Source: Flavobacterium sp. Sd200
Lineage (GTDB): Bacteria; Bacteroidota; Bacteroidia; Flavobacteriales; Flavobacteriaceae
Assembly: GCF_009826935.1 (NCBI RefSeq)
Contig: NZ_WUMN01000001.1
Coordinates: forward strand, 930,001 to 994,000
Direction of reading: 5' to 3'
DNA length: 64,000 bases
Below the pieces are notes generated by a model that did no database searches, had not been told where the DNA came from, and worked only from the letters and a program-made list of their open reading frames with translations. The position numbers were made by a program, and so were the translations under genes. This document shows positions 1 to 64,000 of this stretch, piece by piece. Each line of letters opens with the position of its first letter. Position 1 is the stretch's first letter.

Positions 1-201
1 CTGACCTACAATTACAGTATTAATTTGTTCTTTTACAGATTCTATACTTTGTTTTAAAGCATCAAGATCAAGTCTTGATCCAAAATTTATATCTTCTCTT
101 TCTGCTTCGATAGGGGCAGTTGTATTATTGGTATCGTTGTTCTCTACGTTTAAATTTTCCGGTGCTTTTTCCGGAAACGTATTGTCGTTAAATTCTGTCA
201 T
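1..201 (-). CDS. MoxR-family AAA+ ATPase, N-terminal fragment
   Basis: Only the first 67 codons lie in the window; the gene continues past its left edge. The reverse strand begins ATG at 201 with a polar, Asn/Glu-rich leader. A helix follows that resembles the segment just before the ATPase core of MoxR proteins (ESVKEQINTVIVGQ). The Walker motifs are outside the window. MoxR ATPases are chaperone-like proteins usually encoded with DUF58 and membrane proteins. The start overlaps the stop of the upstream DUF4350 gene in an ATGA arrangement, which suggests translational coupling. The family call rests on the short N-terminus plus its neighbours. Confidence 0.72.
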   Translation of the reverse strand, partial: MTEFNDNTFPEKAPENLNVENNDTNNTTAPIEAEREDINFGSRLDLDALKQSIESVKEQINTVIVGQ

Positions 202-1397
202 GACTTTAATTTTTCTATGGCGTTATTGATGGCAGCCAAATCGGCTTCTGTACTTGTAAAATTATGGCGGTGCTTTCTAATTAAACTCAATGCCTCTTGT
301 ATGTCTTCTAAAGGCCTGCCAGTTTTTAAATGCAGTTTCTCAGCAAAAGCATCATCAAGGGTATAAGTATCTATAAGATATTCGGTGCGTATGTGTTCTA
401 AAAAATAAATTATCTTTTTTTCGATTATAGTGTGATGATTGCCCTCCTGATAGTATAGATTGCCAATAGTACGGGCAAAATCTACTGTGGTGTTGCGTAA
501 CGGTTCTATGACGGGAACAACGCGCTGCTTTCTTTTAGCATTGAATATTATAAATATAAGCAGCCCCATAAGACCCAGCCAAAATGCCCATTTTAGGGCT
601 GGCTGGCTAAGTATGTATCTTAGTGGAGATGATGATATTTCATCTGCTACCGAAGTATTTTGCCAATATATTGTACCTTTTGGTATTTGCGAGACAAGTG
701 CCTGTGTATATTGGTAATGATCCTTCTTTAGCAAATGAAAATTGCTAAATGCCGAGGGCTGGGTGTGTAGCACTATACGACCATTGCCAAAGCGTGCTTC
801 TATAAAATTAGTTTGCTTTTCGCCTTTAAGTTCCTGATGCCCCAGTATTTTTATCTGTCCTTTTGCAACACTGTCCGGTACAATACTGTCAAAATACCAT
901 GGAGTACTCCCTTCTTTAAACCAATATTCTTTATTATTATATTTTTCAGTGGTAAGTTTTATACTGTCCTGCCCAATAAAATTAAAGTTTGTTTTTAAAT
1001 TTAGTGTATCCAGTATGGTTTGTGGAATAGTTTTTTGGCTTAAAAAAAGCGTATTTCCTTTAGCAGCAAAATACAACAGTTCGGTTACCGATTCATCATC
1101 GATCTCATTATTTTCCCCAATCGCTATAAAACTACCCGAAGCACTGTAAATATCGGCCTCTTCATCATATGTATTTATAAAATATTCATAAGGTGTTACC
1201 CTGAATTTTTCGATTGTATCGCCTAAAAAAAGATCCGGTATCTCTTTATTAAAAATATAAAGTCCTAACGGAATTTTATCTTTTACAGCATAGGTAGGTG
1301 ACCAGTCTACGGGCTTTGGTCTAGAATTGTCTATAAATACCAGAAGACCTGCCACAACGGCTAATAATACAATATAAAGTGTTAGTTTCCTGTTCAT
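198..1397 (-). CDS. DUF4350 domain-containing membrane protein
   Basis: This 399-residue protein has an N-terminal membrane segment (about residues 7-22) and a large extracytoplasmic part (about 30-265) that matches the DUF4350 type. A second membrane segment lies near 268-286, followed by a cytoplasmic helical tail of about 110 residues. DUF4350 proteins commonly accompany MoxR ATPases and DUF4129 proteins. The biochemical role is unknown; a part in envelope or secreted-protein assembly is inferred from the operon alone. It lies 1 bp downstream of the DUF4129 gene and overlaps the MoxR start. Confidence 0.82.
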   Translation of the reverse strand: MNRKLTLYIVLLAVVAGLLVFIDNSRPKPVDWSPTYAVKDKIPLGLYIFNKEIPDLFLGDTIEKFRVTPYEYFINTYDEEADIYSASGSFIAIGENNEIDDESVTELLYFAAKGNTLFLSQKTIPQTILDTLNLKTNFNFIGQDSIKLTTEKYNNKEYWFKEGSTPWYFDSIVPDSVAKGQIKILGHQELKGEKQTNFIEARFGNGRIVLHTQPSAFSNFHLLKKDHYQYTQALVSQIPKGTIYWQNTSVADEISSSPLRYILSQPALKWAFWLGLMGLLIFIIFNAKRKQRVVPVIEPLRNTTVDFARTIGNLYYQEGNHHTIIEKKIIYFLEHIRTEYLIDTYTLDDAFAEKLHLKTGRPLEDIQEALSLIRKHRHNFTSTEADLAAINNAIEKLKS

Positions 1398-1398
1398 T

Positions 1399-2160
1399 TT
1401 ATAAAGTATTAAATGTTTTTATAAACGATTTTTCAGCCTTATTAAAAGCCTTTTCATCTATCGGGAAATCGCCATACCAGCTATGGTCATATACATATGA
1501 AAGGTATTCAAAATCTTTCTTTAATGCAGCATCTTTAATTTCATAGAGGTAGTCGCTGTTTGTTTTATCCCAGTGCCAGTCTATAATTTCGCGGGCAGAA
1601 AGTTTTTTTAATAACCACAGATAATAGTAGCGTAAAGCCAGTCTGTAGTTAGCATTTATTTTTGTTTCAGATATAAGCTGTTTAAAATCCATCTCATGAA
1701 TGTTTTCTGCTTCAACACTCTGTATAGCTATTTTTTTTCGTGAACGTCCAAATATCCACATGCCTTCCTTGTCAAGTATAGCGCGTGAAACAAGATATAC
1801 TACAAAACCAATAACTATAAAGCAAAGTATCCTTATAGTTATTGCCAACCAGTCTATTTCATTATCAGCTTTAGAGTTGCTTTTAAACAGGTTACCTAAC
1901 CATTCTAAGAAACGGTCCCACCAGGTTTTAGGCATAGATTTGGTTTGATATATAAACTCATCGTCAGTATATTTATCTTTAAATCCCGGCTTAAAGTTGC
2001 GATTGCTGTACTCGGGAGAGGCAGGAATTACCGGCGATGCTACCATTTTTGCAGCTTTTTGTTCTGTATTAAGAGTGTCGGCAACAGGCTGTGCAAAGCA
2101 CTGTGCCGATAATATTAATACGGTTATGTATAGCAAAAATTTATTCACTGTCGGTTCCAA
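1399..2160 (-). CDS. DUF4129 domain-containing protein
   Basis: The protein has 253 residues. An N-terminal hydrophobic segment ending near CFAQ looks like a signal peptide. A polar region with conserved Trp residues follows, then a membrane segment around 105-127. The C-terminal cytoplasmic DUF4129-like region (about 165-245) contains an RLALRYYYLWLLKKL helix and the IDWHWDKTN motif. The same family occurs as a C-terminal domain in transglutaminase-like proteins. The gene overlaps the upstream gene by 20 bp, so it is probably translated in the same operon. Exact function is not established. Confidence 0.82.
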   Translation of the reverse strand: MEPTVNKFLLYITVLILSAQCFAQPVADTLNTEQKAAKMVASPVIPASPEYSNRNFKPGFKDKYTDDEFIYQTKSMPKTWWDRFLEWLGNLFKSNSKADNEIDWLAITIRILCFIVIGFVVYLVSRAILDKEGMWIFGRSRKKIAIQSVEAENIHEMDFKQLISETKINANYRLALRYYYLWLLKKLSAREIIDWHWDKTNSDYLYEIKDAALKKDFEYLSYVYDHSWYGDFPIDEKAFNKAEKSFIKTFNTL

Positions 2161-3061
2161 TTAAGTCAATTTCGCTGTGCATTGTTTTTTTCTCCTCATC
2201 TTCTTTACAGCTATAATATATCATTCCATGTGCCAGCATATTGATACTGCTAAAAAAGTAACTAACTATGGTAGACAGTAAAAACATTATGATGAGGAAT
2301 ATGGTAGCATCTTCTGCAGAATTTTCTCCGGTAACAAAAAACACAAGAGCATTTATTAACGAACTTATCAAGCTTGTAGCCATTTGCAATGCAAAAGATA
2401 TTAGCAGAAATATAGCGGTAGTACCCATGTGTGCCCAAAAATTTTTAAACAGCATGTGGTAGCCATTTCCTAAAGCCGTGAAAAAATTACGGTTAGTAGT
2501 TAAGTTATCAAATAACGAAAGAAATCCCCAGCAGGAGAATGCCGCCCAAAGAATAAATGCCACAGGGATGCCTATGATGATAATTATTAGCAAGATGCTT
2601 ACACCTCCAAGTAATGCAGCGATGGGTAAAAAAGTTATTAAAGAAGCCAATACAAACACTATAAACCTGCCAATGCGTGCTTTTATCCCCTTAAAAATAG
2701 CAGAAGCTGTAGGCTGCTTGCCTTGAGATAAAATATCAAGGTAAATAATAGGATAGCTTATGTTTAGTATAGAAAGCAATAATGCTATTAGGGCAAAAAC
2801 AACTCCTACACCTATAAAATAACCGGTATTATTTTCAAAATAATTAGCAATTATAATTTGCGACTGCGGTGACCCCAATCCGCTTAAAATGCCGCCAAAA
2901 AAATACCGTCCAATAATAAATATCAATATTAGCAGCAGCAGCAATGGCCCTCCGTTAATGGTTAGGTAATTACCAAAATAATTTTTGCCATGTGCCTTTA
3001 TAAACATAAAAGTATCGTTTATGAGGGCATTAAAATTTCGTTTTTTATAAAGTTGGAACAT
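2141..3061 (-). CDS. polytopic membrane protein of the MoxR operon
   Basis: This is a 306-residue integral membrane protein with about six hydrophobic segments. A polar N-terminus (MFQLYKKRNFNALIND) is followed by TM helices near 35-58, 83-113 and 135-175 and further C-terminal pairs. The C-terminus is charged and rich in Glu and Lys. I recognise no catalytic motif. The gene overlaps SpoIIM upstream by 17 bp and DUF4129 downstream by 20 bp, so it belongs to the MoxR-linked operon. A similar unnamed protein commonly sits here in flavobacteria, as far as I recall. Function unknown. Confidence 0.75.
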   Translation of the reverse strand: MFQLYKKRNFNALINDTFMFIKAHGKNYFGNYLTINGGPLLLLLILIFIIGRYFFGGILSGLGSPQSQIIIANYFENNTGYFIGVGVVFALIALLLSILNISYPIIYLDILSQGKQPTASAIFKGIKARIGRFIVFVLASLITFLPIAALLGGVSILLIIIIIGIPVAFILWAAFSCWGFLSLFDNLTTNRNFFTALGNGYHMLFKNFWAHMGTTAIFLLISFALQMATSLISSLINALVFFVTGENSAEDATIFLIIMFLLSTIVSYFFSSINMLAHGMIYYSCKEDEEKKTMHSEIDLIGTDSE

Positions 3062-4025
3062 GTTGCTGACGGATCTTTTTATTTACTCTAAACGGATATA
3101 TAAGATAATACCAGCTAATTAAAGAAAGTGTTACCAGTATAATTGCAATATTAAGTGCTCTTGGCATATCGGGAGAGTAGCGTGTTACAAACCCCTCAAG
3201 TACCCCCGCAGCAAAAGTAAACGGCAGGGTACTTACCCATATTTTCAGGCCATTCTTAAAGCCAGACTTTAAAGACTCTACCCTGGAAAATGTTTTAGGG
3301 AACAATAATCCTGCTCCAAAAATAAGCCCGGCGGCAGCCTCTATTACCATGGCAAAAATTTCCATGCTGCCATGTATCCAAATGCCGCGAACACTTGCCC
3401 AAAAAACACCCTGTTCATAAAAAAAGTACTGGAACGAACCAAGCATTATAGCATTTTGCATAAGTACAAACACTGTTAGCACACCGCCGGAAAGCCCAAA
3501 TACAAACTCTTTTGCACCTACGATTAAATTGTTGAGCGTTATGCCTATAAAGCTGCCTATTGGGCCGCCGCTTTTGTAGACGGCTACAGGATTTCCTTTT
3601 TCAATATTTTCGAGGGTCATGTTTACATAATGGTCTCCCAATATAAGGCGTACAAAATTTTCGTCTTTACTGGCAGAAAGTGCACCTACAGCAGTAAAAA
3701 TTATGAACAGTACAAAAGCATACAGTACATAACGTTTGTTGTTATATACTATTACCGGTACTTCGGTCTTAAAGAATGATACTATGCGGTTGGTTTCCTC
3801 GCGTTTTGTTTTGTATATTTTTTGATAAGTGAGTGCAGCAAGATGATTTAGATATACAACCGATTTGCTTTTGGGATAATAAGTTTGTGCAAAGGAAAGG
3901 TCGTTTACTAAATGTACATACAGGCTTGCCAGCTCATCAGGATTTTTTTTAACTTTACCAAAAATGGCTAACTCAAAATCGAGCCATTTTTCTTTATTTT
4001 GTTTAATAAATGCAACTTCCCTCAT
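3045..4025 (-). CDS. SpoIIM-like (stage II sporulation protein M family) membrane protein
   Basis: I chose the ATG at 4025 (MREVAFIKQNKEKW). An earlier in-frame ATG at 4055 would run into the divergent RDD gene and adds only ten unrelated residues. The 326-residue protein has a soluble helical N-terminal part (about 1-95) followed by five or so TM helices. It carries the SpoIIM-family HGSMEIFAMVIEAAAG stretch, with His and Glu in a membrane helix. In non-sporulating bacteria these proteins appear beside RDD proteins and MoxR operons; their role is unresolved. It is the first gene of the minus-strand operon. Confidence 0.82.
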   Translation of the reverse strand: MREVAFIKQNKEKWLDFELAIFGKVKKNPDELASLYVHLVNDLSFAQTYYPKSKSVVYLNHLAALTYQKIYKTKREETNRIVSFFKTEVPVIVYNNKRYVLYAFVLFIIFTAVGALSASKDENFVRLILGDHYVNMTLENIEKGNPVAVYKSGGPIGSFIGITLNNLIVGAKEFVFGLSGGVLTVFVLMQNAIMLGSFQYFFYEQGVFWASVRGIWIHGSMEIFAMVIEAAAGLIFGAGLLFPKTFSRVESLKSGFKNGLKIWVSTLPFTFAAGVLEGFVTRYSPDMPRALNIAIILVTLSLISWYYLIYPFRVNKKIRQQHVPTL

Positions 4026-4046
4026 ATAAAAGCTAAAATATAAAAT

Positions 4047-4790
4047 ATGTCGCAACTATCTATAAACACTACCCAAAATGTTACTATAAATTTTAACACA
4101 GCGTCTGTAGGTAGTCGTATATTGGCATATCTTTTAGATATACTTATAATTTTTGCCTATTACATTGTTATTTATCTTATAATAGGAAAACTTTTAGATG
4201 CTGCAAAATTGCTTGATAACCTTGACAGGTGGACTGAAATAGGTATACACAGCATAATAGCACTGCCTGCATTATTTTATGCTTTAGTACAGGAAAGCCT
4301 GCTGGAGGGCCAAACGGTTGGCAAGAAACTTATGAAAATTAAAGTTATTAAAATAGACGGCTATCAGGCAGGCTTTGGTGACTATCTTATCAGGTGGCTG
4401 TTTAGGATCGTAGAAGTAACAGGTATTTTTGGTATTGTTGGGTTGATCAGTCTGATGGTAACTAAAAAAACGCAACGTCTGGGCGATATAACCGCAGGTA
4501 CGGCTGTTATATCATTAAAAAATGATATAAGTATAGATCATACTATACTTAAAGATATCAGCAACAGTTATGTGCCGGTATATCCGTTAGTAATAAAGCT
4601 TACAGATAATGATGTGCGTATTATTAAAGAAACCTATGACGCAGCATACAAATCGGCCGATTTTAATATGATACAAAAGTTACAGGATAAAATAGAAACA
4701 GTTACAGGAATAAAATCGGTAAGTCAGGGGCCTTTGGCTTTTGTAGATACCGTACTGGCAGATTATAATTACTATACTCAGAATATGTAA
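4047..4790 (+). CDS. RDD family membrane protein
   Basis: The 247-residue protein has an RDD domain in its first 150 residues: SVGSRILAYLLDILIIF, a second TM, then LLEGQTVGKKLMKIKV and TQRLGDITAGT. Arg and Asp residues sit in membrane-proximal positions. The C-terminal 80 residues are soluble and helical. RDD proteins are proposed transporters or membrane organisers, without an agreed substrate. It is divergent from the SpoIIM-like gene with only 21 bp between start codons, and a hairpin terminator follows. The N-terminus MSQLSINTTQNV fits flavobacterial homologues as I remember them. Confidence 0.85.
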   Translation: MSQLSINTTQNVTINFNTASVGSRILAYLLDILIIFAYYIVIYLIIGKLLDAAKLLDNLDRWTEIGIHSIIALPALFYALVQESLLEGQTVGKKLMKIKVIKIDGYQAGFGDYLIRWLFRIVEVTGIFGIVGLISLMVTKKTQRLGDITAGTAVISLKNDISIDHTILKDISNSYVPVYPLVIKLTDNDVRIIKETYDAAYKSADFNMIQKLQDKIETVTGIKSVSQGPLAFVDTVLADYNYYTQNM

Positions 4791-4800
4791 GTATAAAAAA

Positions 4801-4840
4801 TGTGGGGAGATTATCTAAAAGACAAACTCCCCACATTTTA
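4801..4840. terminator. bidirectional hairpin terminator
   Basis: A perfect 9-bp inverted repeat (TGTGGGGAG at 4801-4809, CTCCCCACA at 4827-4835) is flanked by A-rich and T-rich tracts. It lies between the convergent RDD gene and the ECF-operon 'sensor' gene, so it can serve both strands. Confidence 0.75.
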
Positions 4841-4848
4841 AACTCTTT

Positions 4849-5304
4849 TTAATCTTTTTTCTCTTTGTCCTTGTCCTTATATTTTTCAAGGAGTTTTTTA
4901 TTAAAATCGTCTTCTACCTTTTTAAGCTTTATAAGCTTTACAGAGCCTATAATGGGTTTAAGGTCATTTATAAGTTTTTTACGAAGGTAAAATAGTTCTT
5001 CATCGGCATCCTGAAATTTATCAAGATAGACCTGAGCTTCTTTTTCACTCATTTTTTCAAGAGCCCCATTGCCAATTTGCCTCAACAGTGGCTTAATTTT
5101 ATTATGCCTTATGTTGTATTGTTTTTCTTCATAGGCATTATAAACGGGCCAAAACTTGTCTGCTTCTTCAGTAGTAAGCTTAAGTTCGGTAGTAAGATAA
5201 GTTACTTTAAGGGCTTTAATTTGGGCTCTTTTTTCGTCATGGGTCTGGCTAAACCCACTTAAAGTAAAAAATAGTAAAGCTGTAATTAATACTTTTATTT
5301 TCAT
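4849..5304 (-). CDS. secreted 'sensor of ECF sigma factor'-type protein
   Basis: I start at the ATG at 5304 (MKIKVLITALLFFTLSGFSQ), a clear signal peptide. The longer reading from 5364 would overlap the upstream coding sequence. The mature part is about 130 residues, helical and very Lys/Glu-rich. It has a TTEEADKFWPVYNAYEEKQ segment resembling Spy/CpxP-like periplasmic helical proteins. It is the third gene of the sigma factor/anti-sigma operon, 4 bp after it. Flavobacterial homologues are often labelled 'sensor of ECF-type sigma factor'; that role is by position, not proven. Confidence 0.75.
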   Translation of the reverse strand: MKIKVLITALLFFTLSGFSQTHDEKRAQIKALKVTYLTTELKLTTEEADKFWPVYNAYEEKQYNIRHNKIKPLLRQIGNGALEKMSEKEAQVYLDKFQDADEELFYLRKKLINDLKPIIGSVKLIKLKKVEDDFNKKLLEKYKDKDKEKKD

Positions 5305-5308
5305 GGTT

Positions 5309-5719
5309 TTAGTATAAAGAGTAAACATCTTCGGTTGCAAGGTATTCTTCAATGGCATCATCACTTATGGTAATACTTTTTTCAAGTTCATCAATGTCGT
5401 TCTGGTCAAGGTGCTGCATCAGGTCATAAGAATTTACATTGGCCTGATACACCAAATAGTTTTCTATAGCAGCATCATCCGGCTGTGTTGGTGTTGTTGG
5501 GTTTTGGCTGTTGGTGTAAAATACTCCAACGGTAGCCATAACAATAAATCCGGCTGCTGCCGAGAACCATACGGGTTTACGTTTATATAAGGGCACTGTT
5601 TTAACTTTACGCTCAGGCAACTGCTGCATAAGCTTTTCTGTAAAATTATCAAAGTACCCGTCGGGAGTTGTAAAGCCCGGTTTTATTTTTCGCCCTTCAT
5701 CTAACTTAAAATCATTCAT
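5309..5719 (-). CDS. putative membrane anti-sigma factor
   Basis: This 136-residue protein has a cytoplasmic N-terminus (about 1-47) containing TTPDGYFDNFTEKLMQQLPE. A single TM helix (about 51-67) and a short extracytoplasmic acidic tail follow. That is the usual topology of an anti-sigma factor, with the sigma-binding part inside and the sensory part outside. No zinc HxxxCxxC motif is present. It lies 30 bp downstream of the ECF sigma gene. The assignment is by topology and operon position. Confidence 0.68.
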   Translation of the reverse strand: MNDFKLDEGRKIKPGFTTPDGYFDNFTEKLMQQLPERKVKTVPLYKRKPVWFSAAAGFIVMATVGVFYTNSQNPTTPTQPDDAAIENYLVYQANVNSYDLMQHLDQNDIDELEKSITISDDAIEEYLATEDVYSLY

Positions 5720-5749
5720 GGTAATAAGACTTAATAATTAATAAAAGGT

Positions 5750-6292
5750 TTAATGACTGTTAATATAATCTTCTATTTTTTTTACGGCATGGTGGTAAGA
5801 GGCCTTTAATGCCCCAACCGAAGTGCCCAATATTTCAGAAATATCCTCATATTTAAGGTCTTCAAAATATTTCATTTTAAAAACCAGTTGTTGTTTTTCC
5901 GGCAATTGTGCTACGGCTTTCTGTAGTTTTAGTTGCAGGGCATCGCCTTCAAAATAATCGTCGGCCATAAGGTTTCCTAATACCTTCTGGTTTACTTCTT
6001 CGTTGCTGATGTTGTTCTTTTTTGCCTTTTGGCTAATAAATGTCAAAGCCTCGTTGGTTGCAATACGGTACATCCACGAAAAAAGCTTGCTATCACCCTT
6101 AAAACCATCAAGGTTTTTAAAAACTTTTATAAAAGTGTTTTGCAATACATCATCGGCATCATCATGATCTAAAACAATATTACGAATGTGGCTATACAAC
6201 GGCCTGCTGTATTGCCCTACAAGCTGCCTGAAGGCAGCATTTTGTGTACCGGGGTTAAGCAGTTGTGCTATAAAAGCCTTTTCGTCTTGCAA
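5750..6292 (-). CDS. ECF RNA polymerase sigma factor (sigma-70 family)
   Basis: The protein has 180 residues. Region 2 lies at about 20-90 (DADDVLQNTFIKVFKNLDGF, then SKLFSWMYRIATNEAL). Region 4 lies at about 120-178 (LPEKQQLVFKMKYFEDLKY, then ISEILGTSVGALKASYHHAV). It directs RNA polymerase to a small regulon, presumably held in check by the downstream anti-sigma protein. The only suitable start is a TTG at 6290-6292; no in-frame ATG lies nearby upstream. The reading LQDEKAFIAQLLNPGTQNAAF matches the usual N-terminus of flavobacterial ECF factors as I recall them. A weak start codon would keep its level low. Confidence 0.88.
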   Translation of the reverse strand: MQDEKAFIAQLLNPGTQNAAFRQLVGQYSRPLYSHIRNIVLDHDDADDVLQNTFIKVFKNLDGFKGDSKLFSWMYRIATNEALTFISQKAKKNNISNEEVNQKVLGNLMADDYFEGDALQLKLQKAVAQLPEKQQLVFKMKYFEDLKYEDISEILGTSVGALKASYHHAVKKIEDYINSH

Positions 6293-6349
6293 AGTGTGTT
6301 TTCTTTTTTCATATAGACTAAAGTTACGGCAAAAGGTTTAATTACTATA

Positions 6350-6377
6350 ATTGGTAATTTATAAATAATTATATTTG
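6350..6377 (+). promoter_or_regulatory. candidate Bacteroidota promoter for the DUF4041 gene
   Basis: TATATTTG at 6370-6377 fits the TAnnTTTG -7 element, and ATTGG at 6350-6354 could serve as the -33 element. The spacing of about 16 bp is slightly short. The start codon follows 28 bp later. Confidence 0.42.
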
Positions 6378-6405
6378 TTAAAATTTATTTAAAATTATTA
6401 GAAAT

Positions 6406-8064
6406 ATGGGATTTGTTTTGTTTGTCTGTATTGTAATTATTGTAGTATTATTTATAAAGTTTAATAAATTAAGAACTTTATCAGGATTCCAAAAGATGAT
6501 TATTTTAAATCATGAAGCAGATAAAGAAAAATTAAAACAAGAAGTAAGCTTATTAAAGTCTGAGAATGTTGAAATAAGGTTTAATAATGACGAATTAAGG
6601 GTTTATCAAGGTATTGTAGATGCAAATAAAAGAGCTGTCAGTATTATTAATCAAGCCGAAAATAAGGCAGCAGAGATAATTACAAATGCTCAAATAGAGG
6701 CAGATGAAATAAAGCGTAAAATCAAAGAGAGTAAAACTATTAGTGATAGCAAAATAGAAGCTTTAAGAGCAAATGCTGAAAATCTTATAGTTAATGCAAC
6801 TAAGGAGGCTAAAGTTATAATAGAGCAGGCTAACACAAAGGCGAAAGATATTGCGGGAGACGCTTTTATTGCTATGAATAATGCCAAAGAATTAGAGAGT
6901 ACTGTGAGAGCTATGAAAAATGTAATTCATGGTTATGGAGATCAGTATCTCATACCGACATATAGTTTGCTAGATGATTTGGCTAAAGAATTTAAATATG
7001 TTGATGCAGGTAACAAATTAAATTTTGCCAGAGAAAAAACACGTTTCATGATTAAGAACGGTTCAGCTGCTAAATGTGATTATGTTGATTTAAGCAGAAG
7101 GGAAACTGCCATCCGATTTGTGTTGGATGCATTTAATGGTAAGGTTGAAAGTGTTTTTTCTAAAATTAAGAAAGATAATTACGGAACATTGCAACAGCAA
7201 ATTAAGGATGCTTATCAATTAGTAAATAATAATGGAAAAGCATTTAGAAATGCAGTTATTACTTCAGAATATTTAGATGCAAGATTAGATGAGTTAAATT
7301 GGGCAGTAGTTGCTCAGGAACTTAAATGGTTAGAACAGGAGGAGCAGAGAAGAATTAAAGAGCAAATTAGGGAGGAAGAGAAGGCGCGTAGAGAATTTGA
7401 GAAGGCTATAAAGGAAGCTCAAAAAGAAGAGGAGACTTTAAAAAGATTAATTGAAAAAGCTCAAAAGGAGATTTCATTTGCTTCCGATGAACAAAAATTA
7501 AAATATGAGCAAAAGTTGAGGGAACTTGAGGAAAAACTTCAATATGCTGAAAGTAAAAATCAGAGAGCTTTATCTATGGCTCAACAAACTAAGTCAGGAA
7601 ACGTATATATAATCTCTAATATTGGATCTTTTGGTGAAAATGTATTTAAAATTGGAATGACAAGGAGATTAGAGCCTTTAGATAGAGTTAGAGAATTAGG
7701 AGATGCAAGTGTTCCATTTGAATTTGATGTACATGCAATGATATTTAGTAATGATGCACCTGCTTTAGAAAGACAATTACATAAAAAATTCCTTACACTC
7801 CAACTAAACAAAATTAATCCAAGAAAAGAATTTTTTAAAGTCTCACTTGAAAGTATAATAGCCGAAATTGATAAAATGAATATTCAGGCTAAATGGACTT
7901 TGCTTGCTGCGGCAAAGCAATATAGGGAAAGTCTTATTATTGAGGAAGAAATTGCTAATGATAAACAGAAGCAACTTGAATGGGAGAAATATCAAATAGA
8001 AGCTGATGCAGTAATGATTGAAAATGATGAAGAACTCGTTGTTGTTAATACATCCTTAAACTAA
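6406..8064 (+). CDS. DUF4041 / GIY-YIG (T5orf172, MUG113-type) membrane-anchored protein
   Basis: The 552-residue protein begins with one TM helix (about 3-20). A long coiled coil rich in Ala/Lys/Glu follows (about 30-165), then a region like DUF4041 (about 165-300), another charged coiled coil (about 305-395) and a GIY-YIG-type domain (about 398-480). In that domain VYIISN, FKIGMTRR, DRVRELG, ALERQLHKKF and RKEFFKV are visible. Such combinations occur in phage and accessory regions; a nuclease or stress role is possible but unproven. The gene is monocistronic and visibly more AT-rich than its neighbours, which suggests horizontal acquisition. Confidence 0.78.
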   Translation: MGFVLFVCIVIIVVLFIKFNKLRTLSGFQKMIILNHEADKEKLKQEVSLLKSENVEIRFNNDELRVYQGIVDANKRAVSIINQAENKAAEIITNAQIEADEIKRKIKESKTISDSKIEALRANAENLIVNATKEAKVIIEQANTKAKDIAGDAFIAMNNAKELESTVRAMKNVIHGYGDQYLIPTYSLLDDLAKEFKYVDAGNKLNFAREKTRFMIKNGSAAKCDYVDLSRRETAIRFVLDAFNGKVESVFSKIKKDNYGTLQQQIKDAYQLVNNNGKAFRNAVITSEYLDARLDELNWAVVAQELKWLEQEEQRRIKEQIREEEKARREFEKAIKEAQKEEETLKRLIEKAQKEISFASDEQKLKYEQKLRELEEKLQYAESKNQRALSMAQQTKSGNVYIISNIGSFGENVFKIGMTRRLEPLDRVRELGDASVPFEFDVHAMIFSNDAPALERQLHKKFLTLQLNKINPRKEFFKVSLESIIAEIDKMNIQAKWTLLAAAKQYRESLIIEEEIANDKQKQLEWEKYQIEADAVMIENDEELVVVNTSLN

Positions 8065-8127
8065 TCTTACGAACTAAAACTTTTTATTTCCTATAGTATA
8101 TTGTATTTTTGGGTTTTAAATTCAGCT

Positions 8128-8784
8128 ATGGTCAATACAGTTATTTTTGATATGGACGGTGTTATTGTAGATACAGAACCCGTACATTATTATGCTTACC
8201 ACAAACATTTTAAAGAGCTTGATATAGAAGTTACGGATGAGATATACGGCACTTTTACAGGCTTTTCTACAAAAAATACCTACCAAAAACTTAAGGAGCT
8301 TTTCGGCCTTCCGCATGAAGTAGATACTCTTATACTTAGCAAAAGGGAGATTTTTAATAATGCTTTTGATGAAAAGGCCGATCTTGAACTTTTGCCCGGT
8401 GTAAGGAAACTTATAGAAAATCTTTATGAAAATGGTTTGCAACTGGTGCTGGCTTCATCGGCATCGCGTGAAACTATAAAACGGGTGTTTGACCGTTTTG
8501 GATTACACCAATATTTTTCGCATATAGTGAGTGGGGAGGAGTTCCCGCAATCTAAACCTCACCCAGCCATTTTTATTAAAGCTGCAGAGCTGTCCGGTTC
8601 TCCGGCAAGTGAATGTATCGTTATAGAAGACAGTACTAATGGTATTAAGGCGGCTAAGGCTGCAGGCATTTTTTGCGTAGGCTATAAAAGCGAAAACTCA
8701 GTATTACAGGAAATATCTATTGCAGATATGACTATTAACCACTTTGACGAACTTAATGCAGAAATAGTCAGAAAGTTGGTTTAG
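8128..8784 (+). CDS. HAD-superfamily phosphatase (beta-phosphoglucomutase-like), copy 1
   Basis: I chose the ATG at 8128 (MVNTVIFDMDGVIVDTEPV). A start at 8101 would add nine residues unlike either paralogue. The 218-residue protein has all four HAD motifs: DMDGVIVDTEP with the nucleophilic Asp, ASSAS, SKPHP with Lys, and IEDSTNGIKAAKAAG with the metal-binding acid. The helical cap lies between motifs I and II. Family members hydrolyse or isomerise sugar phosphates or small phosphorylated metabolites; the substrate cannot be told. It is the first of three tandem paralogues. Confidence 0.88.
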   Translation: MVNTVIFDMDGVIVDTEPVHYYAYHKHFKELDIEVTDEIYGTFTGFSTKNTYQKLKELFGLPHEVDTLILSKREIFNNAFDEKADLELLPGVRKLIENLYENGLQLVLASSASRETIKRVFDRFGLHQYFSHIVSGEEFPQSKPHPAIFIKAAELSGSPASECIVIEDSTNGIKAAKAAGIFCVGYKSENSVLQEISIADMTINHFDELNAEIVRKLV

Positions 8785-8845
8785 TTGAAAAGTTGAAAGT
8801 TTTAAAGTCATAAAACCGGATGCCGCTAACAAAACTTTCAATCAA

Positions 8846-8912
8846 CCTGAAACTTTAAACCTGAAACCTGAAACAAAATTAGGGGAACTTTATGTTAACC
8901 TGAAACAAAATT
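8846..8912. repeat. short direct repeats CCTGAAAC between HAD genes
   Basis: CCTGAAAC occurs four times, at 8846, 8860, 8867 and 8899. The 15-mer ACCTGAAACAAAATT is present at both 8866-8880 and 8898-8912. This is an intergenic microrepeat with no visible coding content. Confidence 0.6.
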
Positions 8913-8916
8913 TTAC

Positions 8917-9573
8917 ATGAAGAAAGCTGTTATTTTTGATATGGACGGTGTAGTAGTAAATACCGAACCATTAAGCCACAGAGCAAATATGAAATTTTAT
9001 AAATCGTTAGGTATTGATGTTACTGATGAAATATATTCTACTTTTATTGGTAATTCAGACCGCAACATCATTCAGAAAATTGTAGGCTTGTATAAGCTTG
9101 AAGAAAATGAAGATGTACTTTTACAAGGCTGCCTTGATTACTATTGTGATGAGTTTGACAATGATGTAAGCATAGAATTAATGCCCGGAGTTAAAGATCT
9201 TATAGTTGACCTGTACAATAACGGAATGAATATTCTATTAGCTTCTTCCTCATCTAAAATAAAGATAGACAGGATATTTACACGCTTTGGCTTATATCCT
9301 TACTTTAGTCATATTATTAGTGGTCAGGATTTTGAATTCTCGAAACCTCACCCGGCTATTTTTCTTGAAGCAGTAGCCAAGTCAGGCTTTACTGCCGATG
9401 AATGTATTGTTATTGAAGACAGCACTAACGGAATTAAGGCAGCTACATCGGCAGGGGTTTACTGCATTGGCTACAAAGGCGAAGAAGATTCGTTGCAGGA
9501 TACTTCTTTAGCAAATGAGGTAATACACGATTTCAAAGAGTTAAGTTTCGAAAGGATAAGAGATATTAAATAA
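8917..9573 (+). CDS. HAD-superfamily phosphatase (beta-phosphoglucomutase-like), copy 2
   Basis: This 218-residue paralogue is similar along its whole length to the genes on either side. It keeps the catalytic motifs: DMDGVVVNTEP (Asn replaces Asp late in motif I; the two catalytic Asp remain), ASSSS, SKPHP and IEDSTNGIKAATSAG. The cap region is diverged, as expected if the copies differ in substrate. It is separated from copy 1 by a 132-bp repeat-bearing spacer, so it may have its own promoter. Confidence 0.88.
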   Translation: MKKAVIFDMDGVVVNTEPLSHRANMKFYKSLGIDVTDEIYSTFIGNSDRNIIQKIVGLYKLEENEDVLLQGCLDYYCDEFDNDVSIELMPGVKDLIVDLYNNGMNILLASSSSKIKIDRIFTRFGLYPYFSHIISGQDFEFSKPHPAIFLEAVAKSGFTADECIVIEDSTNGIKAATSAGVYCIGYKGEEDSLQDTSLANEVIHDFKELSFERIRDIK

Positions 9574-9675
9574 GTTTTAGGTTTGCTTCGCCAGTTCGGG
9601 CATAGCCCTCGGGTTAAATTTCAGGTATTGAAGAACTATTGACTAACACCTTTTTTCTAACACCTAAATAACCGG

Positions 9676-10341
9676 ATGAAGATAAAAGCAGTAATATTTG
9701 ACATGGATGGGGTAGTGGTTAACACTGAACCTGTAGGTTATCGTGCCGACAACGATCTTTTTACGGCCCTCAATATACAGGTTCCGGATGATGTGTATGC
9801 AACCTTTGTAGGTACATCTCCCATAAATAACATGCAGCGGCTTAAAGAGCTGTATAATTTGCCGCTTAGTTTTGAAGAGCTTCTTGCCAAACGCCAAAAA
9901 TATTATTTTGATGTTTTTGATGCTGCACAGGATATCCACCTCATGCCAGGCGTTTTAGATCTTATAAAAAATTTAAGGCAAAACGGCATGATGGTTATAT
10001 TAGCTTCATCGGCGGTAAAGATAAAAATAAACAAAATTTTAGACCGTTTCGATCTTCATCCTTATTTTGACAAAGTAATTAGTGGGGAAGATTTTGAATT
10101 CTCTAAGCCCAACCCAGCTATTTTTATAGAGGCGGTAGCGCAATCCGGTTTCAGTAAAAATGAATGCATAATTATAGAAGACAGTGCTAATGGTATACAG
10201 GCAGCCAATGCCGCAGGAGTTTATTGTATTGCTTATGTTAGTAACCATGGACTGGCTCAGGACACTACAGGTGCAGATAAAATTATAACTGATTTTTCAG
10301 CCCTTGATTATCTTAAAATAAGCAACCTGAATATCAAATAA
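9676..10341 (+). CDS. HAD-superfamily phosphatase (beta-phosphoglucomutase-like), copy 3
   Basis: This is the third tandem paralogue, 221 residues. Its motifs are DMDGVVVNTEP, ASSAV, SKPNP (Asn where the others have His) and IEDSANGIQAANAAG. By eye it is closer to copy 2 than to copy 1; both carry the VVVNTEP form and an ISG-DFEFSKP stretch. Its specific substrate cannot be inferred. The 102-bp spacer before it has no gene. Confidence 0.88.
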   Translation: MKIKAVIFDMDGVVVNTEPVGYRADNDLFTALNIQVPDDVYATFVGTSPINNMQRLKELYNLPLSFEELLAKRQKYYFDVFDAAQDIHLMPGVLDLIKNLRQNGMMVILASSAVKIKINKILDRFDLHPYFDKVISGEDFEFSKPNPAIFIEAVAQSGFSKNECIIIEDSANGIQAANAAGVYCIAYVSNHGLAQDTTGADKIITDFSALDYLKISNLNIK

Positions 10342-10383
10342 AAAGATACATTACGGCGTTAAAACTATTGTAACAAACGCAGT

Positions 10384-11067
10384 ATGAATAAAAATCTAAG
10401 AAAAGCATTCAAAATTACGGGTAAGATACTTTTGGGTATTTTGGGTTTTGTTTTAATATATATACTTTCGGTACTGGCATTATCCCGCATAACAGTCAAT
10501 AGCAAGCCTCAACAGGGTGGAGATGTAGCTATTTACATTAACTCTAATGGTGTACATACTGATATTGTTGTACCCTTAAAAAACAATGTAAAAGACTGGA
10601 CTAAAGATGTTTTGTATGCTCATACCACATCTAAAGACAGCATTGCCAAATATGTAGCCTTTGGTTGGGGCGATAAAGGCTTTTATCTTGATACCCCAGA
10701 GTGGAGCGATCTTAAGGCAAGTACTGCGTTTAAGGCTGCTTTTTATTTAGGCACGTCGGCAATGCACACACGCTTTTATAAAGAAATGAAAGAGGACGAT
10801 GAGTGTGTAAAAATCATGATTACCCAGCAGAATTATAAAGATTTGGTAGCTTTTATTACAGAGAGTTTTCAGTATGATGAGGGTAAAAAAATGCTCTGGA
10901 TACAAAACCACAGCTATGGACGTTATGATGCTTTTTATGAAGCCATGGGATGTTACAGCCTTTTTTACACCTGCAACACCTGGGCTAACAACGCCTTAAA
11001 GGCTGCACATCAAAAAGCTGCATTATGGACGGTTTATGATAAAGGGATATTTTTGCATTATAGGTAA
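10384..11067 (+). CDS. DUF2459 / TIGR02117 family membrane-anchored protein
   Basis: The 227-residue protein has one N-terminal TM helix (about 13-35). The following domain contains NSNGVHTDIVVPL, FGWGDKGFYLDTPEW and CNTWANNALKAA, stretches that characterise the DUF2459 (TIGR02117) family. The conserved His and Cys in HTDI and TCNTWAN suggest a cysteine-hydrolase-like fold on the outer side of the membrane, but no activity is established. It stands alone, 42 bp after the third HAD gene. Confidence 0.82.
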   Translation: MNKNLRKAFKITGKILLGILGFVLIYILSVLALSRITVNSKPQQGGDVAIYINSNGVHTDIVVPLKNNVKDWTKDVLYAHTTSKDSIAKYVAFGWGDKGFYLDTPEWSDLKASTAFKAAFYLGTSAMHTRFYKEMKEDDECVKIMITQQNYKDLVAFITESFQYDEGKKMLWIQNHSYGRYDAFYEAMGCYSLFYTCNTWANNALKAAHQKAALWTVYDKGIFLHYR

Positions 11068-11155
11068 AGTTCTAAGTTGGCTTTAGAGTTTAAAATTTAG
11101 AGATACCAATATCCTAAGTGCCTATTTTGGCATTATTCTTGACCATTAGAATAAC

Positions 11156-12124
11156 ATGAAAAAAATATCCAAATACTTATATCATATACTTTTCCTTATT
11201 ACGGGAATTGTTAATGCACAGGATTTTACAACCGTAGACAATACCGTTAAAGCTTACCCTAAATTTACTGATATTGATAAGCTTACTGCCCAGATAAACA
11301 AAGATTTTAAGAAGGACGGACAAAAAGCTCGTGCGCTGTTTACATGGATTGCCCTTAACATAAAGTACGATCTCGCGGCTTACGGTGTAAACGAACAGCC
11401 TGTGGTGTTCTCCTATTCATCTGAAGCAGAGAAGATACAAAAGCAAAAAAAGTTTAAGGAAGACCTTGCTGTTAAAACCATCAGGACCAAAAAAGGCGTT
11501 TGCGAGGGTTATTCAACACTGTATTTAGTGGCTGCCGAAAAGCTGGGTCTTGAAACGGTAATGATTCCCGGAACATCTAAATCGCACCAAATGCACATTG
11601 GTAAAGCACCCGGCAGGAGCGACCACACCTGGAATGCTGTAAAGATTAACGGCGAATGGAAACTGCTTGACACTACCTGGGGGGCAGGCGTGGTTACGGG
11701 CGAGAAACCGGCTTTTAATTTTAAATTTAACGACGGCTACTTTTTTACCGAACCCGATAAGTTTTTCCTAAATCATTACCCCGACGATGAAAAATGGCTG
11801 CTGACCAAAAAAACAGCTAATGATTTTGCAAACCTACCTCTGTATTATGGGAACTACCTTATGGGGAACTACGATTTTATAAGCCCTAAAATGGGCACGT
11901 TTACAGACAAAAAATATAATGTGATTCCGTTTAAAATTGCCAACCTCAAAGCTGGCGATGCCGTACATTATGCCTTTAGTAAAGACCGTAAAATTGTTGC
12001 GGTTAACGAGCCGCTAAACGGCGATACCATTGCATTTGATGTGCCGCTGGACGCTTCGTCTAACGGAACGCTAACTATTTACATCAATCAGAAATCCGTA
12101 GCAGCCTACAGAATAAACCGATAG
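11156..12124 (+). CDS. secreted transglutaminase-like cysteine protease-fold protein
   Basis: This 322-residue protein has a signal peptide ending about ...GIVNAQ. Its transglutaminase core (about 45-180) shows the full catalytic triad: Cys in GVCEGYSTLY, His in SDHTWNAVKING and Asp in LLDTTWGAG. The C-terminal 120 residues form a beta-rich domain. Secreted bacterial members act as peptidases or on cell-wall peptides; the target here is unknown. It is monocistronic and followed by an imperfect inverted-repeat element. Confidence 0.82.
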   Translation: MKKISKYLYHILFLITGIVNAQDFTTVDNTVKAYPKFTDIDKLTAQINKDFKKDGQKARALFTWIALNIKYDLAAYGVNEQPVVFSYSSEAEKIQKQKKFKEDLAVKTIRTKKGVCEGYSTLYLVAAEKLGLETVMIPGTSKSHQMHIGKAPGRSDHTWNAVKINGEWKLLDTTWGAGVVTGEKPAFNFKFNDGYFFTEPDKFFLNHYPDDEKWLLTKKTANDFANLPLYYGNYLMGNYDFISPKMGTFTDKKYNVIPFKIANLKAGDAVHYAFSKDRKIVAVNEPLNGDTIAFDVPLDASSNGTLTIYINQKSVAAYRINR

Positions 12125-12130
12125 TTGTCT

Positions 12131-12229
12131 AAGCCACAAATTGCACGAATTTACACTAATTTATTACTAAAGCTTCTCTTAATGAGGTATGCAAAAGAAT
12201 TAATGCAAATTAGTGTAATTCGTGGCTAA
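12131..12229. repeat. imperfect inverted repeat element
   Basis: The left end (12131-12161) begins AAGCCACAAATTGCACGAAT. The right end (12201-12228) is, in reverse complement, AGCCACGAATTACACTAATT. The arms match except for an extra short segment on the left. The middle has no gene. It resembles the non-coding palindromic elements scattered between flavobacterial genes. Confidence 0.6.
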
Positions 12230-12297
12230 CTATATATCAGGAAAATTTAAAGTTTTCGGGCGTCCGGCTTTCATTTTTTGTTCAGAAATGCTACATT

Positions 12298-12320
12298 AGC
12301 GGAAAATCCGCTTTTTATAT
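12298..12320 (+). promoter_or_regulatory. hairpin plus U-run immediately upstream of parE
   Basis: AGCGGA (12298-12303) and TCCGCT (12307-12312) form a 6-bp stem with a 3-nt loop. TTTTTATAT follows and then the parE ATG. In form it is a small terminator-like hairpin in the leader. It may modulate parE expression or may belong to an upstream transcript. Confidence 0.4.
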
Positions 12321-14171
12321 ATGTCCGAACAAAATCAGTACACCGAAGATAACATACGATCACTCGACTGGAAAGAGCACATCCGTATGCGTCCCGGTAT
12401 GTATATTGGTAAACTGGGCGACGGTTCATCGCCCGATGATGGTATCTATATCCTTATAAAAGAGGTTATTGATAACTCTATCGACGAGTTTGTAATGGGT
12501 ACCGGTAAAACCATAGAAGTTACCTTAAAAGATAAAACCGTCAGCGTGCGCGACTTTGGCCGTGGTATTCCGCTGGGCAAGGTGGTAGACGTTGTGTCTA
12601 AAATGAACACCGGAGGTAAGTACGACAGCAAAGCCTTTAAAAAATCAGTGGGGTTAAATGGTGTGGGTACCAAGGCGGTTAATGCACTTTCTAACTATTT
12701 CAGGGTAGAATCGGTTAGGGATAACCAGCTAAAGGCAGCCGAGTTTAGCGCCGGGGAGTTAACTAGCGAAGAACCCGTTACCGAAACTTCTAAGCGTAAG
12801 GGTACTAAAGTAACCTTTACGGCAGACGACAGTATATTTAAAAACTACAAATACCGTAACGAGTATATTTTAAAAATGCTCAAAAATTATTGTTACCTCA
12901 ATACAGGTCTGACAATAATTTACAACGGTGAAAAATACTTTAGCGAAAACGGCCTTAAAGACCTTCTTAGCGAAACCATATCCGAAGAAGACCGTATTTA
13001 TGACATTATCCACCTTAAGGATAACGACATAGAAATAGCCATGACGCACAGCAAAACCCAGTACAGCGAAGAATATTATTCGTTTGTAAACGGGCAGAAC
13101 ACCACACAGGGCGGTACGCACTTAGGCGCATTTCGCGAGGCTGTGGTGCGCACCATAAAAGAGTTTTACAACAAAAACTTTGAAGCGTCAGACATTCGTA
13201 AATCTATAGTTAGTGCCATAAGCGTTAAGGTAGAGGAGCCGGTGTTTGAATCGCAGACCAAAACCAAGTTGGGTTCTACCGAGATGGGGCCTGATGCGCC
13301 ATCGGTACGCACCTTTGTAAACGACTTTGTAAAGAACAAGCTCGATAACTTTTTGCACCGCAACCCCGAAACGGCCGATGCGTTGCTTAAAAAAATATTA
13401 CAGGCCGAGCGCGAACGCAAAGAGCTTAGCGGCATACGCAAACTGGCGCGCGACAGGGCCAAAAAAGCCAGCCTGCACAATAAAAAGCTGCGTGACTGCC
13501 GTGTGCACTTAACGGATGCCAAAAATCCGCGAAGCTTAGAGAGCACGCTGTTTATTACTGAGGGTGATTCGGCTTCCGGTTCTATTACCAAGAGCAGGGA
13601 TGTAAATACCCAGGCGGTATTCAGCCTTAGGGGTAAGCCACTCAACTCCTATGGCATGAGCAAAAAAATTGTGTATGAAAATGAGGAGTTCAATCTGCTG
13701 CAGGCCGCACTCGACATTGAGGAAGAAATGGAAAATCTGCGTTACAACAACATTGTAATTGCTACCGATGCCGACGTTGACGGTATGCACATTCGCCTGC
13801 TGCTTATTACGTTTTTTTTGCAGTTTTTCCCTGAGCTGATTAAAGAAAACCATTTGTATATTTTGCAGACACCTTTATTCAGGGTGCGTAATAAAAAGGA
13901 AACCATATACTGCTACAGCGATGAAGAGCGCAGGAATGCCATTGAGAAGCTGAAAGGTAAACCGGAGATAACCCGATTTAAAGGTTTGGGAGAGATAAGC
14001 CCTGACGAGTTTAAGCACTTTATAGGGCAGGACATTAGGTTAGACCCTGTGCAGCTCGACACGGCAACCTCTATACAAAACCTGTTGGAATTTTATATGG
14101 GCAAGAACACGCCCGACAGGCAGGAGTTTATTATTAACAACCTGAAGGTGGAGCTGGATGTGGCGGAGTAA
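12321..14171 (+). CDS. parE: DNA topoisomerase IV subunit B
   Basis: The ATPase subunit of topoisomerase IV has 616 residues. The GHKL ATPase domain shows [10 protein letters not shown] (catalytic Glu, Mg-binding Asn), DFGRGIP and [14 protein letters not shown]. The transducer domain has the [11 protein letters not shown] lysine loop. The TOPRIM domain has TEGDSASGS and [10 protein letters not shown]. The C-terminal [16 protein letters not shown] is present. With ParC it decatenates daughter chromosomes. The length and the missing GyrB-specific insert fit the shorter ParE type. The partner gene parC follows after a 182-bp gap. Confidence 0.95.
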
Positions 14172-14207
14172 GGGGATTTCAGAATTTTGATTTCAGATTG
14201 ACCGTAG

Positions 14208-14253
14208 AGACGTTGCACCGCAACGTCTAACATGATAAAGCATCGCAACGTCT
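14208..14253. repeat. REP-like hairpin repeat AGACGTTGC/GCAACGTCT
   Basis: AGACGTTGC (14208-14216) and GCAACGTCT (14220-14228) form a perfect 9-bp hairpin with a 3-nt loop. A third copy, GCAACGTCT, lies at 14245-14253. It lies between parE and parC and resembles a small dispersed intergenic repeat. Confidence 0.65.
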
Positions 14254-14353
14254 GAAGATTGTCCCATTCCGAACGAAGCGCAGCGTAGTTGAGGAATCTC
14301 AATAAAATAAACAAAAAATACAGTTATTAAATATCGTTTTGTAACATTACTAC

Positions 14354-16987
14354 ATGGACGAAGAAAATTTAGAGCCTTTAAACGGCGAACATTTTTATGA
14401 AAGCGACGGGCAGGGTCAGGACTTAGGCGATACTATTACTAAGGTAACCGGTATGTATAAGGAGTGGTTTCTGGATTATGCATCTTATGTAATCCTGGAG
14501 CGTGCCGTTCCTGCCATTGAAGACGGCTTTAAGCCCGTACAGCGCCGCATTATGCATTCGCTGCGCGAGCTCGACGACGGCCGCTACAACAAAGTGGCTA
14601 ACGTGGTGGGGCATACCATGCAGTACCACCCGCATGGCGATGCCAGTATAGGCGATGCCATGGTACAGATAGGCCAAAAGGAACTGCTTATAGATACCCA
14701 GGGTAACTGGGGTAACATACTTACGGGCGACGGTGCTGCGGCATCGCGTTATATAGAGGCGAGGCTTAGCAAGTTTGCGCTCGAGGTGCTGTACAGCCCC
14801 AAGATTACTCCGTGGCAATCGTCTTATGACGGCAGGAGGAATGAGCCTATAAACCTGCCGGTAAAATTTCCGTTGCTTTTGGCACAGGGGGCTGAGGGTA
14901 TTGCGGTGGGGCTGTCTACAAAAGTGCTTCCGCATAACTTTAATGAGCTTATAGATGCCTCGGTAAAAATACTAAAAGGCAAGCCTTTTACACTATATCC
15001 TGATTTCCCAACGGAAGGCATTGCAGATATATCTAACTACAACGACGGTGTGCGCGGGGGTAGGGTACGGGTGCGTGCAAGGATTTCGCAATTAGATAAA
15101 AGTACACTGGCTATCACACAGATACCCTTTAGTACTAATACCGGAAGTTTAATAGACAGCATACTTAAAGCTAATGAGAAAGGAAAGCTTAAAATCAAGA
15201 AAATTGAAGACAACACGGCTGCCGATGTTGAGATATTAATCCACCTGCCACCAGGTGTATCGCCCGATAAAACCATCGATGCGCTGTTTGCCTTTACTGC
15301 CTGCGAAACGTCGGTAGCACCTCTGGGCTGTGTAATCGAGAATCATAAGCCGTTGTTTATTGGTGTAAGCGATATGCTTAAAATATCTACGCACCGCACA
15401 GTTGATTTGCTTAAGCGCGAGCTTGAAATCCAGCTTGACGAGTTGGAAGAAAGCTGGCATTTCCAGTCGCTTGAGCGTATATTTATCGAAAACAGGATTT
15501 ACCGCCTTATTGAGGAGGAAGAAACCTGGGAGGGCGTGATACGTGCCATTGACGAAGGATTAAAACCGTTTACAGCCCATTTAAGAAGGGCTGTAACTGA
15601 GGAAGATATAGTGCGACTTACAGAAATACGCATTAAGCGTATTTCTAAATTTGACATAGATAAAGCACAGGAAAAAATAGAAGCACTTGAAGGCGAGATT
15701 GAACAGGTAAAATATCACCTGGATCATATTATAGATTTTGCCATTAACTATTTTACAGGGCTTAAAGAGCGCTATGGTAAAGGCCGTGAGCGTAAAACCG
15801 AACTGCGCAGTTTTGATAATATTGAGGCTACAAAAGTGGTGCTGCGCAATACCAAACTCTATGTAAACCGCGAAGAGGGTTTTGTGGGCACAGGCCTTAA
15901 AAAAGACGAATATGTTGCTGATTGCAGCGACATTGATGATGTGATTGTTTTTCTGCGTGACGGCAGCATGATTGTGACGAAAGTTGATGTTAAAACCTTT
16001 GTGGGTAAAGACATTATTCACGTGGCTGTGTTTGATAAAAACGACAAGCGCACCATTTACAATATGATATACCGCGATGGCAAGAGCGGCCCATCTTACA
16101 TAAAACGCTTTAATGTTTCGGGTATAACACGCGATAAAGTGTATGACCTTACGTCCGGAACTGCAAACTCTATGGTGCTGTATTTTTCCGATAATCCTAA
16201 CGGTGAAGCCGAAGTGGTTACGGTGCTTTTAAGACAGGTAGGGAGTATCAAAAAACTTAAGTTTGATATAGACTTTGCAAATATTGCCATAAAAGGCAGA
16301 GGATCCCGTGGTAATACAGTTGCCAAATATCCTATCAAGAAGATTGAACTTAAAGAGAAAGGAATTTCTACCTTAAAACCAAGGCGCATTTGGTTTGACG
16401 ACACAGTGCAGCGACTGAATGTAGATGGCAGGGGAGAGCTGCTTGGCGAATTCAGGCCTAACGACAGGCTGCTGATAGTGAACCAAAACGGAAGACTGAA
16501 AACCATTATACCTGAACTTACCACCCACTTTGAAGATGGCATGATAGTGCTGGAAAAGTGGAATGCTAAAAAACCGCTTTCGGCTATTTACTATGATGGT
16601 GAAAAAGACCGCTATTTTATTAAACGTTTTCTTGTAGAGAACGAGAATAAGGAGGAACTTTTTATAACAGATCATCCTAAATCGCAATTAGAGATTATTG
16701 CTACAGATTACCGCCCGGTAGCAGAGATTGTTTTTGCCAAAGTAAAAGGTGTCCAGAAAGAAAACCTTGTGGTAGATATGGAAAACTTTATTGCAGTTAA
16801 AGGCATTAAAGCCCTAGGCAATATACTAACGACTGAAAAGGTTAAGCAGATTAGCCTTTTAGAGCCGTTGCCGTATGAAGAACCGGAACCTGAGATTATT
16901 GAAGAGCCTGAAGCTATTGCTGAGGACGAGGGTGTTGATAATACCACACTTGATGACGACGGACAAATAACCCTTAGTTTAGAATAA
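14354..16987 (+). CDS. parC: DNA topoisomerase IV subunit A
   Basis: The DNA breakage-reunion subunit has 877 residues. The winged-helix/tower part contains YHPHGDASIGDAMVQ and the active-site Tyr133 in AAASRYIEARL. A coiled-coil region (about 430-460) follows, then a beta-pinwheel C-terminal domain with degenerate repeats (about 500-820) and an acidic tail. The Gly-Asp-Ala-Ser stretch covers the site equivalent to the quinolone-contacting Ser80 of E. coli ParC, here Ala97. This may simply be the lineage norm. It works with ParE just upstream. Confidence 0.95.
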   Translation: MDEENLEPLNGEHFYESDGQGQDLGDTITKVTGMYKEWFLDYASYVILERAVPAIEDGFKPVQRRIMHSLRELDDGRYNKVANVVGHTMQYHPHGDASIGDAMVQIGQKELLIDTQGNWGNILTGDGAAASRYIEARLSKFALEVLYSPKITPWQSSYDGRRNEPINLPVKFPLLLAQGAEGIAVGLSTKVLPHNFNELIDASVKILKGKPFTLYPDFPTEGIADISNYNDGVRGGRVRVRARISQLDKSTLAITQIPFSTNTGSLIDSILKANEKGKLKIKKIEDNTAADVEILIHLPPGVSPDKTIDALFAFTACETSVAPLGCVIENHKPLFIGVSDMLKISTHRTVDLLKRELEIQLDELEESWHFQSLERIFIENRIYRLIEEEETWEGVIRAIDEGLKPFTAHLRRAVTEEDIVRLTEIRIKRISKFDIDKAQEKIEALEGEIEQVKYHLDHIIDFAINYFTGLKERYGKGRERKTELRSFDNIEATKVVLRNTKLYVNREEGFVGTGLKKDEYVADCSDIDDVIVFLRDGSMIVTKVDVKTFVGKDIIHVAVFDKNDKRTIYNMIYRDGKSGPSYIKRFNVSGITRDKVYDLTSGTANSMVLYFSDNPNGEAEVVTVLLRQVGSIKKLKFDIDFANIAIKGRGSRGNTVAKYPIKKIELKEKGISTLKPRRIWFDDTVQRLNVDGRGELLGEFRPNDRLLIVNQNGRLKTIIPELTTHFEDGMIVLEKWNAKKPLSAIYYDGEKDRYFIKRFLVENENKEELFITDHPKSQLEIIATDYRPVAEIVFAKVKGVQKENLVVDMENFIAVKGIKALGNILTTEKVKQISLLEPLPYEEPEPEIIEEPEAIAEDEGVDNTTLDDDGQITLSLE

Positions 16988-16990
16988 TGT

Positions 16991-17020
16991 AAGGCTGCCC
17001 AATGGCAGCCTTAATTTTTA
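16991..17020. terminator. bidirectional hairpin terminator between parC and tag
   Basis: AAGGCTGCC (16991-16999) and GGCAGCCTT (17004-17012) form a perfect 9-bp stem with loop CAAT, followed by AATTTTTATTTT. It separates two convergent genes. Confidence 0.75.
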
Positions 17021-17569
17021 TTTTACTTTCATCCATAATGGACCAATGGTTTCTATTTCTTTATAAATAGGGCAGGAGGTAACATGTGCTCCCGGCAACA
17101 TGCCAATACTCATTAAAAATTCGTTCACAATTTCTCCACCTGTAAACTTAAAGGTCTTTTTAAAAAGCTTTACCCATTCGTCTTTAGTTTTAGGATGGTG
17201 TAGCTCAAGCCAGTTTTTAAAAGAACCGTGCTCTTTTTGTAACAGTTGTATGGTTTTAGCATTCTCTATTGCTGCATTTACTTTTAGTTTATTTCTAATT
17301 ATTCCGGCATCTGCCAACAATCTTTCCCTGTCTGCCTCTGTATAAGCAGCTACAGTATCAATATCAAAATTGTTATAAGCCAGCCTGAAAGTTGTTTCTT
17401 TTTTTAAAATAGTTTCCCAGCTAAGCCCGGCCTGGTTAATTTCAAGTACAAGACGACAAAAAAGTTCATTATCATTATCTATCGGAAATCCATATAAATG
17501 ATCATGATATGCTTTATGAAGTGCTTTTTTTTCGGCAGACATTGTTTCAATTGCGCTACAGTATGACAT
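17018..17569 (-). CDS. tag: DNA-3-methyladenine glycosylase I
   Basis: This 183-residue TagI-family enzyme removes 3-methyladenine from alkylated DNA. The zinc ligands appear conserved: Cys in MSYC, His in AYHDHLYG, and His and Cys in GAHVTSCP. The catalytic/base-recognition Glu sits in EINQAGLSWETIL. Length is normal for the family. It is the last gene of a minus-strand SDR-AraC-tag run, 12 bp downstream of the AraC gene, so it may be co-regulated with it, which is unusual for tag. Confidence 0.9.
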   Translation of the reverse strand: MSYCSAIETMSAEKKALHKAYHDHLYGFPIDNDNELFCRLVLEINQAGLSWETILKKETTFRLAYNNFDIDTVAAYTEADRERLLADAGIIRNKLKVNAAIENAKTIQLLQKEHGSFKNWLELHHPKTKDEWVKLFKKTFKFTGGEIVNEFLMSIGMLPGAHVTSCPIYKEIETIGPLWMKVK

Positions 17570-17581
17570 GGTGAATGATTT

Positions 17582-18499
17582 TTAGTTAAATGATTGCCTG
17601 AATTCTACAGGCGAAACAGTTGTTTTCTTTTTAAATATTTTATTGAATGATTGCGGATGTTCAAACCCCAGTTTATAAGCAATTTCGGCTATAGAAAGAT
17701 TTGTAGTGCTAAGTACTTCTTTAGCTTCTTCTATAAGCTTATTGTGTATATGCTGTTGAGCGCTTTGTCCGGTGTGAGCTCTCAGCATATCGCTTAAATA
17801 ACGCGATGACACTCCAAGTTTATCGGAAATATATTGAACTGTGGGTAAACCATTAAGCAAAGTCTTCTGGGTATTAAAATAGTCAGATAATATTGTTTCC
17901 ATTTTTAGAACCAGATCATTATTTGGAATTTTTCGTGTTATAAACTGCCTGTTGTAAAAGCGGTTACTATAATTCAGCAATTGCTCCAACTGAGATACAA
18001 TAATATCCTGACTAAAGTGATCTATAGAACCCGACAGTTCATTCTGTATGGTTGTAAATATATTTATTATGATCTCTTTTTCTTTATCTGAAAGATACAG
18101 TGCCTCGTTGAGTGAGTAACTAAAGAAACCATATTTTTTTATGTTTGATCCTAACGGATAAGTTCTTATAAAATCGGGGTGGAAGAGTAGGGTATAGCCG
18201 CCATAATCGGCATCATCTTCGGGTGCTGTAATTACCTGGTTGGGTGCAATAAATGATAATCCTCCTTCATCAAAATCATAGTAACTCTGCCCATATTTGA
18301 TCTTACCCTTAAAATTCTTTTTATAAGATATTTTATAAAAGTTAAGCACCATACCCTTAGATAATTCGGTAACATTAGCAGTTATATGACTGTAATCTAC
18401 AAGGCTCAGCAAAGGATGCAAAGGCTTGGGCAATCCCAATGCAGTGTGCAGTTCTGAGATTGAATTAAATATAATTGGCTGTTTTAAATCAGGTTTCAC
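17582..18499 (-). CDS. AraC-family transcriptional regulator
   Basis: The 305-residue protein has an N-terminal effector-binding beta domain (about 30-170). Two C-terminal helix-turn-helix motifs (about 215-302) include VQYISDKLGVSSRYLSDMLR and NLSIAEIAYKLGFEHPQSF. AraC proteins of this build often activate a neighbouring oxidoreductase gene. Here the SDR gene lies 33 bp upstream on the same strand. A pair of 10-bp direct repeats with 21-bp phasing lies in the SDR promoter and is a good candidate operator. Confidence 0.88.
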   Translation of the reverse strand: MKPDLKQPIIFNSISELHTALGLPKPLHPLLSLVDYSHITANVTELSKGMVLNFYKISYKKNFKGKIKYGQSYYDFDEGGLSFIAPNQVITAPEDDADYGGYTLLFHPDFIRTYPLGSNIKKYGFFSYSLNEALYLSDKEKEIIINIFTTIQNELSGSIDHFSQDIIVSQLEQLLNYSNRFYNRQFITRKIPNNDLVLKMETILSDYFNTQKTLLNGLPTVQYISDKLGVSSRYLSDMLRAHTGQSAQQHIHNKLIEEAKEVLSTTNLSIAEIAYKLGFEHPQSFNKIFKKKTTVSPVEFRQSFN

Positions 18500-18532
18500 G
18501 ATCCTTAAAAAAGCTAAGTTAACAATAATCTT

Positions 18533-19330
18533 TTACAACTGCATACGTTTTGCCATGCTAATCCTAAAAGCTTCCGGCCCTGAATTTTTCCTTTCACTCA
18601 TCATTCTTTCGGCATCTTCTCCTGCTATATAGGTCAACTTGTTTTTACCGTCTGTTGCAGCTTCATAAACGGTTTGGGCTATAATTTCTGGGTCTGTAAA
18701 TACAAGCATTCCGTTAGAGAATACTTCTCCCATTTTTGCCATCAGGGGTTCATAATCTTTGTGGCTGGCTACCTGCATTACATTCATGTAGTTGCTTTTT
18801 ATACCACCCGGAGCCACCGTTTTTATGCCTATATTAAATGGAGCCAGTTCATAATGCATACACTCGCTCCAACCTTCAAGAGCCCACTTGGTTGCGTTAT
18901 AAACACTGGAAAGAGGGTTAGACGTTAGTCCGCATATAGATGTTGTGGTAATAAACAATCCGTGTTTTTGTGCTTTAAAGTAAGGGATGAATGCCTTTGC
19001 AACCCTTAGCACTCCTGTTAGGTTTGTTTCTATCTGTTGAACCATCTGTTCATCAGAGTAAGCTTCCAAAGCGCCAACTAAACCATATCCGGCATTGTTA
19101 AATACCACATCTACAGTAATAAAGTCAATTGCAGCTTGTACTGTTTTATTAATTTGTTCTAAATTATTGACATCTAAAGGGAGTAATATAACATTGCTAA
19201 GTTTATTCAGTTCGGTTTCTTTTTCGGGATTGCGCATAGTCGCAATTACCCTCCAACCTTTTGAGTGAAATAGCTTTGCTGTTGCTTTGCCTAATCCTGC
19301 CGATGCACCTGTAATAAAAATTGTTTTCAT
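18533..19330 (-). CDS. short-chain dehydrogenase/reductase (SDR)
   Basis: A classical SDR of 265 residues has the nucleotide-binding TGASAGLGKATAKLF, NNAGYG, a Ser-containing TTTSICG and the catalytic YNATK. It is an NAD(P)H-dependent oxidoreductase of unknown substrate. It heads an operon with an AraC regulator and tag. The promoter region carries TAATTTTG (-7) and upstream direct repeats. Confidence 0.88.
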   Translation of the reverse strand: MKTIFITGASAGLGKATAKLFHSKGWRVIATMRNPEKETELNKLSNVILLPLDVNNLEQINKTVQAAIDFITVDVVFNNAGYGLVGALEAYSDEQMVQQIETNLTGVLRVAKAFIPYFKAQKHGLFITTTSICGLTSNPLSSVYNATKWALEGWSECMHYELAPFNIGIKTVAPGGIKSNYMNVMQVASHKDYEPLMAKMGEVFSNGMLVFTDPEIIAQTVYEAATDGKNKLTYIAGEDAERMMSERKNSGPEAFRISMAKRMQL

Positions 19331-19356
19331 TTTGTAATTGTTTTTATGTTACAGGG

Positions 19357-19413
19357 CAAAATTAGTTTTGCTTACTAGTACAGTTGTAGCCATATTTACA
19401 GATGTTGTAGCCA
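19357..19413 (-). promoter_or_regulatory. SDR promoter with candidate AraC operator (21-bp phased direct repeats)
   Basis: On the minus strand TAATTTTG (19364-19357) fits the TAnnTTTG -7 element. Upstream, TGGCTACAAC occurs twice (19392-19383 and 19413-19404), exactly 21 bp apart, or two helical turns. This is the usual spacing of AraC-family half-sites. The proximal copy covers the -33 region, as expected for an activator. Confidence 0.55.
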
Positions 19414-19429
19414 AAACTGCAAAACAAAA

Positions 19430-19460
19430 AAACCGCCCGAAAATTATATTCAGGCGGTTT
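19430..19460 (-). terminator. hairpin terminator downstream of the GH39 gene
   Basis: AAACCGCC (19430-19437) and GGCGGTTT (19453-19460) form an 8-bp stem. On the minus strand a T-run follows (A-tract at 19422-19432), which suits termination of the GH39 transcript. Confidence 0.65.
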
Positions 19461-19488
19461 TAATCAAAATAATCTAACCGAATATCTT

Positions 19489-21174
19489 TTACCAGTCCAA
19501 TTTAACCAAGGCCACTGCCTGTCGTTGTAATTGTACTGATACTAAAGTTTTACCTTTACTGATATTTATATTTTTAGTACTTATTTTTTTAAGCTTGCCT
19601 GCACTTTCTAAAGTTGCTATTTGTTCTTTAGTTGGATTTTGAGGAGATCCCATTTTTTTCCAAACCTCATAAGAGTTACTGTTGTCCTTATCTATAAGAT
19701 AGATGCTTATATCAGTTTTCTTCGAAGGTATATTGTTTATAGTAAGATTTACAGTTTCTGTTGGTCCGGTTTTATCATCGTCATGATAATTCCATAGCAT
19801 AACTGCCGCCGATTTTTTATCTTTTGTTGCAAGTGCCCCAATGTCTGATTGCGCACCGCGAACACTTCCTTTAATTACATCTTCAATTGCATACATGCGG
19901 TTGCTCTCTATAGCTATACGTTTGCCTGTCATCATTCCAAACATTCTGAAGACATTCAACACTGGTTTATCTACACCATTAGTGGCAAGGTCTCTGAAAC
20001 CATAAAACCACGGCTGGTCTTCAAACTCAAAAGACCAGGATACTGCGCCAAGAAAATTCGCTTTAGTTTGGTCTGCCAGTATATATTTTCGGGCAAAAGA
20101 TGCCGCTGTATAGCTGGAATACATTGTGCCATTTCGATAAGCATTCTCGGGATTGGTGGCCATACCGCAAGCCGCGCAGCCTTCAGGATCTGATTCACCG
20201 ATAATTACAGGCAAATTTCTGGTTTCAGGATAAGACATAGTTAATTTAAAGCCTGTTTCTATATCATTTAGCTGCGGCGCCATATCCATACGCACTATGC
20301 CATTTACAGATTTTGGCGAACCTTTGGCGTGAAAAAGTATCGCATCCATAGGCGATCCTTTTTTACCTGTTGCATAGTTAGTGCCACTAATACAGTGTTT
20401 TATAAAATCATTAGTCCATTCTTGAGCACCTTTTCCTTTAGTGCCTGCTATATTTATACCTCCAATTTTTGCTGTTGGCAAAGCCTTTTTTAATCCGTCG
20501 GCAGCATAATCATATAACTTCAAAAACTCTTCACGTGTACCTTTCCAATAATGACCATTTGGTTCGTTCCAAACCTCCCAATACCAGCTTTCTACCTCTT
20601 TTTTGCCATAACGTTCAACTGAATGTTTCACCCATTCGTAAACAAGATTACGCCATTTATCATAATCTTTAGGAGGGTAGGCCCATCCTGTAATAATATC
20701 GGTGTATGGATCGCCAGGTTTCCAGTAATGCCTGTAAGGGGTAGGGTGTGTAGATAAAGCCTCGGGCATAAAGCCAATCTGTGCCAAAGGTTTCATGCCG
20801 CGTGATACATAGGTGTCAAAAATACTGTCAATAATTTTCCAGTTATAAACCGGATTCCCCTTAGCATTTTCGGTATAAGCGTTTGTAGAACCCCATTTAA
20901 GTGCCGCTTCACCATCACCTGTAACCAATAGGCTATGGGTACGTACATATACGGGTACGTGACTGAATTCGGCTATTTCAGAAAGCAGTTTTTTACCGTC
21001 TTTCATGTAGGTATAGTTTGGCTCGTCATAGCCAAACCAAGCCCAAACAGGTGTCATTGGAGCAATTTCATTCTTAAGATCTACAGTAATAACCGGGGCA
21101 GTTTGTGCCTTTACAGGCATTATAGCAACAAATAATGAAGCTGTAGCCAAGTAATGTTGTATTTTTTTAAGCAT
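19489..21174 (-). CDS. secreted glycoside hydrolase, family 39-like (beta-xylosidase-type)
   Basis: The 561-residue protein has a signal peptide ending ...MPVKAQ. It has a TIM-barrel glycosidase domain: the acid/base Glu is in WEVWNEPNGHYW and the nucleophile Glu in VIIGESDPEG. A C-terminal beta domain follows from about residue 430. GH39 includes beta-xylosidases and alpha-iduronidases; the substrate is not certain. There is no SusC/D pair nearby, so this is an isolated glycosidase. An XRE-cupin regulator is encoded divergently. Confidence 0.8.
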   Translation of the reverse strand: MLKKIQHYLATASLFVAIMPVKAQTAPVITVDLKNEIAPMTPVWAWFGYDEPNYTYMKDGKKLLSEIAEFSHVPVYVRTHSLLVTGDGEAALKWGSTNAYTENAKGNPVYNWKIIDSIFDTYVSRGMKPLAQIGFMPEALSTHPTPYRHYWKPGDPYTDIITGWAYPPKDYDKWRNLVYEWVKHSVERYGKKEVESWYWEVWNEPNGHYWKGTREEFLKLYDYAADGLKKALPTAKIGGINIAGTKGKGAQEWTNDFIKHCISGTNYATGKKGSPMDAILFHAKGSPKSVNGIVRMDMAPQLNDIETGFKLTMSYPETRNLPVIIGESDPEGCAACGMATNPENAYRNGTMYSSYTAASFARKYILADQTKANFLGAVSWSFEFEDQPWFYGFRDLATNGVDKPVLNVFRMFGMMTGKRIAIESNRMYAIEDVIKGSVRGAQSDIGALATKDKKSAAVMLWNYHDDDKTGPTETVNLTINNIPSKKTDISIYLIDKDNSNSYEVWKKMGSPQNPTKEQIATLESAGKLKKISTKNINISKGKTLVSVQLQRQAVALVKLDW

Positions 21175-21366
21175 AAATAGAATTTGGTGAATATTAAAGT
21201 TTAACGACTAAAAATTAGTGTGTTTACAAAATGTTTATCTTTATTCAACAAAGTTGATAAAAATACTAATACGTTGTAGTTATAAATACAAGTTTTTTTA
21301 ACTTTATATTTTTAAGCCTTTAATATTCTTAAATTTGTTTTGAAATTCTATAAACTATATTAATTG

Positions 21367-21948
21367 ATGAGCGTTTTAGATAACAATACAATACCAAATG
21401 ACAATGAAATTAATAATCTTGGTGTTGGCGAACGCATAAGAATTTTGCGTACTGCGCAAAACCGTACTTTACAGGAAGTTGCGGATAGTTGCGGTCTTTC
21501 TAAAAGTATGATCTCTAAAGTAGAAAACAATAAGGCTGTGCCGTCAGTGGCTGCATTAGTAAAAATAGCACAAACCCTTGGAACCAATATTTCGCAATTA
21601 CTTGAACAGGATGGGTGGGATAAAGCCATTGTGACTACACGTAAAGAGGCAGAAAATAAATTGGTTAAAACAGAAAAAGGATATATGATCTTTCCGTATG
21701 CATCAGAATTTCACGAAAAGAAAATGCAGCCGTTTTTATTTGTTGCTCGTAAAGGTGAAGTTATTCCGCATCAGCTTTCACATGAGGGTGAAGAATTTGT
21801 GTATGTAATTGAAGGCAGCATGAAAATGCAGGTTGCTGAAACAGAATATATTTTAAAAACCGGAGACAGCCTTTATTTTAATGCAATGCAAAAACACGGT
21901 ATTTTACCAATTTCAGAATCAGTAACATATCTTGACATTTTTGTTTAA
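21367..21948 (+). CDS. XRE-family HTH regulator with C-terminal cupin
   Basis: I start at the ATG at 21367; a TTG directly before it is not needed. The 193-residue protein has an HTH_3 domain (about 18-73; TLQEVADSCGLSKSMISKVE) and a cupin_2 domain (about 115-190; HEGEEFVYVIEGSMKMQV). Such regulators bind small ligands in the cupin and often control transport or catabolic genes. It is divergent from the GH39 gene. The 191-bp gap between them holds a short dyad (TCAAC at 21245, GTTGA at 21253), so local regulation is plausible but unproven. Confidence 0.85.
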   Translation: MSVLDNNTIPNDNEINNLGVGERIRILRTAQNRTLQEVADSCGLSKSMISKVENNKAVPSVAALVKIAQTLGTNISQLLEQDGWDKAIVTTRKEAENKLVKTEKGYMIFPYASEFHEKKMQPFLFVARKGEVIPHQLSHEGEEFVYVIEGSMKMQVAETEYILKTGDSLYFNAMQKHGILPISESVTYLDIFV

Positions 21949-22065
21949 ATTGGGCTTCTCTCCGATATTAAAATTTGTATTATATTTGAACTATAATATA
22001 TATTATGTAAAATATAAAGTAAAAAAATTAACCGCACTGCTCTACACAATACGGCTAATATTAAT

Positions 22066-22578
22066 TTATTTAATGCTTACAGGTATCTCAAGATATTCCC
22101 AAGACAAAGTAACATTATCTTTGTTTACATTATAAACTAAGCTTTCTACAAGTTTTGCAGCTTTTTTAGTTTTAACACTAACACGTAATGCATCTTTAGC
22201 TTCGTCATAATTATAAGGATTCAAATCTTTAATTTCTTTATTAAAAATTACTGTAGCCTTACCGTCTTTTTCAGGGATAACAAAAAATGTATATTTACCG
22301 GCTGCAAGTTCTTTACCTTCAACTTTAATATTTTTACTAATGTCAAAAGTTGTAGCTTTATTAGCTCCGGCACGCCAAACTTTGCTATATGGCACAAGAT
22401 CGCCCCAAATTGTTCTTCCTTTTACAAACGGGCTGCTGTAATCTATTTTGATTGTAGCGCCATTAATTGTACCTGATGCTGTAGCTGCTGGACTGGCAGG
22501 TTTTTTATCCTGTGCAATTGTTAGAGTTGTTGAACATAATGCTATAAACAATATAGCAATTTTAGCAGTTAATTTCAT
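22066..22578 (-). CDS. secreted DUF2911 domain protein
   Basis: The 170-residue protein has a signal peptide (about 1-22, ending TLTIAQ). The rest matches DUF2911: YSSPFVKGRTIWGDLVPYSKVWRAGANKAT, given here in parts as YSSPFVKGR, IWGDLVPY and VWRAGANKAT, then GKYTFFVIP. It is a beta-rich periplasmic protein common in Bacteroidota and of unknown function. It is convergent with the XRE-cupin gene; I see no clear hairpin in the gap. Confidence 0.85.
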   Translation of the reverse strand: MKLTAKIAILFIALCSTTLTIAQDKKPASPAATASGTINGATIKIDYSSPFVKGRTIWGDLVPYSKVWRAGANKATTFDISKNIKVEGKELAAGKYTFFVIPEKDGKATVIFNKEIKDLNPYNYDEAKDALRVSVKTKKAAKLVESLVYNVNKDNVTLSWEYLEIPVSIK

Positions 22579-22739
22579 GATATAAAATTTGTGTTATACT
22601 GTAAAGGTACTAACTAATGCTTTACAGGCAAGTTTAATTATGCATGGTTAATAAATTTAACAAACCTTTATAGTATTCCTGTAGTCATTTTTTTTGTATC
22701 GGCTTAAAAAATAGTATTTTTAGCATAAATTTTCCGGTA

Positions 22740-24659
22740 ATGAAAAACCCTGTAGCCCAAAATGTTGCCGATTTTTTAAAGCAATACCCTCCGTTCAGTA
22801 GCTTATTAATTAATGAATTACTGGATATTGCAGCACATTGTAAAGTGCTTTATCTTGAAAAGAACCAAATACTTTTTAGAGGTGGCGATGCCACACATTC
22901 TGATTTTTATATAGTTAAGGACGGTGCTGTGGGACTTTCGCTAACCTCAGATGCTGAAGAAACACTCATAGATAAATGCGATGAAGGCGATATTCTTGGT
23001 CTTCGTCCTTTTTTTGCCAAAAACGATTACCTGCTGACAGCCCGTGCACGCGAAGAATCTTTAGTGTATGGAATTCCTATCGCTGTGTTTGAGCCATATG
23101 TTGTTCAAAATCCTAAAGTTCTTAATTTTTTATTGGAGAGTTTTGCATCGCAAACCCGAAATCCTTACGATAAAGAACGCAGCGGAAGGCTGCTCTCTGA
23201 AAATACAATTTTTAGTGAACAGGAAGTTGATATCCAGTACTTCCAGCCTATTAAATATACAAGGAACCCAATAACAGCTAACCCTGATGATGTCTTGATG
23301 TTTATAGCCAAGACAATGGCAAACAGCAGTATAGGCAGTGTAATTATTCAACAGGATCAGTTACCAATAGGCATTATTACAGACAGGGACCTACGTTCAA
23401 AAATTGCTACCGGCCTCTTCCCTATTACAGTGGAGGCACAGGAAGTAATGACAAGCCCTGTTATAACGGTGCCCGAAAACATATCTGTTGCTGAGGCTCA
23501 AATGATTATGCTGAAACATAATGTAGGGCATCTTTGTGTTACTCGTGATGGTAGTGATAAATCTATTGTAAGTGGAATAATATCCGAACATGATGTTGTT
23601 GCGGCACAGGCCAATACTCCCGGCGTATTGCTAAAACAAACCCGCAGGGCTACTAATAATAAAGAGCTTAAATACGTAAGGGAAAAACTTACCGATCTTA
23701 TTCAGAGTTCTATCGATAAAAACATTCCTATTTCGCATATTTCTAATATTGTTGCTGAGATCAATATTGCGCTTACACGCAGGGCAATAGAGCTTGCAGT
23801 TATAAAAATAGGCACCCACCCTCCTGTTCGTTTTACTTGGGTAAACATTGGCAGCCAGGGACGTAAAGAGCAATTGCTGCTTACAGACCAGGACAACGCA
23901 CTTGTTTTTGAAGATGTGGAAGACAGCCAGTATGACAGTGTTAAACGCTATTTCATTGAACTTGCAGAACTTGTTACTGAATCACTCAATAAAGTTGGTT
24001 ATGAATTCTCGCCGCATAACATTATGGCCAGGAATCCGCAGTGGTGTAAATCGTTAACTGATTGGATAAAACAATATAATATTTGGATAAACACTCCGGC
24101 AGAAAAGGGTGTGGAAATAAGTACATTATTTTTTGACTTCGATTTTATTTACGGCTTTCCTGCTATAGAAGATGCTTTGACCGAAACCATACAACAAAAT
24201 ATTAGCCGAAATAAAAAGTTCTTTGCTTTTTTAGCTAATGATACACTTAAAAATTTGCCTCCACTGGGCTTTTTCAGGCAGTTCCTGCTTGAAAGTGATG
24301 GAGACCATAAAGATAATTTTGATATTAAGGCACGGGCATTAGAGCCTCTTATCGATGCTGCCAGATTACTTGCACTTAGTTATGGTTTAACGGAAATTAC
24401 TAATACTTATCATCGTTATAAAAAACTTGCCGATCTTGAGCCACAGCATGCAGACCTGTATGATGAATGTGCAGAAGCTTTTAATGTACTGCAAAAATTC
24501 AGGACAGAGAATGGACTAATTAACAGTTCAAACGGAAGGTATTTAAATTTAGATGAGTTGTCTAAAACAGATAAAGTTAAACTTAAAAACTGTTTTCAGC
24601 CCATTAATGATATCCAGGATCTGATTAAAAACCGCTTTTCATTAACATTTATAAACTAA
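22740..24659 (+). CDS. cyclic-nucleotide-binding/CBS/DUF294 nucleotidyltransferase-like protein
   Basis: The 639-residue protein is built of a cNMP-binding domain (about 18-130), two CBS domains (about 178-300) and a DUF294 GlnD-like nucleotidyltransferase domain (about 325-480). The last shows GSQGRKEQLLLTDQDNALVF with an intact Asp-x-Asp. A DUF294 C-terminal helical domain (about 500-635) follows. It is a likely signal-integrating regulator that binds cyclic nucleotide and adenylate ligands. In gammaproteobacteria this family sits beside acs, actP and a DnaQ-like gene. Here too it is followed after 3 bp by a DnaQ-like gene, with acs nearby. Confidence 0.88.
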   Translation: MKNPVAQNVADFLKQYPPFSSLLINELLDIAAHCKVLYLEKNQILFRGGDATHSDFYIVKDGAVGLSLTSDAEETLIDKCDEGDILGLRPFFAKNDYLLTARAREESLVYGIPIAVFEPYVVQNPKVLNFLLESFASQTRNPYDKERSGRLLSENTIFSEQEVDIQYFQPIKYTRNPITANPDDVLMFIAKTMANSSIGSVIIQQDQLPIGIITDRDLRSKIATGLFPITVEAQEVMTSPVITVPENISVAEAQMIMLKHNVGHLCVTRDGSDKSIVSGIISEHDVVAAQANTPGVLLKQTRRATNNKELKYVREKLTDLIQSSIDKNIPISHISNIVAEINIALTRRAIELAVIKIGTHPPVRFTWVNIGSQGRKEQLLLTDQDNALVFEDVEDSQYDSVKRYFIELAELVTESLNKVGYEFSPHNIMARNPQWCKSLTDWIKQYNIWINTPAEKGVEISTLFFDFDFIYGFPAIEDALTETIQQNISRNKKFFAFLANDTLKNLPPLGFFRQFLLESDGDHKDNFDIKARALEPLIDAARLLALSYGLTEITNTYHRYKKLADLEPQHADLYDECAEAFNVLQKFRTENGLINSSNGRYLNLDELSKTDKVKLKNCFQPINDIQDLIKNRFSLTFIN

Positions 24660-24662
24660 AGT

Positions 24663-25265
24663 ATGGCTTTTGAATGGCTAACCGGAAACGTTCCGCAGTT
24701 TTGGAAAAACTACAGCTCACTGTTTGAAGGCGATGACAATAGCCTTCAAAAACGTTATGTAGTATTTGATATGGAAACTACAGGACTTGATTGGAAAGAA
24801 GATGTTATTCTTTCTGTAGGGGCTATTGGTATAGTAGGCAATGCCATAGAGGTAGGCGATTTTTTGGAGGTTTACATCAAACAGGATAAGTTTACTCCTC
24901 AATCTGTTGCTTTAAGTGGTGTGATTAAATCTGTTGAAAATGAAAAAGTTGTTGAGGCAGAAGCAATGATACAGCTTCTAAACTTTGTAAAAGATTCCAC
25001 CCTTGTGGGGCATAATGTTAACCTTGATATTGAGATGGTAAATCAGGCACTTAAACGGCTTGATCTTGGAAGGATAAAAAATCCTTTAATGGATACTAAT
25101 GCACTTTTTCAGCGATGGAAAGATTTGCCGGGCGACATATCAACAAGTCTGGATGAGTTATGCGATGCGTTGAATATTGATAAGAGCGAACGCAATACTG
25201 CATGGGGAAACGCATATACAACTGCATTGATCTTTTTAAAACTAAAAAAGAAATTAGATATTTAA
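24663..25265 (+). CDS. DnaQ-like DEDD exonuclease homologue, probably inactive
   Basis: This 200-residue homologue of the DNA polymerase III epsilon exonuclease keeps Asp36 and Glu38 (VFDMETTGL) and Asp122 (HNVNLDIEM). In the last motif, where active enzymes have His-x4-Asp, it reads RNTAWGNAYTTA. Both the general-base His and the fourth metal-binding Asp are Asn (178 and 183). It is likely a non-catalytic nucleotide- or protein-binding module. It lies 3 bp after the DUF294 gene, a pairing known from acs/actP loci, so a role in acetate signalling is more likely than DNA proofreading. Confidence 0.85.
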   Translation: MAFEWLTGNVPQFWKNYSSLFEGDDNSLQKRYVVFDMETTGLDWKEDVILSVGAIGIVGNAIEVGDFLEVYIKQDKFTPQSVALSGVIKSVENEKVVEAEAMIQLLNFVKDSTLVGHNVNLDIEMVNQALKRLDLGRIKNPLMDTNALFQRWKDLPGDISTSLDELCDALNIDKSERNTAWGNAYTTALIFLKLKKKLDI

Positions 25266-25274
25266 TTGAATAGG

Positions 25275-28004
25275 TTAAACTTGTCTTTGGGGCAGTATTA
25301 CATGAAAGGTTGCCCCCTCTCCTATTACCGATTCGGTATAAATAGCACCATGATGATTTAAAGCTATGCGCCTGCATAAAGCTAAGCCAATGCCCGAACC
25401 CGAATATTCTGTACGGGAGTGCAGTCTCTTGAAAACTTCAAATATCTGTTTTTGATATTGTTCATCAATACCAATACCATTATCTGAAACCGAAAACCTG
25501 TAATAATCTATAGATCTTAGCGGGTTTGGGATATGTTTTTTAACCTCATTTACTTCAAGCTTTTTAGCTGTAACAGTAATTTTGGGAGTTTTATCTGCCA
25601 CTACAAATTTTAGCGCATTTGCTATTAAGTTATAAAAAAGCTGGTTCATTTGTAATGAAACAGCATCTATAACCGGGAGTTCCTCTATTTCTATCTCAGC
25701 ATTTTTCTCTTCTATCAAAAGTTCAAAATCGCTGCAAACAGCTTTTACGATATTGGTTATATTGACGCTAACAAACCTAACATCGGTATTTAAAAGTCTT
25801 GAAAATTCCAACAGGTCTCTAATCAGTAAAGACATCCTGTCGCTTGCCTTTACTATTTTATCTATATTGGTTTTATGTACACCTAAAGTATCTCTCTCCC
25901 TGAGCAGGTTAGAGAACATACTTATCTTTCTCAATGGCTCCTGCAGGTCATGGCTTGCTACATACGCATACTGTTCTAACTCTTCGTTAGTACTCACTAA
26001 TCTGTTGTTTATTTCAGCAAGGTCCTCATTAGCTTTTCTAAGAGCTTCGGTACGCTCTTTAACCTCATTTTCAAGAGCAAGCTGCAATTCACGCTGATTA
26101 GTAATATCCTGAGCCGTACCGCTTATCATGTACGCTTTACCATCGGCATTAAAAAAAGCTTTACCTTGGGCATGCAAAATGCGCTTTGTACCTGTAACCC
26201 GGTTTATGATAGTATACTCTTCATTATACAACCCGTCAGAACCGGGACTTAATGCCCTTGTAACGGCCTGCTCAACCTTTTGCCTGTCTTTAGGATGAAT
26301 TATAGCATAAACATCTGTAATATCTTCGGGGTCTCCGTCAAAACCAAACCATTGCAACATCCGTTCAGAATAGGTTACAATACCTGCTTCAGGATCAAGG
26401 CTCCATGTGCCAAGTTCAGCAAGTTCTATAGCTCCCCTTAAAGATGCCTCAGCTTCTTCTATTGCCTGTCGTGCCTTTATAGATTCAGTAACATCAATAG
26501 CTATATCCAGAACCCCATAAACAACTCCATTAGCATCAAAAAGAGGCGTATAACTAACATTATAGTAGTTTTTTGTAAGTATGCCGTTACGCATAATTTG
26601 TACTTCCCTACCATAATGGTGCAGCTTTTTACCGGTATTAAACACTTCGAGCATAAAGCCTATAGATGCCTGTCCATGCAGTTCCGGCATCGATTCTAAC
26701 AAAGGCCTGTTTACAAATTCTTCCTCTGTACGTCCTACAAAGGCAAGGAAAGAATCATTTGCAATATCTGTAACCAGATCCCGTCCTTTAAAAACAGCCA
26801 TTGCAGCCTGCGCCGAATAGATAACAGCTTTAAATCTCGCTTCACTCTCGGCAATCTTTTCAATTGTCTGCACACGTTTGGTTACATCATTTGCCATTAT
26901 AAGAATGCCCGATGCATTATCATTTTCGTCTTTTAAAGGGGTATAAATGAAATCAAAATACAGATTTTTTAAAACACCATTATGGCTCAGTTTGGCTAAA
27001 ACATCATATCCTTTGTATGATATTCCGCTTTCATAAACGTTCTTTAAAATATCTATAAATCCCTGATCCTCAATTTCGGGAAGTGCCTCAATAAGAGGCT
27101 TACCAATTATAGAAGCATCTTTGCCCCAAACTTCAAAAATTTTATCGTTACCAACCTCTACAACAAGATCTTTCCCCTTTAAAAGGCCAATTGCCATAGG
27201 GCTTTGTTCTGTTATAGCCCTAAAAAGCGACTCACTTTCCTGTAACAACCCCTTAGAATGTACTTTCTGGGTTACATCAACTGCAACATTCATAATTGCA
27301 TATACTTTACCTCTTTCATCAAAAAGGGGTTTGTATGTAAAATCAAAATAGTAAGTATCCAACACACCGTTTAAAGCCAACATAGCAGGAGTTTCTGTAA
27401 CCTGATACGTTTTGCCGGTGGTATAAACATCGTCAAGTATTTGCAAAAAGGGCTGCCCTTCGAGTTCAGGAACAGCATCTTCAAGCTTAGATCCAATAAT
27501 AGACCTTGATTTACCCCAAAAACTAAGCATTACATCATTGGCTAACCCAATTATCATATCCCGGCCAACATAAAGACTTATTGCAACAGGTGCCTGATGG
27601 ATTATGGTGTTAAGAGTATCTTCATTTTTTGCAGCCTTTGCTAAAGACTTTGTTTTTACAGAAGTTGCCCTAACGGTTCCGTGAAAGGTTTCTACACCAG
27701 CTGATTCATCAATAAATCTTTTGCCTTTAACCTGAATACGCCCGGCAGCATTATTATAGGTTATATTTAAAACTCCAAAAGATAAAGCAGTAAGTATAGC
27801 ATTGCCAACAGTATCACGGTCATCTAGATGTGCCTGGGCAAGCAGTTGTGTGTATTTTGCTTTTGAAGATGGTATGCAAAATAGTTGTTGGGCAATAGCA
27901 TCGGCAGTTATGTTACCTGATGCCACATCAAAACACCATGTTCCTGTACCGGAAGCTTCCAGAGCTTTAATCAGATGGTGTACATCCGGAACATTATCGT
28001 GCAT
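25275..28004 (-). CDS. multi-PAS sensor histidine kinase
   Basis: A 909-residue kinase with no membrane segment. After an N-terminal PAS-like part (about 1-120) come three mutually similar PAS repeats (about 130-500), each with the pattern 'GRD..I.LAND..L.FWGK' then 'Y..FxYTPLFDE.G'. A fourth PAS_3 domain (about 510-630) follows. After a coiled coil comes HisKA with the phospho-acceptor His in ASHDLQEPLRKI, then HATPase_c with DNGIGIDEQY and GSGIGLALCRRI. It is convergent with the DnaQ-like gene (9 bp apart). No cognate response regulator lies next to it. Confidence 0.88.
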   Translation of the reverse strand: MHDNVPDVHHLIKALEASGTGTWCFDVASGNITADAIAQQLFCIPSSKAKYTQLLAQAHLDDRDTVGNAILTALSFGVLNITYNNAAGRIQVKGKRFIDESAGVETFHGTVRATSVKTKSLAKAAKNEDTLNTIIHQAPVAISLYVGRDMIIGLANDVMLSFWGKSRSIIGSKLEDAVPELEGQPFLQILDDVYTTGKTYQVTETPAMLALNGVLDTYYFDFTYKPLFDERGKVYAIMNVAVDVTQKVHSKGLLQESESLFRAITEQSPMAIGLLKGKDLVVEVGNDKIFEVWGKDASIIGKPLIEALPEIEDQGFIDILKNVYESGISYKGYDVLAKLSHNGVLKNLYFDFIYTPLKDENDNASGILIMANDVTKRVQTIEKIAESEARFKAVIYSAQAAMAVFKGRDLVTDIANDSFLAFVGRTEEEFVNRPLLESMPELHGQASIGFMLEVFNTGKKLHHYGREVQIMRNGILTKNYYNVSYTPLFDANGVVYGVLDIAIDVTESIKARQAIEEAEASLRGAIELAELGTWSLDPEAGIVTYSERMLQWFGFDGDPEDITDVYAIIHPKDRQKVEQAVTRALSPGSDGLYNEEYTIINRVTGTKRILHAQGKAFFNADGKAYMISGTAQDITNQRELQLALENEVKERTEALRKANEDLAEINNRLVSTNEELEQYAYVASHDLQEPLRKISMFSNLLRERDTLGVHKTNIDKIVKASDRMSLLIRDLLEFSRLLNTDVRFVSVNITNIVKAVCSDFELLIEEKNAEIEIEELPVIDAVSLQMNQLFYNLIANALKFVVADKTPKITVTAKKLEVNEVKKHIPNPLRSIDYYRFSVSDNGIGIDEQYQKQIFEVFKRLHSRTEYSGSGIGLALCRRIALNHHGAIYTESVIGEGATFHVILPQRQV

Positions 28005-28103
28005 TTATGTGGTGTTTTAGTATGTTGCCTTACAAATATATTCAAATAAGCATTATACTCAAACAGCAAAATATGTTAATAATTAAAATGAATAATAATA
28101 AAA

Positions 28104-28135
28104 AAACGGTACCATAAAAATCTATGATACCGTTT
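28104..28135 (-). terminator. terminator of acs
   Basis: AAACGGTACCAT (28104-28115) pairs with ATGATACCGTTT (28124-28135), a 12-bp stem with one wobble. On the minus strand a T-run follows (A-tract 28099-28106). Confidence 0.72.
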
Positions 28136-28155
28136 GTATATGTTTAGGACTGTAA

Positions 28156-30066
28156 CTATTCTATTTTTCCTTTTTTAATTTCCTCAATAATTTCAGGATT
28201 TAAAAGTGTAGTTGTATCACCGAAATTACTAAAGTCGCCCTCGGCAATTTTACGTAATATTCTCCTCATGATCTTGCCCGAGCGCGTTTTTGGAAGTCCG
28301 GAAACAAACTGTATTTTGTCAAGCTTGGCAATAGGTCCAATGTGGCTCGAAATATGCTCATTGATCTCTTTTTCAAGATTTTCTTTAACACGTCCTGCAC
28401 CTGATTCTTTAAGGATTATAAATCCGTAAAGTGCGCTACCCTTAACATCGTGAGGGAAACCAACAATAGCGGATTCGGCAACTGCAGGGTGCTCATTAAT
28501 AGCATCTTCAATTGGAGCTGTGCCCAGATTGTGGCCCGATACAATTACAACATCGTCTACACGCCCCGTGATTCTGTAATAGCCTACTTCATCGCGCAAC
28601 GCACCGTCTCCTGTAAAATATTTACCAGGGAAAGTACTAAAATAAGTATCTTTAAATCTTTGGTGGTCACCCCAAATGGTACGCGCCATGCCCGGCCAAG
28701 GAAATTTAATACAAAGACTTCCCACTACCTGGTTGCCTTCAATTTCATTACGCCTCTCATCCATAAGCACCGGCTGTACTCCCGGTAGCGGTAATGTTGC
28801 ATAGGTTGGTTTTGTTGGAGTAACGAACGGTAATGGAGATATCATTATACCACCTGTTTCAGTTTGCCACCATGTGTCTACAATTGGCGATTTCTTTTTA
28901 CCAACGTGGTCATTATACCAGTGCCATGCCTCTTCATTAATAGGCTCTCCTACTGACCCTATCACTTTAAGCGAACTAAGGTCATGTTTATCTACCCAAC
29001 TCCAGTTTTCTTTAGCCAACGAACGAATAGCAGTTGGTGCTGTATAGAACTGTGTAACCTTATGTTTGTCTATAACTTCCCAAAAACGTCCAAAATCAGG
29101 GTATGATGGTACACCTTCAAAAAGCACAGTAGTTGCACCGTTTAACAATGGTCCGTAAAGTATGTATGAGTGCCCTGTAATCCAGCCTATATCGGCAGTA
29201 CACCAGTAAATATCATTCTCTTCGTAAGCAAATATGTTTTTAAATGTATACGCTGCATAAACCATATAACCTGCTGTAGTGTGCAGCATTCCTTTTGGTT
29301 TCCCTGTAGAACCCGATGTGTATAGAATGAACAAAGGATCTTCAGCATCCATTATTTCGGCAACGTTGTTAGCAATAGCTTCGTCAAGAAGTGGCTGTAG
29401 CCATTGGTCACGCCCTTCTTTCATATTTATTTCTGCATTAGTACGTTTTACTACCAATACTTTCTCTACAGTTGGGCAGCTTTTAAGCGCCTCATCTACA
29501 ATTCCTTTAAGATCAATGGTTTTGCTGCCACGGTAGCCACCATCTGAGGTTATTACCATTTTACAGCCTGAATCGGTTACCCTGCTGGCTACCGCCGAAG
29601 CCGAGAAACCAGCAAATATTACAGAGTGTATAGCGCCAATTCTTGCACATGCCAGTACTGCTACGGCAAGTTCCGGTATCATTGGCAGGTATATACATAC
29701 CCTGTCTCCCTTTTTAATGCCTTGCTCACGTAAAACATTAGCCATTTTAGCTACACGATCGTACAGTTCGTTGTAGGTTATTTTTTGTGCCTCTTCATCA
29801 GGATTATTAGGTTCAAAAAGAATGGCAGTTTTATCGCCTCTTTTTGCCAAATGACGGTCTATACAGTTTTTTGTAATGTTAACCTTTGCATTAATAAACC
29901 ACTTTACATCGGCCTCCTGCATATCAAACTCTACAACTTTATCCCATTTTTGGTACCATGTAAAGTTTTCATCAGCTACTTTATCCCAAAACTTTCTGGG
30001 CTCTCTCACTGATTTATTATAGTGCTTAAAGTATTGTTCTAAGTTTTGTACCTGATAGTAACTCAT
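28156..30066 (-). CDS. acs: acetyl-CoA synthetase (acetate--CoA ligase)
   Basis: This 636-residue AMP-forming enzyme makes acetyl-CoA from acetate, ATP and CoA. It has the adenylation motif YTSGSTGKPKGM, WWQTETGG, YFTGDGALRDEVGYY and the C-terminal LPKTRSGKIMRR. Lys598 there is the residue whose acetylation switches off Acs in other bacteria. Length is standard for Acs. It is the last gene of a same-strand series: porin, MHS transporter, symporter-kinase, receiver. It has its own 129-bp upstream gap containing the 26-bp motif shared with the InsA-like regulator gene. Confidence 0.95.
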   Translation of the reverse strand: MSYYQVQNLEQYFKHYNKSVREPRKFWDKVADENFTWYQKWDKVVEFDMQEADVKWFINAKVNITKNCIDRHLAKRGDKTAILFEPNNPDEEAQKITYNELYDRVAKMANVLREQGIKKGDRVCIYLPMIPELAVAVLACARIGAIHSVIFAGFSASAVASRVTDSGCKMVITSDGGYRGSKTIDLKGIVDEALKSCPTVEKVLVVKRTNAEINMKEGRDQWLQPLLDEAIANNVAEIMDAEDPLFILYTSGSTGKPKGMLHTTAGYMVYAAYTFKNIFAYEENDIYWCTADIGWITGHSYILYGPLLNGATTVLFEGVPSYPDFGRFWEVIDKHKVTQFYTAPTAIRSLAKENWSWVDKHDLSSLKVIGSVGEPINEEAWHWYNDHVGKKKSPIVDTWWQTETGGIMISPLPFVTPTKPTYATLPLPGVQPVLMDERRNEIEGNQVVGSLCIKFPWPGMARTIWGDHQRFKDTYFSTFPGKYFTGDGALRDEVGYYRITGRVDDVVIVSGHNLGTAPIEDAINEHPAVAESAIVGFPHDVKGSALYGFIILKESGAGRVKENLEKEINEHISSHIGPIAKLDKIQFVSGLPKTRSGKIMRRILRKIAEGDFSNFGDTTTLLNPEIIEEIKKGKIE

Positions 30067-30131
30067 TGCGTTAGTTTTGTTTTGTTTTTTAAAGACTACG
30101 TAAATATATTAATGATATTTTTTAAATCCTA

Positions 30132-30157
30132 TATATTTATGCAAAAATAATATATAT
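30132..30157 (-). promoter_or_regulatory. candidate operator upstream of acs (26-bp shared motif)
   Basis: On the minus strand this 26-bp segment is identical to 37242-37267 at the start of the InsA-like gene. Its core TATTTTTGCATAAATA is a 16-bp near-palindrome centred on TGCA with one mismatched pair. It lies 66 bp upstream of the acs start codon, a suitable position for activator or repressor binding. Confidence 0.58.
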
Positions 30158-30195
30158 AACATTATAATTCAGCTATTTTTAGAAGTTTTTTAGTA

Positions 30196-30564
30196 TTACT
30201 TTTCTTCTAAAAGCAAATTGACTTCTTCTGTAAGTTTTTTAATCGAAAATGGCTTTGTTAAATATAGGTTTGCCCCTAATGATAATCCTTTTTCAATATC
30301 TGCCTCTTTGTTTTTTGCAGATAAGAATATAACCTTACAATTTTTAAGTCTCTGATTTTGTTTTATCTGTTCTAGCGTTGCATAACCATCTACATGAGGC
30401 ATCATTACATCGAGTATAATTACATCCGGAGAGTGTGTTTTTAGCAACTCCAGTGCTTCCTGTCCGTCGCGGGCTATATATACTTCAAAATTGTTCTTTT
30501 TAAAAGTATATTCCAGAGACATTACTATGTTAGGTTCATCGTCTACAATTAAGATCTTTTTCAT
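30196..30564 (-). CDS. stand-alone response regulator receiver protein (CheY-like)
   Basis: A single REC domain of 122 residues with the complete phosphorylation site: acidic pair Asp8/Asp9, phospho-acceptor Asp52 in ILDVMMP, Ser82 in FLSAK and Lys104 in LTKP. There is no output domain, so it cannot bind DNA itself. It follows the symporter-histidine kinase gene after 24 bp and is the natural receiver for it. In the gammaproteobacterial CrbSR system the equivalent partner carries a DNA-binding domain. Confidence 0.9.
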   Translation of the reverse strand: MKKILIVDDEPNIVMSLEYTFKKNNFEVYIARDGQEALELLKTHSPDVIILDVMMPHVDGYATLEQIKQNQRLKNCKVIFLSAKNKEADIEKGLSLGANLYLTKPFSIKKLTEEVNLLLEEK

Positions 30565-30588
30565 TTTGCATTTTGGTTTGTCGCGTGG

Positions 30589-33276
30589 TTAGTTATGTAT
30601 CGGTAATGTAAAAATAAGGCTGGCTCCCCCACTCTCACGGTTTTGAGCCCATATCCTACCTTTATGATATTCTATTATCTGTCGGCTTATAGCCAAGCCC
30701 AACCCACTGCCCACGGGTTTTTTAATGTTTTGGTTATTAGACTGATAAAATTTATCAAAAATAGTTTCAAGATCGTCCGGGTCTATGCCTTTACCATTAT
30801 CGTTTACCGTAGTTATGATATCTCTGTCATCTGCATTTATCGTGATAAAGATACTACCGTTTTGTTCAGGACAAAACTTTATGGCATTAGACACAAGATT
30901 TGTTATTACCTGTATTATTCTGTCCTCATCATAAAACGCATTTACAGTACCGCATTTTATCTGATGTATGGTTATGCCCTTGTTTTTTATGAGTTGTTGC
31001 AGGGGTTCAAGGGCTTTTTCCATTGTAGTGTCAAGATTATTCACCGTGGCATTCATGCGTTGTTTGCCGGTTTCAAACCTTTCAAGGTCAAGGATTTTGT
31101 CAATGAGCCTGTTAAGCCTGTCCGATTCGGATATTATATTCTGCAAAAACTGTTTTCTAAGCCCCTCGGGTATTTCGTCATCTTCATACAAAATTTCGCT
31201 GGCAGCTTTTATAGCTGTTATAGGCGTGCGCAACTCATGGGTAACGGTATCTAAAAACTCATCCTTTTGGCGGTCTTTAAACACCAGTTTTTCATTGGCA
31301 CGTTGCAATTCTTTAGTTGTAACTTTAAGTTTGTTGGAAGTATCCGTAAGTTTTTTATTAATGATGATATTCTCTTTAGATTCCTCCAGTATATTGAGCA
31401 GCTCCGGAAGCGTTATTTTGTCTTCCTTAACCACACTCGATATTAGTATCCTGGCTGATGCCGTACCTATGTGGCCTGTAAGTAAATTTTCGGCAAACTT
31501 AATAAGGCGTGCATCGGCTATGTTCTGGTTACGGTCTACATCATATTTTGCATGAAAAATATTTAATGCTCTTGCAGTGCGCTCTTCACCCAAAAAGCGG
31601 TTCAATACATTTTGTATCTCACTTGTATATGCAGTACCTTTCCATATAAAAGCGTTTTCGTGCATGGTTATGTATTTGTCTATATCTATAAACATTTCGG
31701 CATAATTGCGCTCCCTGTAATTACCCCTGAAAGTTACCGATACCACAAGAAAAGTAAAGATATTAGCGAACATGCTCCAAAATAATGCATGCGGAATTGG
31801 ATCAAGATAATCAAGGCCAAAAAGTTCAAAGGGTTTTAACATATCTATTCCGAAAAGGCCATTAGAAATAAAACTGCTGCCCATGTGCGATGCTCCTGTT
31901 GCATATGGAATCAGTAATGTAAAAGTACATACTGCAAAACCCATAGTAATTCCCCATATTGCACCAAGCCTTGAGCCACGCCTCCAGAGTATGGCTCCAA
32001 AAAAAGCAGGTGCAAGCTGCGCTATAATTACGAATGATACGAGCCCGATAGACACAAGGTTATAATCGAGCACTACCATTCTGTAAAGCAGATAGGCAAT
32101 TATGATAAGGCTAAAGATACCTATGCGCCTAATGTTTACAATGCGTCGCGTATTTTGTTCCGGGTTTACCGATTGTAATGTGCCTAAATATCCGTAAGGA
32201 ATCAATATGTTATTACTCAACATGGTAGACAGGCCAATGCAGGCAACCACGATCATGCTTATGGCGGCTGAGAACCCTCCTAAAAATACTAAGACCGTTA
32301 TAAATTGGTTGCCCATTAATTGAGGTATAAGCAGCGAATAGGTATCGGCGTTTACAAATTTTCCTTCAAAAATTATGTTACCTCCCCACGCTATAGGATA
32401 TACAAAAATATTTATAAGCAAAAGGTAAAGCGGGAAAAGCCACAATGCCGTGCGAACATGGCTTTCGCGATGATTTTCTATAACCGACATTTGGAACTGC
32501 CTTGGCAATAAAAATATGGCGAATAGCGAAAGAACACACAGTAAAAACCAATTAATGGCCTGTGGTATGCCGCCTATGGTGTTTTTCTCTGCAAAACTTT
32601 CTATGGCCGATGCCTGTGTGTAAATATCATCAAAACCATCGAATACAAAAAAGGTAACATAGAGCCCTACCAAAAGAAAGAAAAACAGCTTTAGTAACGA
32701 TTCCATAGCTACGGCTGTAACAATACCCTTACGCTTTTCGGATGCATCTACATAGCGGGTGCCATAGTAAGATGAAAATAATGCCAATGCAATGGCTACA
32801 TAAGTAGTTGTATCGCTAAAAAAAGCTGATGCCTGAGATGTTTTTGCTACTACGTGAAATGTTTCTGATATCGCTTTGAGCTGCAGTGCTATATAGGGTA
32901 ATATTCCCAATAGGCAAACCACTGATACTATAGCCCCTAAAAAACGACTGTTACCATAGCGAAGCGAAATAAAGTCGGCTATGCTCGATACTTTGTTGAT
33001 GCGTGATATACGGATAATACGTACAAGTATAAATATCCATGCAGGTATGCCTATTATTGGGCCAATATAAGTAGGCAGATAATTAAGGCCGGAGTTCGCA
33101 GCAACGCCTATACTACCATAGTATGTCCAGGCAGAACAATATACTGCAAGCGATAATGAATAAACATACGGGTTGTTTGTCCATTTACTGTTGCCTTTTT
33201 TTTCTGCCCAGTGTGCAACAAAAAATAAAAGCCCAAGATAAACCGCAAGAATAAGCAACAATACTATACTATTCAT
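30589..33276 (-). CDS. Na+/solute symporter-sensor histidine kinase fusion (CrbS-like)
   Basis: This 895-residue protein joins an SLC5-type sodium/solute symporter domain of about 13 TM helices (about 1-510; SAWTYYGSIG, ISLRYGNSRFLG, GGFSAAISMIVVA) to a cytoplasmic kinase. The STAC-like/linker region (about 515-650) is followed by HisKA (His in FLDTVTHELRTPI) and HATPase_c (DNGKGIDPDDLE, GSGLGLAISRQI). The architecture is that of CbrA/CrbS sensors, which couple transport or sensing of a substrate to phosphorelay; CrbS controls acs. Its start overlaps a small two-TM gene by 8 bp. Confidence 0.92.
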   Translation of the reverse strand: MNSIVLLLILAVYLGLLFFVAHWAEKKGNSKWTNNPYVYSLSLAVYCSAWTYYGSIGVAANSGLNYLPTYIGPIIGIPAWIFILVRIIRISRINKVSSIADFISLRYGNSRFLGAIVSVVCLLGILPYIALQLKAISETFHVVAKTSQASAFFSDTTTYVAIALALFSSYYGTRYVDASEKRKGIVTAVAMESLLKLFFFLLVGLYVTFFVFDGFDDIYTQASAIESFAEKNTIGGIPQAINWFLLCVLSLFAIFLLPRQFQMSVIENHRESHVRTALWLFPLYLLLINIFVYPIAWGGNIIFEGKFVNADTYSLLIPQLMGNQFITVLVFLGGFSAAISMIVVACIGLSTMLSNNILIPYGYLGTLQSVNPEQNTRRIVNIRRIGIFSLIIIAYLLYRMVVLDYNLVSIGLVSFVIIAQLAPAFFGAILWRRGSRLGAIWGITMGFAVCTFTLLIPYATGASHMGSSFISNGLFGIDMLKPFELFGLDYLDPIPHALFWSMFANIFTFLVVSVTFRGNYRERNYAEMFIDIDKYITMHENAFIWKGTAYTSEIQNVLNRFLGEERTARALNIFHAKYDVDRNQNIADARLIKFAENLLTGHIGTASARILISSVVKEDKITLPELLNILEESKENIIINKKLTDTSNKLKVTTKELQRANEKLVFKDRQKDEFLDTVTHELRTPITAIKAASEILYEDDEIPEGLRKQFLQNIISESDRLNRLIDKILDLERFETGKQRMNATVNNLDTTMEKALEPLQQLIKNKGITIHQIKCGTVNAFYDEDRIIQVITNLVSNAIKFCPEQNGSIFITINADDRDIITTVNDNGKGIDPDDLETIFDKFYQSNNQNIKKPVGSGLGLAISRQIIEYHKGRIWAQNRESGGASLIFTLPIHN

Positions 33277-33463
33277 AATACCTTTTTATTACAAATAATG
33301 ATAACAGTATTGATGCCGCCCATATCGAAAAAAAGTAAACATAAATGAGCGGGATCCCTCCTATAGATTGTGCACTGTCAAACAGTAACAGCAAAGGCAT
33401 ATTGAATGCTACTAAGAGCATAACAGCCAGAATAATAAGTTTTTGCTCGTGCCTTTTTTTCAT
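33269..33463 (-). CDS. small two-TM protein, possible symporter small subunit
   Basis: A 64-residue protein with two hydrophobic helices (about 9-28 and 37-60) joined by an IGGIPLIYVYF segment. It resembles the DUF4212-type small subunits encoded next to acetate symporters, which carry a similar IGGFPLGFWF-like stretch. It overlaps the symporter-kinase start by 8 bp, so the two are probably translated together. The small-subunit role is inferred from topology and place. Confidence 0.65.
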   Translation of the reverse strand: MKKRHEQKLIILAVMLLVAFNMPLLLLFDSAQSIGGIPLIYVYFFSIWAASILLSLFVIKRYYE

Positions 33464-33530
33464 AAGTGTTTATAATAGCCATAGCCTCCGCTTGCGGGGA
33501 GGCTACAGCAAATATTCAAAACTAAATTAA

Positions 33531-33752
33531 CTACACATTATCATATTCGCCTTTAACAGCATAAAACCCAAATATACCCAAGCCTGCTACAATTAGCGGT
33601 GTTAGTATAAATAGTATAATAATGCCAAACACAAGGTCTTCCTGTTTGCCCGATGAAAATTTAGGCAAACCAAATTCAAATATACAAAAGTAGGCGGCAG
33701 CTAAGGCAAGAGCCATCCATACTATTCCTAAAATTCTTTTTAATGCTTTCAT
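33531..33752 (-). CDS. small two-TM membrane protein (DUF6814-like)
   Basis: A 73-residue protein with helices at about 8-26 and 42-66 and a conserved-looking SGKQEDLVFGIIILF stretch between. It lies 12 bp downstream of the MHS transporter gene, and I recall similar proteins at this spot in other flavobacteria under the name DUF6814. Function unknown; an accessory subunit for the transporter is possible. Confidence 0.65.
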   Translation of the reverse strand: MKALKRILGIVWMALALAAAYFCIFEFGLPKFSSGKQEDLVFGIIILFILTPLIVAGLGIFGFYAVKGEYDNV

Positions 33753-33764
33753 AACTATAGTGTA

Positions 33765-35306
33765 TTAGTCGTGTTCTACGTTGTTTTTCGCTTTTAAATA
33801 TACCATACCTACCACAAAGCTAATGGCCGCTATTACAATAGGATACCATAACCCTTCAAGGTAAAACTCAGGATCGCCTGCATCTTTGGCTGTCGTTACA
33901 AAGTAGGTGGATATTGCCGGGAGCAATCCTCCAAAAATACCGTTACCTACGTGATATGGCAGTGACATCGAAGTATAACGAATCTTAACAGGGAACATCT
34001 CTACAAGGAATGCTGCTATCGGCCCATACACCATGGTCACAAATATTACCTGTATAAACACCAACAGTATCAACCACCAACGGTCACTATCATTAATAGT
34101 TATAGTAGTTTTTGTGTCGGCTTTTGCCTTGCCGTCTACCATAATCGGCTGTCCGTCTTTAAGGTGAACTGTTTTAACCTGAACCCATTTGGTACCGTCT
34201 TCAAACTCTTTTTTAGAGGTATATACAGAATCTATGGCTCCTTCGGCAGTTTCTTTTGTTATGCTTTCAACAGATGCTTTATCTACAAGCTCTGTTTTAG
34301 TTGTTATATCTGTCGTTTTATACATTGCAGTATAAATAGGCCTGTAAAGCAATATAGCTGCCAGCATACCTGTCATCATGATGGTCTTACGCCCAACCCT
34401 GTCGCTCAGCCATCCAAAGAACACAAAGAAAGGTGTTGCAATAAACAAAGCTATACCAAGTAATGCATCTACCTGCGAAGAATCAATAAACATAACTGTT
34501 TTAAGGAAGCTCATGGCATAGAACTGCCCGGTGTACCACACAACACCCTGCCCCATTGCCGCGCCAAATAGCGCAAGCAATACAAACTTAAGGTTGTACT
34601 TATTACCAAAACTTTCTTTTAAAGGGTTTGTTGTTGTCTTGCCCTCAGCTTTGGCTTTTGCAAATACAGGAGATTCGTGCATTTTCCTTCGGATAACATA
34701 AGATACCACTACCATTAGTATCGAAATAAGAAATGGTATCCTCCATCCCCAAAGGTCAAAGTCTTCTGCGCTCATGGCTGCTCTTGTAGCCAGTATAACC
34801 ATCAGCGATATAAAGAGGCCAAAAGTTGCCATGGTTTGAATCCAGGAGGTCCAGTAACCACGTTGGTTGTTAGGCGAGTGTTCTGCCACATACGTCGCCG
34901 CTCCGCCATATTCTCCACCCAAGGCAAGCCCCTGTAATAAGCGGAGTATCAGCACGGCGAGAGGTGCCCAGAAACCTATACTTTCATAACTGGGAATACA
35001 GCCTATTAAAAATGTTGCTCCACCCATTAGCAAAAGCGTTACCATAAAGGTATATTTTCGCCCAATAATATCGCCAAGACGGCCAAAGAACAATGCCCCA
35101 AATGGCCTTACAACAAAACCTGCGGCAAAGGTTGCCAGTGTAGAAAGAAACGCCGCCGTAGGATTATCGGCCGGGAAGAATTTGGTAGAGATTACAACGG
35201 CAAGGCTGCCGAAAATGTAAAAGTCATACCACTCTATAAGTGTACCGAGGGACGATGCGGTAATAACCTTCCAGATCCCTTTTGTAGATGTTTGCTCGTT
35301 ACTCAT
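33765..35306 (-). CDS. MFS transporter, metabolite:H+ symporter (MHS) family
   Basis: The 513-residue transporter has 12 TM helices. MHS hallmarks are present: GTLIEWYDFYIFG, RPFGALFFGRLGDIIGRK and LQGLALGGEYGGAATYVAEH. Members import proline/betaine, citrate, ketoglutarate or other carboxylates. A polar segment at about 330-410 (Lys/Glu/Thr-rich) lies between two late TM helices and makes the protein about 80 residues longer than typical. It lies 20 bp after the porin gene, so the two likely form an outer/inner membrane uptake pair for a carboxylate. Confidence 0.88.
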   Translation of the reverse strand: MSNEQTSTKGIWKVITASSLGTLIEWYDFYIFGSLAVVISTKFFPADNPTAAFLSTLATFAAGFVVRPFGALFFGRLGDIIGRKYTFMVTLLLMGGATFLIGCIPSYESIGFWAPLAVLILRLLQGLALGGEYGGAATYVAEHSPNNQRGYWTSWIQTMATFGLFISLMVILATRAAMSAEDFDLWGWRIPFLISILMVVVSYVIRRKMHESPVFAKAKAEGKTTTNPLKESFGNKYNLKFVLLALFGAAMGQGVVWYTGQFYAMSFLKTVMFIDSSQVDALLGIALFIATPFFVFFGWLSDRVGRKTIMMTGMLAAILLYRPIYTAMYKTTDITTKTELVDKASVESITKETAEGAIDSVYTSKKEFEDGTKWVQVKTVHLKDGQPIMVDGKAKADTKTTITINDSDRWWLILLVFIQVIFVTMVYGPIAAFLVEMFPVKIRYTSMSLPYHVGNGIFGGLLPAISTYFVTTAKDAGDPEFYLEGLWYPIVIAAISFVVGMVYLKAKNNVEHD

Positions 35307-35326
35307 TTGTTTAGTTAATTATAGTT

Positions 35327-36715
35327 TTACAGATAAATTTGAAGTTGTACTAAGAATTCTCCTTTTAAGCTTGATGAAGATGGGGTTGTATATACCGGCC
35401 TTGTAGAATATTGAGTAGTTATCTTGGCATGATGCCCATCTATATAAAAGTTAGATCCAATATCAAACTGGGCACTGGCTTTGTCGAGAGCATCAAAGTT
35501 TTTGTGGGTAAAAGCACCAAACGGCTGCACCCTTACTTTAGGCTTCTCACTTGAATCGGGAATAAGATAACCTGCCTGCGTGTACCATATTGTTCCGCTG
35601 CCAATAGTTGGCTGTGCGTTACCTGCTCCTGCAAGTGCCCTCGTGCCTGTAAAACCTGCATCAGGCACACCCACATTCATTATACCAAGGTCGCGCAGGT
35701 AGTTTGAACCAAAATCGTAGCTGTAAAACACGCTGTAAGCTGTTATCGCTGCTTTTTTAGTACCTATCGGCATATCTAAAAAAACATCTCCTGCAAACAG
35801 GTTTATATCGTGTTTATCCTGTGTACCGGCAGCATTGCGTGATCGGGTGCCATCGGGCGCCATATAAAAACCGGCTCCCACATTAAATACCTTTTTCGTG
35901 CCCACATAGCTACCCACTTTATAAGGCAACAGGTTGCTTTCGGTTTCAAGGAACTGGTATTCAAAATATCCTGCCTTGCTCCATTTTGTATTCCCACTAT
36001 TATCATAAGCAACACCTTCAGGCCTTACATAGCCGCCTCCCGTATTGGTTTCTAATACATTTATATTTGTAGCAAATGGTTTATTATAGCTAAGTCTGTA
36101 TTCAAACTTGCCATATTTACCTTTAGCAAATAAACCCATCTGGCGCGCAAACTGGTCAGAGTTTTCAATAAGAGGCCAGTTGAATATAGGAGCATCAGCA
36201 GCAAGATAGTTTAACGTAGAAGACATTGTCATACGGGAAAGTCCCATATAGTAATGCAAACCACCACCCAGGCTCAGGCTGAATTTTCCGCTCTCTCCCG
36301 GAAGTATTACAGCATACTCGTTCCATGCATCATGAAAAAAGATACCGGGTTTTTTAGCAGCACCATATCCGCCTGTGCCTACAGTACTTGCAGCTCCACC
36401 ATTGGTAAATGTTTGGTTATTAATACCAAAATGTGCAAGCACCATATATCGTTTAGATATTTGTGCATATAATAACATACGAAGCCTGCGGCTGCCAATA
36501 TCGGTACTGGAAGTAGCTGCCTCGCCGTTTATCATGGTGCCGGGATTCATTTCGGAAGAGCGGAACCATATCTGGTTCCAAACTATAGCACGCATATATT
36601 TTGTGCCCGTAGAGTCTAGGTTAAACTTTAAACCCGACCCGTATTCTGAAGATCCCTGCGAAAAACCTGTCCAGGAAAACAGGAGTAAACCCGCGATGAT
36701 GGATAATTTTTTCAT
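35327..36715 (-). CDS. outer-membrane beta-barrel porin-like protein
   Basis: The 462-residue protein has a signal peptide ending SWTGFSQ. A long series of alternating polar/aromatic beta strands (FEYRLSYNKPF, YFEYQFLET, FLVQLQIYL at the very end) fits an outer-membrane barrel of the phosphate-selective-porin-like kind. It heads the transcription unit with the MHS transporter, so it probably admits the same solute. Its upstream region carries a 14-bp sequence matching the acs/InsA motif at 13 positions. Confidence 0.78.
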   Translation of the reverse strand: MKKLSIIAGLLLFSWTGFSQGSSEYGSGLKFNLDSTGTKYMRAIVWNQIWFRSSEMNPGTMINGEAATSSTDIGSRRLRMLLYAQISKRYMVLAHFGINNQTFTNGGAASTVGTGGYGAAKKPGIFFHDAWNEYAVILPGESGKFSLSLGGGLHYYMGLSRMTMSSTLNYLAADAPIFNWPLIENSDQFARQMGLFAKGKYGKFEYRLSYNKPFATNINVLETNTGGGYVRPEGVAYDNSGNTKWSKAGYFEYQFLETESNLLPYKVGSYVGTKKVFNVGAGFYMAPDGTRSRNAAGTQDKHDINLFAGDVFLDMPIGTKKAAITAYSVFYSYDFGSNYLRDLGIMNVGVPDAGFTGTRALAGAGNAQPTIGSGTIWYTQAGYLIPDSSEKPKVRVQPFGAFTHKNFDALDKASAQFDIGSNFYIDGHHAKITTQYSTRPVYTTPSSSSLKGEFLVQLQIYL

Positions 36716-36800
36716 GGTTAATAATAGGATTTAGGTGAACGAATGTTTGTTTCTTTCCTCTAAATTCTAAAATTTTAACCATTGAATGCTAATATTAATA

Positions 36801-36814
36801 TATATTTATGTAAA
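36801..36814 (-). promoter_or_regulatory. porin-promoter copy of the acs/InsA motif (13 of 14 match)
   Basis: On the minus strand TTTACATAAATATA matches the right part of the 26-bp motif (TTTGCATAAATATA) with one change. It lies 86 bp upstream of the porin start codon and downstream of the InsA-like gene. Confidence 0.42.
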
Positions 36815-36823
36815 GTGGTATAG

Positions 36824-37243
36824 TTAATCTTTAAAACGCTCCCATTTTATAAGCATAAATTTATCGCCAAGCTCAGTAATGATCATACCTGCACCCGATA
36901 ATTGCTGCTTGTTTTTAAGATATTCTACAAGCTCTAAGTGGTTAAAAATCTTATATGTAGGATGATAATCACCATGGGATGGCTTGGTGATATTAAATTC
37001 CTTAACCCAGTTGCTGATAGTAACGTGGGAGACACCCAAAATACGCTCAATTTCTCTGTAGCTAAGTCCTTCCAGATATAGTTGCAATGCCTTAGTAACA
37101 TAGTAGTTATCTATCTTTTTGCCTAGTTTGTTTACCGTAAAATAGTATTTGCATTTTTTGCATAAATACCTTTGTTTATCGTTAACCACGCCGCTTTTAA
37201 CAATCTGATCGTTTTGGCACTTTGGGCAGGCTAAAATATCCAT
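36824..37243 (-). CDS. IS1 InsA-like zinc-ribbon/HTH protein, probably domesticated regulator
   Basis: The 139-residue protein starts with a zinc ribbon (CPKCQ at 6-10 and CKKCKYYF at about 28-35), as in IS1/IS1595 transposase N-termini. An HTH (about 55-90; LYLEGLSYREIERILGVSHV) follows, with a C-terminal 45 residues unlike a transposase. There is no DDE domain, no insB partner and no inverted terminal repeats nearby, so it is not a working IS. It heads the acetate/porin gene series and has the 26-bp motif over its own start codon. A DNA-binding regulatory role is inferred. Confidence 0.72.
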   Translation of the reverse strand: MDILACPKCQNDQIVKSGVVNDKQRYLCKKCKYYFTVNKLGKKIDNYYVTKALQLYLEGLSYREIERILGVSHVTISNWVKEFNITKPSHGDYHPTYKIFNHLELVEYLKNKQQLSGAGMIITELGDKFMLIKWERFKD

Positions 37244-37267
37244 ATATATTATTTTTGCATAAATATA
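37242..37267 (+). promoter_or_regulatory. 26-bp motif over the InsA-like gene start
   Basis: This is identical to the reverse complement of 30132-30157 upstream of acs. The segment overlaps two bases of the InsA-like start codon and extends upstream of it, so a bound protein would block expression. The core is TATTTTTGCATAAATA. Confidence 0.58.
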
Positions 37268-37384
37268 CTAATTTAGCAACAATATAAAAATGAATAATAA
37301 AAAAATAATTTACTTTTTTTATTTACTGAATAATTTTAAACTTATTTTACTGAAAATAAATTAAGTTTAAAGCAATTGCAAACA

Positions 37385-38047
37385 TTATTTAAGCTTTTGA
37401 TAGCTTCTACCACTCCCGACTGATCTAAGTTCAATTAAGTTTTTAAATTCTTTGTATGATGGTGTCAATTTTACAATTGTTGTATCACTATTAAAATCCA
37501 TGTTCTTAACAACTGTTTGGATATTAATAAAATCTTTTTTAGAATTATAGCGCCTAAATTTAAGAGAGTCACCTTCCAAAGAAAATATCTTAACTTTCCA
37601 AAATATAGAATCGCGGCTACTTAAAATAAGATGATTATTTATTGCTTTAGCAATATGAGTTTCATCCAGTTTAAATAGATAATCCTTTATTATAGCAGAT
37701 AAATATAAAGAGTCATTTTTTTCAATAACATCAAAAGCAACACCTTTAGAATATAATTTACCATTTTTATAGCTAAATTTTTCTTTTATACTATCATTCA
37801 AAATACTTTTAGGTTCTTTTCTGTTTAAAGGGATTTCATAAAAAATTTCCTGACCGTTGATTACAAGAGTCAATTCGTCAGAAATATAGCGGCCTCTAAA
37901 TTTTAAGGGATACTCTTTTAGTTCGGAATGAGCTGCGGGTTGAGCAGTATTAAAATAAAAAACAGGACTGTCGTACTCGTCAGCTTCAACTATACAGCTT
38001 TGAAAAATCAAAATTAATAAAAGCAGTAAAACAGGTATGCGTTTCAT
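37385..38047 (-). CDS. putative lipoprotein of unknown function
   Basis: The 220-residue protein has a lipoprotein signal sequence (LLILIFQSC, Cys at 17). The mature part is rich in Lys, Ser and beta-strand-like alternation. I recognise no domain. It lies 14 bp after the Lrp gene on the same strand, so it may be co-transcribed. Confidence 0.65.
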   Translation of the reverse strand: MKRIPVLLLLLILIFQSCIVEADEYDSPVFYFNTAQPAAHSELKEYPLKFRGRYISDELTLVINGQEIFYEIPLNRKEPKSILNDSIKEKFSYKNGKLYSKGVAFDVIEKNDSLYLSAIIKDYLFKLDETHIAKAINNHLILSSRDSIFWKVKIFSLEGDSLKFRRYNSKKDFINIQTVVKNMDFNSDTTIVKLTPSYKEFKNLIELRSVGSGRSYQKLK

Positions 38048-38061
38048 TATGGCCCTAATTA

Positions 38062-38520
38062 TTATGCCGTAATTATATTACTGTTTTTTACTTCGCCTAT
38101 CATAAAAGTACTGTGAGTGCTCCCAATGTGTTGCAATGTTGTAAGCTTGGTTACCATAAATTCACGGTACTCTTCCATATTCGCTACATATATTTTGAGT
38201 ATGTAATCATAATCTCCGCTTACATGATAACATTCTAATACTTCATCCAGCTTTGCTACCTGTTGTTCAAATTTAGCTATATATTCTTTAGTATGCTGCA
38301 CGAGCTTTACATGGCAAAAAACCACAAATGCCCTGTTTACTTTATTACGGTCTACTAAGGCTACATAGCGGCTGATGACATTTTCACGTTCCAGTTTCTT
38401 TACACGTTCATAAACGGCTGTTACGGAAAGGCCAAGTTTAATAGATAACTGTTTGGTTGTTTGCGAACTATCTTCCTGCAACAGATATAGTAATGTTTTA
38501 TCGGTTTCATCTAAAGTCAT
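38062..38520 (-). CDS. Lrp/AsnC-family transcriptional regulator
   Basis: The 152-residue protein has an N-terminal HTH (about 5-60; TTKQLSIKLGLSVTAVYERV) and a C-terminal RAM/AsnC ligand-binding domain (about 65-145; VLECYHVSGDYDYILKIYV). It usually senses amino acids. It is divergent from a methionine gamma-lyase-like gene, which is its probable target; a short perfect dyad lies between them. Confidence 0.9.
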   Translation of the reverse strand: MTLDETDKTLLYLLQEDSSQTTKQLSIKLGLSVTAVYERVKKLERENVISRYVALVDRNKVNRAFVVFCHVKLVQHTKEYIAKFEQQVAKLDEVLECYHVSGDYDYILKIYVANMEEYREFMVTKLTTLQHIGSTHSTFMIGEVKNSNIITA

Positions 38521-38594
38521 ACTGAAAATTTTTAAGCATATCTATCGAATGACTACAATTGATAGAAAATAAATCTAATATAATTCAAAAATAA

Positions 38595-38607
38595 AGATTT
38601 AAAATCT
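38595..38607. promoter_or_regulatory. candidate Lrp operator between lrp-like and PLP-enzyme genes
   Basis: AGATTT-A-AAATCT is a perfect dyad of 6-bp arms with a 1-bp centre, in the 160-bp divergent promoter region. It is AT-rich, so chance occurrence is possible. Confidence 0.33.
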
Positions 38608-38680
38608 ATAAAATAAAATTTGTATTGATTTTGTTGTTTAAAATCAGTCATTTTGAAATACTAATCCAAACCTTTTTATC

Positions 38681-39907
38681 ATGAAAAATTTTAATCCGGC
38701 CGACAACATACAGGACTTACAGTATTTTGGAGAATTTGGTGGAGTAAACCCTTCTATTTCTGATTCTTCTACCTATACATTTCTTTCAGCAAAGACCATG
38801 TTCGATACTTTTGAGGGCAATGCTGAGGGTTGTTATCTGTATTCAAGGCACTCATCTCCCAGCAATTTATACCTTGGCCAGGCACTTGCAGCTATGGAAG
38901 GTACAGAAACCGCCAATGTAACGGCGTCTGGCATGGGAGCAATTACCAGCACTTTGCTTCAATTGTGTAAAGCTGGCGATCATATTGTATCCAGCCGCAC
39001 TATTTATGGTGGAACATATGCCTTTATGAAAAACTTTTTACCGGGTTTGGGTATTACTACCACTTTTACCGATACCACAAAACTACATGCTGTAGAGGCA
39101 GCTATAACCCCTAATACAAAAGTGCTGTTTTGTGAAACAGTGAGCAATCCATTACTGGAAATTGCCGATATAGCCGGGCTTGCTAAAATTGCAAAAAAAC
39201 ACAATATTAAACTGGTTGTAGATAATACGTTCTCTCCCCTATCTGTCGCTCCTGCAAAACTGGGTGCCGATGTAGTGATACACAGCCTTACTAAGTTTAT
39301 AAACGGTAGCAGTGATACTGTGGGAGGTGTTACCTGCGGTACACAAAGCTTTATAGACGACCTGCGAAATGTAAACAATGGTGCAGCCATGTTGCTTGGT
39401 CCTACTATGGACAGTCTTCGGTCGGCAAGTATTATGAAAAACCTGCGCACACTTCATATTCGTATGAAACAGCACAGTTATAATGCACTGTACTTAGCTG
39501 AACGTTTCGAGAACGACGGATTGAAAACTGTTTATCCAGGGCTGGAAAGTCATCCTGGACATGAGCTTTATAAAAGTATGATAAACCATGAATATGGTTA
39601 TGGAGGCATGATGACCATTGATGTTGGAAGCATTGATAAAGCCAATGAGTTAATGGAGCTGATGCAGCACCGTAATCTTGGCTATCTTGCCGTTAGCCTT
39701 GGCTTTTATAAAACATTGTTTAGTGCTCCCGGCACATCAACATCAAGCGAGATACCTTTAGACGAGCAACAACAAATGGGCCTTACTGACGGATTGATCC
39801 GCTTTTCTATTGGTCTTGATAACGATATTATAAGGACTTATAAAATGATGAAAAACTGTATGCAGGAATTAGGTATTTTGCAACAGGTTGCAGTAAGTGT
39901 TTTATAA
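38681..39907 (+). CDS. trans-sulfuration family PLP enzyme (methionine gamma-lyase-like)
   Basis: This 408-residue enzyme is of the Cys/Met-metabolism PLP family. The PLP-binding Lys is in VIHSLTKFINGSSD; YSRHSSPSN and the GMGAITSTL loop are present. Such enzymes cleave methionine, homocysteine or cystathionine. The residue matching the Cys that typifies methionine gamma-lyases is Gly (IYGGTYAF), so the exact reaction is uncertain. It is divergent from an Lrp-type regulator. Confidence 0.85.
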   Translation: MKNFNPADNIQDLQYFGEFGGVNPSISDSSTYTFLSAKTMFDTFEGNAEGCYLYSRHSSPSNLYLGQALAAMEGTETANVTASGMGAITSTLLQLCKAGDHIVSSRTIYGGTYAFMKNFLPGLGITTTFTDTTKLHAVEAAITPNTKVLFCETVSNPLLEIADIAGLAKIAKKHNIKLVVDNTFSPLSVAPAKLGADVVIHSLTKFINGSSDTVGGVTCGTQSFIDDLRNVNNGAAMLLGPTMDSLRSASIMKNLRTLHIRMKQHSYNALYLAERFENDGLKTVYPGLESHPGHELYKSMINHEYGYGGMMTIDVGSIDKANELMELMQHRNLGYLAVSLGFYKTLFSAPGTSTSSEIPLDEQQQMGLTDGLIRFSIGLDNDIIRTYKMMKNCMQELGILQQVAVSVL

Positions 39908-39918
39908 TTTTTTAAATT

Positions 39919-39954
39919 AAACCCTTTGCTTATGTAATAATAGGCAAAGGGTTT
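39919..39954. terminator. bidirectional terminator
   Basis: AAACCCTTTGC (39919-39929) and GCAAAGGGTTT (39944-39954) form a perfect 11-bp stem between convergent genes, with T-rich sequence on both sides. Confidence 0.75.
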
Positions 39955-39980
39955 ATTATTAAAAGTTTATATATTGTAAA

Positions 39981-40673
39981 TTAACTTATTAAACGGTCTA
40001 AAATTTGTTCTAAAATAATATTTGATCTTAAAACATTATCAGGGGTTAAGGATCTGATTTCTTCTTTTGTCTGAACAAAAGTATTGTCAGTTAAATCTTC
40101 TGAAGCATAGGTAAGTAAATGTTCAATACTATCTACTGTGGCTTCAAGATGGAACTGCAGGCCAATAACATTACTGCGAAATATAAATCCCTGATTTGAG
40201 TTTGCTACCGACGCAAGAGTGCCATATGCATTTTCAGGAATTTCAAATTGTTCTCCATGCCAATGAAATACTAACTGGGAGTCGTTAAAAAGCTTCCATG
40301 GCCATTTTTCAGATAAAACTGCGTTTTTTACTTCATACCATCCAATTTCCTTATTTTTTGCACTTACAACATCGGCTCCAAGTACGGCAGCAATTAACTG
40401 TGCGCCAAGGCATATTCCAAGCATAGGTTTGTTTGTATCCATGCAATGCTTTATAAATGCCATCTCATCATTAATCCAGGGTAGTAAAAGTTTATCATTT
40501 ACACTCATTGGTCCACCCATAATGATCAATATATCAAACAATGCCAAATCAGGAAAACTAAAATTATCTTCATATAATCTGGTGTAGCTAACCTCTATAT
40601 CATGATTTTCAGCCCACCTTAATATATGACCGGGGCCTTCAAAATGAACATGTTGTAAAATATGGAGTTTCAT
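39981..40673 (-). CDS. class I glutamine amidotransferase (GMP synthase-like)
   Basis: This 230-residue protein has a GATase_1 fold. The nucleophile Cys is in MLGICLGAQLIA, and His and Glu of the triad are in GLQFHLEAT. It lacks a synthetase domain, as in the stand-alone YfeJ/GuaA-like group whose substrates are mostly unknown. It is the last gene of the DUF2024-MarR run, 18 bp after MarR. Confidence 0.87.
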   Translation of the reverse strand: MKLHILQHVHFEGPGHILRWAENHDIEVSYTRLYEDNFSFPDLALFDILIIMGGPMSVNDKLLLPWINDEMAFIKHCMDTNKPMLGICLGAQLIAAVLGADVVSAKNKEIGWYEVKNAVLSEKWPWKLFNDSQLVFHWHGEQFEIPENAYGTLASVANSNQGFIFRSNVIGLQFHLEATVDSIEHLLTYASEDLTDNTFVQTKEEIRSLTPDNVLRSNIILEQILDRLIS

Positions 40674-40691
40674 AAATGATTGTTTTCGTTA

Positions 40692-41279
40692 TTATGCCCT
40701 TGCCTCATGTTCGGCACAATCCATTCGCAACTCATAATCCATGAGAGGAATATTGAGTAGCCTGCAAAAATGACTGTCCTTTCCAACGGTATAAAATCTG
40801 CAAGACAAGCAATTGCGTTGTATAGAAATAACCCCGCTGCTATTAAGGCCTTTTATGATGCTGTGCAGGACATTATAAAAATTATTTTTTTCAGCTATAC
40901 TGATGTTAGACATCAGGTTGCTAAACACATCGTTAAAACCTGAAACCTGCTTTGCTGTTGCCAATCCTAATGATGTAAGGGCAAGACTAAAACTTCGACT
41001 ATCAGCCGGATTAATAATTTTAGACAAATATCCTTTAATTATAAGCACTTTTACCGAATCACTCACAGTAGCCTTTGTAAGGTTAAATTCTTCAGCTAAA
41101 TAGGTAATGCGGCACTTTTCGGGTTGATGTGAGCTTATAAATATAAGTATTTGAATTTGTATTGGGCTAAGACCGGTTTCTTTGCTTTGTTCCCATAACA
41201 AAACCCTGAAAGCCTCGGAGATTCTTTCTAAAGAAAATAGAATTTGCCTGTCAGTTTCAGGTGTTTGGGATCGATTCAT
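40692..41279 (-). CDS. MarR-family regulator with four-cysteine C-terminal extension
   Basis: The 195-residue protein has a winged-helix MarR core (about 10-145; TYLAEEFNLTKATVSDSVKV, then an ADSRSFSLALT wing). It continues into about 45 extra residues holding Cys157-x2-Cys160-x11-Cys172-x15-Cys188. Four spaced cysteines suggest a bound zinc or iron-sulfur cluster or a redox switch. It lies between DUF2024 and an amidotransferase gene. A perfect 14-bp inverted repeat upstream of the glutaredoxin-like gene is a likely binding site. Confidence 0.87.
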   Translation of the reverse strand: MNRSQTPETDRQILFSLERISEAFRVLLWEQSKETGLSPIQIQILIFISSHQPEKCRITYLAEEFNLTKATVSDSVKVLIIKGYLSKIINPADSRSFSLALTSLGLATAKQVSGFNDVFSNLMSNISIAEKNNFYNVLHSIIKGLNSSGVISIQRNCLSCRFYTVGKDSHFCRLLNIPLMDYELRMDCAEHEARA

Positions 41280-41282
41280 GTT

Positions 41283-41546
41283 TTAATTACAATTTTCCAT
41301 TTCTATAATAGAATATCCGTTGGCATTTATATCATCAATAACTTTTTGCGGTGCGGTTTCGATGTGGCAAAACCTGCATTCATCAGCATTTAAAATATTT
41401 CCTGACTCGCCTTTATTTTTGAGATATAATTTTCCAAAATTAAATATTATTTCCTGTTCTTTTATAGTGTCCGGCACAAGGATATCAAAGTGCATGATAC
41501 CTCCGTCGCCTTTTCTAACATAAGTATCCCATACTGCTACTTTCAT
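41283..41546 (-). CDS. DUF2024 family protein
   Basis: An 87-residue protein matching DUF2024 throughout (MKVAVWDTYVRKGDGGIMHF; LNADECRFCHIETAP). It has a CxxC pair near residue 58 that could bind metal or form a disulfide. It is 3 bp ahead of the MarR gene, so the two are coupled. Function unknown; the redox theme comes from neighbours. Confidence 0.85.
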   Translation of the reverse strand: MKVAVWDTYVRKGDGGIMHFDILVPDTIKEQEIIFNFGKLYLKNKGESGNILNADECRFCHIETAPQKVIDDINANGYSIIEMENCN

Positions 41547-41562
41547 AATCTTAAATTTTAAA

Positions 41563-41586
41563 ATGCTCCCGCATTTGCGGGAGCAT
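41563..41586 (-). terminator. hairpin between glutaredoxin-like and DUF2024 genes
   Basis: ATGCTCCCGCA (41563-41573) and TGCGGGAGCAT (41576-41586) form a perfect 11-bp stem. ATTTTAAAATTT follows on the minus strand. It probably ends most transcripts of the glutaredoxin-like gene and may attenuate the genes behind it. Confidence 0.65.
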
Positions 41587-41595
41587 GATTATTTA

Positions 41596-41829
41596 TTAGT
41601 TTTTAAGATCTTCAAGCGAAGCTCCAAAATTAATGTGTAGTACATTTCCGCCCTCAAGCACAAGTGCCGGAACCGATTTCACTCCTTCTTTGTCTGCCTG
41701 TGCCACTCTGTGTTTCTGGTCGCCAAGATGCACAATTTCAACTGTATCTTCTCCAATAAGTTTTACAATATCCTGTTCTGCGCTTACGCAAACCGGACAA
41801 CCTGCATGATAAAAAACATGTTTTGCCAT
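41596..41829 (-). CDS. small thioredoxin-fold (glutaredoxin-like) protein
   Basis: I start at 41829 (MAKHVFYHAGCPVC). The longer form from 41856 adds nine residues and runs toward the operator region. The 77-residue protein has a CPVC active site close to the N-terminus, a cis-Pro segment (GVKSVPALVLEGG) and no signal peptide. It is a cytoplasmic dithiol/disulfide oxidoreductase. It is the promoter-proximal gene of the MarR/DUF2024 run. Confidence 0.8.
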   Translation of the reverse strand: MAKHVFYHAGCPVCVSAEQDIVKLIGEDTVEIVHLGDQKHRVAQADKEGVKSVPALVLEGGNVLHINFGASLEDLKN

Positions 41830-41849
41830 GATTATAGTTATAAAATTAT

Positions 41850-41899
41850 CTGACATTATTGTCAGTACAAATTTAGTTAGGATTACTAACTAAATTTGT
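41850..41899. promoter_or_regulatory. candidate MarR operator (perfect inverted repeat)
   Basis: ACAAATTTAGTTAG (41867-41880) and CTAACTAAATTTGT (41886-41899) are perfect 14-bp arms with a 5-bp centre. A second dyad, CTGACA-TTAT-TGTCAG, lies at 41850-41865. Both lie just upstream of the glutaredoxin-like gene. Confidence 0.6.
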
Positions 41900-41939
41900 T
41901 AACGTAAAGTTAATTAAGTGATGAGGAATAACAAACAGA

Positions 41940-41977
41940 AAACCCGCTAAATACCATTGCAAGTATTTAGCGGGTTT
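41940..41977 (-). terminator. terminator of the Rnf-like operon
   Basis: AAACCCGCTAAATAC (41940-41954) and GTATTTAGCGGGTTT (41963-41977) form a 15-bp perfect stem, followed on the minus strand by a moderately T-rich tail. Confidence 0.7.
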
Positions 41978-41999
41978 GTATACTCAGTCTTATTCGTAA

Positions 42000-42653
42000 C
42001 TATTCTATAATTTTTACTTTTTGGGCAAAACGTTTTGGAGCAACAGGTGCTTCAGCCGGATAGCCTAAAGATATGTTTATGGCAACTTCATAGCCATCAG
42101 GTATATTTAAAAGTTCAAGAATGTCTTTATTATCGGGATTATTTAATATTGATACCAGTGTACCCAACGGGCATGTTCCCAGGCCTATTGCATGAGAGCT
42201 AAGTAAAATGTTTTGAAGGATAATACCACTGTCAAGATAGCTAATGTCACTGCTCTTATCTCGTGCAATTACAATAAGGGTTGGTGCATTATGAAAAATA
42301 CTGAATCCGGGTTCTTTATAGTGTGCCGCACTACCCTGAAACTCTTTACCCTCTGCAAAATTTAAAAAGCGTTGGTTTATTTCTTTTAATATTTCCTGGT
42401 TTTGTACCACACGCACTTCCCATGGCTGCTTGTTTAAGGCACTCGGAGCATATATAGCACTTTTCATTATAGTATCTATTTGTGCTTTGGTTACCTGTTG
42501 TGCTGTATACTTCCTTATAGACCTTCGGGTAAGTATATTATCTAATATGGCCTGCTTTTGAGAGCCTGTGTAGGTGGTTTGCTGAATAGGTGCTGCATCG
42601 TTGCAGGAAACAACAATGGCAGCAAGCATTACAAGCATAAGTATTTTTTTCAT
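42000..42653 (-). CDS. lipoprotein nitroreductase-family flavoprotein
   Basis: The 217-residue protein has a lipoprotein signal (LMLVMLAAIVVSC, Cys at 17) and a nitroreductase domain. FMN-binding features are visible: LTRRSIRKYT, YAPSALNKQPWEV and AIGLGTCPLG. Members use FMN to reduce nitro, quinone or similar groups; most are cytoplasmic and take NAD(P)H directly. A membrane-anchored extracytoplasmic copy would need another electron source. It is the last gene of the RnfC/RnfD/ApbE operon, 10 bp after RnfD, and could be the electron acceptor. Confidence 0.82.
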   Translation of the reverse strand: MKKILMLVMLAAIVVSCNDAAPIQQTTYTGSQKQAILDNILTRRSIRKYTAQQVTKAQIDTIMKSAIYAPSALNKQPWEVRVVQNQEILKEINQRFLNFAEGKEFQGSAAHYKEPGFSIFHNAPTLIVIARDKSSDISYLDSGIILQNILLSSHAIGLGTCPLGTLVSILNNPDNKDILELLNIPDGYEVAINISLGYPAEAPVAPKRFAQKVKIIE

Positions 42654-42663
42654 AAAATATTTT

Positions 42664-43746
42664 TTAAATTGGATTTGAAATTTTATTACTGAAAGAAAAA
42701 TTGAATTTGAAGATCATATAAATAATGTAAGCATATACCAGATAATGGATTAAACCATAATAGTGTGCAGATAATAGTGCCATTACACCTCCCAATATTA
42801 AAAGAGTAAGGAGGAATATTTTTTCTGCAAATGATTTAAAGTCGGTTTTATGACCCCACACCCGTGGCATAAATATTTCATTGATCTTAAAACAAAAGCC
42901 ATTGAGCAACAATATAGAAAATGACATATATTCAAAACGCACGCCTGCCAGTATAAAAAAAAAGGCGCATAGCCCGATCATAGCTCCATAATAAAGTTTG
43001 CCGTTTGGTGAGTTGGGGCTGGAGGGCATATCTGTTGCCATAAATAGTGCTCCAAGTAAAACGCCTCCGGCAGAATATTTAAGGTCGTCACCATCATTAA
43101 TGAGCCAAAAGCAAATGCTGAATACAAGTAGCAAACCAAAAGGAATGTGCCATGAAATGCGTTTTCTTACAAGCAGATATAGTCCGCCTAAAGCAATCGC
43201 TGCTACCGAATATTCGCCCATAGCCCCTGTAGTCTTATATAAAAGCCCTGCAGAATATTCATTAAAAAAACTGCCATTAGTAATAAAAACATCTGTCTCT
43301 TTGATTTTTATAAATGATTTTGTTGCCCATATAGATGCAGATGTCATTACCGGGAAAAAAACAGTCATAAATTCACGTCCAACAAGAGCCGGATTAAAGC
43401 GATTCTTTCCCAATCCACCCCAAAGCAGCTTACCAAACAATATAGCCGTAAATGCACCAAAAGCAACAACATATAATGGTGTAACCGGCGATAGCGTAAA
43501 AGACAATAACAGTCCTGTTATAATGGCCGATCCGTCAAATATGGCATTCCATTTTTTAATGAGTATAACCGAAAAAATAAAATCGGTAAATAACGCTGTT
43601 CCTACACCTGTTCCAATAATAAGCAATGCCTGCATGCCATAAGCAAAATATGCTATAGCCACCAAAGGAAACAGTGCTATTATAACATCTGTCATTACCG
43701 ACAACGTGGAGTTATATTTAGGTTTTATATACGGGTTTAAATTCAT
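42664..43746 (-). CDS. RnfD/NqrB-family membrane subunit
   Basis: The 360-residue protein has about ten TM helices and RnfD/NqrB-family stretches: LNPYIKPKYN, FDGSAIITGLLLSFTLSP, GGLGKNRFNPALVGREF and MATDMPSSPNSPNGK. Canonical RnfD carries covalent FMN on Thr in an S/T-G-A-T motif. I find no clear SGAT motif here; the corresponding loop reads SFFNEYSAGLLYKTTGAMGE. It lies 12 bp after RnfC and 10 bp before the nitroreductase. Confidence 0.87.
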   Translation of the reverse strand: MNLNPYIKPKYNSTLSVMTDVIIALFPLVAIAYFAYGMQALLIIGTGVGTALFTDFIFSVILIKKWNAIFDGSAIITGLLLSFTLSPVTPLYVVAFGAFTAILFGKLLWGGLGKNRFNPALVGREFMTVFFPVMTSASIWATKSFIKIKETDVFITNGSFFNEYSAGLLYKTTGAMGEYSVAAIALGGLYLLVRKRISWHIPFGLLLVFSICFWLINDGDDLKYSAGGVLLGALFMATDMPSSPNSPNGKLYYGAMIGLCAFFFILAGVRFEYMSFSILLLNGFCFKINEIFMPRVWGHKTDFKSFAEKIFLLTLLILGGVMALLSAHYYGLIHYLVYAYIIYMIFKFNFSFSNKISNPI

Positions 43747-43758
43747 TACATTTATTAT

Positions 43759-45009
43759 TTAGCTTGCCCTGAGTGCTTGCTTTCCTGCAAAAATATTTTT
43801 CATTAGCGGTATATCGCTGGGGCACACATAGGCGCAGGCACCGCATTCTATACAATCGTTAAGGTGTAGCTGTAACAGTTTTTCTGTATCCTGTTGTGCT
43901 TCTGTGCGAACAAATTCCATAGGCATAAGCTTTTGTGGGCAAACATCGGCACAGTAGCCACATTGTATACAGTTGTAATTATTATTCTTATGTTCAGGAA
44001 GAATTAATAAACCTCCTGTACCTTTATGTATCGGGGTTCGATCATCATCAATAGCTTTGCCCATCATAGGGCCTCCAAGTATTACTGTTTGATCGGAGGT
44101 TTTATCTTCCAACCCAACCTTATTAATTATAAATGAAACGGGTGTACCTACTTTTACTATGTAATTGCCCAAATTTTTAGCCTTTTCACCGGATATTGTT
44201 ATAATTCTTTCGACATAAGGTTTGTTGCTATAAAAGGCATTATATACAGCCCAAAGTGTTCCTACGTTGCTAACTACAATACCGTGCTGAGACGGCACAC
44301 AGCCTTTGGGCAGCTCTTTTCCAGTAACCGATTTTATAAGTTGCAGCTCGCCACCCTGAGGGTATTCATTAGGCAATAAATGAATTTTAATTCTCTGTTC
44401 AGATAAATTTGATGCTAACAGCTTTTTAAGTTCTTTATGCTGCTTTTCTATGGCAATCACAACCGTTTTGGCATTAATTACTTTTTGAAGCAAACCGATA
44501 GCTTTTACCAAAGCCATACTTTCGTTTTTTAGAATTGCATAGTCAGCACTCAAATAGGGTTCGCATTCGGCTCCGTTAATTATAAAAGTATCAATAGGAC
44601 TGTCGTGTATGTTATATTTAAGATGCGTTGGGAAGCGTGCTCCGCCACTGCCTTCAATACCATATTCTTTAAGTCCCAACAAAATATCTGCGGCCGATAA
44701 TCTTTCGGGCTTCAAGGCAGGCAACTCATATTCATCCTCCTTAAAATCGTTGAGGAGTTTTACGTGAGGTTGCCCATTAATATCTTCTATTCCCTGAACA
44801 ATTCCAGATACAGGTGCATGTATACAGCATGCAAAGGTTCCTGTTAATTCGGCAATTTTTTGGTGTTTTTTTACGGTTGTACCAGGCTGTACGAGTAGCT
44901 GCATTATACCTTTGTAGCCCTGCAACGGTACATATAATTCAGGAGGATCTGCAAATGCAGTTATTGGTATATGCTTTGTTTTATTTTTTAAAGATATAAT
45001 ATGCATCAT
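43759..45009 (-). CDS. RnfC-like NADH-oxidising iron-sulfur subunit
   Basis: The 416-residue protein has an N-terminal RnfC barrel-like part, an NADH/FMN-binding region (GIEGSGGARFPTHLK, near 115-130), an SLBB-like part and two 4Fe-4S motifs near the C-terminus (CIQCGYCADVCPQ and CIECGACAYVCPS). In Rnf complexes RnfC passes electrons between NADH and the membrane subunits. The start may be Met1 or Met2 (45009 or 45006); it overlaps the ApbE stop. Confidence 0.9.
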   Translation of the reverse strand: MMHIISLKNKTKHIPITAFADPPELYVPLQGYKGIMQLLVQPGTTVKKHQKIAELTGTFACCIHAPVSGIVQGIEDINGQPHVKLLNDFKEDEYELPALKPERLSAADILLGLKEYGIEGSGGARFPTHLKYNIHDSPIDTFIINGAECEPYLSADYAILKNESMALVKAIGLLQKVINAKTVVIAIEKQHKELKKLLASNLSEQRIKIHLLPNEYPQGGELQLIKSVTGKELPKGCVPSQHGIVVSNVGTLWAVYNAFYSNKPYVERIITISGEKAKNLGNYIVKVGTPVSFIINKVGLEDKTSDQTVILGGPMMGKAIDDDRTPIHKGTGGLLILPEHKNNNYNCIQCGYCADVCPQKLMPMEFVRTEAQQDTEKLLQLHLNDCIECGACAYVCPSDIPLMKNIFAGKQALRAS

Positions 45010-45965
45010 ATTTTTAGTGCTTTAAACGGTGCATAATCTGTTGCTTTTATATAACCCTGCTGTGTAATGAGATAAGCTTCAAAATCAAAATGGGCTTTTA
45101 ATTCGGTTGTAACGGCTTCAAAGTTTTCTTCATTGATGCTAAATAATGCCGTAGACAGGACATCGCTCAAAAAGGCACTTTTGCAAATAATACCAACCTG
45201 TATGTTTGCCGAAGGATTGCCTGTTTTAGCGTTGATTATATGCCCGTATTTTTTGCCGTCTATAGTTATAAACCCCGATATGGCTGCTGATAAAGAGAAA
45301 CTGGCATTGGAAATATTAATATTGCCGAGCTTTTCATCTTTTTTAAAAGGATGAGGCAAGTTTATGTCTCTTGGTACATATTGACCCTTGTTAATTGAAT
45401 ATATAGTACTTCCTCCGGCATTTATAACACCATTGGTCACTCCTTCTTCAATAAGTTGTTTTACCAATACATCTACTGCAAAAGCTTTTATAAAAGAACC
45501 TGTAATTATTTCCTGATCTTTACCGATCATTACTTTTAAACCATCCAGTTTTATTTTAGTATGATCAACCTTACTGATCGCCTTTTGTAATTGTTCTTTT
45601 AAAGGAACAATACTCGAACCGTTATTGTAAAATCCCCAAAGCCTTAGCAGAGGCATTACAGTAATATCATAGGCACCATTGCATATCTCACTTATTTTAG
45701 AAATACTTTGAAGCATTATTGCTGTGTTCTCATCAATATCAGTCCAATGTCCTGCGTTGGTGTTTATATTATTAAATATAGAGCCCTCTGTATATGAATT
45801 ATACTGTTTGTCAATATATTCAAGCAGCGCAAAACCACGCTCTAATATACTTTCATGACAGTCAGCAGGTATTTTTATCCTGATGTTACAATGAAACAGT
45901 TTCCTGGTTTGTGATAGGTAAGTGTTATTGGCTGTCTGTGGCATCTTCGTCGGTATCTGTTTCAA
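45006..45965 (-). CDS. apbE: FAD:protein FMN transferase (ApbE family), cytoplasmic form
   Basis: This 319-residue ApbE homologue attaches FMN to Thr/Ser of target proteins. GSFIKAFAVDV, NAGGSTIYSI, YGHIINAKTGNPS and the metal-binding Asp in FLSDVLSTALF are visible. There is no signal peptide or lipobox, unlike periplasmic ApbE proteins, so it probably acts in the cytoplasm or before export. It overlaps the upstream small gene by 41 bp and the RnfC start by 4 bp. Confidence 0.87.
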   Translation of the reverse strand: MKQIPTKMPQTANNTYLSQTRKLFHCNIRIKIPADCHESILERGFALLEYIDKQYNSYTEGSIFNNINTNAGHWTDIDENTAIMLQSISKISEICNGAYDITVMPLLRLWGFYNNGSSIVPLKEQLQKAISKVDHTKIKLDGLKVMIGKDQEIITGSFIKAFAVDVLVKQLIEEGVTNGVINAGGSTIYSINKGQYVPRDINLPHPFKKDEKLGNINISNASFSLSAAISGFITIDGKKYGHIINAKTGNPSANIQVGIICKSAFLSDVLSTALFSINEENFEAVTTELKAHFDFEAYLITQQGYIKATDYAPFKALKI

Positions 45966-46245
45966 CTTTAGTTTTACCCTTCTTCAGTGCTTTAAAGTTG
46001 ATCTTGCCAACATTTACGACCTGAAAATAAAATTCAGGATTTTTCCATTTCTTTGTAACAGAATCATATTGAAGTTTTTGACTGTCAAACTGCTGGTTAA
46101 GAACTTCTTTTTGTATCTTTAATAAATCCTGCTGTTTTTGTATTTCTGCACGTTCTTCCTGAAGTTCATCCCAAAGATCACGATTGCCAAAAATCAGCAG
46201 TCCAACTCCCAGAATATACAAGAAAACCGGTTTTACTTTCATCAT
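45925..46245 (-). CDS. small single-TM coiled-coil protein heading the Rnf-like operon
   Basis: I chose Met at 46245 (MMKVKPVFLYILGVGLLIFG); the longer reading to 46275 adds a positively charged stretch with no support. The 106-residue protein has one TM helix (about 5-20), a Gln/Glu-rich coiled coil (about 25-60) and an acidic tail. I recognise no family. Its stop lies inside the ApbE gene, so the two are co-translated. Confidence 0.62.
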   Translation of the reverse strand: MMKVKPVFLYILGVGLLIFGNRDLWDELQEERAEIQKQQDLLKIQKEVLNQQFDSQKLQYDSVTKKWKNPEFYFQVVNVGKINFKALKKGKTKVETDTDEDATDSQ

Positions 46246-46367
46246 TGTGATTTTGCCTTTTGGGTAAAAATACATATTTATGCTTTTTTTTGAAGCAATT
46301 AAGTGATGTATTTAATTGGTCATTGGAGAAAGCAATAAGCGAATGAATTAAAGAACACTCAATAAAA

Positions 46368-46397
46368 AAGCCGTCTGAAAAAGTTTCCAGACGGCTT
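46368..46397 (-). terminator. terminator of ettA
   Basis: AAGCCGTCTG (46368-46377) and CAGACGGCTT (46388-46397) form a perfect 10-bp stem. On the minus strand TTTTTATT follows. Confidence 0.75.
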
Positions 46398-46419
46398 GAA
46401 ATCTAAATAGGGTTACCAA

Positions 46420-48114
46420 TTAACCACGTATAAGTTTTTTATATTTAATTCGCTTAGGAGTTAGATCACCTCCAAGGCGTTTTTTACGATTCTCTTCATA
46501 TTCAGAGAAGCTGCCTTCAAAAAAGTACACTTCAGAATCGCCTTCAAAAGCAAGAATGTGTGTACATATCCTGTCAAGAAACCACCTGTCGTGACTGATT
46601 ACTACTGCACAGCCTGCAAAATTTTCAAGACCTTCTTCAAGAGCTCGAAGTGTATTAATGTCAAGGTCGTTTGTAGGTTCATCCAGTAACAGCACGTTGC
46701 CTTCTTCTTTAAGAGTCATTGCAAGGTGCAGCCTGTTGCGCTCTCCACCCGAAAGTGTAGCAACTTTTTTGTTTTGGTCACTTCCGCCAAAATTAAAACG
46801 GCTAAGGTAGGCACGGCTGTTTACCTGGCGTCCGCCCATCATTATAAGTTCCTGGCCATCGCAAAAGTTCTCCCAAATCGATTTCTCAGGATTAATATTT
46901 GCATGGCTCTGGTCTACATAAGCAATTTTTACAGTATCACCTACTTCAAACTCACCTTTATCAGGTTGTAGTTCGTTCATTATCATTTTAAATATGGTGG
47001 TTTTACCGGCACCGTTTGGCCCAATTATACCCACAATACCTGCCTGTGGTAACCTAAAGTTCAGGTTATCATACAATACTTTTTCTCCAAAAGCTTTTGC
47101 TACGCTTTTAGCCTCAATAACATTGGTTCCAAGCCTAGGGCCATTAGGTATATATATTTCCAGTTTCTCGTCAAGCTCTTTCTGATCTTCGTTTAGTAGC
47201 TTGTCATAGTTTTGTAAACGGGCTTTTTGCTTCGTCTGGCGGCCTTTAGCACCCTGACGTACCCAGTCAAGCTCGCGCTCAAGAGTTTTGCGGCGTTTAG
47301 AGGCAGTCTTCTCTTCCATTTCTAAACGCTTAGCTTTTTGGTCAAGCCAGGACGAGTAGTTTCCTTTCCATGGAATACCCTCTCCCCTGTCTAACTCAAG
47401 TATCCAGCCAGCAACGTTATCAAGAAAATAACGGTCGTGAGTAACGGCAATTACTGTACCTGCATAGTGCTGTAAGTGCTGTTCTAACCACAATACACTC
47501 TCAGCATCAAGGTGGTTGGTAGGCTCATCTAACAATAAAACATCTGGTTGTTGCAACAATAAACGACAAAGTGCCACACGTCTTTTCTCCCCACCCGAAA
47601 GAACACTTATAGGGGTGTCAGGTTCCGGTGTACGAAGGGCATCCATGGCAATTTCAAGTTTAGTATCAAGTTCCCACGCATTGGATGCGTCTATCTGATC
47701 CTGCAGCACAGCCTGGCGTTCCATCAGTTTATCCATTTTATCAGGATTCTCATAAACTTCCGGGTCGCCAAAACTGTCGTTTATTTTATTGAACTCGTCA
47801 AGCAATGCAACCGTTTCGGCTACACCCTCACGCACAATTTCAATAACTGTTTTAGTTTCGTCAAGTTTAGGTTCCTGCTCAAGATAGCCCACGGTATATC
47901 CGGGAGCAAATACCACATCACCCTGATAGTTTTTATCCTGACCTGCAATAATTTTTAATAAGGATGATTTACCCGATCCGTTTAGACCAAGGATACCAAT
48001 TTTTGCTCCGTAAAAGAAGCTAAGGTATATATCTTTAAGTACAGGTTTATTTGCGCCGGGATAGGTCTTGCCTAACTTCGACATCGAGAATATTACTTTC
48101 TTATCGTCTGACAT
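46420..48114 (-). CDS. ettA: energy-dependent translational throttle protein (ABC-F)
   Basis: This 564-residue cytoplasmic ABC-F protein has two ATPase domains. The first has GLNGSGKSSLLKI, LSGGEKRRVALCRLL and LLLDEPTNHLD. The second has GPNGAGKTTIFKM, LSGGERNRLHLAMTL and LLLDEPTNDLD. A charged interdomain linker (about 250-300) holds the tRNA-interaction arm. EttA gates the first elongation step according to energy state. Length and the linker fit EttA rather than Uup or antibiotic-resistance ABC-F proteins. Confidence 0.93.
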   Translation of the reverse strand: MSDDKKVIFSMSKLGKTYPGANKPVLKDIYLSFFYGAKIGILGLNGSGKSSLLKIIAGQDKNYQGDVVFAPGYTVGYLEQEPKLDETKTVIEIVREGVAETVALLDEFNKINDSFGDPEVYENPDKMDKLMERQAVLQDQIDASNAWELDTKLEIAMDALRTPEPDTPISVLSGGEKRRVALCRLLLQQPDVLLLDEPTNHLDAESVLWLEQHLQHYAGTVIAVTHDRYFLDNVAGWILELDRGEGIPWKGNYSSWLDQKAKRLEMEEKTASKRRKTLERELDWVRQGAKGRQTKQKARLQNYDKLLNEDQKELDEKLEIYIPNGPRLGTNVIEAKSVAKAFGEKVLYDNLNFRLPQAGIVGIIGPNGAGKTTIFKMIMNELQPDKGEFEVGDTVKIAYVDQSHANINPEKSIWENFCDGQELIMMGGRQVNSRAYLSRFNFGGSDQNKKVATLSGGERNRLHLAMTLKEEGNVLLLDEPTNDLDINTLRALEEGLENFAGCAVVISHDRWFLDRICTHILAFEGDSEVYFFEGSFSEYEENRKKRLGGDLTPKRIKYKKLIRG

Positions 48115-48169
48115 TTTTTAAATGTTTATTTTGTTTAAAGTTTCAGGTTTATTTTAAAGTTGATTGCTG

Positions 48170-48349
48170 CTATACGCGCCCTTTAAGCGCATTGAAAACC
48201 CACGCAATAGCAAAAAAGCCCACACCTACGGCTGCAAAACCATATCCGGCAACTTCCGTATATTTAAATGCACCAAGCCCTACCAACAGCAATCCCATCA
48301 ATATCATTATAAAGGTAGCCCATCCCAGCACAGTATTTTTATTCATCAT
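48170..48349 (-). CDS. CAL67264-type small membrane protein
   Basis: A 59-residue gene, short enough to be missed by length cut-offs. Reading the minus strand from ATG at 48349 gives MMNKNTVLGWATFIMILMG, a second TM and the ending AIAWVFNALKGRV. I recognise this as the CAL67264 family of flavobacterial two-TM proteins. It lies 55 bp upstream of ettA on the same strand. Function unknown. Confidence 0.8.
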   Translation of the reverse strand: MMNKNTVLGWATFIMILMGLLLVGLGAFKYTEVAGYGFAAVGVGFFAIAWVFNALKGRV

Positions 48350-48423
48350 CTTCGTTTCTGTTATTTAAAAAGCAAATATCGGTAAGTTTTAATTATTTGT
48401 AAAACACATAACCTTAAAGTGTG

Positions 48424-49257
48424 TTAAGCTTTTACAAGATAAATTCCGTCTTCTTTAATTTCAATAAGTTTTTGTTTGTAGAGTGTTCCTATAGCCTTTT
48501 TAAAAGCCTTTTTACTCATTTTAAGCACCGTTTTAATATCTTCCGGATGACTATCATCATTTAAACGAAGAAAGCCTCGGCTTGCCCTCAATTCATCGAG
48601 TATTTTTTCGGCATTGGGTTCAATGCTTTCAAAACCGGGTTTTTGCAGGCTTACATCAATTTTTTTATCCGCGCGAATGGCTTTTATATATCCGGTAATA
48701 CGGTCGCCTGTATGCAGGTCATCATACACTTCATTAGTATATAGCAGACCTTTATGACGTTCGTTTATTATTACGTTTATTCCAAGATCTGTAATGTGAG
48801 ATACTATAAGGTCTACTTCCTCGCCTATTTCAAGTGTTATATCATCATTTTTAAGAAACTGGCTCAGCTTGCTCGAACCCACAAGGCGGTTAGATTTTTC
48901 ATCTAAGAACATGTGTATAAGATAACGCTTGCCTTTTTCCATTGGGCGTGCCTGTTCTTTAAAAGGCACAAAGAGGTCTTTTTCAAGCCCCCAGTTCATA
49001 AAAGCCCCAAATTTATTGGTATAGCTCACACGCAGCAACGCAAACTCATTAAGATAAATATAAGGCTCTAAAGTAGTGGCAACCAAACGTTCTTCGTGGT
49101 CAAGGTAAACAAAAACGGTCATTTCATCACCTATTTCAAATTCCTTGGGCACATATTTGTTGGGCAGCAGTACATCATCTTTACCATCGCTTAAATAAAT
49201 GCCCACACTTGTATCCCTGGCAACTTTAAGGGTGTTGTATTTTCCTAATTCGATCAT
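48424..49257 (-). CDS. CvfB-like S1 RNA-binding protein
   Basis: I start at 49257 (MIELGKYNTLKVARDTSVG), where homologues begin; an in-frame ATG at 49287 adds ten unrelated residues. The 277-residue protein has tandem S1-like domains (about 5-60, 65-130, 145-210) and a C-terminal winged-helix (about 215-275; DIKTVLKMSKKAFKKAIGTL). CvfB proteins bind RNA and influence virulence or stress genes in Firmicutes. Confidence 0.85.
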   Translation of the reverse strand: MIELGKYNTLKVARDTSVGIYLSDGKDDVLLPNKYVPKEFEIGDEMTVFVYLDHEERLVATTLEPYIYLNEFALLRVSYTNKFGAFMNWGLEKDLFVPFKEQARPMEKGKRYLIHMFLDEKSNRLVGSSKLSQFLKNDDITLEIGEEVDLIVSHITDLGINVIINERHKGLLYTNEVYDDLHTGDRITGYIKAIRADKKIDVSLQKPGFESIEPNAEKILDELRASRGFLRLNDDSHPEDIKTVLKMSKKAFKKAIGTLYKQKLIEIKEDGIYLVKA

Positions 49258-49417
49258 TATTGCAGTATTGAAGCTGCAAATGTACAAAGAATAGCAACAG
49301 GAATTATTAGGTTGCCACAGAGAATAAATTTGAATAAACAGCCTTACACTATTGCCTAAACTAATCTTTTGTAATTATGCTTAGGAGCGGCATGTATTAT
49401 TTTTTAATTTAGCTGCC

Positions 49418-50182
49418 ATGTTAAAGGTAGTAATTATAGGTTCGGGCAATGTGGCACAGCATCTCATAAAGGCATTAGATGTAGCCAAAAATGTACAGTT
49501 GGTACAGGTTTATGCACGAAATCCTGAAAGTTTAAACTACCTACTTCCTATAGATAAAATAACTAATTCGTTTAGCGAATTGAAGGATGCGGATGTTTAT
49601 ATTATTGCCGTTAGCGATAATGTTATTGCGCAGGTTTCGGCTCAATTGCCATTTAATGATAAATTAGTGGTACATACATCGGGCAGCACAGGCTTAGAGC
49701 AAATACAGGGCAATAATCGCCGTGGTGTATTTTATCCATTACAAACATTCTCTAAAAATAAGGAGATAGACTTCAGTACTGTTCCGCTATGCCTGGAAAG
49801 CGAGTTTGAAAGTGATTATGCTATACTGCAAACGCTGGCACATGCGCTTTCTAATAGTGTCTACCAAATAAATTCTGCACAAAGGCAATCGTTGCATGTT
49901 GCCGCAGTATTTGCCTGCAACTTTGTAAACCACCTTTATAAAATTGGTAACGATGTTTGTAATGAAAAGAATATACCGTTCGGTATCCTTAAACCTTTAA
50001 TACAGGAAACCGCCGATAAAATAAACTATTTAAGTCCGTTAGAGGCACAAACAGGGCCTGCTGTGCGTAACGATACGGCAACATTACAGCGCCATCTTAA
50101 TTTTTTAGAGGACGAAAATCAAAAAGAAATTTATACACTTTTAACCCAATCGATACAAAAAGCACATGAGCAAAAGCTATAA
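49418..50182 (+). CDS. Rossmann-fold DUF2520 protein
   Basis: The 254-residue protein has an N-terminal NAD(P)-binding fold (VVIIGSGNVAQHLIKAL) and a C-terminal helical DUF2520 domain (about 130-250; HVAAVFACNFVNHLYKIG). It resembles pyrroline-5-carboxylate reductase/F420-dependent oxidoreductases. The substrate is unknown. It heads a tightly packed plus-strand run to 56.3 kb; its stop overlaps the next start by 17 bp. Confidence 0.85.
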   Translation: MLKVVIIGSGNVAQHLIKALDVAKNVQLVQVYARNPESLNYLLPIDKITNSFSELKDADVYIIAVSDNVIAQVSAQLPFNDKLVVHTSGSTGLEQIQGNNRRGVFYPLQTFSKNKEIDFSTVPLCLESEFESDYAILQTLAHALSNSVYQINSAQRQSLHVAAVFACNFVNHLYKIGNDVCNEKNIPFGILKPLIQETADKINYLSPLEAQTGPAVRNDTATLQRHLNFLEDENQKEIYTLLTQSIQKAHEQKL

Positions 50183-50693
50183 AGAAATAATGAATGATAT
50201 TACCACATTTGTTTTTGATGTGGATGGGGTACTTACCGATGGTACTATACATATTGCACCAAATGGCGAAATGCTGAGAAACATGAACATTCGCGATGGA
50301 TATGCCATGAAAGCCGCTGTAGAAAATGGTTATACAGTATGCATTATATCGGGTGGATTAAACGAAGGTGTTCGCATACGCCTGCGAAACTTAGGCATTA
50401 CAGATATTTATTTGGGAGTAGCTAACAAAGTGGAGACTTTTGATGAGTTTACGGATATTTACAATATTAAGCCTGAACAGGTGTTGTATATGGGAGATGA
50501 CATTCCTGACTATCATGTAATGAAGTTAGTTGGATTGCCTACCTGTCCGCAAAATGCTGCACCCGAGATCAAGGGAATAAGTAAATATATATCACACATT
50601 AAAGGAGGCGAAGGCTGCGTGCGCGATGTTATTGAACAGGTTATGAAAGTTCAGGGCAAATGGATGGAGCATTTTAATGCCCGTTACGACTAA
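50166..50693 (+). CDS. kdsC: KdsC-like HAD-IIIA phosphatase (KDO-8-phosphate phosphatase)
   Basis: A cap-less 175-residue HAD enzyme with FVFDVDGVLTDGTI, ISGG, an RLRNLGI segment and MGDDIPDYHVM. KdsC releases phosphate from KDO-8-P in LPS core synthesis; the FDVDGVLTDG motif and length fit. No other kds gene is nearby, so the substrate is family-based inference. Confidence 0.85.
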   Translation: MSKSYKEIMNDITTFVFDVDGVLTDGTIHIAPNGEMLRNMNIRDGYAMKAAVENGYTVCIISGGLNEGVRIRLRNLGITDIYLGVANKVETFDEFTDIYNIKPEQVLYMGDDIPDYHVMKLVGLPTCPQNAAPEIKGISKYISHIKGGEGCVRDVIEQVMKVQGKWMEHFNARYD

Positions 50694-50750
50694 TAAAAAA
50701 GAGATTTCAGATAAAAAGATAAGAGACTGTAGTTAACAGATAGATTAAAA

Positions 50751-51653
50751 ATGAAACTGATAAAATTGTTTGGCCTGCAAAATGTGTTATTGCTGGCATT
50801 AGGCATGTTTATTTTTAAATATGGCTTTTTAGATTTGCAGGCGGGTACTGATTTGGCTCTTAACCAGTGGCAATATGGGCTGATGGTTTTAGCCTTTATG
50901 CTTATTGCTGCAGGTGGTGCTTTTATTAATAATGTTGCAGGAGTAGGAAAAGAGAATACCACAAAATACTCAGAGTCTACGGCTTATAATATTTACATTG
51001 CCCTTACTTTGGTTGGCGTTGGTCTTGGCTATTATATAGCCAATTTTACAGGTAGACCAATGTTTTCAGGAGTATTTATTGCCGGGGCTGCTACATTATA
51101 TATTTATGCTACAAGCCTTAAACAAACCATATTGGTAAGCAATATCCTTATTGCACTAACCATAGCTTTGCCATTTGTTGCCATTGGAGTGTTTACATTG
51201 TTCCCTATGCTGGCCGACCATAACCGTGTACTACTGGCAACATTATTTGACCTTATGTTGGACTATGCTCTTTTTGTATTTGCAATTGGGCTGCTTATTA
51301 CTATGGTAAAAGATCTTGCAACAATTGATGAAGATTATAATGCCGGTATAACCACCCTGCCCATAGCACTTGGCAGGGCACGTGCACTTAAAGTAGCTCT
51401 TGCTTTTACCATTGTACCTTTATTAATGTTGTTTTATTATGGTAATAAATATATTATCGACCTCACAATATCATTGGGTTACGGTTTGTTGTTCATTGCG
51501 GGGCCGTTGGTATATTTTATACTAAAAGGCTGGAGTGCCAAAACGCAAAAAGACTTTATTCATTTAGAAACGGTGCTAAAAATTGCATTGTTCTTTACGT
51601 TGTTATCAATCACGGTTATAACCTTAAATATACAGTACAATGCTAAAGGATAA
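50751..51653 (+). CDS. UbiA-family prenyltransferase homologue with degenerate first Asp motif
   Basis: The 300-residue integral membrane protein has about nine TM helices. It keeps the second Asp-rich loop (KDLATIDEDYNAGITTLPI; Asp188, Asp193, Asp195). At the first loop, where active enzymes have NDxxDxxxD, it reads NNVAGVGKENTTKYSES (from residue 60), with no Asp and a shorter loop. That loop normally binds Mg-pyrophosphate, so activity is doubtful. Flavobacterial relatives are often named geranylgeranylglycerol-phosphate geranylgeranyltransferase. It overlaps the Maf gene by 14 bp. Confidence 0.8.
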   Translation: MKLIKLFGLQNVLLLALGMFIFKYGFLDLQAGTDLALNQWQYGLMVLAFMLIAAGGAFINNVAGVGKENTTKYSESTAYNIYIALTLVGVGLGYYIANFTGRPMFSGVFIAGAATLYIYATSLKQTILVSNILIALTIALPFVAIGVFTLFPMLADHNRVLLATLFDLMLDYALFVFAIGLLITMVKDLATIDEDYNAGITTLPIALGRARALKVALAFTIVPLLMLFYYGNKYIIDLTISLGYGLLFIAGPLVYFILKGWSAKTQKDFIHLETVLKIALFFTLLSITVITLNIQYNAKG

Positions 51654-52233
51654 ATTAAAAAACTATAGGCTCGTGCTTGCTTCGGGATCACCAAGAAGGC
51701 AACAGTTTTTGCGTGACCTTGATGTAGATTTTGAAATTAGGGTTAAGGATGTAGAAGAAATTTATCCGGACTATTTACAGGGCACTGAAATAACTGATTT
51801 TTTAGCACTACTGAAGGCGAAAGCTTTAGATAATACACTTTCTGAGAACGAAATTGCTATTACCAGCGATACTATTGTTTGGCATCAAAATAAAGCTTTG
51901 GGGAAACCAAAAGATTATGATGATGCATTTGGCATACTGCGTTCGCTTTCGGGTAAAACACATGAGGTAATTACATCAGTATGCATAAAAAGCATTAACA
52001 AAACAGATGTTTTTAATGAAACTACAAGGGTTACTTTTAATAACCTATCGGATGGTGAAATAAAATATTATCTTGATAATTATAAACCATTTGATAAAGC
52101 AGGAGCCTATGGCATACAGGAATGGATAGGTTTGGTAGCCATTGCCAAGATAGAAGGCTCCTATGCCAATGTTGTAGGCATGCCGGTAGACAAAGTTTAC
52201 CAATATTTATGTAAATTTACAGAAAGCCTATAA
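51640..52233 (+). CDS. Maf-family nucleotide pyrophosphatase
   Basis: This 197-residue enzyme shows the Maf signature near its start (LASGSPRRQQFLRDL), the catalytic Asp region ITSDTIVW, LGKPKDYDDAF and the GAYGIQEW segment. Maf proteins hydrolyse dTTP/UTP or modified nucleotides and affect septum formation. It overlaps the UbiA-like gene by 14 bp and precedes the MscS gene by 2 bp. Confidence 0.9.
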   Translation: MLKDKLKNYRLVLASGSPRRQQFLRDLDVDFEIRVKDVEEIYPDYLQGTEITDFLALLKAKALDNTLSENEIAITSDTIVWHQNKALGKPKDYDDAFGILRSLSGKTHEVITSVCIKSINKTDVFNETTRVTFNNLSDGEIKYYLDNYKPFDKAGAYGIQEWIGLVAIAKIEGSYANVVGMPVDKVYQYLCKFTESL

Positions 52234-52235
52234 AT

Positions 52236-52763
52236 ATGTTGGATACAGAGTATAACAGAGAAATTTTGCGTACCCTAATAGTGGTGCTTTCCTTTGTACT
52301 CATCAATTTTTCGGTAAAAAAACTCACCCGAAAATATGCTAAAGGAGTACATTTATCTGAACATCGCACTAACTTAATATCCAAATATATAGACTTTTTT
52401 ATGTTCGCCCTCATCTGCATTATAATATTTGCAGTTTGGGGTATTAAGTCTGACGATGTTTTTGGATTTATTGGCACCACCCTAACCATAATTGGTGTTG
52501 CTTTTTTTGCACAATGGTCTATACTAAGCAACATTACCTCAGGCATCATTATGTTCTTTACATTCCCTTTCAGGATAGGAGATGTAATACGCATACACGA
52601 TAAAGATTTTCCTATAGAAGCTCAGATAGAAGACATAAAAACATTCCATACTATTTTGCGTAACCGCGAAGGTGAGCTTATTACCTATCCAAACAGCCTG
52701 CTTTTGCAAAAGGGCGTAAGCATTGTACCCATAAAGCAGGACGATAAAGAATTTTTTGATTAA
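52236..52763 (+). CDS. short MscS-family mechanosensitive channel
   Basis: The 175-residue protein has three TM helices. The pore-lining third helix (about 75-105) and the MscS beta-domain signature (FTFPFRIGDVIRIHD) are present. It ends soon after the beta domain (TYPNSLLLQKGVSIV), without the C-terminal alpha/beta vestibule of E. coli MscS. It may be a minimal channel. It lies within the same compact operon. Confidence 0.85.
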   Translation: MLDTEYNREILRTLIVVLSFVLINFSVKKLTRKYAKGVHLSEHRTNLISKYIDFFMFALICIIIFAVWGIKSDDVFGFIGTTLTIIGVAFFAQWSILSNITSGIIMFFTFPFRIGDVIRIHDKDFPIEAQIEDIKTFHTILRNREGELITYPNSLLLQKGVSIVPIKQDDKEFFD

Positions 52764-52786
52764 AGGCCAAAGCCTTATTTTGTATT

Positions 52787-55270
52787 ATGAAAAGATTAGT
52801 TGCCTCTCTCCTATTAATAACCACTCTTTGCCATGCCCAGCCCGAAAAACCTACTTCGGCAGAAATATACCACAAAGTAGAAAAACTCAACTTTCTTGGG
52901 TCGGCATTATACATAGCCGCCCACCCCGATGACGAGAACAACCGACTTATATCGTTTTTGGCAAATAACACCATGGCACGCACCGGATACCTGTCATTAA
53001 CCCGTGGTGACGGCGGTCAAAACCTTATAGGGTTGGAATTAAGAGAATTATTAGGGGTTATACGTACACAAGAACTTATAGAAGCCCGTAATATAGATGG
53101 CGGCGAACAGTTTTTTAGCCGTGCCAACGATTTTGGTTTTTCTAAGCTGCCCAACGAAACCCTGCAAATATGGGATAAAAAGCAAGTGCTTCAGGATATG
53201 GTTTGGGTTATACGCAACTTTCAGCCCGATGTGATCATTACCCGCTTTGACCACCGCTCACCTGGCACTACACACGGGCATCACACTTCATCGGCCATGC
53301 TTACGCAGGAGGCTTTCGGTTTGGCTAATGATGCTAAATATGAACCCTCTCAACTGCAATATACCCAAACATGGCAACCAAAACGGGTACTGTTTAATGT
53401 GTCTTGGTGGTTTTTTGGAGGAAAAGATAAATTTGAAAAGGCAGATAAATCTAAATATGTAAACCTGCACACAGGTACCTACTATCCGCTTTTAGGCAAA
53501 TCAAATCAGGAAATAGCAGCACTTAGCCGCAGCAGGCATAAATCACAGGGATTTGGAAGCACCGGAGAGCGTGGCGACGATATGGAATATTTAGAGCTTA
53601 TAAAAGGTGATAAGCTTAATGACAAACAAAACCTTTTTGAAGGAATCGACACTTCATGGAACCGCGTTAAGGGTGGAAAAAATATAGGAGAAGCCATTAC
53701 CGCAATATTAAAAAGCTACGACTTTAAAAATCCGGCAGCATCTATACCGGCATTGGTTAAAGTATATTCGCAAATAAGCCAGCTTGAAGACGGTTACTGG
53801 AAAAAACAAAAGCTTAAAGAAATTAAAGAAATCATTGCTGAATGCGCAGGCCTATATCTTGAAGCTGTTGCCGAGCAACAATCAGTTACACCCGGAAGTA
53901 ACCTTAAAGTGCGTTGGGAAGCTATCAACCGTAGTGATGTTACTATGAAACTGTCTTCGTTAACGTTACTTCCGCAAAATAAATCTTTATCTCAAAATGT
54001 AGCCTTAGATAACAATGTAGATCAGGGTACGACTCTTGACGTTCAATTGCCTGAGAATATTGCCTACACATCTCCATACTGGCTAACCGAAAAAGGAACA
54101 TCGGGCATGTATAAGGTAAATGACCAGCTCAATATTGGCAAGGCAGACATTATACGCGAGTTGGCTGTAATGTTTACTATAGATATTAACGGAGTGCAGA
54201 TACCTTTTGAGCGCACTATAGTGTACAAATTTAACGACCCTGTTAAAGGTGAAGTTTATCAGCCGTTAGATGTTGTTCCTGCTGTTACAACACGCATACT
54301 TAATAAAGTGCAATTGTTTACCGACACAAAAGAGCAAACGGTTAGTATCAAAATAAAAGCAGGACAGGACAACTGCAAAGGCGAACTTAAATTTGAACTG
54401 CCACAAGGGTGGAAAGTTTCGCCCGCTGCAATTCCTTTCGACCTTAAAATAAAAGGGAGTGAAACGGTTGTAAGCTTTAAAGTTACCCCACCGGAAACGC
54501 CAATGGAGGCTACAGGGCGCAGCATTGCCGTTATAAATGGTAAAGAATATGACCGTGAGCAGACTATAATAGACTATCCGCACATAGACCAGCAAAATGT
54601 ATTGTTGCCATCTACCGCAAAATTTACCAAAGTAGATCTTAAAATTGAAGGTAAGAAAATAGCTTATGTTATGGGCGCTGGTGATAATATCCCTGAAAGT
54701 TTAAAGCAGATGGGCTATGATGTAACGCTTATTACTACAGAAGATATCACTGCCGAAAAACTTAACGGTTTTGATGCGGTAATGATGGGAATACGTGCCT
54801 ACAATGTACAGGAAGACCTGGCATTTAAACAACAAATATTGTTTGACTATGTGCATAATGGCGGCACTATGCTTGTACAATATAATACACCGGGCAGGCT
54901 CGCAGTAAAAGATATTGCCCCCTACCCGCTTAGAATTTCCGGAAAAAGAGTAACAGATGAGAACGCTTCGGTTAAATTTTTAGATCCTGCACAAAAGGTT
55001 TTAAACTATCCTAATAAAATTACTGCTAACGATTTTAAAGGCTGGGTTCAGGAACAGGGATTATATTATCCTGATGACTGGGCTAAGGAATTTACTCCTG
55101 TATTTTCTTCTCATGATAAGGGCGAAGAAGCCTTAAAAGGCGGACTGCTTGTAGCGCAATATGGCAAGGGCCATTATATTTATACCGGACTAAGCTTTTT
55201 TAGGGAATTGCCTGAAGGTGTGTCTGGTGCTTACAGGATCATGGCTAATTTGTTAGCAGCAGGAAAATAA
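52787..55270 (+). CDS. large secreted PIG-L family deacetylase
   Basis: The 827-residue protein has a signal peptide ending CHAQ. Its N-terminal PIG-L/LmbE zinc domain (about 25-300) shows AAHPDDENNRLIS and a THGHHTSSAMLT His cluster. A middle beta-rich region (about 350-600) and a C-terminal Rossmann-like domain (about 620-820) follow. PIG-L enzymes remove acetyl groups from N-acetylglucosaminyl compounds. Long secreted versions of this build recur in Bacteroidota. Confidence 0.87.
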   Translation: MKRLVASLLLITTLCHAQPEKPTSAEIYHKVEKLNFLGSALYIAAHPDDENNRLISFLANNTMARTGYLSLTRGDGGQNLIGLELRELLGVIRTQELIEARNIDGGEQFFSRANDFGFSKLPNETLQIWDKKQVLQDMVWVIRNFQPDVIITRFDHRSPGTTHGHHTSSAMLTQEAFGLANDAKYEPSQLQYTQTWQPKRVLFNVSWWFFGGKDKFEKADKSKYVNLHTGTYYPLLGKSNQEIAALSRSRHKSQGFGSTGERGDDMEYLELIKGDKLNDKQNLFEGIDTSWNRVKGGKNIGEAITAILKSYDFKNPAASIPALVKVYSQISQLEDGYWKKQKLKEIKEIIAECAGLYLEAVAEQQSVTPGSNLKVRWEAINRSDVTMKLSSLTLLPQNKSLSQNVALDNNVDQGTTLDVQLPENIAYTSPYWLTEKGTSGMYKVNDQLNIGKADIIRELAVMFTIDINGVQIPFERTIVYKFNDPVKGEVYQPLDVVPAVTTRILNKVQLFTDTKEQTVSIKIKAGQDNCKGELKFELPQGWKVSPAAIPFDLKIKGSETVVSFKVTPPETPMEATGRSIAVINGKEYDREQTIIDYPHIDQQNVLLPSTAKFTKVDLKIEGKKIAYVMGAGDNIPESLKQMGYDVTLITTEDITAEKLNGFDAVMMGIRAYNVQEDLAFKQQILFDYVHNGGTMLVQYNTPGRLAVKDIAPYPLRISGKRVTDENASVKFLDPAQKVLNYPNKITANDFKGWVQEQGLYYPDDWAKEFTPVFSSHDKGEEALKGGLLVAQYGKGHYIYTGLSFFRELPEGVSGAYRIMANLLAAGK

Positions 55271-55274
55271 TATC

Positions 55275-56351
55275 ATGAAAATTGTCTACGTTTCTTTTGG
55301 TTTAGTGCTTTTAACATCGTGCAGTACACAACTGCCCGAACGCTTTTACACACCTCCACTTAAGGAAAACAATTATATTGAAAATCGCAAGGGGGAGTAC
55401 GAACTGCATTTAAATGGAATAAATAGTACTTCCGAAATTAAAGACCCAACAGGAAAACGGTTTACGATAAATAGTGATACAGTTTTTGCTGAAAGAGACC
55501 TAAATACGAGGCCTTATTATACTATAAATACTGACAGCGGTATTGCTGTGCTTTCTAACCGCCATATTTATTTTAAGCATGCTAATAACTTTAGGGATAT
55601 TGGCGGACTTAAAACAAAAGATGGGTTAACAGTTAAATGGGGACTTATATACAGGTCTGACAATCTTTCTAAACTCAGAAAAAATGAATTTGAAAAGTTT
55701 GAGGGTTTAGGTATTAAAACTGTTTTCGATTTAAGGACTGCCAATGAAGTATATGAAAAGAACGACCATTTGCCGCAAAGTGTGCAACATGTACATCAAC
55801 CTATTGTGCAGGACAGCCTGAACGAACTTGGCACTATAAAAAAGAAAGTTATAAAAGGAGATGTAGATGCGGCTCAGTCATTTCAATTTATGACCGAACT
55901 GTATACAACGATAATAGCAGATAATATCCCTCAACTTCGCAGTACTTTACAGCAGATATTTGAAGCAGACACGCCTGTACTTTACCACTGTTCTGCCGGA
56001 AAAGACCGTACAGGTATTATAACAGCTTTGATACTCTCAATACTTAAAGTAGACAGACAGACTATTGTGAACGAATATTTGATGTCTGATTATTACCGTT
56101 GCGAAAAACTTGAAGGTATAATGAAAAAAGTAAAAGTAGCAAGGATTATTAAACCAAAACTCGCCACAGAAACTATACAAAACCTCATGGGGGTAGATGA
56201 GCGCTATTTAAATGCGGCCTTTAATGTTATAGATACAAAATTTGGAGGTATCGATAATTATATAAAAAACCAGTTACAAATAGACGACGCCCAGAGGCAA
56301 GCTATCATAAATAAATATACATACAGCATATTAACAAAAAACCCGGAGTAA
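55275..56351 (+). CDS. lipoprotein tyrosine/serine phosphatase (DSP-like)
   Basis: The 358-residue protein has a lipoprotein signal (LVLLTSCS) and a tyrosine-phosphatase domain. It shows the N-terminal FRDIGGLKT motif, RSDNLSKL and the P-loop HCSAGKDRTG with catalytic Cys and Arg. This is the protein-tyrosine/phosphoinositide phosphatase group seen in many Bacteroidota. It lies 4 bp after the PIG-L gene, so they are likely co-expressed. Confidence 0.85.
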   Translation: MKIVYVSFGLVLLTSCSTQLPERFYTPPLKENNYIENRKGEYELHLNGINSTSEIKDPTGKRFTINSDTVFAERDLNTRPYYTINTDSGIAVLSNRHIYFKHANNFRDIGGLKTKDGLTVKWGLIYRSDNLSKLRKNEFEKFEGLGIKTVFDLRTANEVYEKNDHLPQSVQHVHQPIVQDSLNELGTIKKKVIKGDVDAAQSFQFMTELYTTIIADNIPQLRSTLQQIFEADTPVLYHCSAGKDRTGIITALILSILKVDRQTIVNEYLMSDYYRCEKLEGIMKKVKVARIIKPKLATETIQNLMGVDERYLNAAFNVIDTKFGGIDNYIKNQLQIDDAQRQAIINKYTYSILTKNPE

Positions 56352-56370
56352 ATTAATGCTCCAGGTTTTT
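56338..56370 (+). terminator. terminator overlapping the phosphatase stop
   Basis: AAACCCGGAG and CTCCAGGTTTTT form a roughly 9-bp stem with one bulge, and a run of T follows at 56366-56370. It overlaps the stop codon of the phosphatase gene. Confidence 0.55.
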
Positions 56371-56389
56371 GTTATTGTTTAAAATTATA

Positions 56390-57484
56390 TTATACGTTAA
56401 ACCTAAAGTGCATTACATCACCATCTTTAACAATATATTCTTTGCCTTCTACACGCAGCTTGCCTGCTTCTTTAACCTTAGCTTCGGTACCATAAGTTAC
56501 ATAATCATCATACGCAATTACTTCAGCACGAATAAAGCCTTTTTCAAAATCAGTGTGTATAACACCGGCAGCCTGCGGTGCCGTATCTCCAATATTAATG
56601 GTCCATGCCCTAACCTCTTTAACCCCGGCAGTAAAATATGTTTGCAGGTTTAATAATTTATAAGCTGAGCGAATAAGTACTGATGCTCCCGGTTCTTTAA
56701 GTCCAAGATCTTCAAGAAACATCTGGCGCTCTTCATAAGTTTCAAGCTCCGTAATATCTGCCTCAGTGCCTACAGCAAGAAACATAACCTCTGCATTTTC
56801 ATCTTTAACAAGTTCGCGCACCTGCTCTACATAGGCATTACCTGTAGCAGCAGCACCTTCATCTACATTACAAACATATAGTACAGGTTTTGTAGTAATA
56901 AGCTGGAAGCTTTCTATTAAAGCAATTTCATCTGCAGATTGTGGTACTACTGTACGCGCAGATTTTGCCTGTAATAAAGCATCTTTAATACGGTCTAACA
57001 AAGCAACTTCTGCCTGAGCCTCTTTACTGCCTACCTTTGCCGCTTTTTTAGATTTTTCAAGACGTTTTTCTACCGTTTCAAGGTCTTTTAGCTGTAGCTC
57101 TATATCTATGGTCTCTTTATCTCTAATAGGGTTTACATTACCGTCTACGTGTACAATATTGTCGTTATCAAAACAACGAAGCACGTGTATAATAGCATTA
57201 CATTCTCTAATGTTACCTAAAAACTGGTTGCCAAGCCCTTCACCTTTGCTGGCCCCTTTTACAAGACCGGCAATATCTACAATATCTACCGTTGCAGGCT
57301 GTACACGTTCAGGATTTACAAGTTGTTCCAGTTTTTCAAGCCTTGGGTCAGGAACATTTACTACACCCACATTTGGCTCTATAGTACAAAATGGAAAGTT
57401 AGCACTTTGTGCCTTAGCGTTAGACAAACAATTAAAAAGTGTTGATTTGCCCACGTTTGGCAATCCTACTATTCCTGCTTTCAT
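56390..57484 (-). CDS. ychF: redox-regulated ATPase YchF (OLA1 family)
   Basis: The 364-residue Obg-like P-loop protein has GLPNVGKSTLFN, a DIAGLVKGASKGEGLGN switch region, NVDE in place of the GTPase NKxD (so it prefers ATP) and a C-terminal TGS domain. It is a conserved ribosome-associated ATPase. It is monocistronic here. Confidence 0.93.
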   Translation of the reverse strand: MKAGIVGLPNVGKSTLFNCLSNAKAQSANFPFCTIEPNVGVVNVPDPRLEKLEQLVNPERVQPATVDIVDIAGLVKGASKGEGLGNQFLGNIRECNAIIHVLRCFDNDNIVHVDGNVNPIRDKETIDIELQLKDLETVEKRLEKSKKAAKVGSKEAQAEVALLDRIKDALLQAKSARTVVPQSADEIALIESFQLITTKPVLYVCNVDEGAAATGNAYVEQVRELVKDENAEVMFLAVGTEADITELETYEERQMFLEDLGLKEPGASVLIRSAYKLLNLQTYFTAGVKEVRAWTINIGDTAPQAAGVIHTDFEKGFIRAEVIAYDDYVTYGTEAKVKEAGKLRVEGKEYIVKDGDVMHFRFNV

Positions 57485-57666
57485 GAAAATACTGTTTTTT
57501 AAGGCTGCAAATATAGGGGTTTTACATTTAATACAATAGTTACTAAGATGTTCAGTTTTTATATTCTTTTAAGGCACTGTATATGATATAGAGATATCCA
57601 TAATAAATCTCTTTAACTTTATAAATACATTATATTTTTGTAAAAATTTATTTAACAATAGACTTA

Positions 57667-57674
57667 TAATTTTG
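57667..57674 (+). promoter_or_regulatory. -7 element of the 57702 gene
   Basis: TAATTTTG matches the TAnnTTTG element and lies 28 bp before the start codon. A well-spaced -33 TTTG is not obvious: the nearest ends at 57640 and is too far away. Confidence 0.38.
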
Positions 57675-57701
57675 TGGTATAAACATTTAAAGACAACTAA
57701 A

Positions 57702-58238
57702 ATGAAAAATATCGCAATAGCCATACTGTTTGCTACGGGGCTTGCAGCCACGGCACAGGTAAATCAGAACGTTACAAAAGAAAGTACCACAACTACTGTA
57801 AAGGTAAATGACGGTAGCGGTAAAACCAAAAAACTGGTTAAAACTAACAATACCGAATCGGTTAATCAAATCCAGATTAAAGATGCCGATTCTAAAAAGC
57901 TAAATAAAGAATCAGTTGAAGGAACTCCTGTTGTAACAACCTCTACTACTGTAGAAAGGGATAATGGATTTAACGCCAGAGTTGGGCAAATAAGCAATTA
58001 TCAAATGGGTGGAAATGACTATATTTTCGTTACAGAAAAAGCAGGTTACAGGATAGCTACCCCTGATAATAAAGATTATGCCAAGGTTCGCAAAACGTCT
58101 AACGGGCAATATATCTATAGGACAGGTACATCAACATCTGTTGGATATTTTAATGCATCGGGAGATTTTGTTGTAGAGACGTATGATGATAAAACCGATG
58201 GTATGACAGTGGAAACCTATACTAAGGTACAGAAATAG
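57702..58238 (+). CDS. secreted protein of unknown function
   Basis: I use the ATG at 57702 (MKNIAIAILFATGLAATAQ), a clean signal peptide; the start at 57672 adds ten residues. The 178-residue protein is rich in Thr, Val, Lys and Asn in its first half and has a short beta-rich repeat-like C-terminus. No domain recognised. It is followed by a strong convergent terminator. Confidence 0.68.
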   Translation: MKNIAIAILFATGLAATAQVNQNVTKESTTTTVKVNDGSGKTKKLVKTNNTESVNQIQIKDADSKKLNKESVEGTPVVTTSTTVERDNGFNARVGQISNYQMGGNDYIFVTEKAGYRIATPDNKDYAKVRKTSNGQYIYRTGTSTSVGYFNASGDFVVETYDDKTDGMTVETYTKVQK

Positions 58239-58262
58239 AATATACGAATAAATTCAAAAATT

Positions 58263-58289
58263 AAGAGGCTGTCTAAAAGACAGCCTCTT
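58263..58289. terminator. bidirectional terminator
   Basis: AAGAGGCTGTCT (58263-58274) and AGACAGCCTCTT (58278-58289) form a perfect 12-bp stem with a 3-nt loop between convergent genes. Confidence 0.72.
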
Positions 58290-58310
58290 GCATATAGAGT
58301 TCTGAAGTTG

Positions 58311-58544
58311 TTATTTTACTTCTTTAATTCCGGATAAAAATATCCAACGCATAAATATTTTTTCTTCTCCCTGAAATTTCGCAACCTGAAATTTAGGAGA
58401 GAGTATGGTAGAGGCTACAAATGCTGCAAGGGGTATCCATATACCACTCAATCCTGTAAATTTTTCAGCAAGAAAATATACCAGTAAAAATACGGGTGCA
58501 AAACCCAAAAAATTGTATAAAAGTGACTTTACTTTATTGTTCAA
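58311..58544 (-). CDS. small two-TM membrane protein
   Basis: A 77-residue protein with two hydrophobic helices (about 12-28 and 34-50) and a basic C-terminal part with a GEEKIFMRW stretch. I recognise no named family. It stands alone, with a terminator behind it. Confidence 0.6.
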   Translation of the reverse strand: MNNKVKSLLYNFLGFAPVFLLVYFLAEKFTGLSGIWIPLAAFVASTILSPKFQVAKFQGEEKIFMRWIFLSGIKEVK

Positions 58545-58665
58545 AACTTTAAATATTTGTATTGTTTTAATTTGAGATTATTGTTAGCAATCAATAATCT
58601 CTTGTGATTGTGGTTTAGAATATCAGATAAATAATTATAATCGAAAGTAATGCTTTTTGTTCTAC

Positions 58666-58896
58666 TTAATTATTTTTTTTAGCATTCATTATTTGCCACT
58701 GATCGTTAAGGTATTTTACCTTATGTACTTCTTTCATTATCAATTCGTGCTCTTCGGCATAATATTCAGATGTTTTGTCAGTTTCATTATCAAGGTCTTC
58801 TGCCCTTTCAAGAATAACATCCATAACGGATTGCAGTTTATCTTTAACTAATTGCGGCATTGATGCAAATAGATCGTTTAATTCCTGTTTTAGCAT
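58666..58896 (-). CDS. small acidic helical protein
   Basis: A 76-residue soluble protein, mostly helical and acidic (LKQELNDLFASMPQLVKDKL, then EEHELIMKEVHKVK). It has no membrane segment or known motif. It lies 72 bp downstream of the comM-like gene on the same strand. It may be coding by its helical composition and clean start, but it lacks family support. Confidence 0.5.
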   Translation of the reverse strand: MLKQELNDLFASMPQLVKDKLQSVMDVILERAEDLDNETDKTSEYYAEEHELIMKEVHKVKYLNDQWQIMNAKKNN

Positions 58897-58968
58897 GGCT
58901 TGTATGTGTTTTATTCAATAAAGGTAAAGATAAAATCTTAATTCTGAAATCAAAAATCTTAAATCCCT

Positions 58969-60504
58969 CTATCCCAGCCATCCATCTCTATCCAGGCTTC
59001 TGTATTGTATTGCTTCAGCAATATGATTGGGTTGCACATTTAAACTATTATCAAGATCGGCAATAGTACGGCTAACTTTCAGTATCCTGTCATATGCCCG
59101 CGCCGAGAGGTTCAGGCGCTCCATGGCATTTTTTAATAACTGTAAAGAAGCATCGTCAAGCTGGCAATATTCGCGTATTTGCTTGGCGCTCATTTGAGCA
59201 TTATAATGCACGTTTTCAAACTCTTCAAAACGCTTTGTTTGTATTTCCCGTGCTTTTGTAACCCGTTTACGAATGTTTACGCTACTCTCAGCTTTTTGAT
59301 TATCAGAGAGTTTATCAAAAGGCACAGGAGTAACTTCGATATGAATATCTATACGGTCTAAAAGCGGCCCCGATATTTTACTAAGGTAACGCTGCATTTC
59401 GTGAGGTGACGAACTTACAGGTGCATCAGGATCGTTAAAATATCCGCCCGGGCTTGGATTCATACTGGCAACCAGCATAAAACTTGACGGGTATGTTATT
59501 GTAAATTTTGCACGGCTTATAGTAACCTCTCGGTCTTCCAGCGGCTGGCGCATTACTTCGAGCACTTCGCGTTTAAATTCGGGCAGTTCATCAAGAAACA
59601 GTACCCCATTGTGTGCCATAGAGATCTCTCCCGGCTGCGGAAAGCTCCCTCCTCCCACTAACGCCACATTAGATATGGTGTGGTGCGGACTTCGAAAAGG
59701 CCTTTGGTTCATTAATCCTACATTTTTAAGCTTACCTGCCACGCTGTGAATTTTTGTGGTTTCAAGTGCTTCACGCAATGTCATGGGTGGCAATATGCTG
59801 GGCAGTCGTTTAGCCAGCATGGTCTTACCTGCACCCGGAGGCCCAATAAGAATAATGTTGTGCCCCCCGGATGCAGCAATTTCCATACAACGTTTTATAC
59901 TTTCCTGTCCTTTAACATCGCTAAAATCGAATTCAGGAAAATCAAGGGTTTTGTAAAATTCTTCACGAACGTTTATAACGGTTGGCTGTATTGTTCCGCG
60001 GCCTTCAAAAAAGTTAATGATCTCAGTAACATTTTCAAGTCCGTAGCAATCAAGTCCGGCAACAATAGCAGCTTCTTTTACATTTGCCTTTGGCAGGAAA
60101 AAACCTTTATACCCTTCTTCTTTAGCCTTTATGGCAATGGGTAGCACTCCTTTTATGGGCTGTAAAGACCCGTCGAGTGATAACTCTCCCATTATGATGT
60201 ACTTATCAACCTCATCGGCTTTTATTTGGCCGGATGCCGCAAGTATGCCTACTGCCAAGGTAAGATCGTAAGCAGAGCCTTCTTTACGCATATCTGCGGG
60301 AGCCATGTTAATGGTTATTTTTTTTACAGGTAACTGATAGCCATTATTTTTTAACGCTGCGGCTATGCGATAACTACTTTCTTTTACTGCATTATCGGGT
60401 AAACCTACAAGATGATACCCCACCCCCTTATCAATATTAACTTCCACGGTTATGGTGGTGGCTTCTACCCCAAATACAGCACTCCCGAAAACTTTTATCA
60501 GCAT
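58969..60504 (-). CDS. comM: YifB/ComM-family Mg-chelatase-like AAA ATPase
   Basis: The 511-residue protein has an N-terminal Lon-like/ChlI domain (about 1-170) and an AAA core with Walker A IGPPGAGKTMLAKR, Walker B GVLFLDELPEF and the sensor region. The C-terminal MgChl helical domain includes SARAYDRILKVSRTIADL. ComM is a hexameric helicase that promotes branch migration in natural transformation. Length fits the family. Confidence 0.92.
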   Translation of the reverse strand: MLIKVFGSAVFGVEATTITVEVNIDKGVGYHLVGLPDNAVKESSYRIAAALKNNGYQLPVKKITINMAPADMRKEGSAYDLTLAVGILAASGQIKADEVDKYIIMGELSLDGSLQPIKGVLPIAIKAKEEGYKGFFLPKANVKEAAIVAGLDCYGLENVTEIINFFEGRGTIQPTVINVREEFYKTLDFPEFDFSDVKGQESIKRCMEIAASGGHNIILIGPPGAGKTMLAKRLPSILPPMTLREALETTKIHSVAGKLKNVGLMNQRPFRSPHHTISNVALVGGGSFPQPGEISMAHNGVLFLDELPEFKREVLEVMRQPLEDREVTISRAKFTITYPSSFMLVASMNPSPGGYFNDPDAPVSSSPHEMQRYLSKISGPLLDRIDIHIEVTPVPFDKLSDNQKAESSVNIRKRVTKAREIQTKRFEEFENVHYNAQMSAKQIREYCQLDDASLQLLKNAMERLNLSARAYDRILKVSRTIADLDNSLNVQPNHIAEAIQYRSLDRDGWLG

Positions 60505-60635
60505 ATAAAATTTTTAAGGGAGTGAAAGTATATAAAATATTTTCCGACAAACTGAGGAAATCCTTAATTTGAGAAAAACAGTTATAAAAAAGGTTTTACC
60601 TTTTCTTAATATTCATTCTCTTATGCAACAGGCTT

Positions 60636-61325
60636 TTAATTACTTTCTGCTAATAATGAATAATTGTTATTGTAATGAAAATATGCCTCTACCCCGGTAG
60701 CTGCCAGTACAAAAGGTTCCTGATTAAAAAGCTCACTTACCCGTGTAGCAATAGTTTCCTGTTTGGATAGTTCTGTAATTCCCAAAGAAACGGCATCGAA
60801 AATATTAATGTTAGCCACCTGCCTTAGAGAATATCGGAGCATATTGAAGTAGGAAACTATAGATTTTACAACTTCCGAAAATAAAGGCTGTTGATTTAAA
60901 GTGTGCGATATAGTAACTGGAGAAAGGTCTATAATGGCCGAATTCCTGTTCTTTTGCAAAAGCGGTAAAAGCATTTCACTTATATATATTCCTGCAAGAT
61001 AGCCTGACGCCAGGCGCTCTTTACAGGGTGTTGCCTCAAATATTTGAGAATTGCGGTAATCCTGCCCGGCATTGTTTATAAAAATATTAAGCTGAGGATA
61101 TTCTGCAAGCACTTTATCGGCCAGTTGGTTAACTCCCTCTTCGGTACTTACATCAAAGTGTAGCGGAATAATGTTAGGGTTGTGCAGTACAGCATCGGCA
61201 AGTTTGTGCTTACAAATGCCTGTTATGAGTACTTTGTTACCTCTATTTGCTAATTTTTGAGCGATAGCCAGCCCCGATCCGGTGCAGCCTCCTGTAATAA
61301 GTATAGTGTTGTTAGTTGGTTTCAT
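60636..61325 (-). CDS. SDR-fold protein lacking the catalytic Tyr-x3-Lys
   Basis: The 229-residue DltE-like Rossmann protein has TGGCTGSGLAIAQKL and INNAGQDY intact. Where active SDRs have Tyr-x3-Lys it reads PLFSEVVKSIVSYF: Phe149 for Tyr and Val153 for Lys, with a Lys one place later. The Ser (135) is kept. It probably binds NAD(P) without normal oxidoreductase chemistry. It lies near an isochorismatase-family gene and a DltE-like fragment at the window edge. Confidence 0.78.
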   Translation of the reverse strand: MKPTNNTILITGGCTGSGLAIAQKLANRGNKVLITGICKHKLADAVLHNPNIIPLHFDVSTEEGVNQLADKVLAEYPQLNIFINNAGQDYRNSQIFEATPCKERLASGYLAGIYISEMLLPLLQKNRNSAIIDLSPVTISHTLNQQPLFSEVVKSIVSYFNMLRYSLRQVANINIFDAVSLGITELSKQETIATRVSELFNQEPFVLAATGVEAYFHYNNNYSLLAESN

Positions 61326-61411
61326 GATGTATATTTTAAGATGTAATGTTTTCTATAGTGATGGTTTTTAAAGATGCCGGGGCCGTATATAAGCAGCCCC
61401 GGCAGTAAAAA

Positions 61412-62101
61412 TTAGTGTTTAATAATTGCCCTTGAATATTGTATGCCTATACCATAAGCACCTCCATATTTTACTACAAGGTCTGTAACCGCTTTATAGG
61501 TTTCGGCTCTTGCCCAATCACGTTGAAGCTCTAAAAGATATTGCAACGATGTTACCGGCCTTGCCCCTGCCTGTACCATACGGGTTATGGCCTGATCGTG
61601 TGCTTCTTTGCTAACATCGCCACAGGCATCTGTAATAACATATACAGTGTAGCCTTCATCTATAGCCGATAATACTGGTCCAACGATGCACACAGATGTC
61701 CACAGGCCCCCAATGACAAGGGTTTTGCTTCCTTTTGCTCCAACAGCTTTATAAGCATTGACATCTTCCCAAAAGTTCATGGTAGTGCGGTCTATATAAT
61801 TAGATGTTGCTTTAGGATAGACTTCCTGTATTTCAGGAAATACAGGGCCACTAAAGGTATTCTCTGCTACAGTGGTAACAATGGTTGGTACTTTAAAGAT
61901 TTTTGAAGCTCCTGCCACCAATGCCGTGTTGTTGCGCAACTGGTCGATACTGATAGAAGTAATAGGAAACGCCATTTGGCTTTCATGATCAACCAAAACA
62001 AGTGTATGGTTTTTTGGAGTTAATAACTGTGCACTTGGTTTCTGTGCAAATCCTGCAAATGTTGTTAGCAATAATGCCGCTGAGTAAATTAGATTTTTCA
62101 T
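61412..62101 (-). CDS. exported isochorismatase-family (YcaC-like) hydrolase
   Basis: The 229-residue protein has a signal peptide ending TFAGFAQ. The cysteine-hydrolase fold shows Asp in TLVLVDHESQMAF and the nucleophilic Cys in GLWTSVCIVGPVL, with the cis-peptide GG just before. YcaC-like enzymes are normally cytoplasmic; this one appears exported. The substrate is unknown. It lies between the SDR-like gene and YceI, 86 bp from the former. Confidence 0.82.
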   Translation of the reverse strand: MKNLIYSAALLLTTFAGFAQKPSAQLLTPKNHTLVLVDHESQMAFPITSISIDQLRNNTALVAGASKIFKVPTIVTTVAENTFSGPVFPEIQEVYPKATSNYIDRTTMNFWEDVNAYKAVGAKGSKTLVIGGLWTSVCIVGPVLSAIDEGYTVYVITDACGDVSKEAHDQAITRMVQAGARPVTSLQYLLELQRDWARAETYKAVTDLVVKYGGAYGIGIQYSRAIIKH

Positions 62102-62144
62102 GATTTAAAATTTTAAGATAAATTATTGTTTAAGAATTGATTAA

Positions 62145-62675
62145 TTATTGTTTTATAAACTGTAGGTTTATATCAAGACGAACATCATCACCCACCAGCA
62201 TTCCGCCGGTTTCGAGTGCGGCATTCCATGTAAGACCCCAGTCTTTACGGTTAATTTTTCCGGTAATGATGAAACCCGTTTTTATTTTTCCCCATGGATC
62301 TTTCAACAGTCCGCTAAACTCTGTATCAAAAGTTACCTCCTGTGTTATTCCTTTTATAGTAAGGTTGCCTGTAAGTTTATAGTTAACCTCGTCTAATTTT
62401 ATAAAGGATGTAGCCTCAAATGTTACTTTAGGAAACTGTTCCGCATCAAAAAAATCAGGGCTCATTAAATGTGCATCCCTGTCTTTATTATTTGTTGTTA
62501 AAGAGTTTATAGCCCCGTCAAATTCAACAGTTCCATTTTCAAAAACATCGATATTGGTTTCCATCAGTGCATTAAAATTTTGTAGTTTGCCAGATACATT
62601 GGTAAACATCATGTGTTTTACCTTAAATCCAATTTCGGAATGTGCAGTGTCTAATATCCATTTTATCTTTGCCAT
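62145..62675 (-). CDS. YceI-family lipocalin-like protein (cytoplasmic)
   Basis: A 176-residue YceI beta-barrel protein (WILDTAHSEIGFKVKHMMF at the start, then NLTIKGITQEVTF). YceI proteins bind polyisoprenoid lipids such as quinones. No signal peptide is present, unlike the E. coli member. It lies 43 bp upstream of the isochorismatase-family gene in the same orientation. Confidence 0.87.
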   Translation of the reverse strand: MAKIKWILDTAHSEIGFKVKHMMFTNVSGKLQNFNALMETNIDVFENGTVEFDGAINSLTTNNKDRDAHLMSPDFFDAEQFPKVTFEATSFIKLDEVNYKLTGNLTIKGITQEVTFDTEFSGLLKDPWGKIKTGFIITGKINRKDWGLTWNAALETGGMLVGDDVRLDINLQFIKQ

Positions 62676-62877
62676 GATCTTCTGATTTTTAAGTTTGGTT
62701 GATTAAATTTTCATGCTCGATAAAGTAATTCCAAACAGCTTACCAAAATCACAAAAACCTATAAATCAAATGTTTATAATTTAACATACTTTTCTAAACC
62801 ACGTTATTTCGTTGTTTTATATTGATATTTAGCTGATTAAACACAATATAAAACACTGGTTTTTAGACTCCTAAAAA

Positions 62878-62905
62878 AAACAGCCACCTGTTGAGGTGGC
62901 TGTTT
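62878..62905 (-). terminator. terminator of the alpha/beta hydrolase gene
   Basis: AAACAGCCACCT (62878-62889) and AGGTGGCTGTTT (62894-62905) form a perfect 12-bp stem with loop GTTG. On the minus strand a run of T follows. The rest of the 249-bp gap before the YceI gene shows nothing. Confidence 0.78.
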
Positions 62906-62925
62906 ATATACTAATTTGCTTATTC

Positions 62926-63711
62926 TTAAAGTCCATTAATCCAGTCTTTAGCAAAGTTGGCTTCATCCTGCCATGACGGCAATCCCAGCACGTAGTGATT
63001 TTTACCCTCAAACTCTTTATAATTAGTGATAGAGTTACTGTTTTTATATTTCTTATAATTGCTATAGTTTAAAGATGCTGGCATAATATGATCTGCACTA
63101 CCGGCAATAAACAATAACGGTGCATGCGGTTTTTTAAAATCTATTTTACCCTCGGTTCCTAGTGGGCCTCTTAGTACCCTACGTGATTCGGGTATGGTGT
63201 TTTTTTCATACGATTCTTTTTGTTCTTCTAACGACATACCGTTAGTAAAAGCGTACTGCCATTCGGAAAAGCTCATTAAGTGTGTTTTTTTAAGTGAACT
63301 AAAGAGCCCGAGGGGTTTCCATAACGACCTGAAAAATGAAAATTTAAATGTTGTAACTCCCTGTGGAGGAACAGAGTGTATTGCAATACCGGCAACTCCA
63401 AGTCCGCGTTGCAAAAGCATCTGGACTGTTAACCCTCCCAGAGAGTGACCTATGAGTATTGGTTTTTCATCGAGCTTAAGAATAATATTTGCATAATAAT
63501 CTACCAGCTCCCCATAACTAAGATCTGCCAGGTCTGTATCATTAGGTTGCCTTAAACGCAATTGCGCTGCCGTACCTTTTTTAAAAGGCCAAGGCTCGTT
63601 TATGCATTTGTATCCTAAATTCTCAAAATAATTTACCCAGTTACCCCAGCCTTCGTGTGTTACAAAAGCCCCGGTTACAAAAACAATTGTTTTAGATTTT
63701 ATAGTATTCAT
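62926..63711 (-). CDS. alpha/beta hydrolase
   Basis: The 261-residue protein has a serine-hydrolase fold: the nucleophile Ser is in LIGHSLGGLTVQML, the acid in IAGSADHIMP and the His in GKNHYVLG. The substrate is unknown. It lies 25 bp after the SDR fragment at the window end and likely shares its transcript. Confidence 0.85.
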   Translation of the reverse strand: MNTIKSKTIVFVTGAFVTHEGWGNWVNYFENLGYKCINEPWPFKKGTAAQLRLRQPNDTDLADLSYGELVDYYANIILKLDEKPILIGHSLGGLTVQMLLQRGLGVAGIAIHSVPPQGVTTFKFSFFRSLWKPLGLFSSLKKTHLMSFSEWQYAFTNGMSLEEQKESYEKNTIPESRRVLRGPLGTEGKIDFKKPHAPLLFIAGSADHIMPASLNYSNYKKYKNSNSITNYKEFEGKNHYVLGLPSWQDEANFAKDWINGL

Positions 63712-63736
63712 GAAATTTTATATTATTGATTGTTAT

Positions 63737-64000
63737 TTAATTAGATCCACTATTTAAAGCCTCCAGTGCTGCTGCCGGAGATGAGAGGAATAGCTTGTAA
63801 AAATCGGCAGTACCTGCAACGTGCTTTTCATATTCATTTTTGTTCAAGGCATCTAAAACATCATATGCCACATATACAGGGCTTATGCCTTTGCTGCCAC
63901 CTATTTCGGCAGAAAAATCAGTATCTACGAAAGGAGGCATTATTTCGAAGACTTTAATATTTGACACTTTTTCAAGGCTGATGCGCAACACCTGAGAGTA
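63737..64000 (-). CDS. SDR (DltE-like) C-terminal fragment
   Basis: The frame is open to the window edge (a YSQVLRISLEKV segment) and ends at 63737. It matches the C-terminal part of a DltE-like short-chain dehydrogenase (VFEIMPPFVDTDFSAEIG). The cofactor and catalytic motifs are outside the window. It stands first in a run with the alpha/beta hydrolase. Confidence 0.7.
   Translation of the reverse strand, partial: YSQVLRISLEKVSNIKVFEIMPPFVDTDFSAEIGGSKGISPVYVAYDVLDALNKNEYEKHVAGTADFYKLFLSSPAAALEALNSGSN

Follow-up and report, generated by a model that had tools for sequence, protein, structure and literature searches.

What is the sequence that the promoter of acs, the gene for acetate–CoA ligase, shares with the start of a small gene for an InsA-like protein, and which protein might read it? 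We addressed this question in the window (the whole 64-kb stretch of Flavobacterium sp. Sd200 DNA that was analysed) and in the corresponding loci of other genomes. For these bacteria, acetate and propionate count among the important carbon sources, and flavobacteria have few known regulator–operator pairs. The features of the locus are collected in Table 1.

Table 1. Features of the locus, by position in the window
Feature	Position	Strand	Remarks
acs, acetate–CoA ligase	28156..30066	-	TIGR02188, 957.6 bits over cutoff 725
-7-like element of the acs promoter, TATATTTAC	30100..30108	-	starts 46 bp after box start
Predicted operator box upstream of acs, TATATTATTTTTGCA on acs strand	30140..30154	-	pattern match; score 18.8 of maximum 21.4
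Receiver-only response regulator, 122 aa	30196..30564	-	Response_reg domain
SLC5-type sensor histidine kinase, CbrA/CrbS-like	30589..33276	-	HisKA, HATPase_c
sp1, 62-aa protein directly before kinase	33278..33463	-	match in 69/75 named loci
sp2, small DUF6814 protein	33536..33752	-	PF20664, E 4.5e-30
MFS metabolite/H+ symporter	33765..35306	-	TIGR00883, 359 bits, below cutoff 443
Porin	35327..36715	-	NF040900, 42 bits, far below cutoff 150; name partly from earlier note and context
Possible degenerate box, TATACCACTTTACA	36809..36822	-	directly after InsA-like stop, upstream of porin
InsA-like protein, 139 aa, proposed DNA-binding regulator	36824..37243	-	Pfam/NCBIfam
Predicted operator box 2 of InsA-like gene, TGCAAAAATAATATA	37245..37259	-	19 bp downstream of box 1, adjoins ATG
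Predicted operator box 1 of InsA-like gene, TGCTAAATTAGTATA	37264..37278	-	tandem pair in 42/43 loci

The repeat pair in the window

Direct reading of the letters bears out the identity on which the sequence-only reading of this DNA had been built: 30132-30157 on the minus strand equals 37242-37267 on the plus strand over 26 bp, and 36801-36814 (TATATTTATGTAAA) agrees with the corresponding half of these copies at 13 of 14 positions. The pair is also as unusual as had been claimed, being the longest exact repeat on either strand of the window; in 40 fourth-order Markov copies of the window the longest repeat did not exceed 20 bp. The exact 16-bp core occurs twice in the 4.53-Mb genome, both times at this locus, and the loose core alone is only mildly enriched there (40 matches with up to 2 mismatches versus 22 for a reversed-pattern control).

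Other parts of that reading had to be amended. The sites had been placed in gaps between genes, but the one at 37242-37267 takes in 2 bases of the ATG (37243-37241) with which the InsA-like gene begins. The near-palindrome is real in the two window copies (2 mismatches to their own reverse complement) but not in the orthologous boxes, which are asymmetric, and for this reason we dropped the palindrome as the binding unit. The 26-bp extent was likewise dropped, because the two sites differ within the 26 bp in both of the nearest named relatives, F. rivuli and F. subsaxonicum.

The 15-bp box in orthologous loci

In the orthologues the real unit proves to be 15 bp long, an asymmetric box, TGCTAAATTANTATA. 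First, in 42 of 43 loci the start of the InsA-like gene is covered by a tandem pair of these boxes with a 19-bp period; this set served to build the box matrix (maximum score 21.4; threshold at least 14 bits). In the window, box 2 of this pair is a portion of the 26-bp repeat common to acs. Among the 75 named loci, mostly from Flavobacterium, that were kept out of matrix building for validation, both boxes at the InsA-like gene reach 14 bits in 69 and at least one does so in 74, the lone exception beginning at a contig edge. The motif is conserved in orthologous promoters.

Second, the box is found singly and inverted upstream of acs and/or prpE (the propionate–CoA ligase gene) in orthologous loci, and the acs box of the window is likewise inverse to the boxes of the InsA-like gene. 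In all 17 boxed acs/prpE promoters of the first set, that of the window included, a sigma-A-like -7 box begins 46 bp after the box start. When the validation loci were scanned with a matrix from the InsA-side boxes only, all 34 acs/prpE boxes had one orientation and 30 of them the 46-bp spacing. The predicted -7 at this distance downstream of the box, in the same 17/17 and 30/34 promoters, is TAnnTTTAC, a variant of TAnnTTTG. Third, presence of the box follows the gap to the previous recognised gene: with a gap of at least 80 bp, 34 of 42 validation acs/prpE promoters are boxed and 8 are without a box, and with a shorter gap none of 74 is boxed.

Across the validation loci (1.34 Mb), 180 of 187 boxes of at least 14 bits lie at the InsA-like gene or acs/prpE. 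In the own genome a relaxed single-box pattern shows no enrichment (42 matches versus 38 for the control), and a stricter one has matches in 44 of 61 genus genomes, irrespective of whether they carry the InsA-like gene. Since a single box without its position says little, we rejected a regulon drawn from single boxes and used a composite pattern instead (box, 46-bp spacing and TAnnTTTR).

The genome survey covered these 61 genus genomes, 20 with the InsA-like gene and 41 others. Exact matches to the composite number 16 in the 20 carrying genomes, one of them within a glycosyltransferase ORF (L287), and one in the other 41; with one mismatch allowed, genomes without the gene have 25 matches versus 13 for the control. 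At least one acs/prpE promoter reaches 14 bits in 11 of the 20 carrying genomes, and in eight of the nine without a boxed acs/prpE promoter, prpE or acs starts at most 25 bp from the regulator gene. In 38 genomes where no InsA-like gene was found, the 39 acs promoters scored all stay below 14 bits (best 12.6).

The InsA-like protein as candidate reader of the box

The InsA-like protein is predicted to combine a zinc ribbon, a helix-turn-helix and a C-terminal beta-alpha-beta-beta unit. It scores over the cutoffs of NF050000 (42.7 bits, cutoff 28) and HTH_23, just under that of Zn_ribbon_InsA (24.9, cutoff 26.1), and 82.1 bits against a cutoff of 100 for NF033558; Pfam and NCBIfam give no family match for the DDE catalytic domain (the InsB part) in its 139 residues. 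The gene is present in one copy in the own genome, its synteny is kept across genera and families, and 33 of the 139 positions are invariant in 30 sequences. The AlphaFold2 model (mean pLDDT 81.6) had no PDB match at E <= 0.001 in a fold search, with weak Lrp/AsnC-like fold matches at a TM of about 0.27 and no named fold for the C-terminal part.

Conservation, position, orientation, spacing and the lack of the box at acs promoters of genomes in which no InsA-like gene was found all speak for the idea, implied earlier, of an operator of this protein shared by its own gene and acs, with the 26-bp palindromic unit replaced. We therefore consider it probable, from these comparisons, that the motif is the operator of the InsA-like protein, which would act as the DNA-binding output of a switch, activating acs/prpE and repressing its own gene. 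On this basis, it is most likely the InsA-like protein that turns on the use of acetate and propionate by Flavobacterium and its relatives.

A different assignment would keep the box as a true operator and give it to another DNA-binding protein, encoded elsewhere, which would regulate the InsA-like gene and acs and leave the InsA-like protein a different role. It draws on the presence of an Lrp/AsnC-type regulator (38062-38520), which lies upstream of the InsA-like gene at a distance of about 0.8 kb, and on strong boxes near some further genes of the own genome (L096, L100, L105). We regard it as unlikely, given that the most conserved box pair sits at the InsA-like gene itself, that the 38 tested genomes in which this gene was not found have no boxed acs promoters, that the cluster genes tested yielded no further DNA-binding domain, and that the Lrp gene is without a match in the stretches around 42 other loci.

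It is very improbable that the motif is no more than a sigma-A promoter element. Its core does contain TATTTTTG, which fits TAnnTTTG and thereby the F. psychrophilum -7 consensus given in PMC9723704, but most orthologous acs/prpE boxes have TATTTAGC there, a separate TAnnTTTAC follows 46 bp downstream in 17/17, and the acs promoters of genomes in which no InsA-like gene was found lack the box. Still harder to credit is that the copies are remnants of an IS1-like mobile element with motif-like ends. The NF033558 score does mark the protein as resembling the N-terminal half of IS1 transposase, but its single copy and the lack of a DDE family match already contradict this origin, as do the synteny and the motif positions tied to promoters. 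Coincidence in an AT-rich region, just as implausible, could appeal to the relaxed box being about as common as its control and to the loss of the exact 26 bp in the two nearest named relatives, but repeats longer than 20 bp arose in none of the 40 simulations of the window, and conservation in 42/43 and 74/75 loci already contradicts it for the 15-bp box.

A proposed acetate and propionate switch

As the reader of the 15-bp box, the InsA-like protein would sit between about -58 and -44 relative to the inferred start site and activate acs/prpE; over its own -7 region and start codon it would repress itself, as InsA does in IS1. Responding to acetate or propionate, the SLC5-type kinase would, together with the receiver-only regulator of the cluster, control how active the protein is, the signal most likely passing through contact of the phosphorylated receiver with the InsA-like protein. 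No DNA-binding domain was found in the receiver protein by domain search, and all 107 copies measured have 119-127 aa and the phospho-acceptor motif. Kinase residues 6-459 match PDB 10ed_A (E 4.8e-50), which indicates an SLC5 transporter-like N-terminal domain; this part has no Pfam or NCBIfam match. The kinase is found in 21 of the 61 genomes, namely the 20 with the InsA-like gene and G031, where it is cut by a contig end, and in a set of 13 more distant loci, boxes are found in exactly those ten that also have the kinase/receiver pair. The InsA-like protein and this pair are present or absent jointly, so that co-occurrence does not tell the one from the other. We propose only tentatively the wider scheme, in which a kinase and a receiver-only regulator work through a separate DNA-binding protein derived from an IS1-type transposase, with a newly recognised operator and an acetate/propionate regulon across Flavobacterium's class. 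If the proposed switch is real, what looks at first like a piece of a transposase gene would encode a conserved regulator of metabolism whose operator can be predicted, and the system would illustrate a way for a kinase with a receiver-only partner to act on DNA.

Three known systems invite comparison. The CrbS/CrbR (MxtR/ErdR) acetate switch of Vibrio and Pseudomonas, with its ACTU motif (PMC5715377, PMC9100948), likewise joins an SLC5-domain kinase, control of acs and a conserved promoter motif at acetate-use genes; that motif was not found in Enterobacteriaceae lacking the system, much as acs promoters lack the box in the genomes tested in which no InsA-like gene was found. CrbR, however, is a LuxR-family protein that reads an imperfect inverted repeat, whereas here the regulator is receiver-only and the box asymmetric, in tandem at the adjacent InsA-like gene. 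The InsA repressor of IS1 (PMC12428005) has the N-terminal zinc ribbon and helix-turn-helix that are predicted for our protein, and represses a promoter overlapping its own binding site, the model proposed here; in contrast, the present protein is a single-copy version without the InsB/DDE part, syntenic with metabolic genes, and a proposed activator at other promoters. In the Pseudomonas CbrX–CbrA system (PMC6591292, PMC13022988), too, a small protein precedes the kinase, and the N-terminal half of our kinase is homologous to 10ED, the CbrXA SLC5-STAC structure (PMC13022988); regulator and targets differ here. sp1 has no sequence match to any solved chain. Among the best-ranked open-licence literature matches, no title or abstract opening concerned this regulator or operator, which is weak evidence of absence.

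In the own genome, acs is the only convincing target. One-mismatch composites precede methylmalonyl-CoA mutase in three genomes and a biotin carrier/biotin carboxylase pair in three; in the own genome the mutase gene is present and a search found no box at it, and a biotin carrier homologue was not found, an empty answer that is uninformative by itself. Malate dehydrogenase was not counted as a target, because its one-mismatch composites (G013, G040, G050) fall within the last part of the preceding ORF and could reflect coding conservation. Succinyl-CoA ligase alpha of the own genome has a 19.8-bit box (17-bp matrix) in the other orientation.

The supposed third copy of the motif upstream of the porin, a protein without a Pfam match, amounts at most to a degenerate box whose register is shifted (36809-36822) and which scores 0.1 bits in the window; among the 75 validation loci, no box of at least 14 bits follows the stop. 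A -7 for the porin was rejected: of 43 loci, 13 have a loose word 51-53 bp from a TATA, in the other 30 it is in another place or missing, and no spacing is claimed. The TATA itself stands at +0 to +2 of the InsA-like stop in 41 of the 43 loci.

The exact repeat and the boxes at the InsA-like gene

The sequence-only reading had described a 26-bp motif shared by the acs promoter and the start of the InsA-like gene, and direct reading confirmed that these 26 bases are identical. They form the longest exact repeat on either strand of the 64-kb window, and none of 40 fourth-order Markov copies of the window held one longer than 20 bases, which bears out the claim that such identity is unusual in this locus. 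The 16-bp core has two exact matches in the 4.53-Mb genome, both at these sites.

Features of the window, with the minus-strand genes in their order
Feature	Position	Strand or orientation
Repeat, InsA-like gene start	37242-37267	plus
Repeat, acs promoter	30132-30157	minus
Partial third copy	36801-36814	
Boxes at InsA-like gene	37264-37278, 37245-37259	tandem
Box upstream of acs	30140-30154	inverted
InsA-like gene	36824-37243	minus
Porin		minus
MFS symporter		minus
DUF6814 small protein	33536-33752	minus
62-aa protein (sp1)	33278-33463	minus
SLC5-type histidine kinase	30589-33276	minus
122-aa receiver protein	30196-30564	minus
acs		minus

In 42 of the 43 first-set loci, two boxes with a 19-bp period and the consensus TGCTAAATTANTATA stand upstream of the InsA-like gene, the second usually extending to the ATG; in L049 and L084 both boxes have the same 15 bases. 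These 84 InsA-side boxes were the only source of a 15-bp matrix, and 75 named loci outside its building, mostly from Flavobacterium, served as the validation sample. There, both boxes reached at least 14 bits in 69 loci and at least one did so in 74; L191 starts at the gene and is unscorable. Across 1.34 Mb of validation loci we counted 187 boxes of at least 14 bits: 143 at the InsA-like gene, every one in gene orientation; 37 at most 160 bp upstream of acs/prpE, every one inverted; and 7 elsewhere. The unit conserved in orthologous promoters is this 15-bp box, which was not frequent in unrelated sequence of the validation loci.

A third copy had also been proposed upstream of the porin. Its match to the repeat stood (13 of 14 positions), but as a box it fared poorly. 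TATA follows the InsA-like stop codon at +0 to +2 in 41/43 loci; in the genus it runs on into a shortened box, and in some other genera into TATAGTAATTTAACA. However, the post-stop site reached 14 bits in just 6/43 first-set and 0/75 validation loci, and the window's copy scores 0.1; the third site is therefore weak, though possible, as a putative box. No consistent -7 spacing was found for it. Separately, the distant locus L317 has a second strong tandem pair beyond the InsA-like gene, in gene orientation and 483 and 502 bases past the InsA-like start, unlike the post-stop boxes elsewhere, which are inverted.

The acs and prpE promoters

Boxed promoters of the first set were taken at ≥14 bits outside the fetched clusters and ≥12.5 bits inside them, with prpE denoting a protein that NCBIfam matches best to propionate--CoA ligase, at 744 bits against a cutoff of 955. 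TAnnTTTAC lies exactly 46 bp downstream of the box start in all 17 such acs/prpE promoters, which are not fully independent since some genomes are closely related; its background is 8 occurrences in 11,700 bases of comparison-genome acs upstream DNA. In the validation loci, where at least 80 bp separate acs or prpE from the preceding recognised gene, the box was present in 34/42 promoters, and where the gap is smaller, in 0/74; the spacing was 46 bp in 30 of these 34 boxes and 47 in two more. In an F. psychrophilum transcriptome study (PMC9723704), the sigma-A -7 box, TAnnTTTG, lies between -12 and -5. On that footing our box would span about -58 to -44. This is a usual place for an activator.

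As a control, we scored 39 acs promoters of genus genomes in which the InsA-like gene was not found, covering 38 of 41 such genomes. None reached 14 bits (best 12.6), whereas 1.2% of random 300-bp promoters reach 14 bits. In G031, one of the 38, the kinase sits at a contig end, and the gene may be present but missed. A boxed acs or prpE promoter is present in 11 of the 20 carriers. In eight of the other nine, prpE or acs starts within 25 bp of the regulator gene end, so that no separate promoter is expected, and second acs copies elsewhere in these eight lack the box; the ninth, G014, was left out.

Distribution and protein features

Close InsA-like orthologues (76-88% identity) occur in 19/60 further genus genomes (20/61 counting our own), with weak matches only in five more. 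At the family level 24/249 genomes match at E ≤ 1e-20, our own included, and at the phylum level 32/395 at E ≤ 1e-15. While acs is present in all 61 genus genomes, the kinase is found in 21, namely the 20 carriers and G031, where the contig end truncates it. The kinase follows the InsA-like gene in 18/19 genus loci, the nineteenth stopping at a contig edge, and in 22/23 family loci, the exception being L094, where a 42% relative adjoins acs. Outside the family, 13 of 19 matches were fetched. The kinase/receiver pair is present in ten of them, and precisely these ten also have one or more boxes of ≥13 bits ahead of the InsA-like gene; the other three (41-51% identity) have neither, one lying on a 4-kb contig with upstream DNA too short to judge. 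L094, L318 and L321, with relatives of 41-51% identity, lack both pair and boxes in the fetched stretch, and acs is nearby in L094 and L318; this type is possibly an older, kinase-free form.

The InsA-like gene is single-copy in its genome. Its product matches zinc ribbon and helix-turn-helix families, with much of the latter's sequence invariant; it scores 82.1 bits against IS1 transposase, below the cutoff of 100, and family searches gave no DDE match. In the AlphaFold2 model (mean pLDDT 81.6, pTM 0.60), strands lie within residues 14-36 and helices within 46-82, and the C-terminus forms a beta-alpha-beta-beta part; a search with this model found no PDB match at E ≤ 0.001. The sole distinct solved sequence matched by the kinase N-terminal part is 10ed_A (E 4.8e-50), named in a preprint as CbrXA SLC5-STAC of Pseudomonas (PMC13022988). 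The receiver protein lacks an output domain, and all 107 copies measured have 119-127 aa and the phospho-acceptor motif. Directly before the kinase, sp1 recalls CbrX before CbrA in Pseudomonas; its sequence matched no solved chain. The DUF6814 protein, a possible transporter accessory, adjoins the MFS symporter in genus loci having both.

A candidate acetate/propionate switch and its possible wider targets

Of the cluster genes tested, only the one for the InsA-like protein encodes a recognised DNA-binding domain, and the best boxes stand at its own promoter; the Lrp-type gene near it in the window had no match in stretches fetched around 42 other loci. Given the box position, the protein would activate acs/prpE; given that boxes overlap the start codon and a word resembling a -7 element, it would repress its own gene. 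The phosphorylated receiver may act on it, direct contact being the simplest guess. IS1 InsA is described as repressing its own promoter (PMC12428005), and gammaproteobacterial CrbS/R as doing a similar job, with a LuxR-type regulator that reads an inverted-repeat motif (PMC5715377). The Flavobacterium system would work like CrbS/R, but the defining LuxR-type regulator was not found in it; hence, it would be a new form of acetate switch akin to CrbS/R rather than CrbS/R itself.

The composite pattern (box, 31 bases, TAnnTTTR) has 17 exact matches in 61 genomes, 16 of them within the 20 carriers. Of these 16, 13 precede acs or prpE; another, close to a contig end, has nearly the sequence of the G040 acs promoter; one precedes sp1 and the kinase in G050; and the last, probably by chance, lies inside a glycosyltransferase ORF (G013; L287). 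Allowing one mismatch gives 48 matches in the carriers (5 for the reversed-pattern control) and 25 in the remaining 41 genomes (control, 13). Intergenic ones recur before methylmalonyl-CoA mutase (G013, G040, G048) and a biotin carrier/biotin carboxylase pair (G010, G029, G047). NCBIfam names that carboxylase an acetyl-CoA carboxylase subunit; we infer that it serves propionyl-CoA, and on this basis it and the mutase would fit, with prpE, the propionate-to-succinyl-CoA route. Neither target recurs in our own genome, where no box precedes the mutase and no biotin carrier was found. Matches before malate dehydrogenase sit in the preceding ORF and were not counted. The own genome also has strong single boxes near ORFs (L096 1651, L100 1688, L105 1723) and before succinyl-CoA ligase alpha (L099 1651), either chance or extra targets. 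In L288, L289 and L290 the boxed biotin carrier promoter has ACGAAAACGTTTTC just downstream of the box, and in L034 a like palindrome lies just upstream of the prpE box, which suggests a putative second regulator at these promoters.
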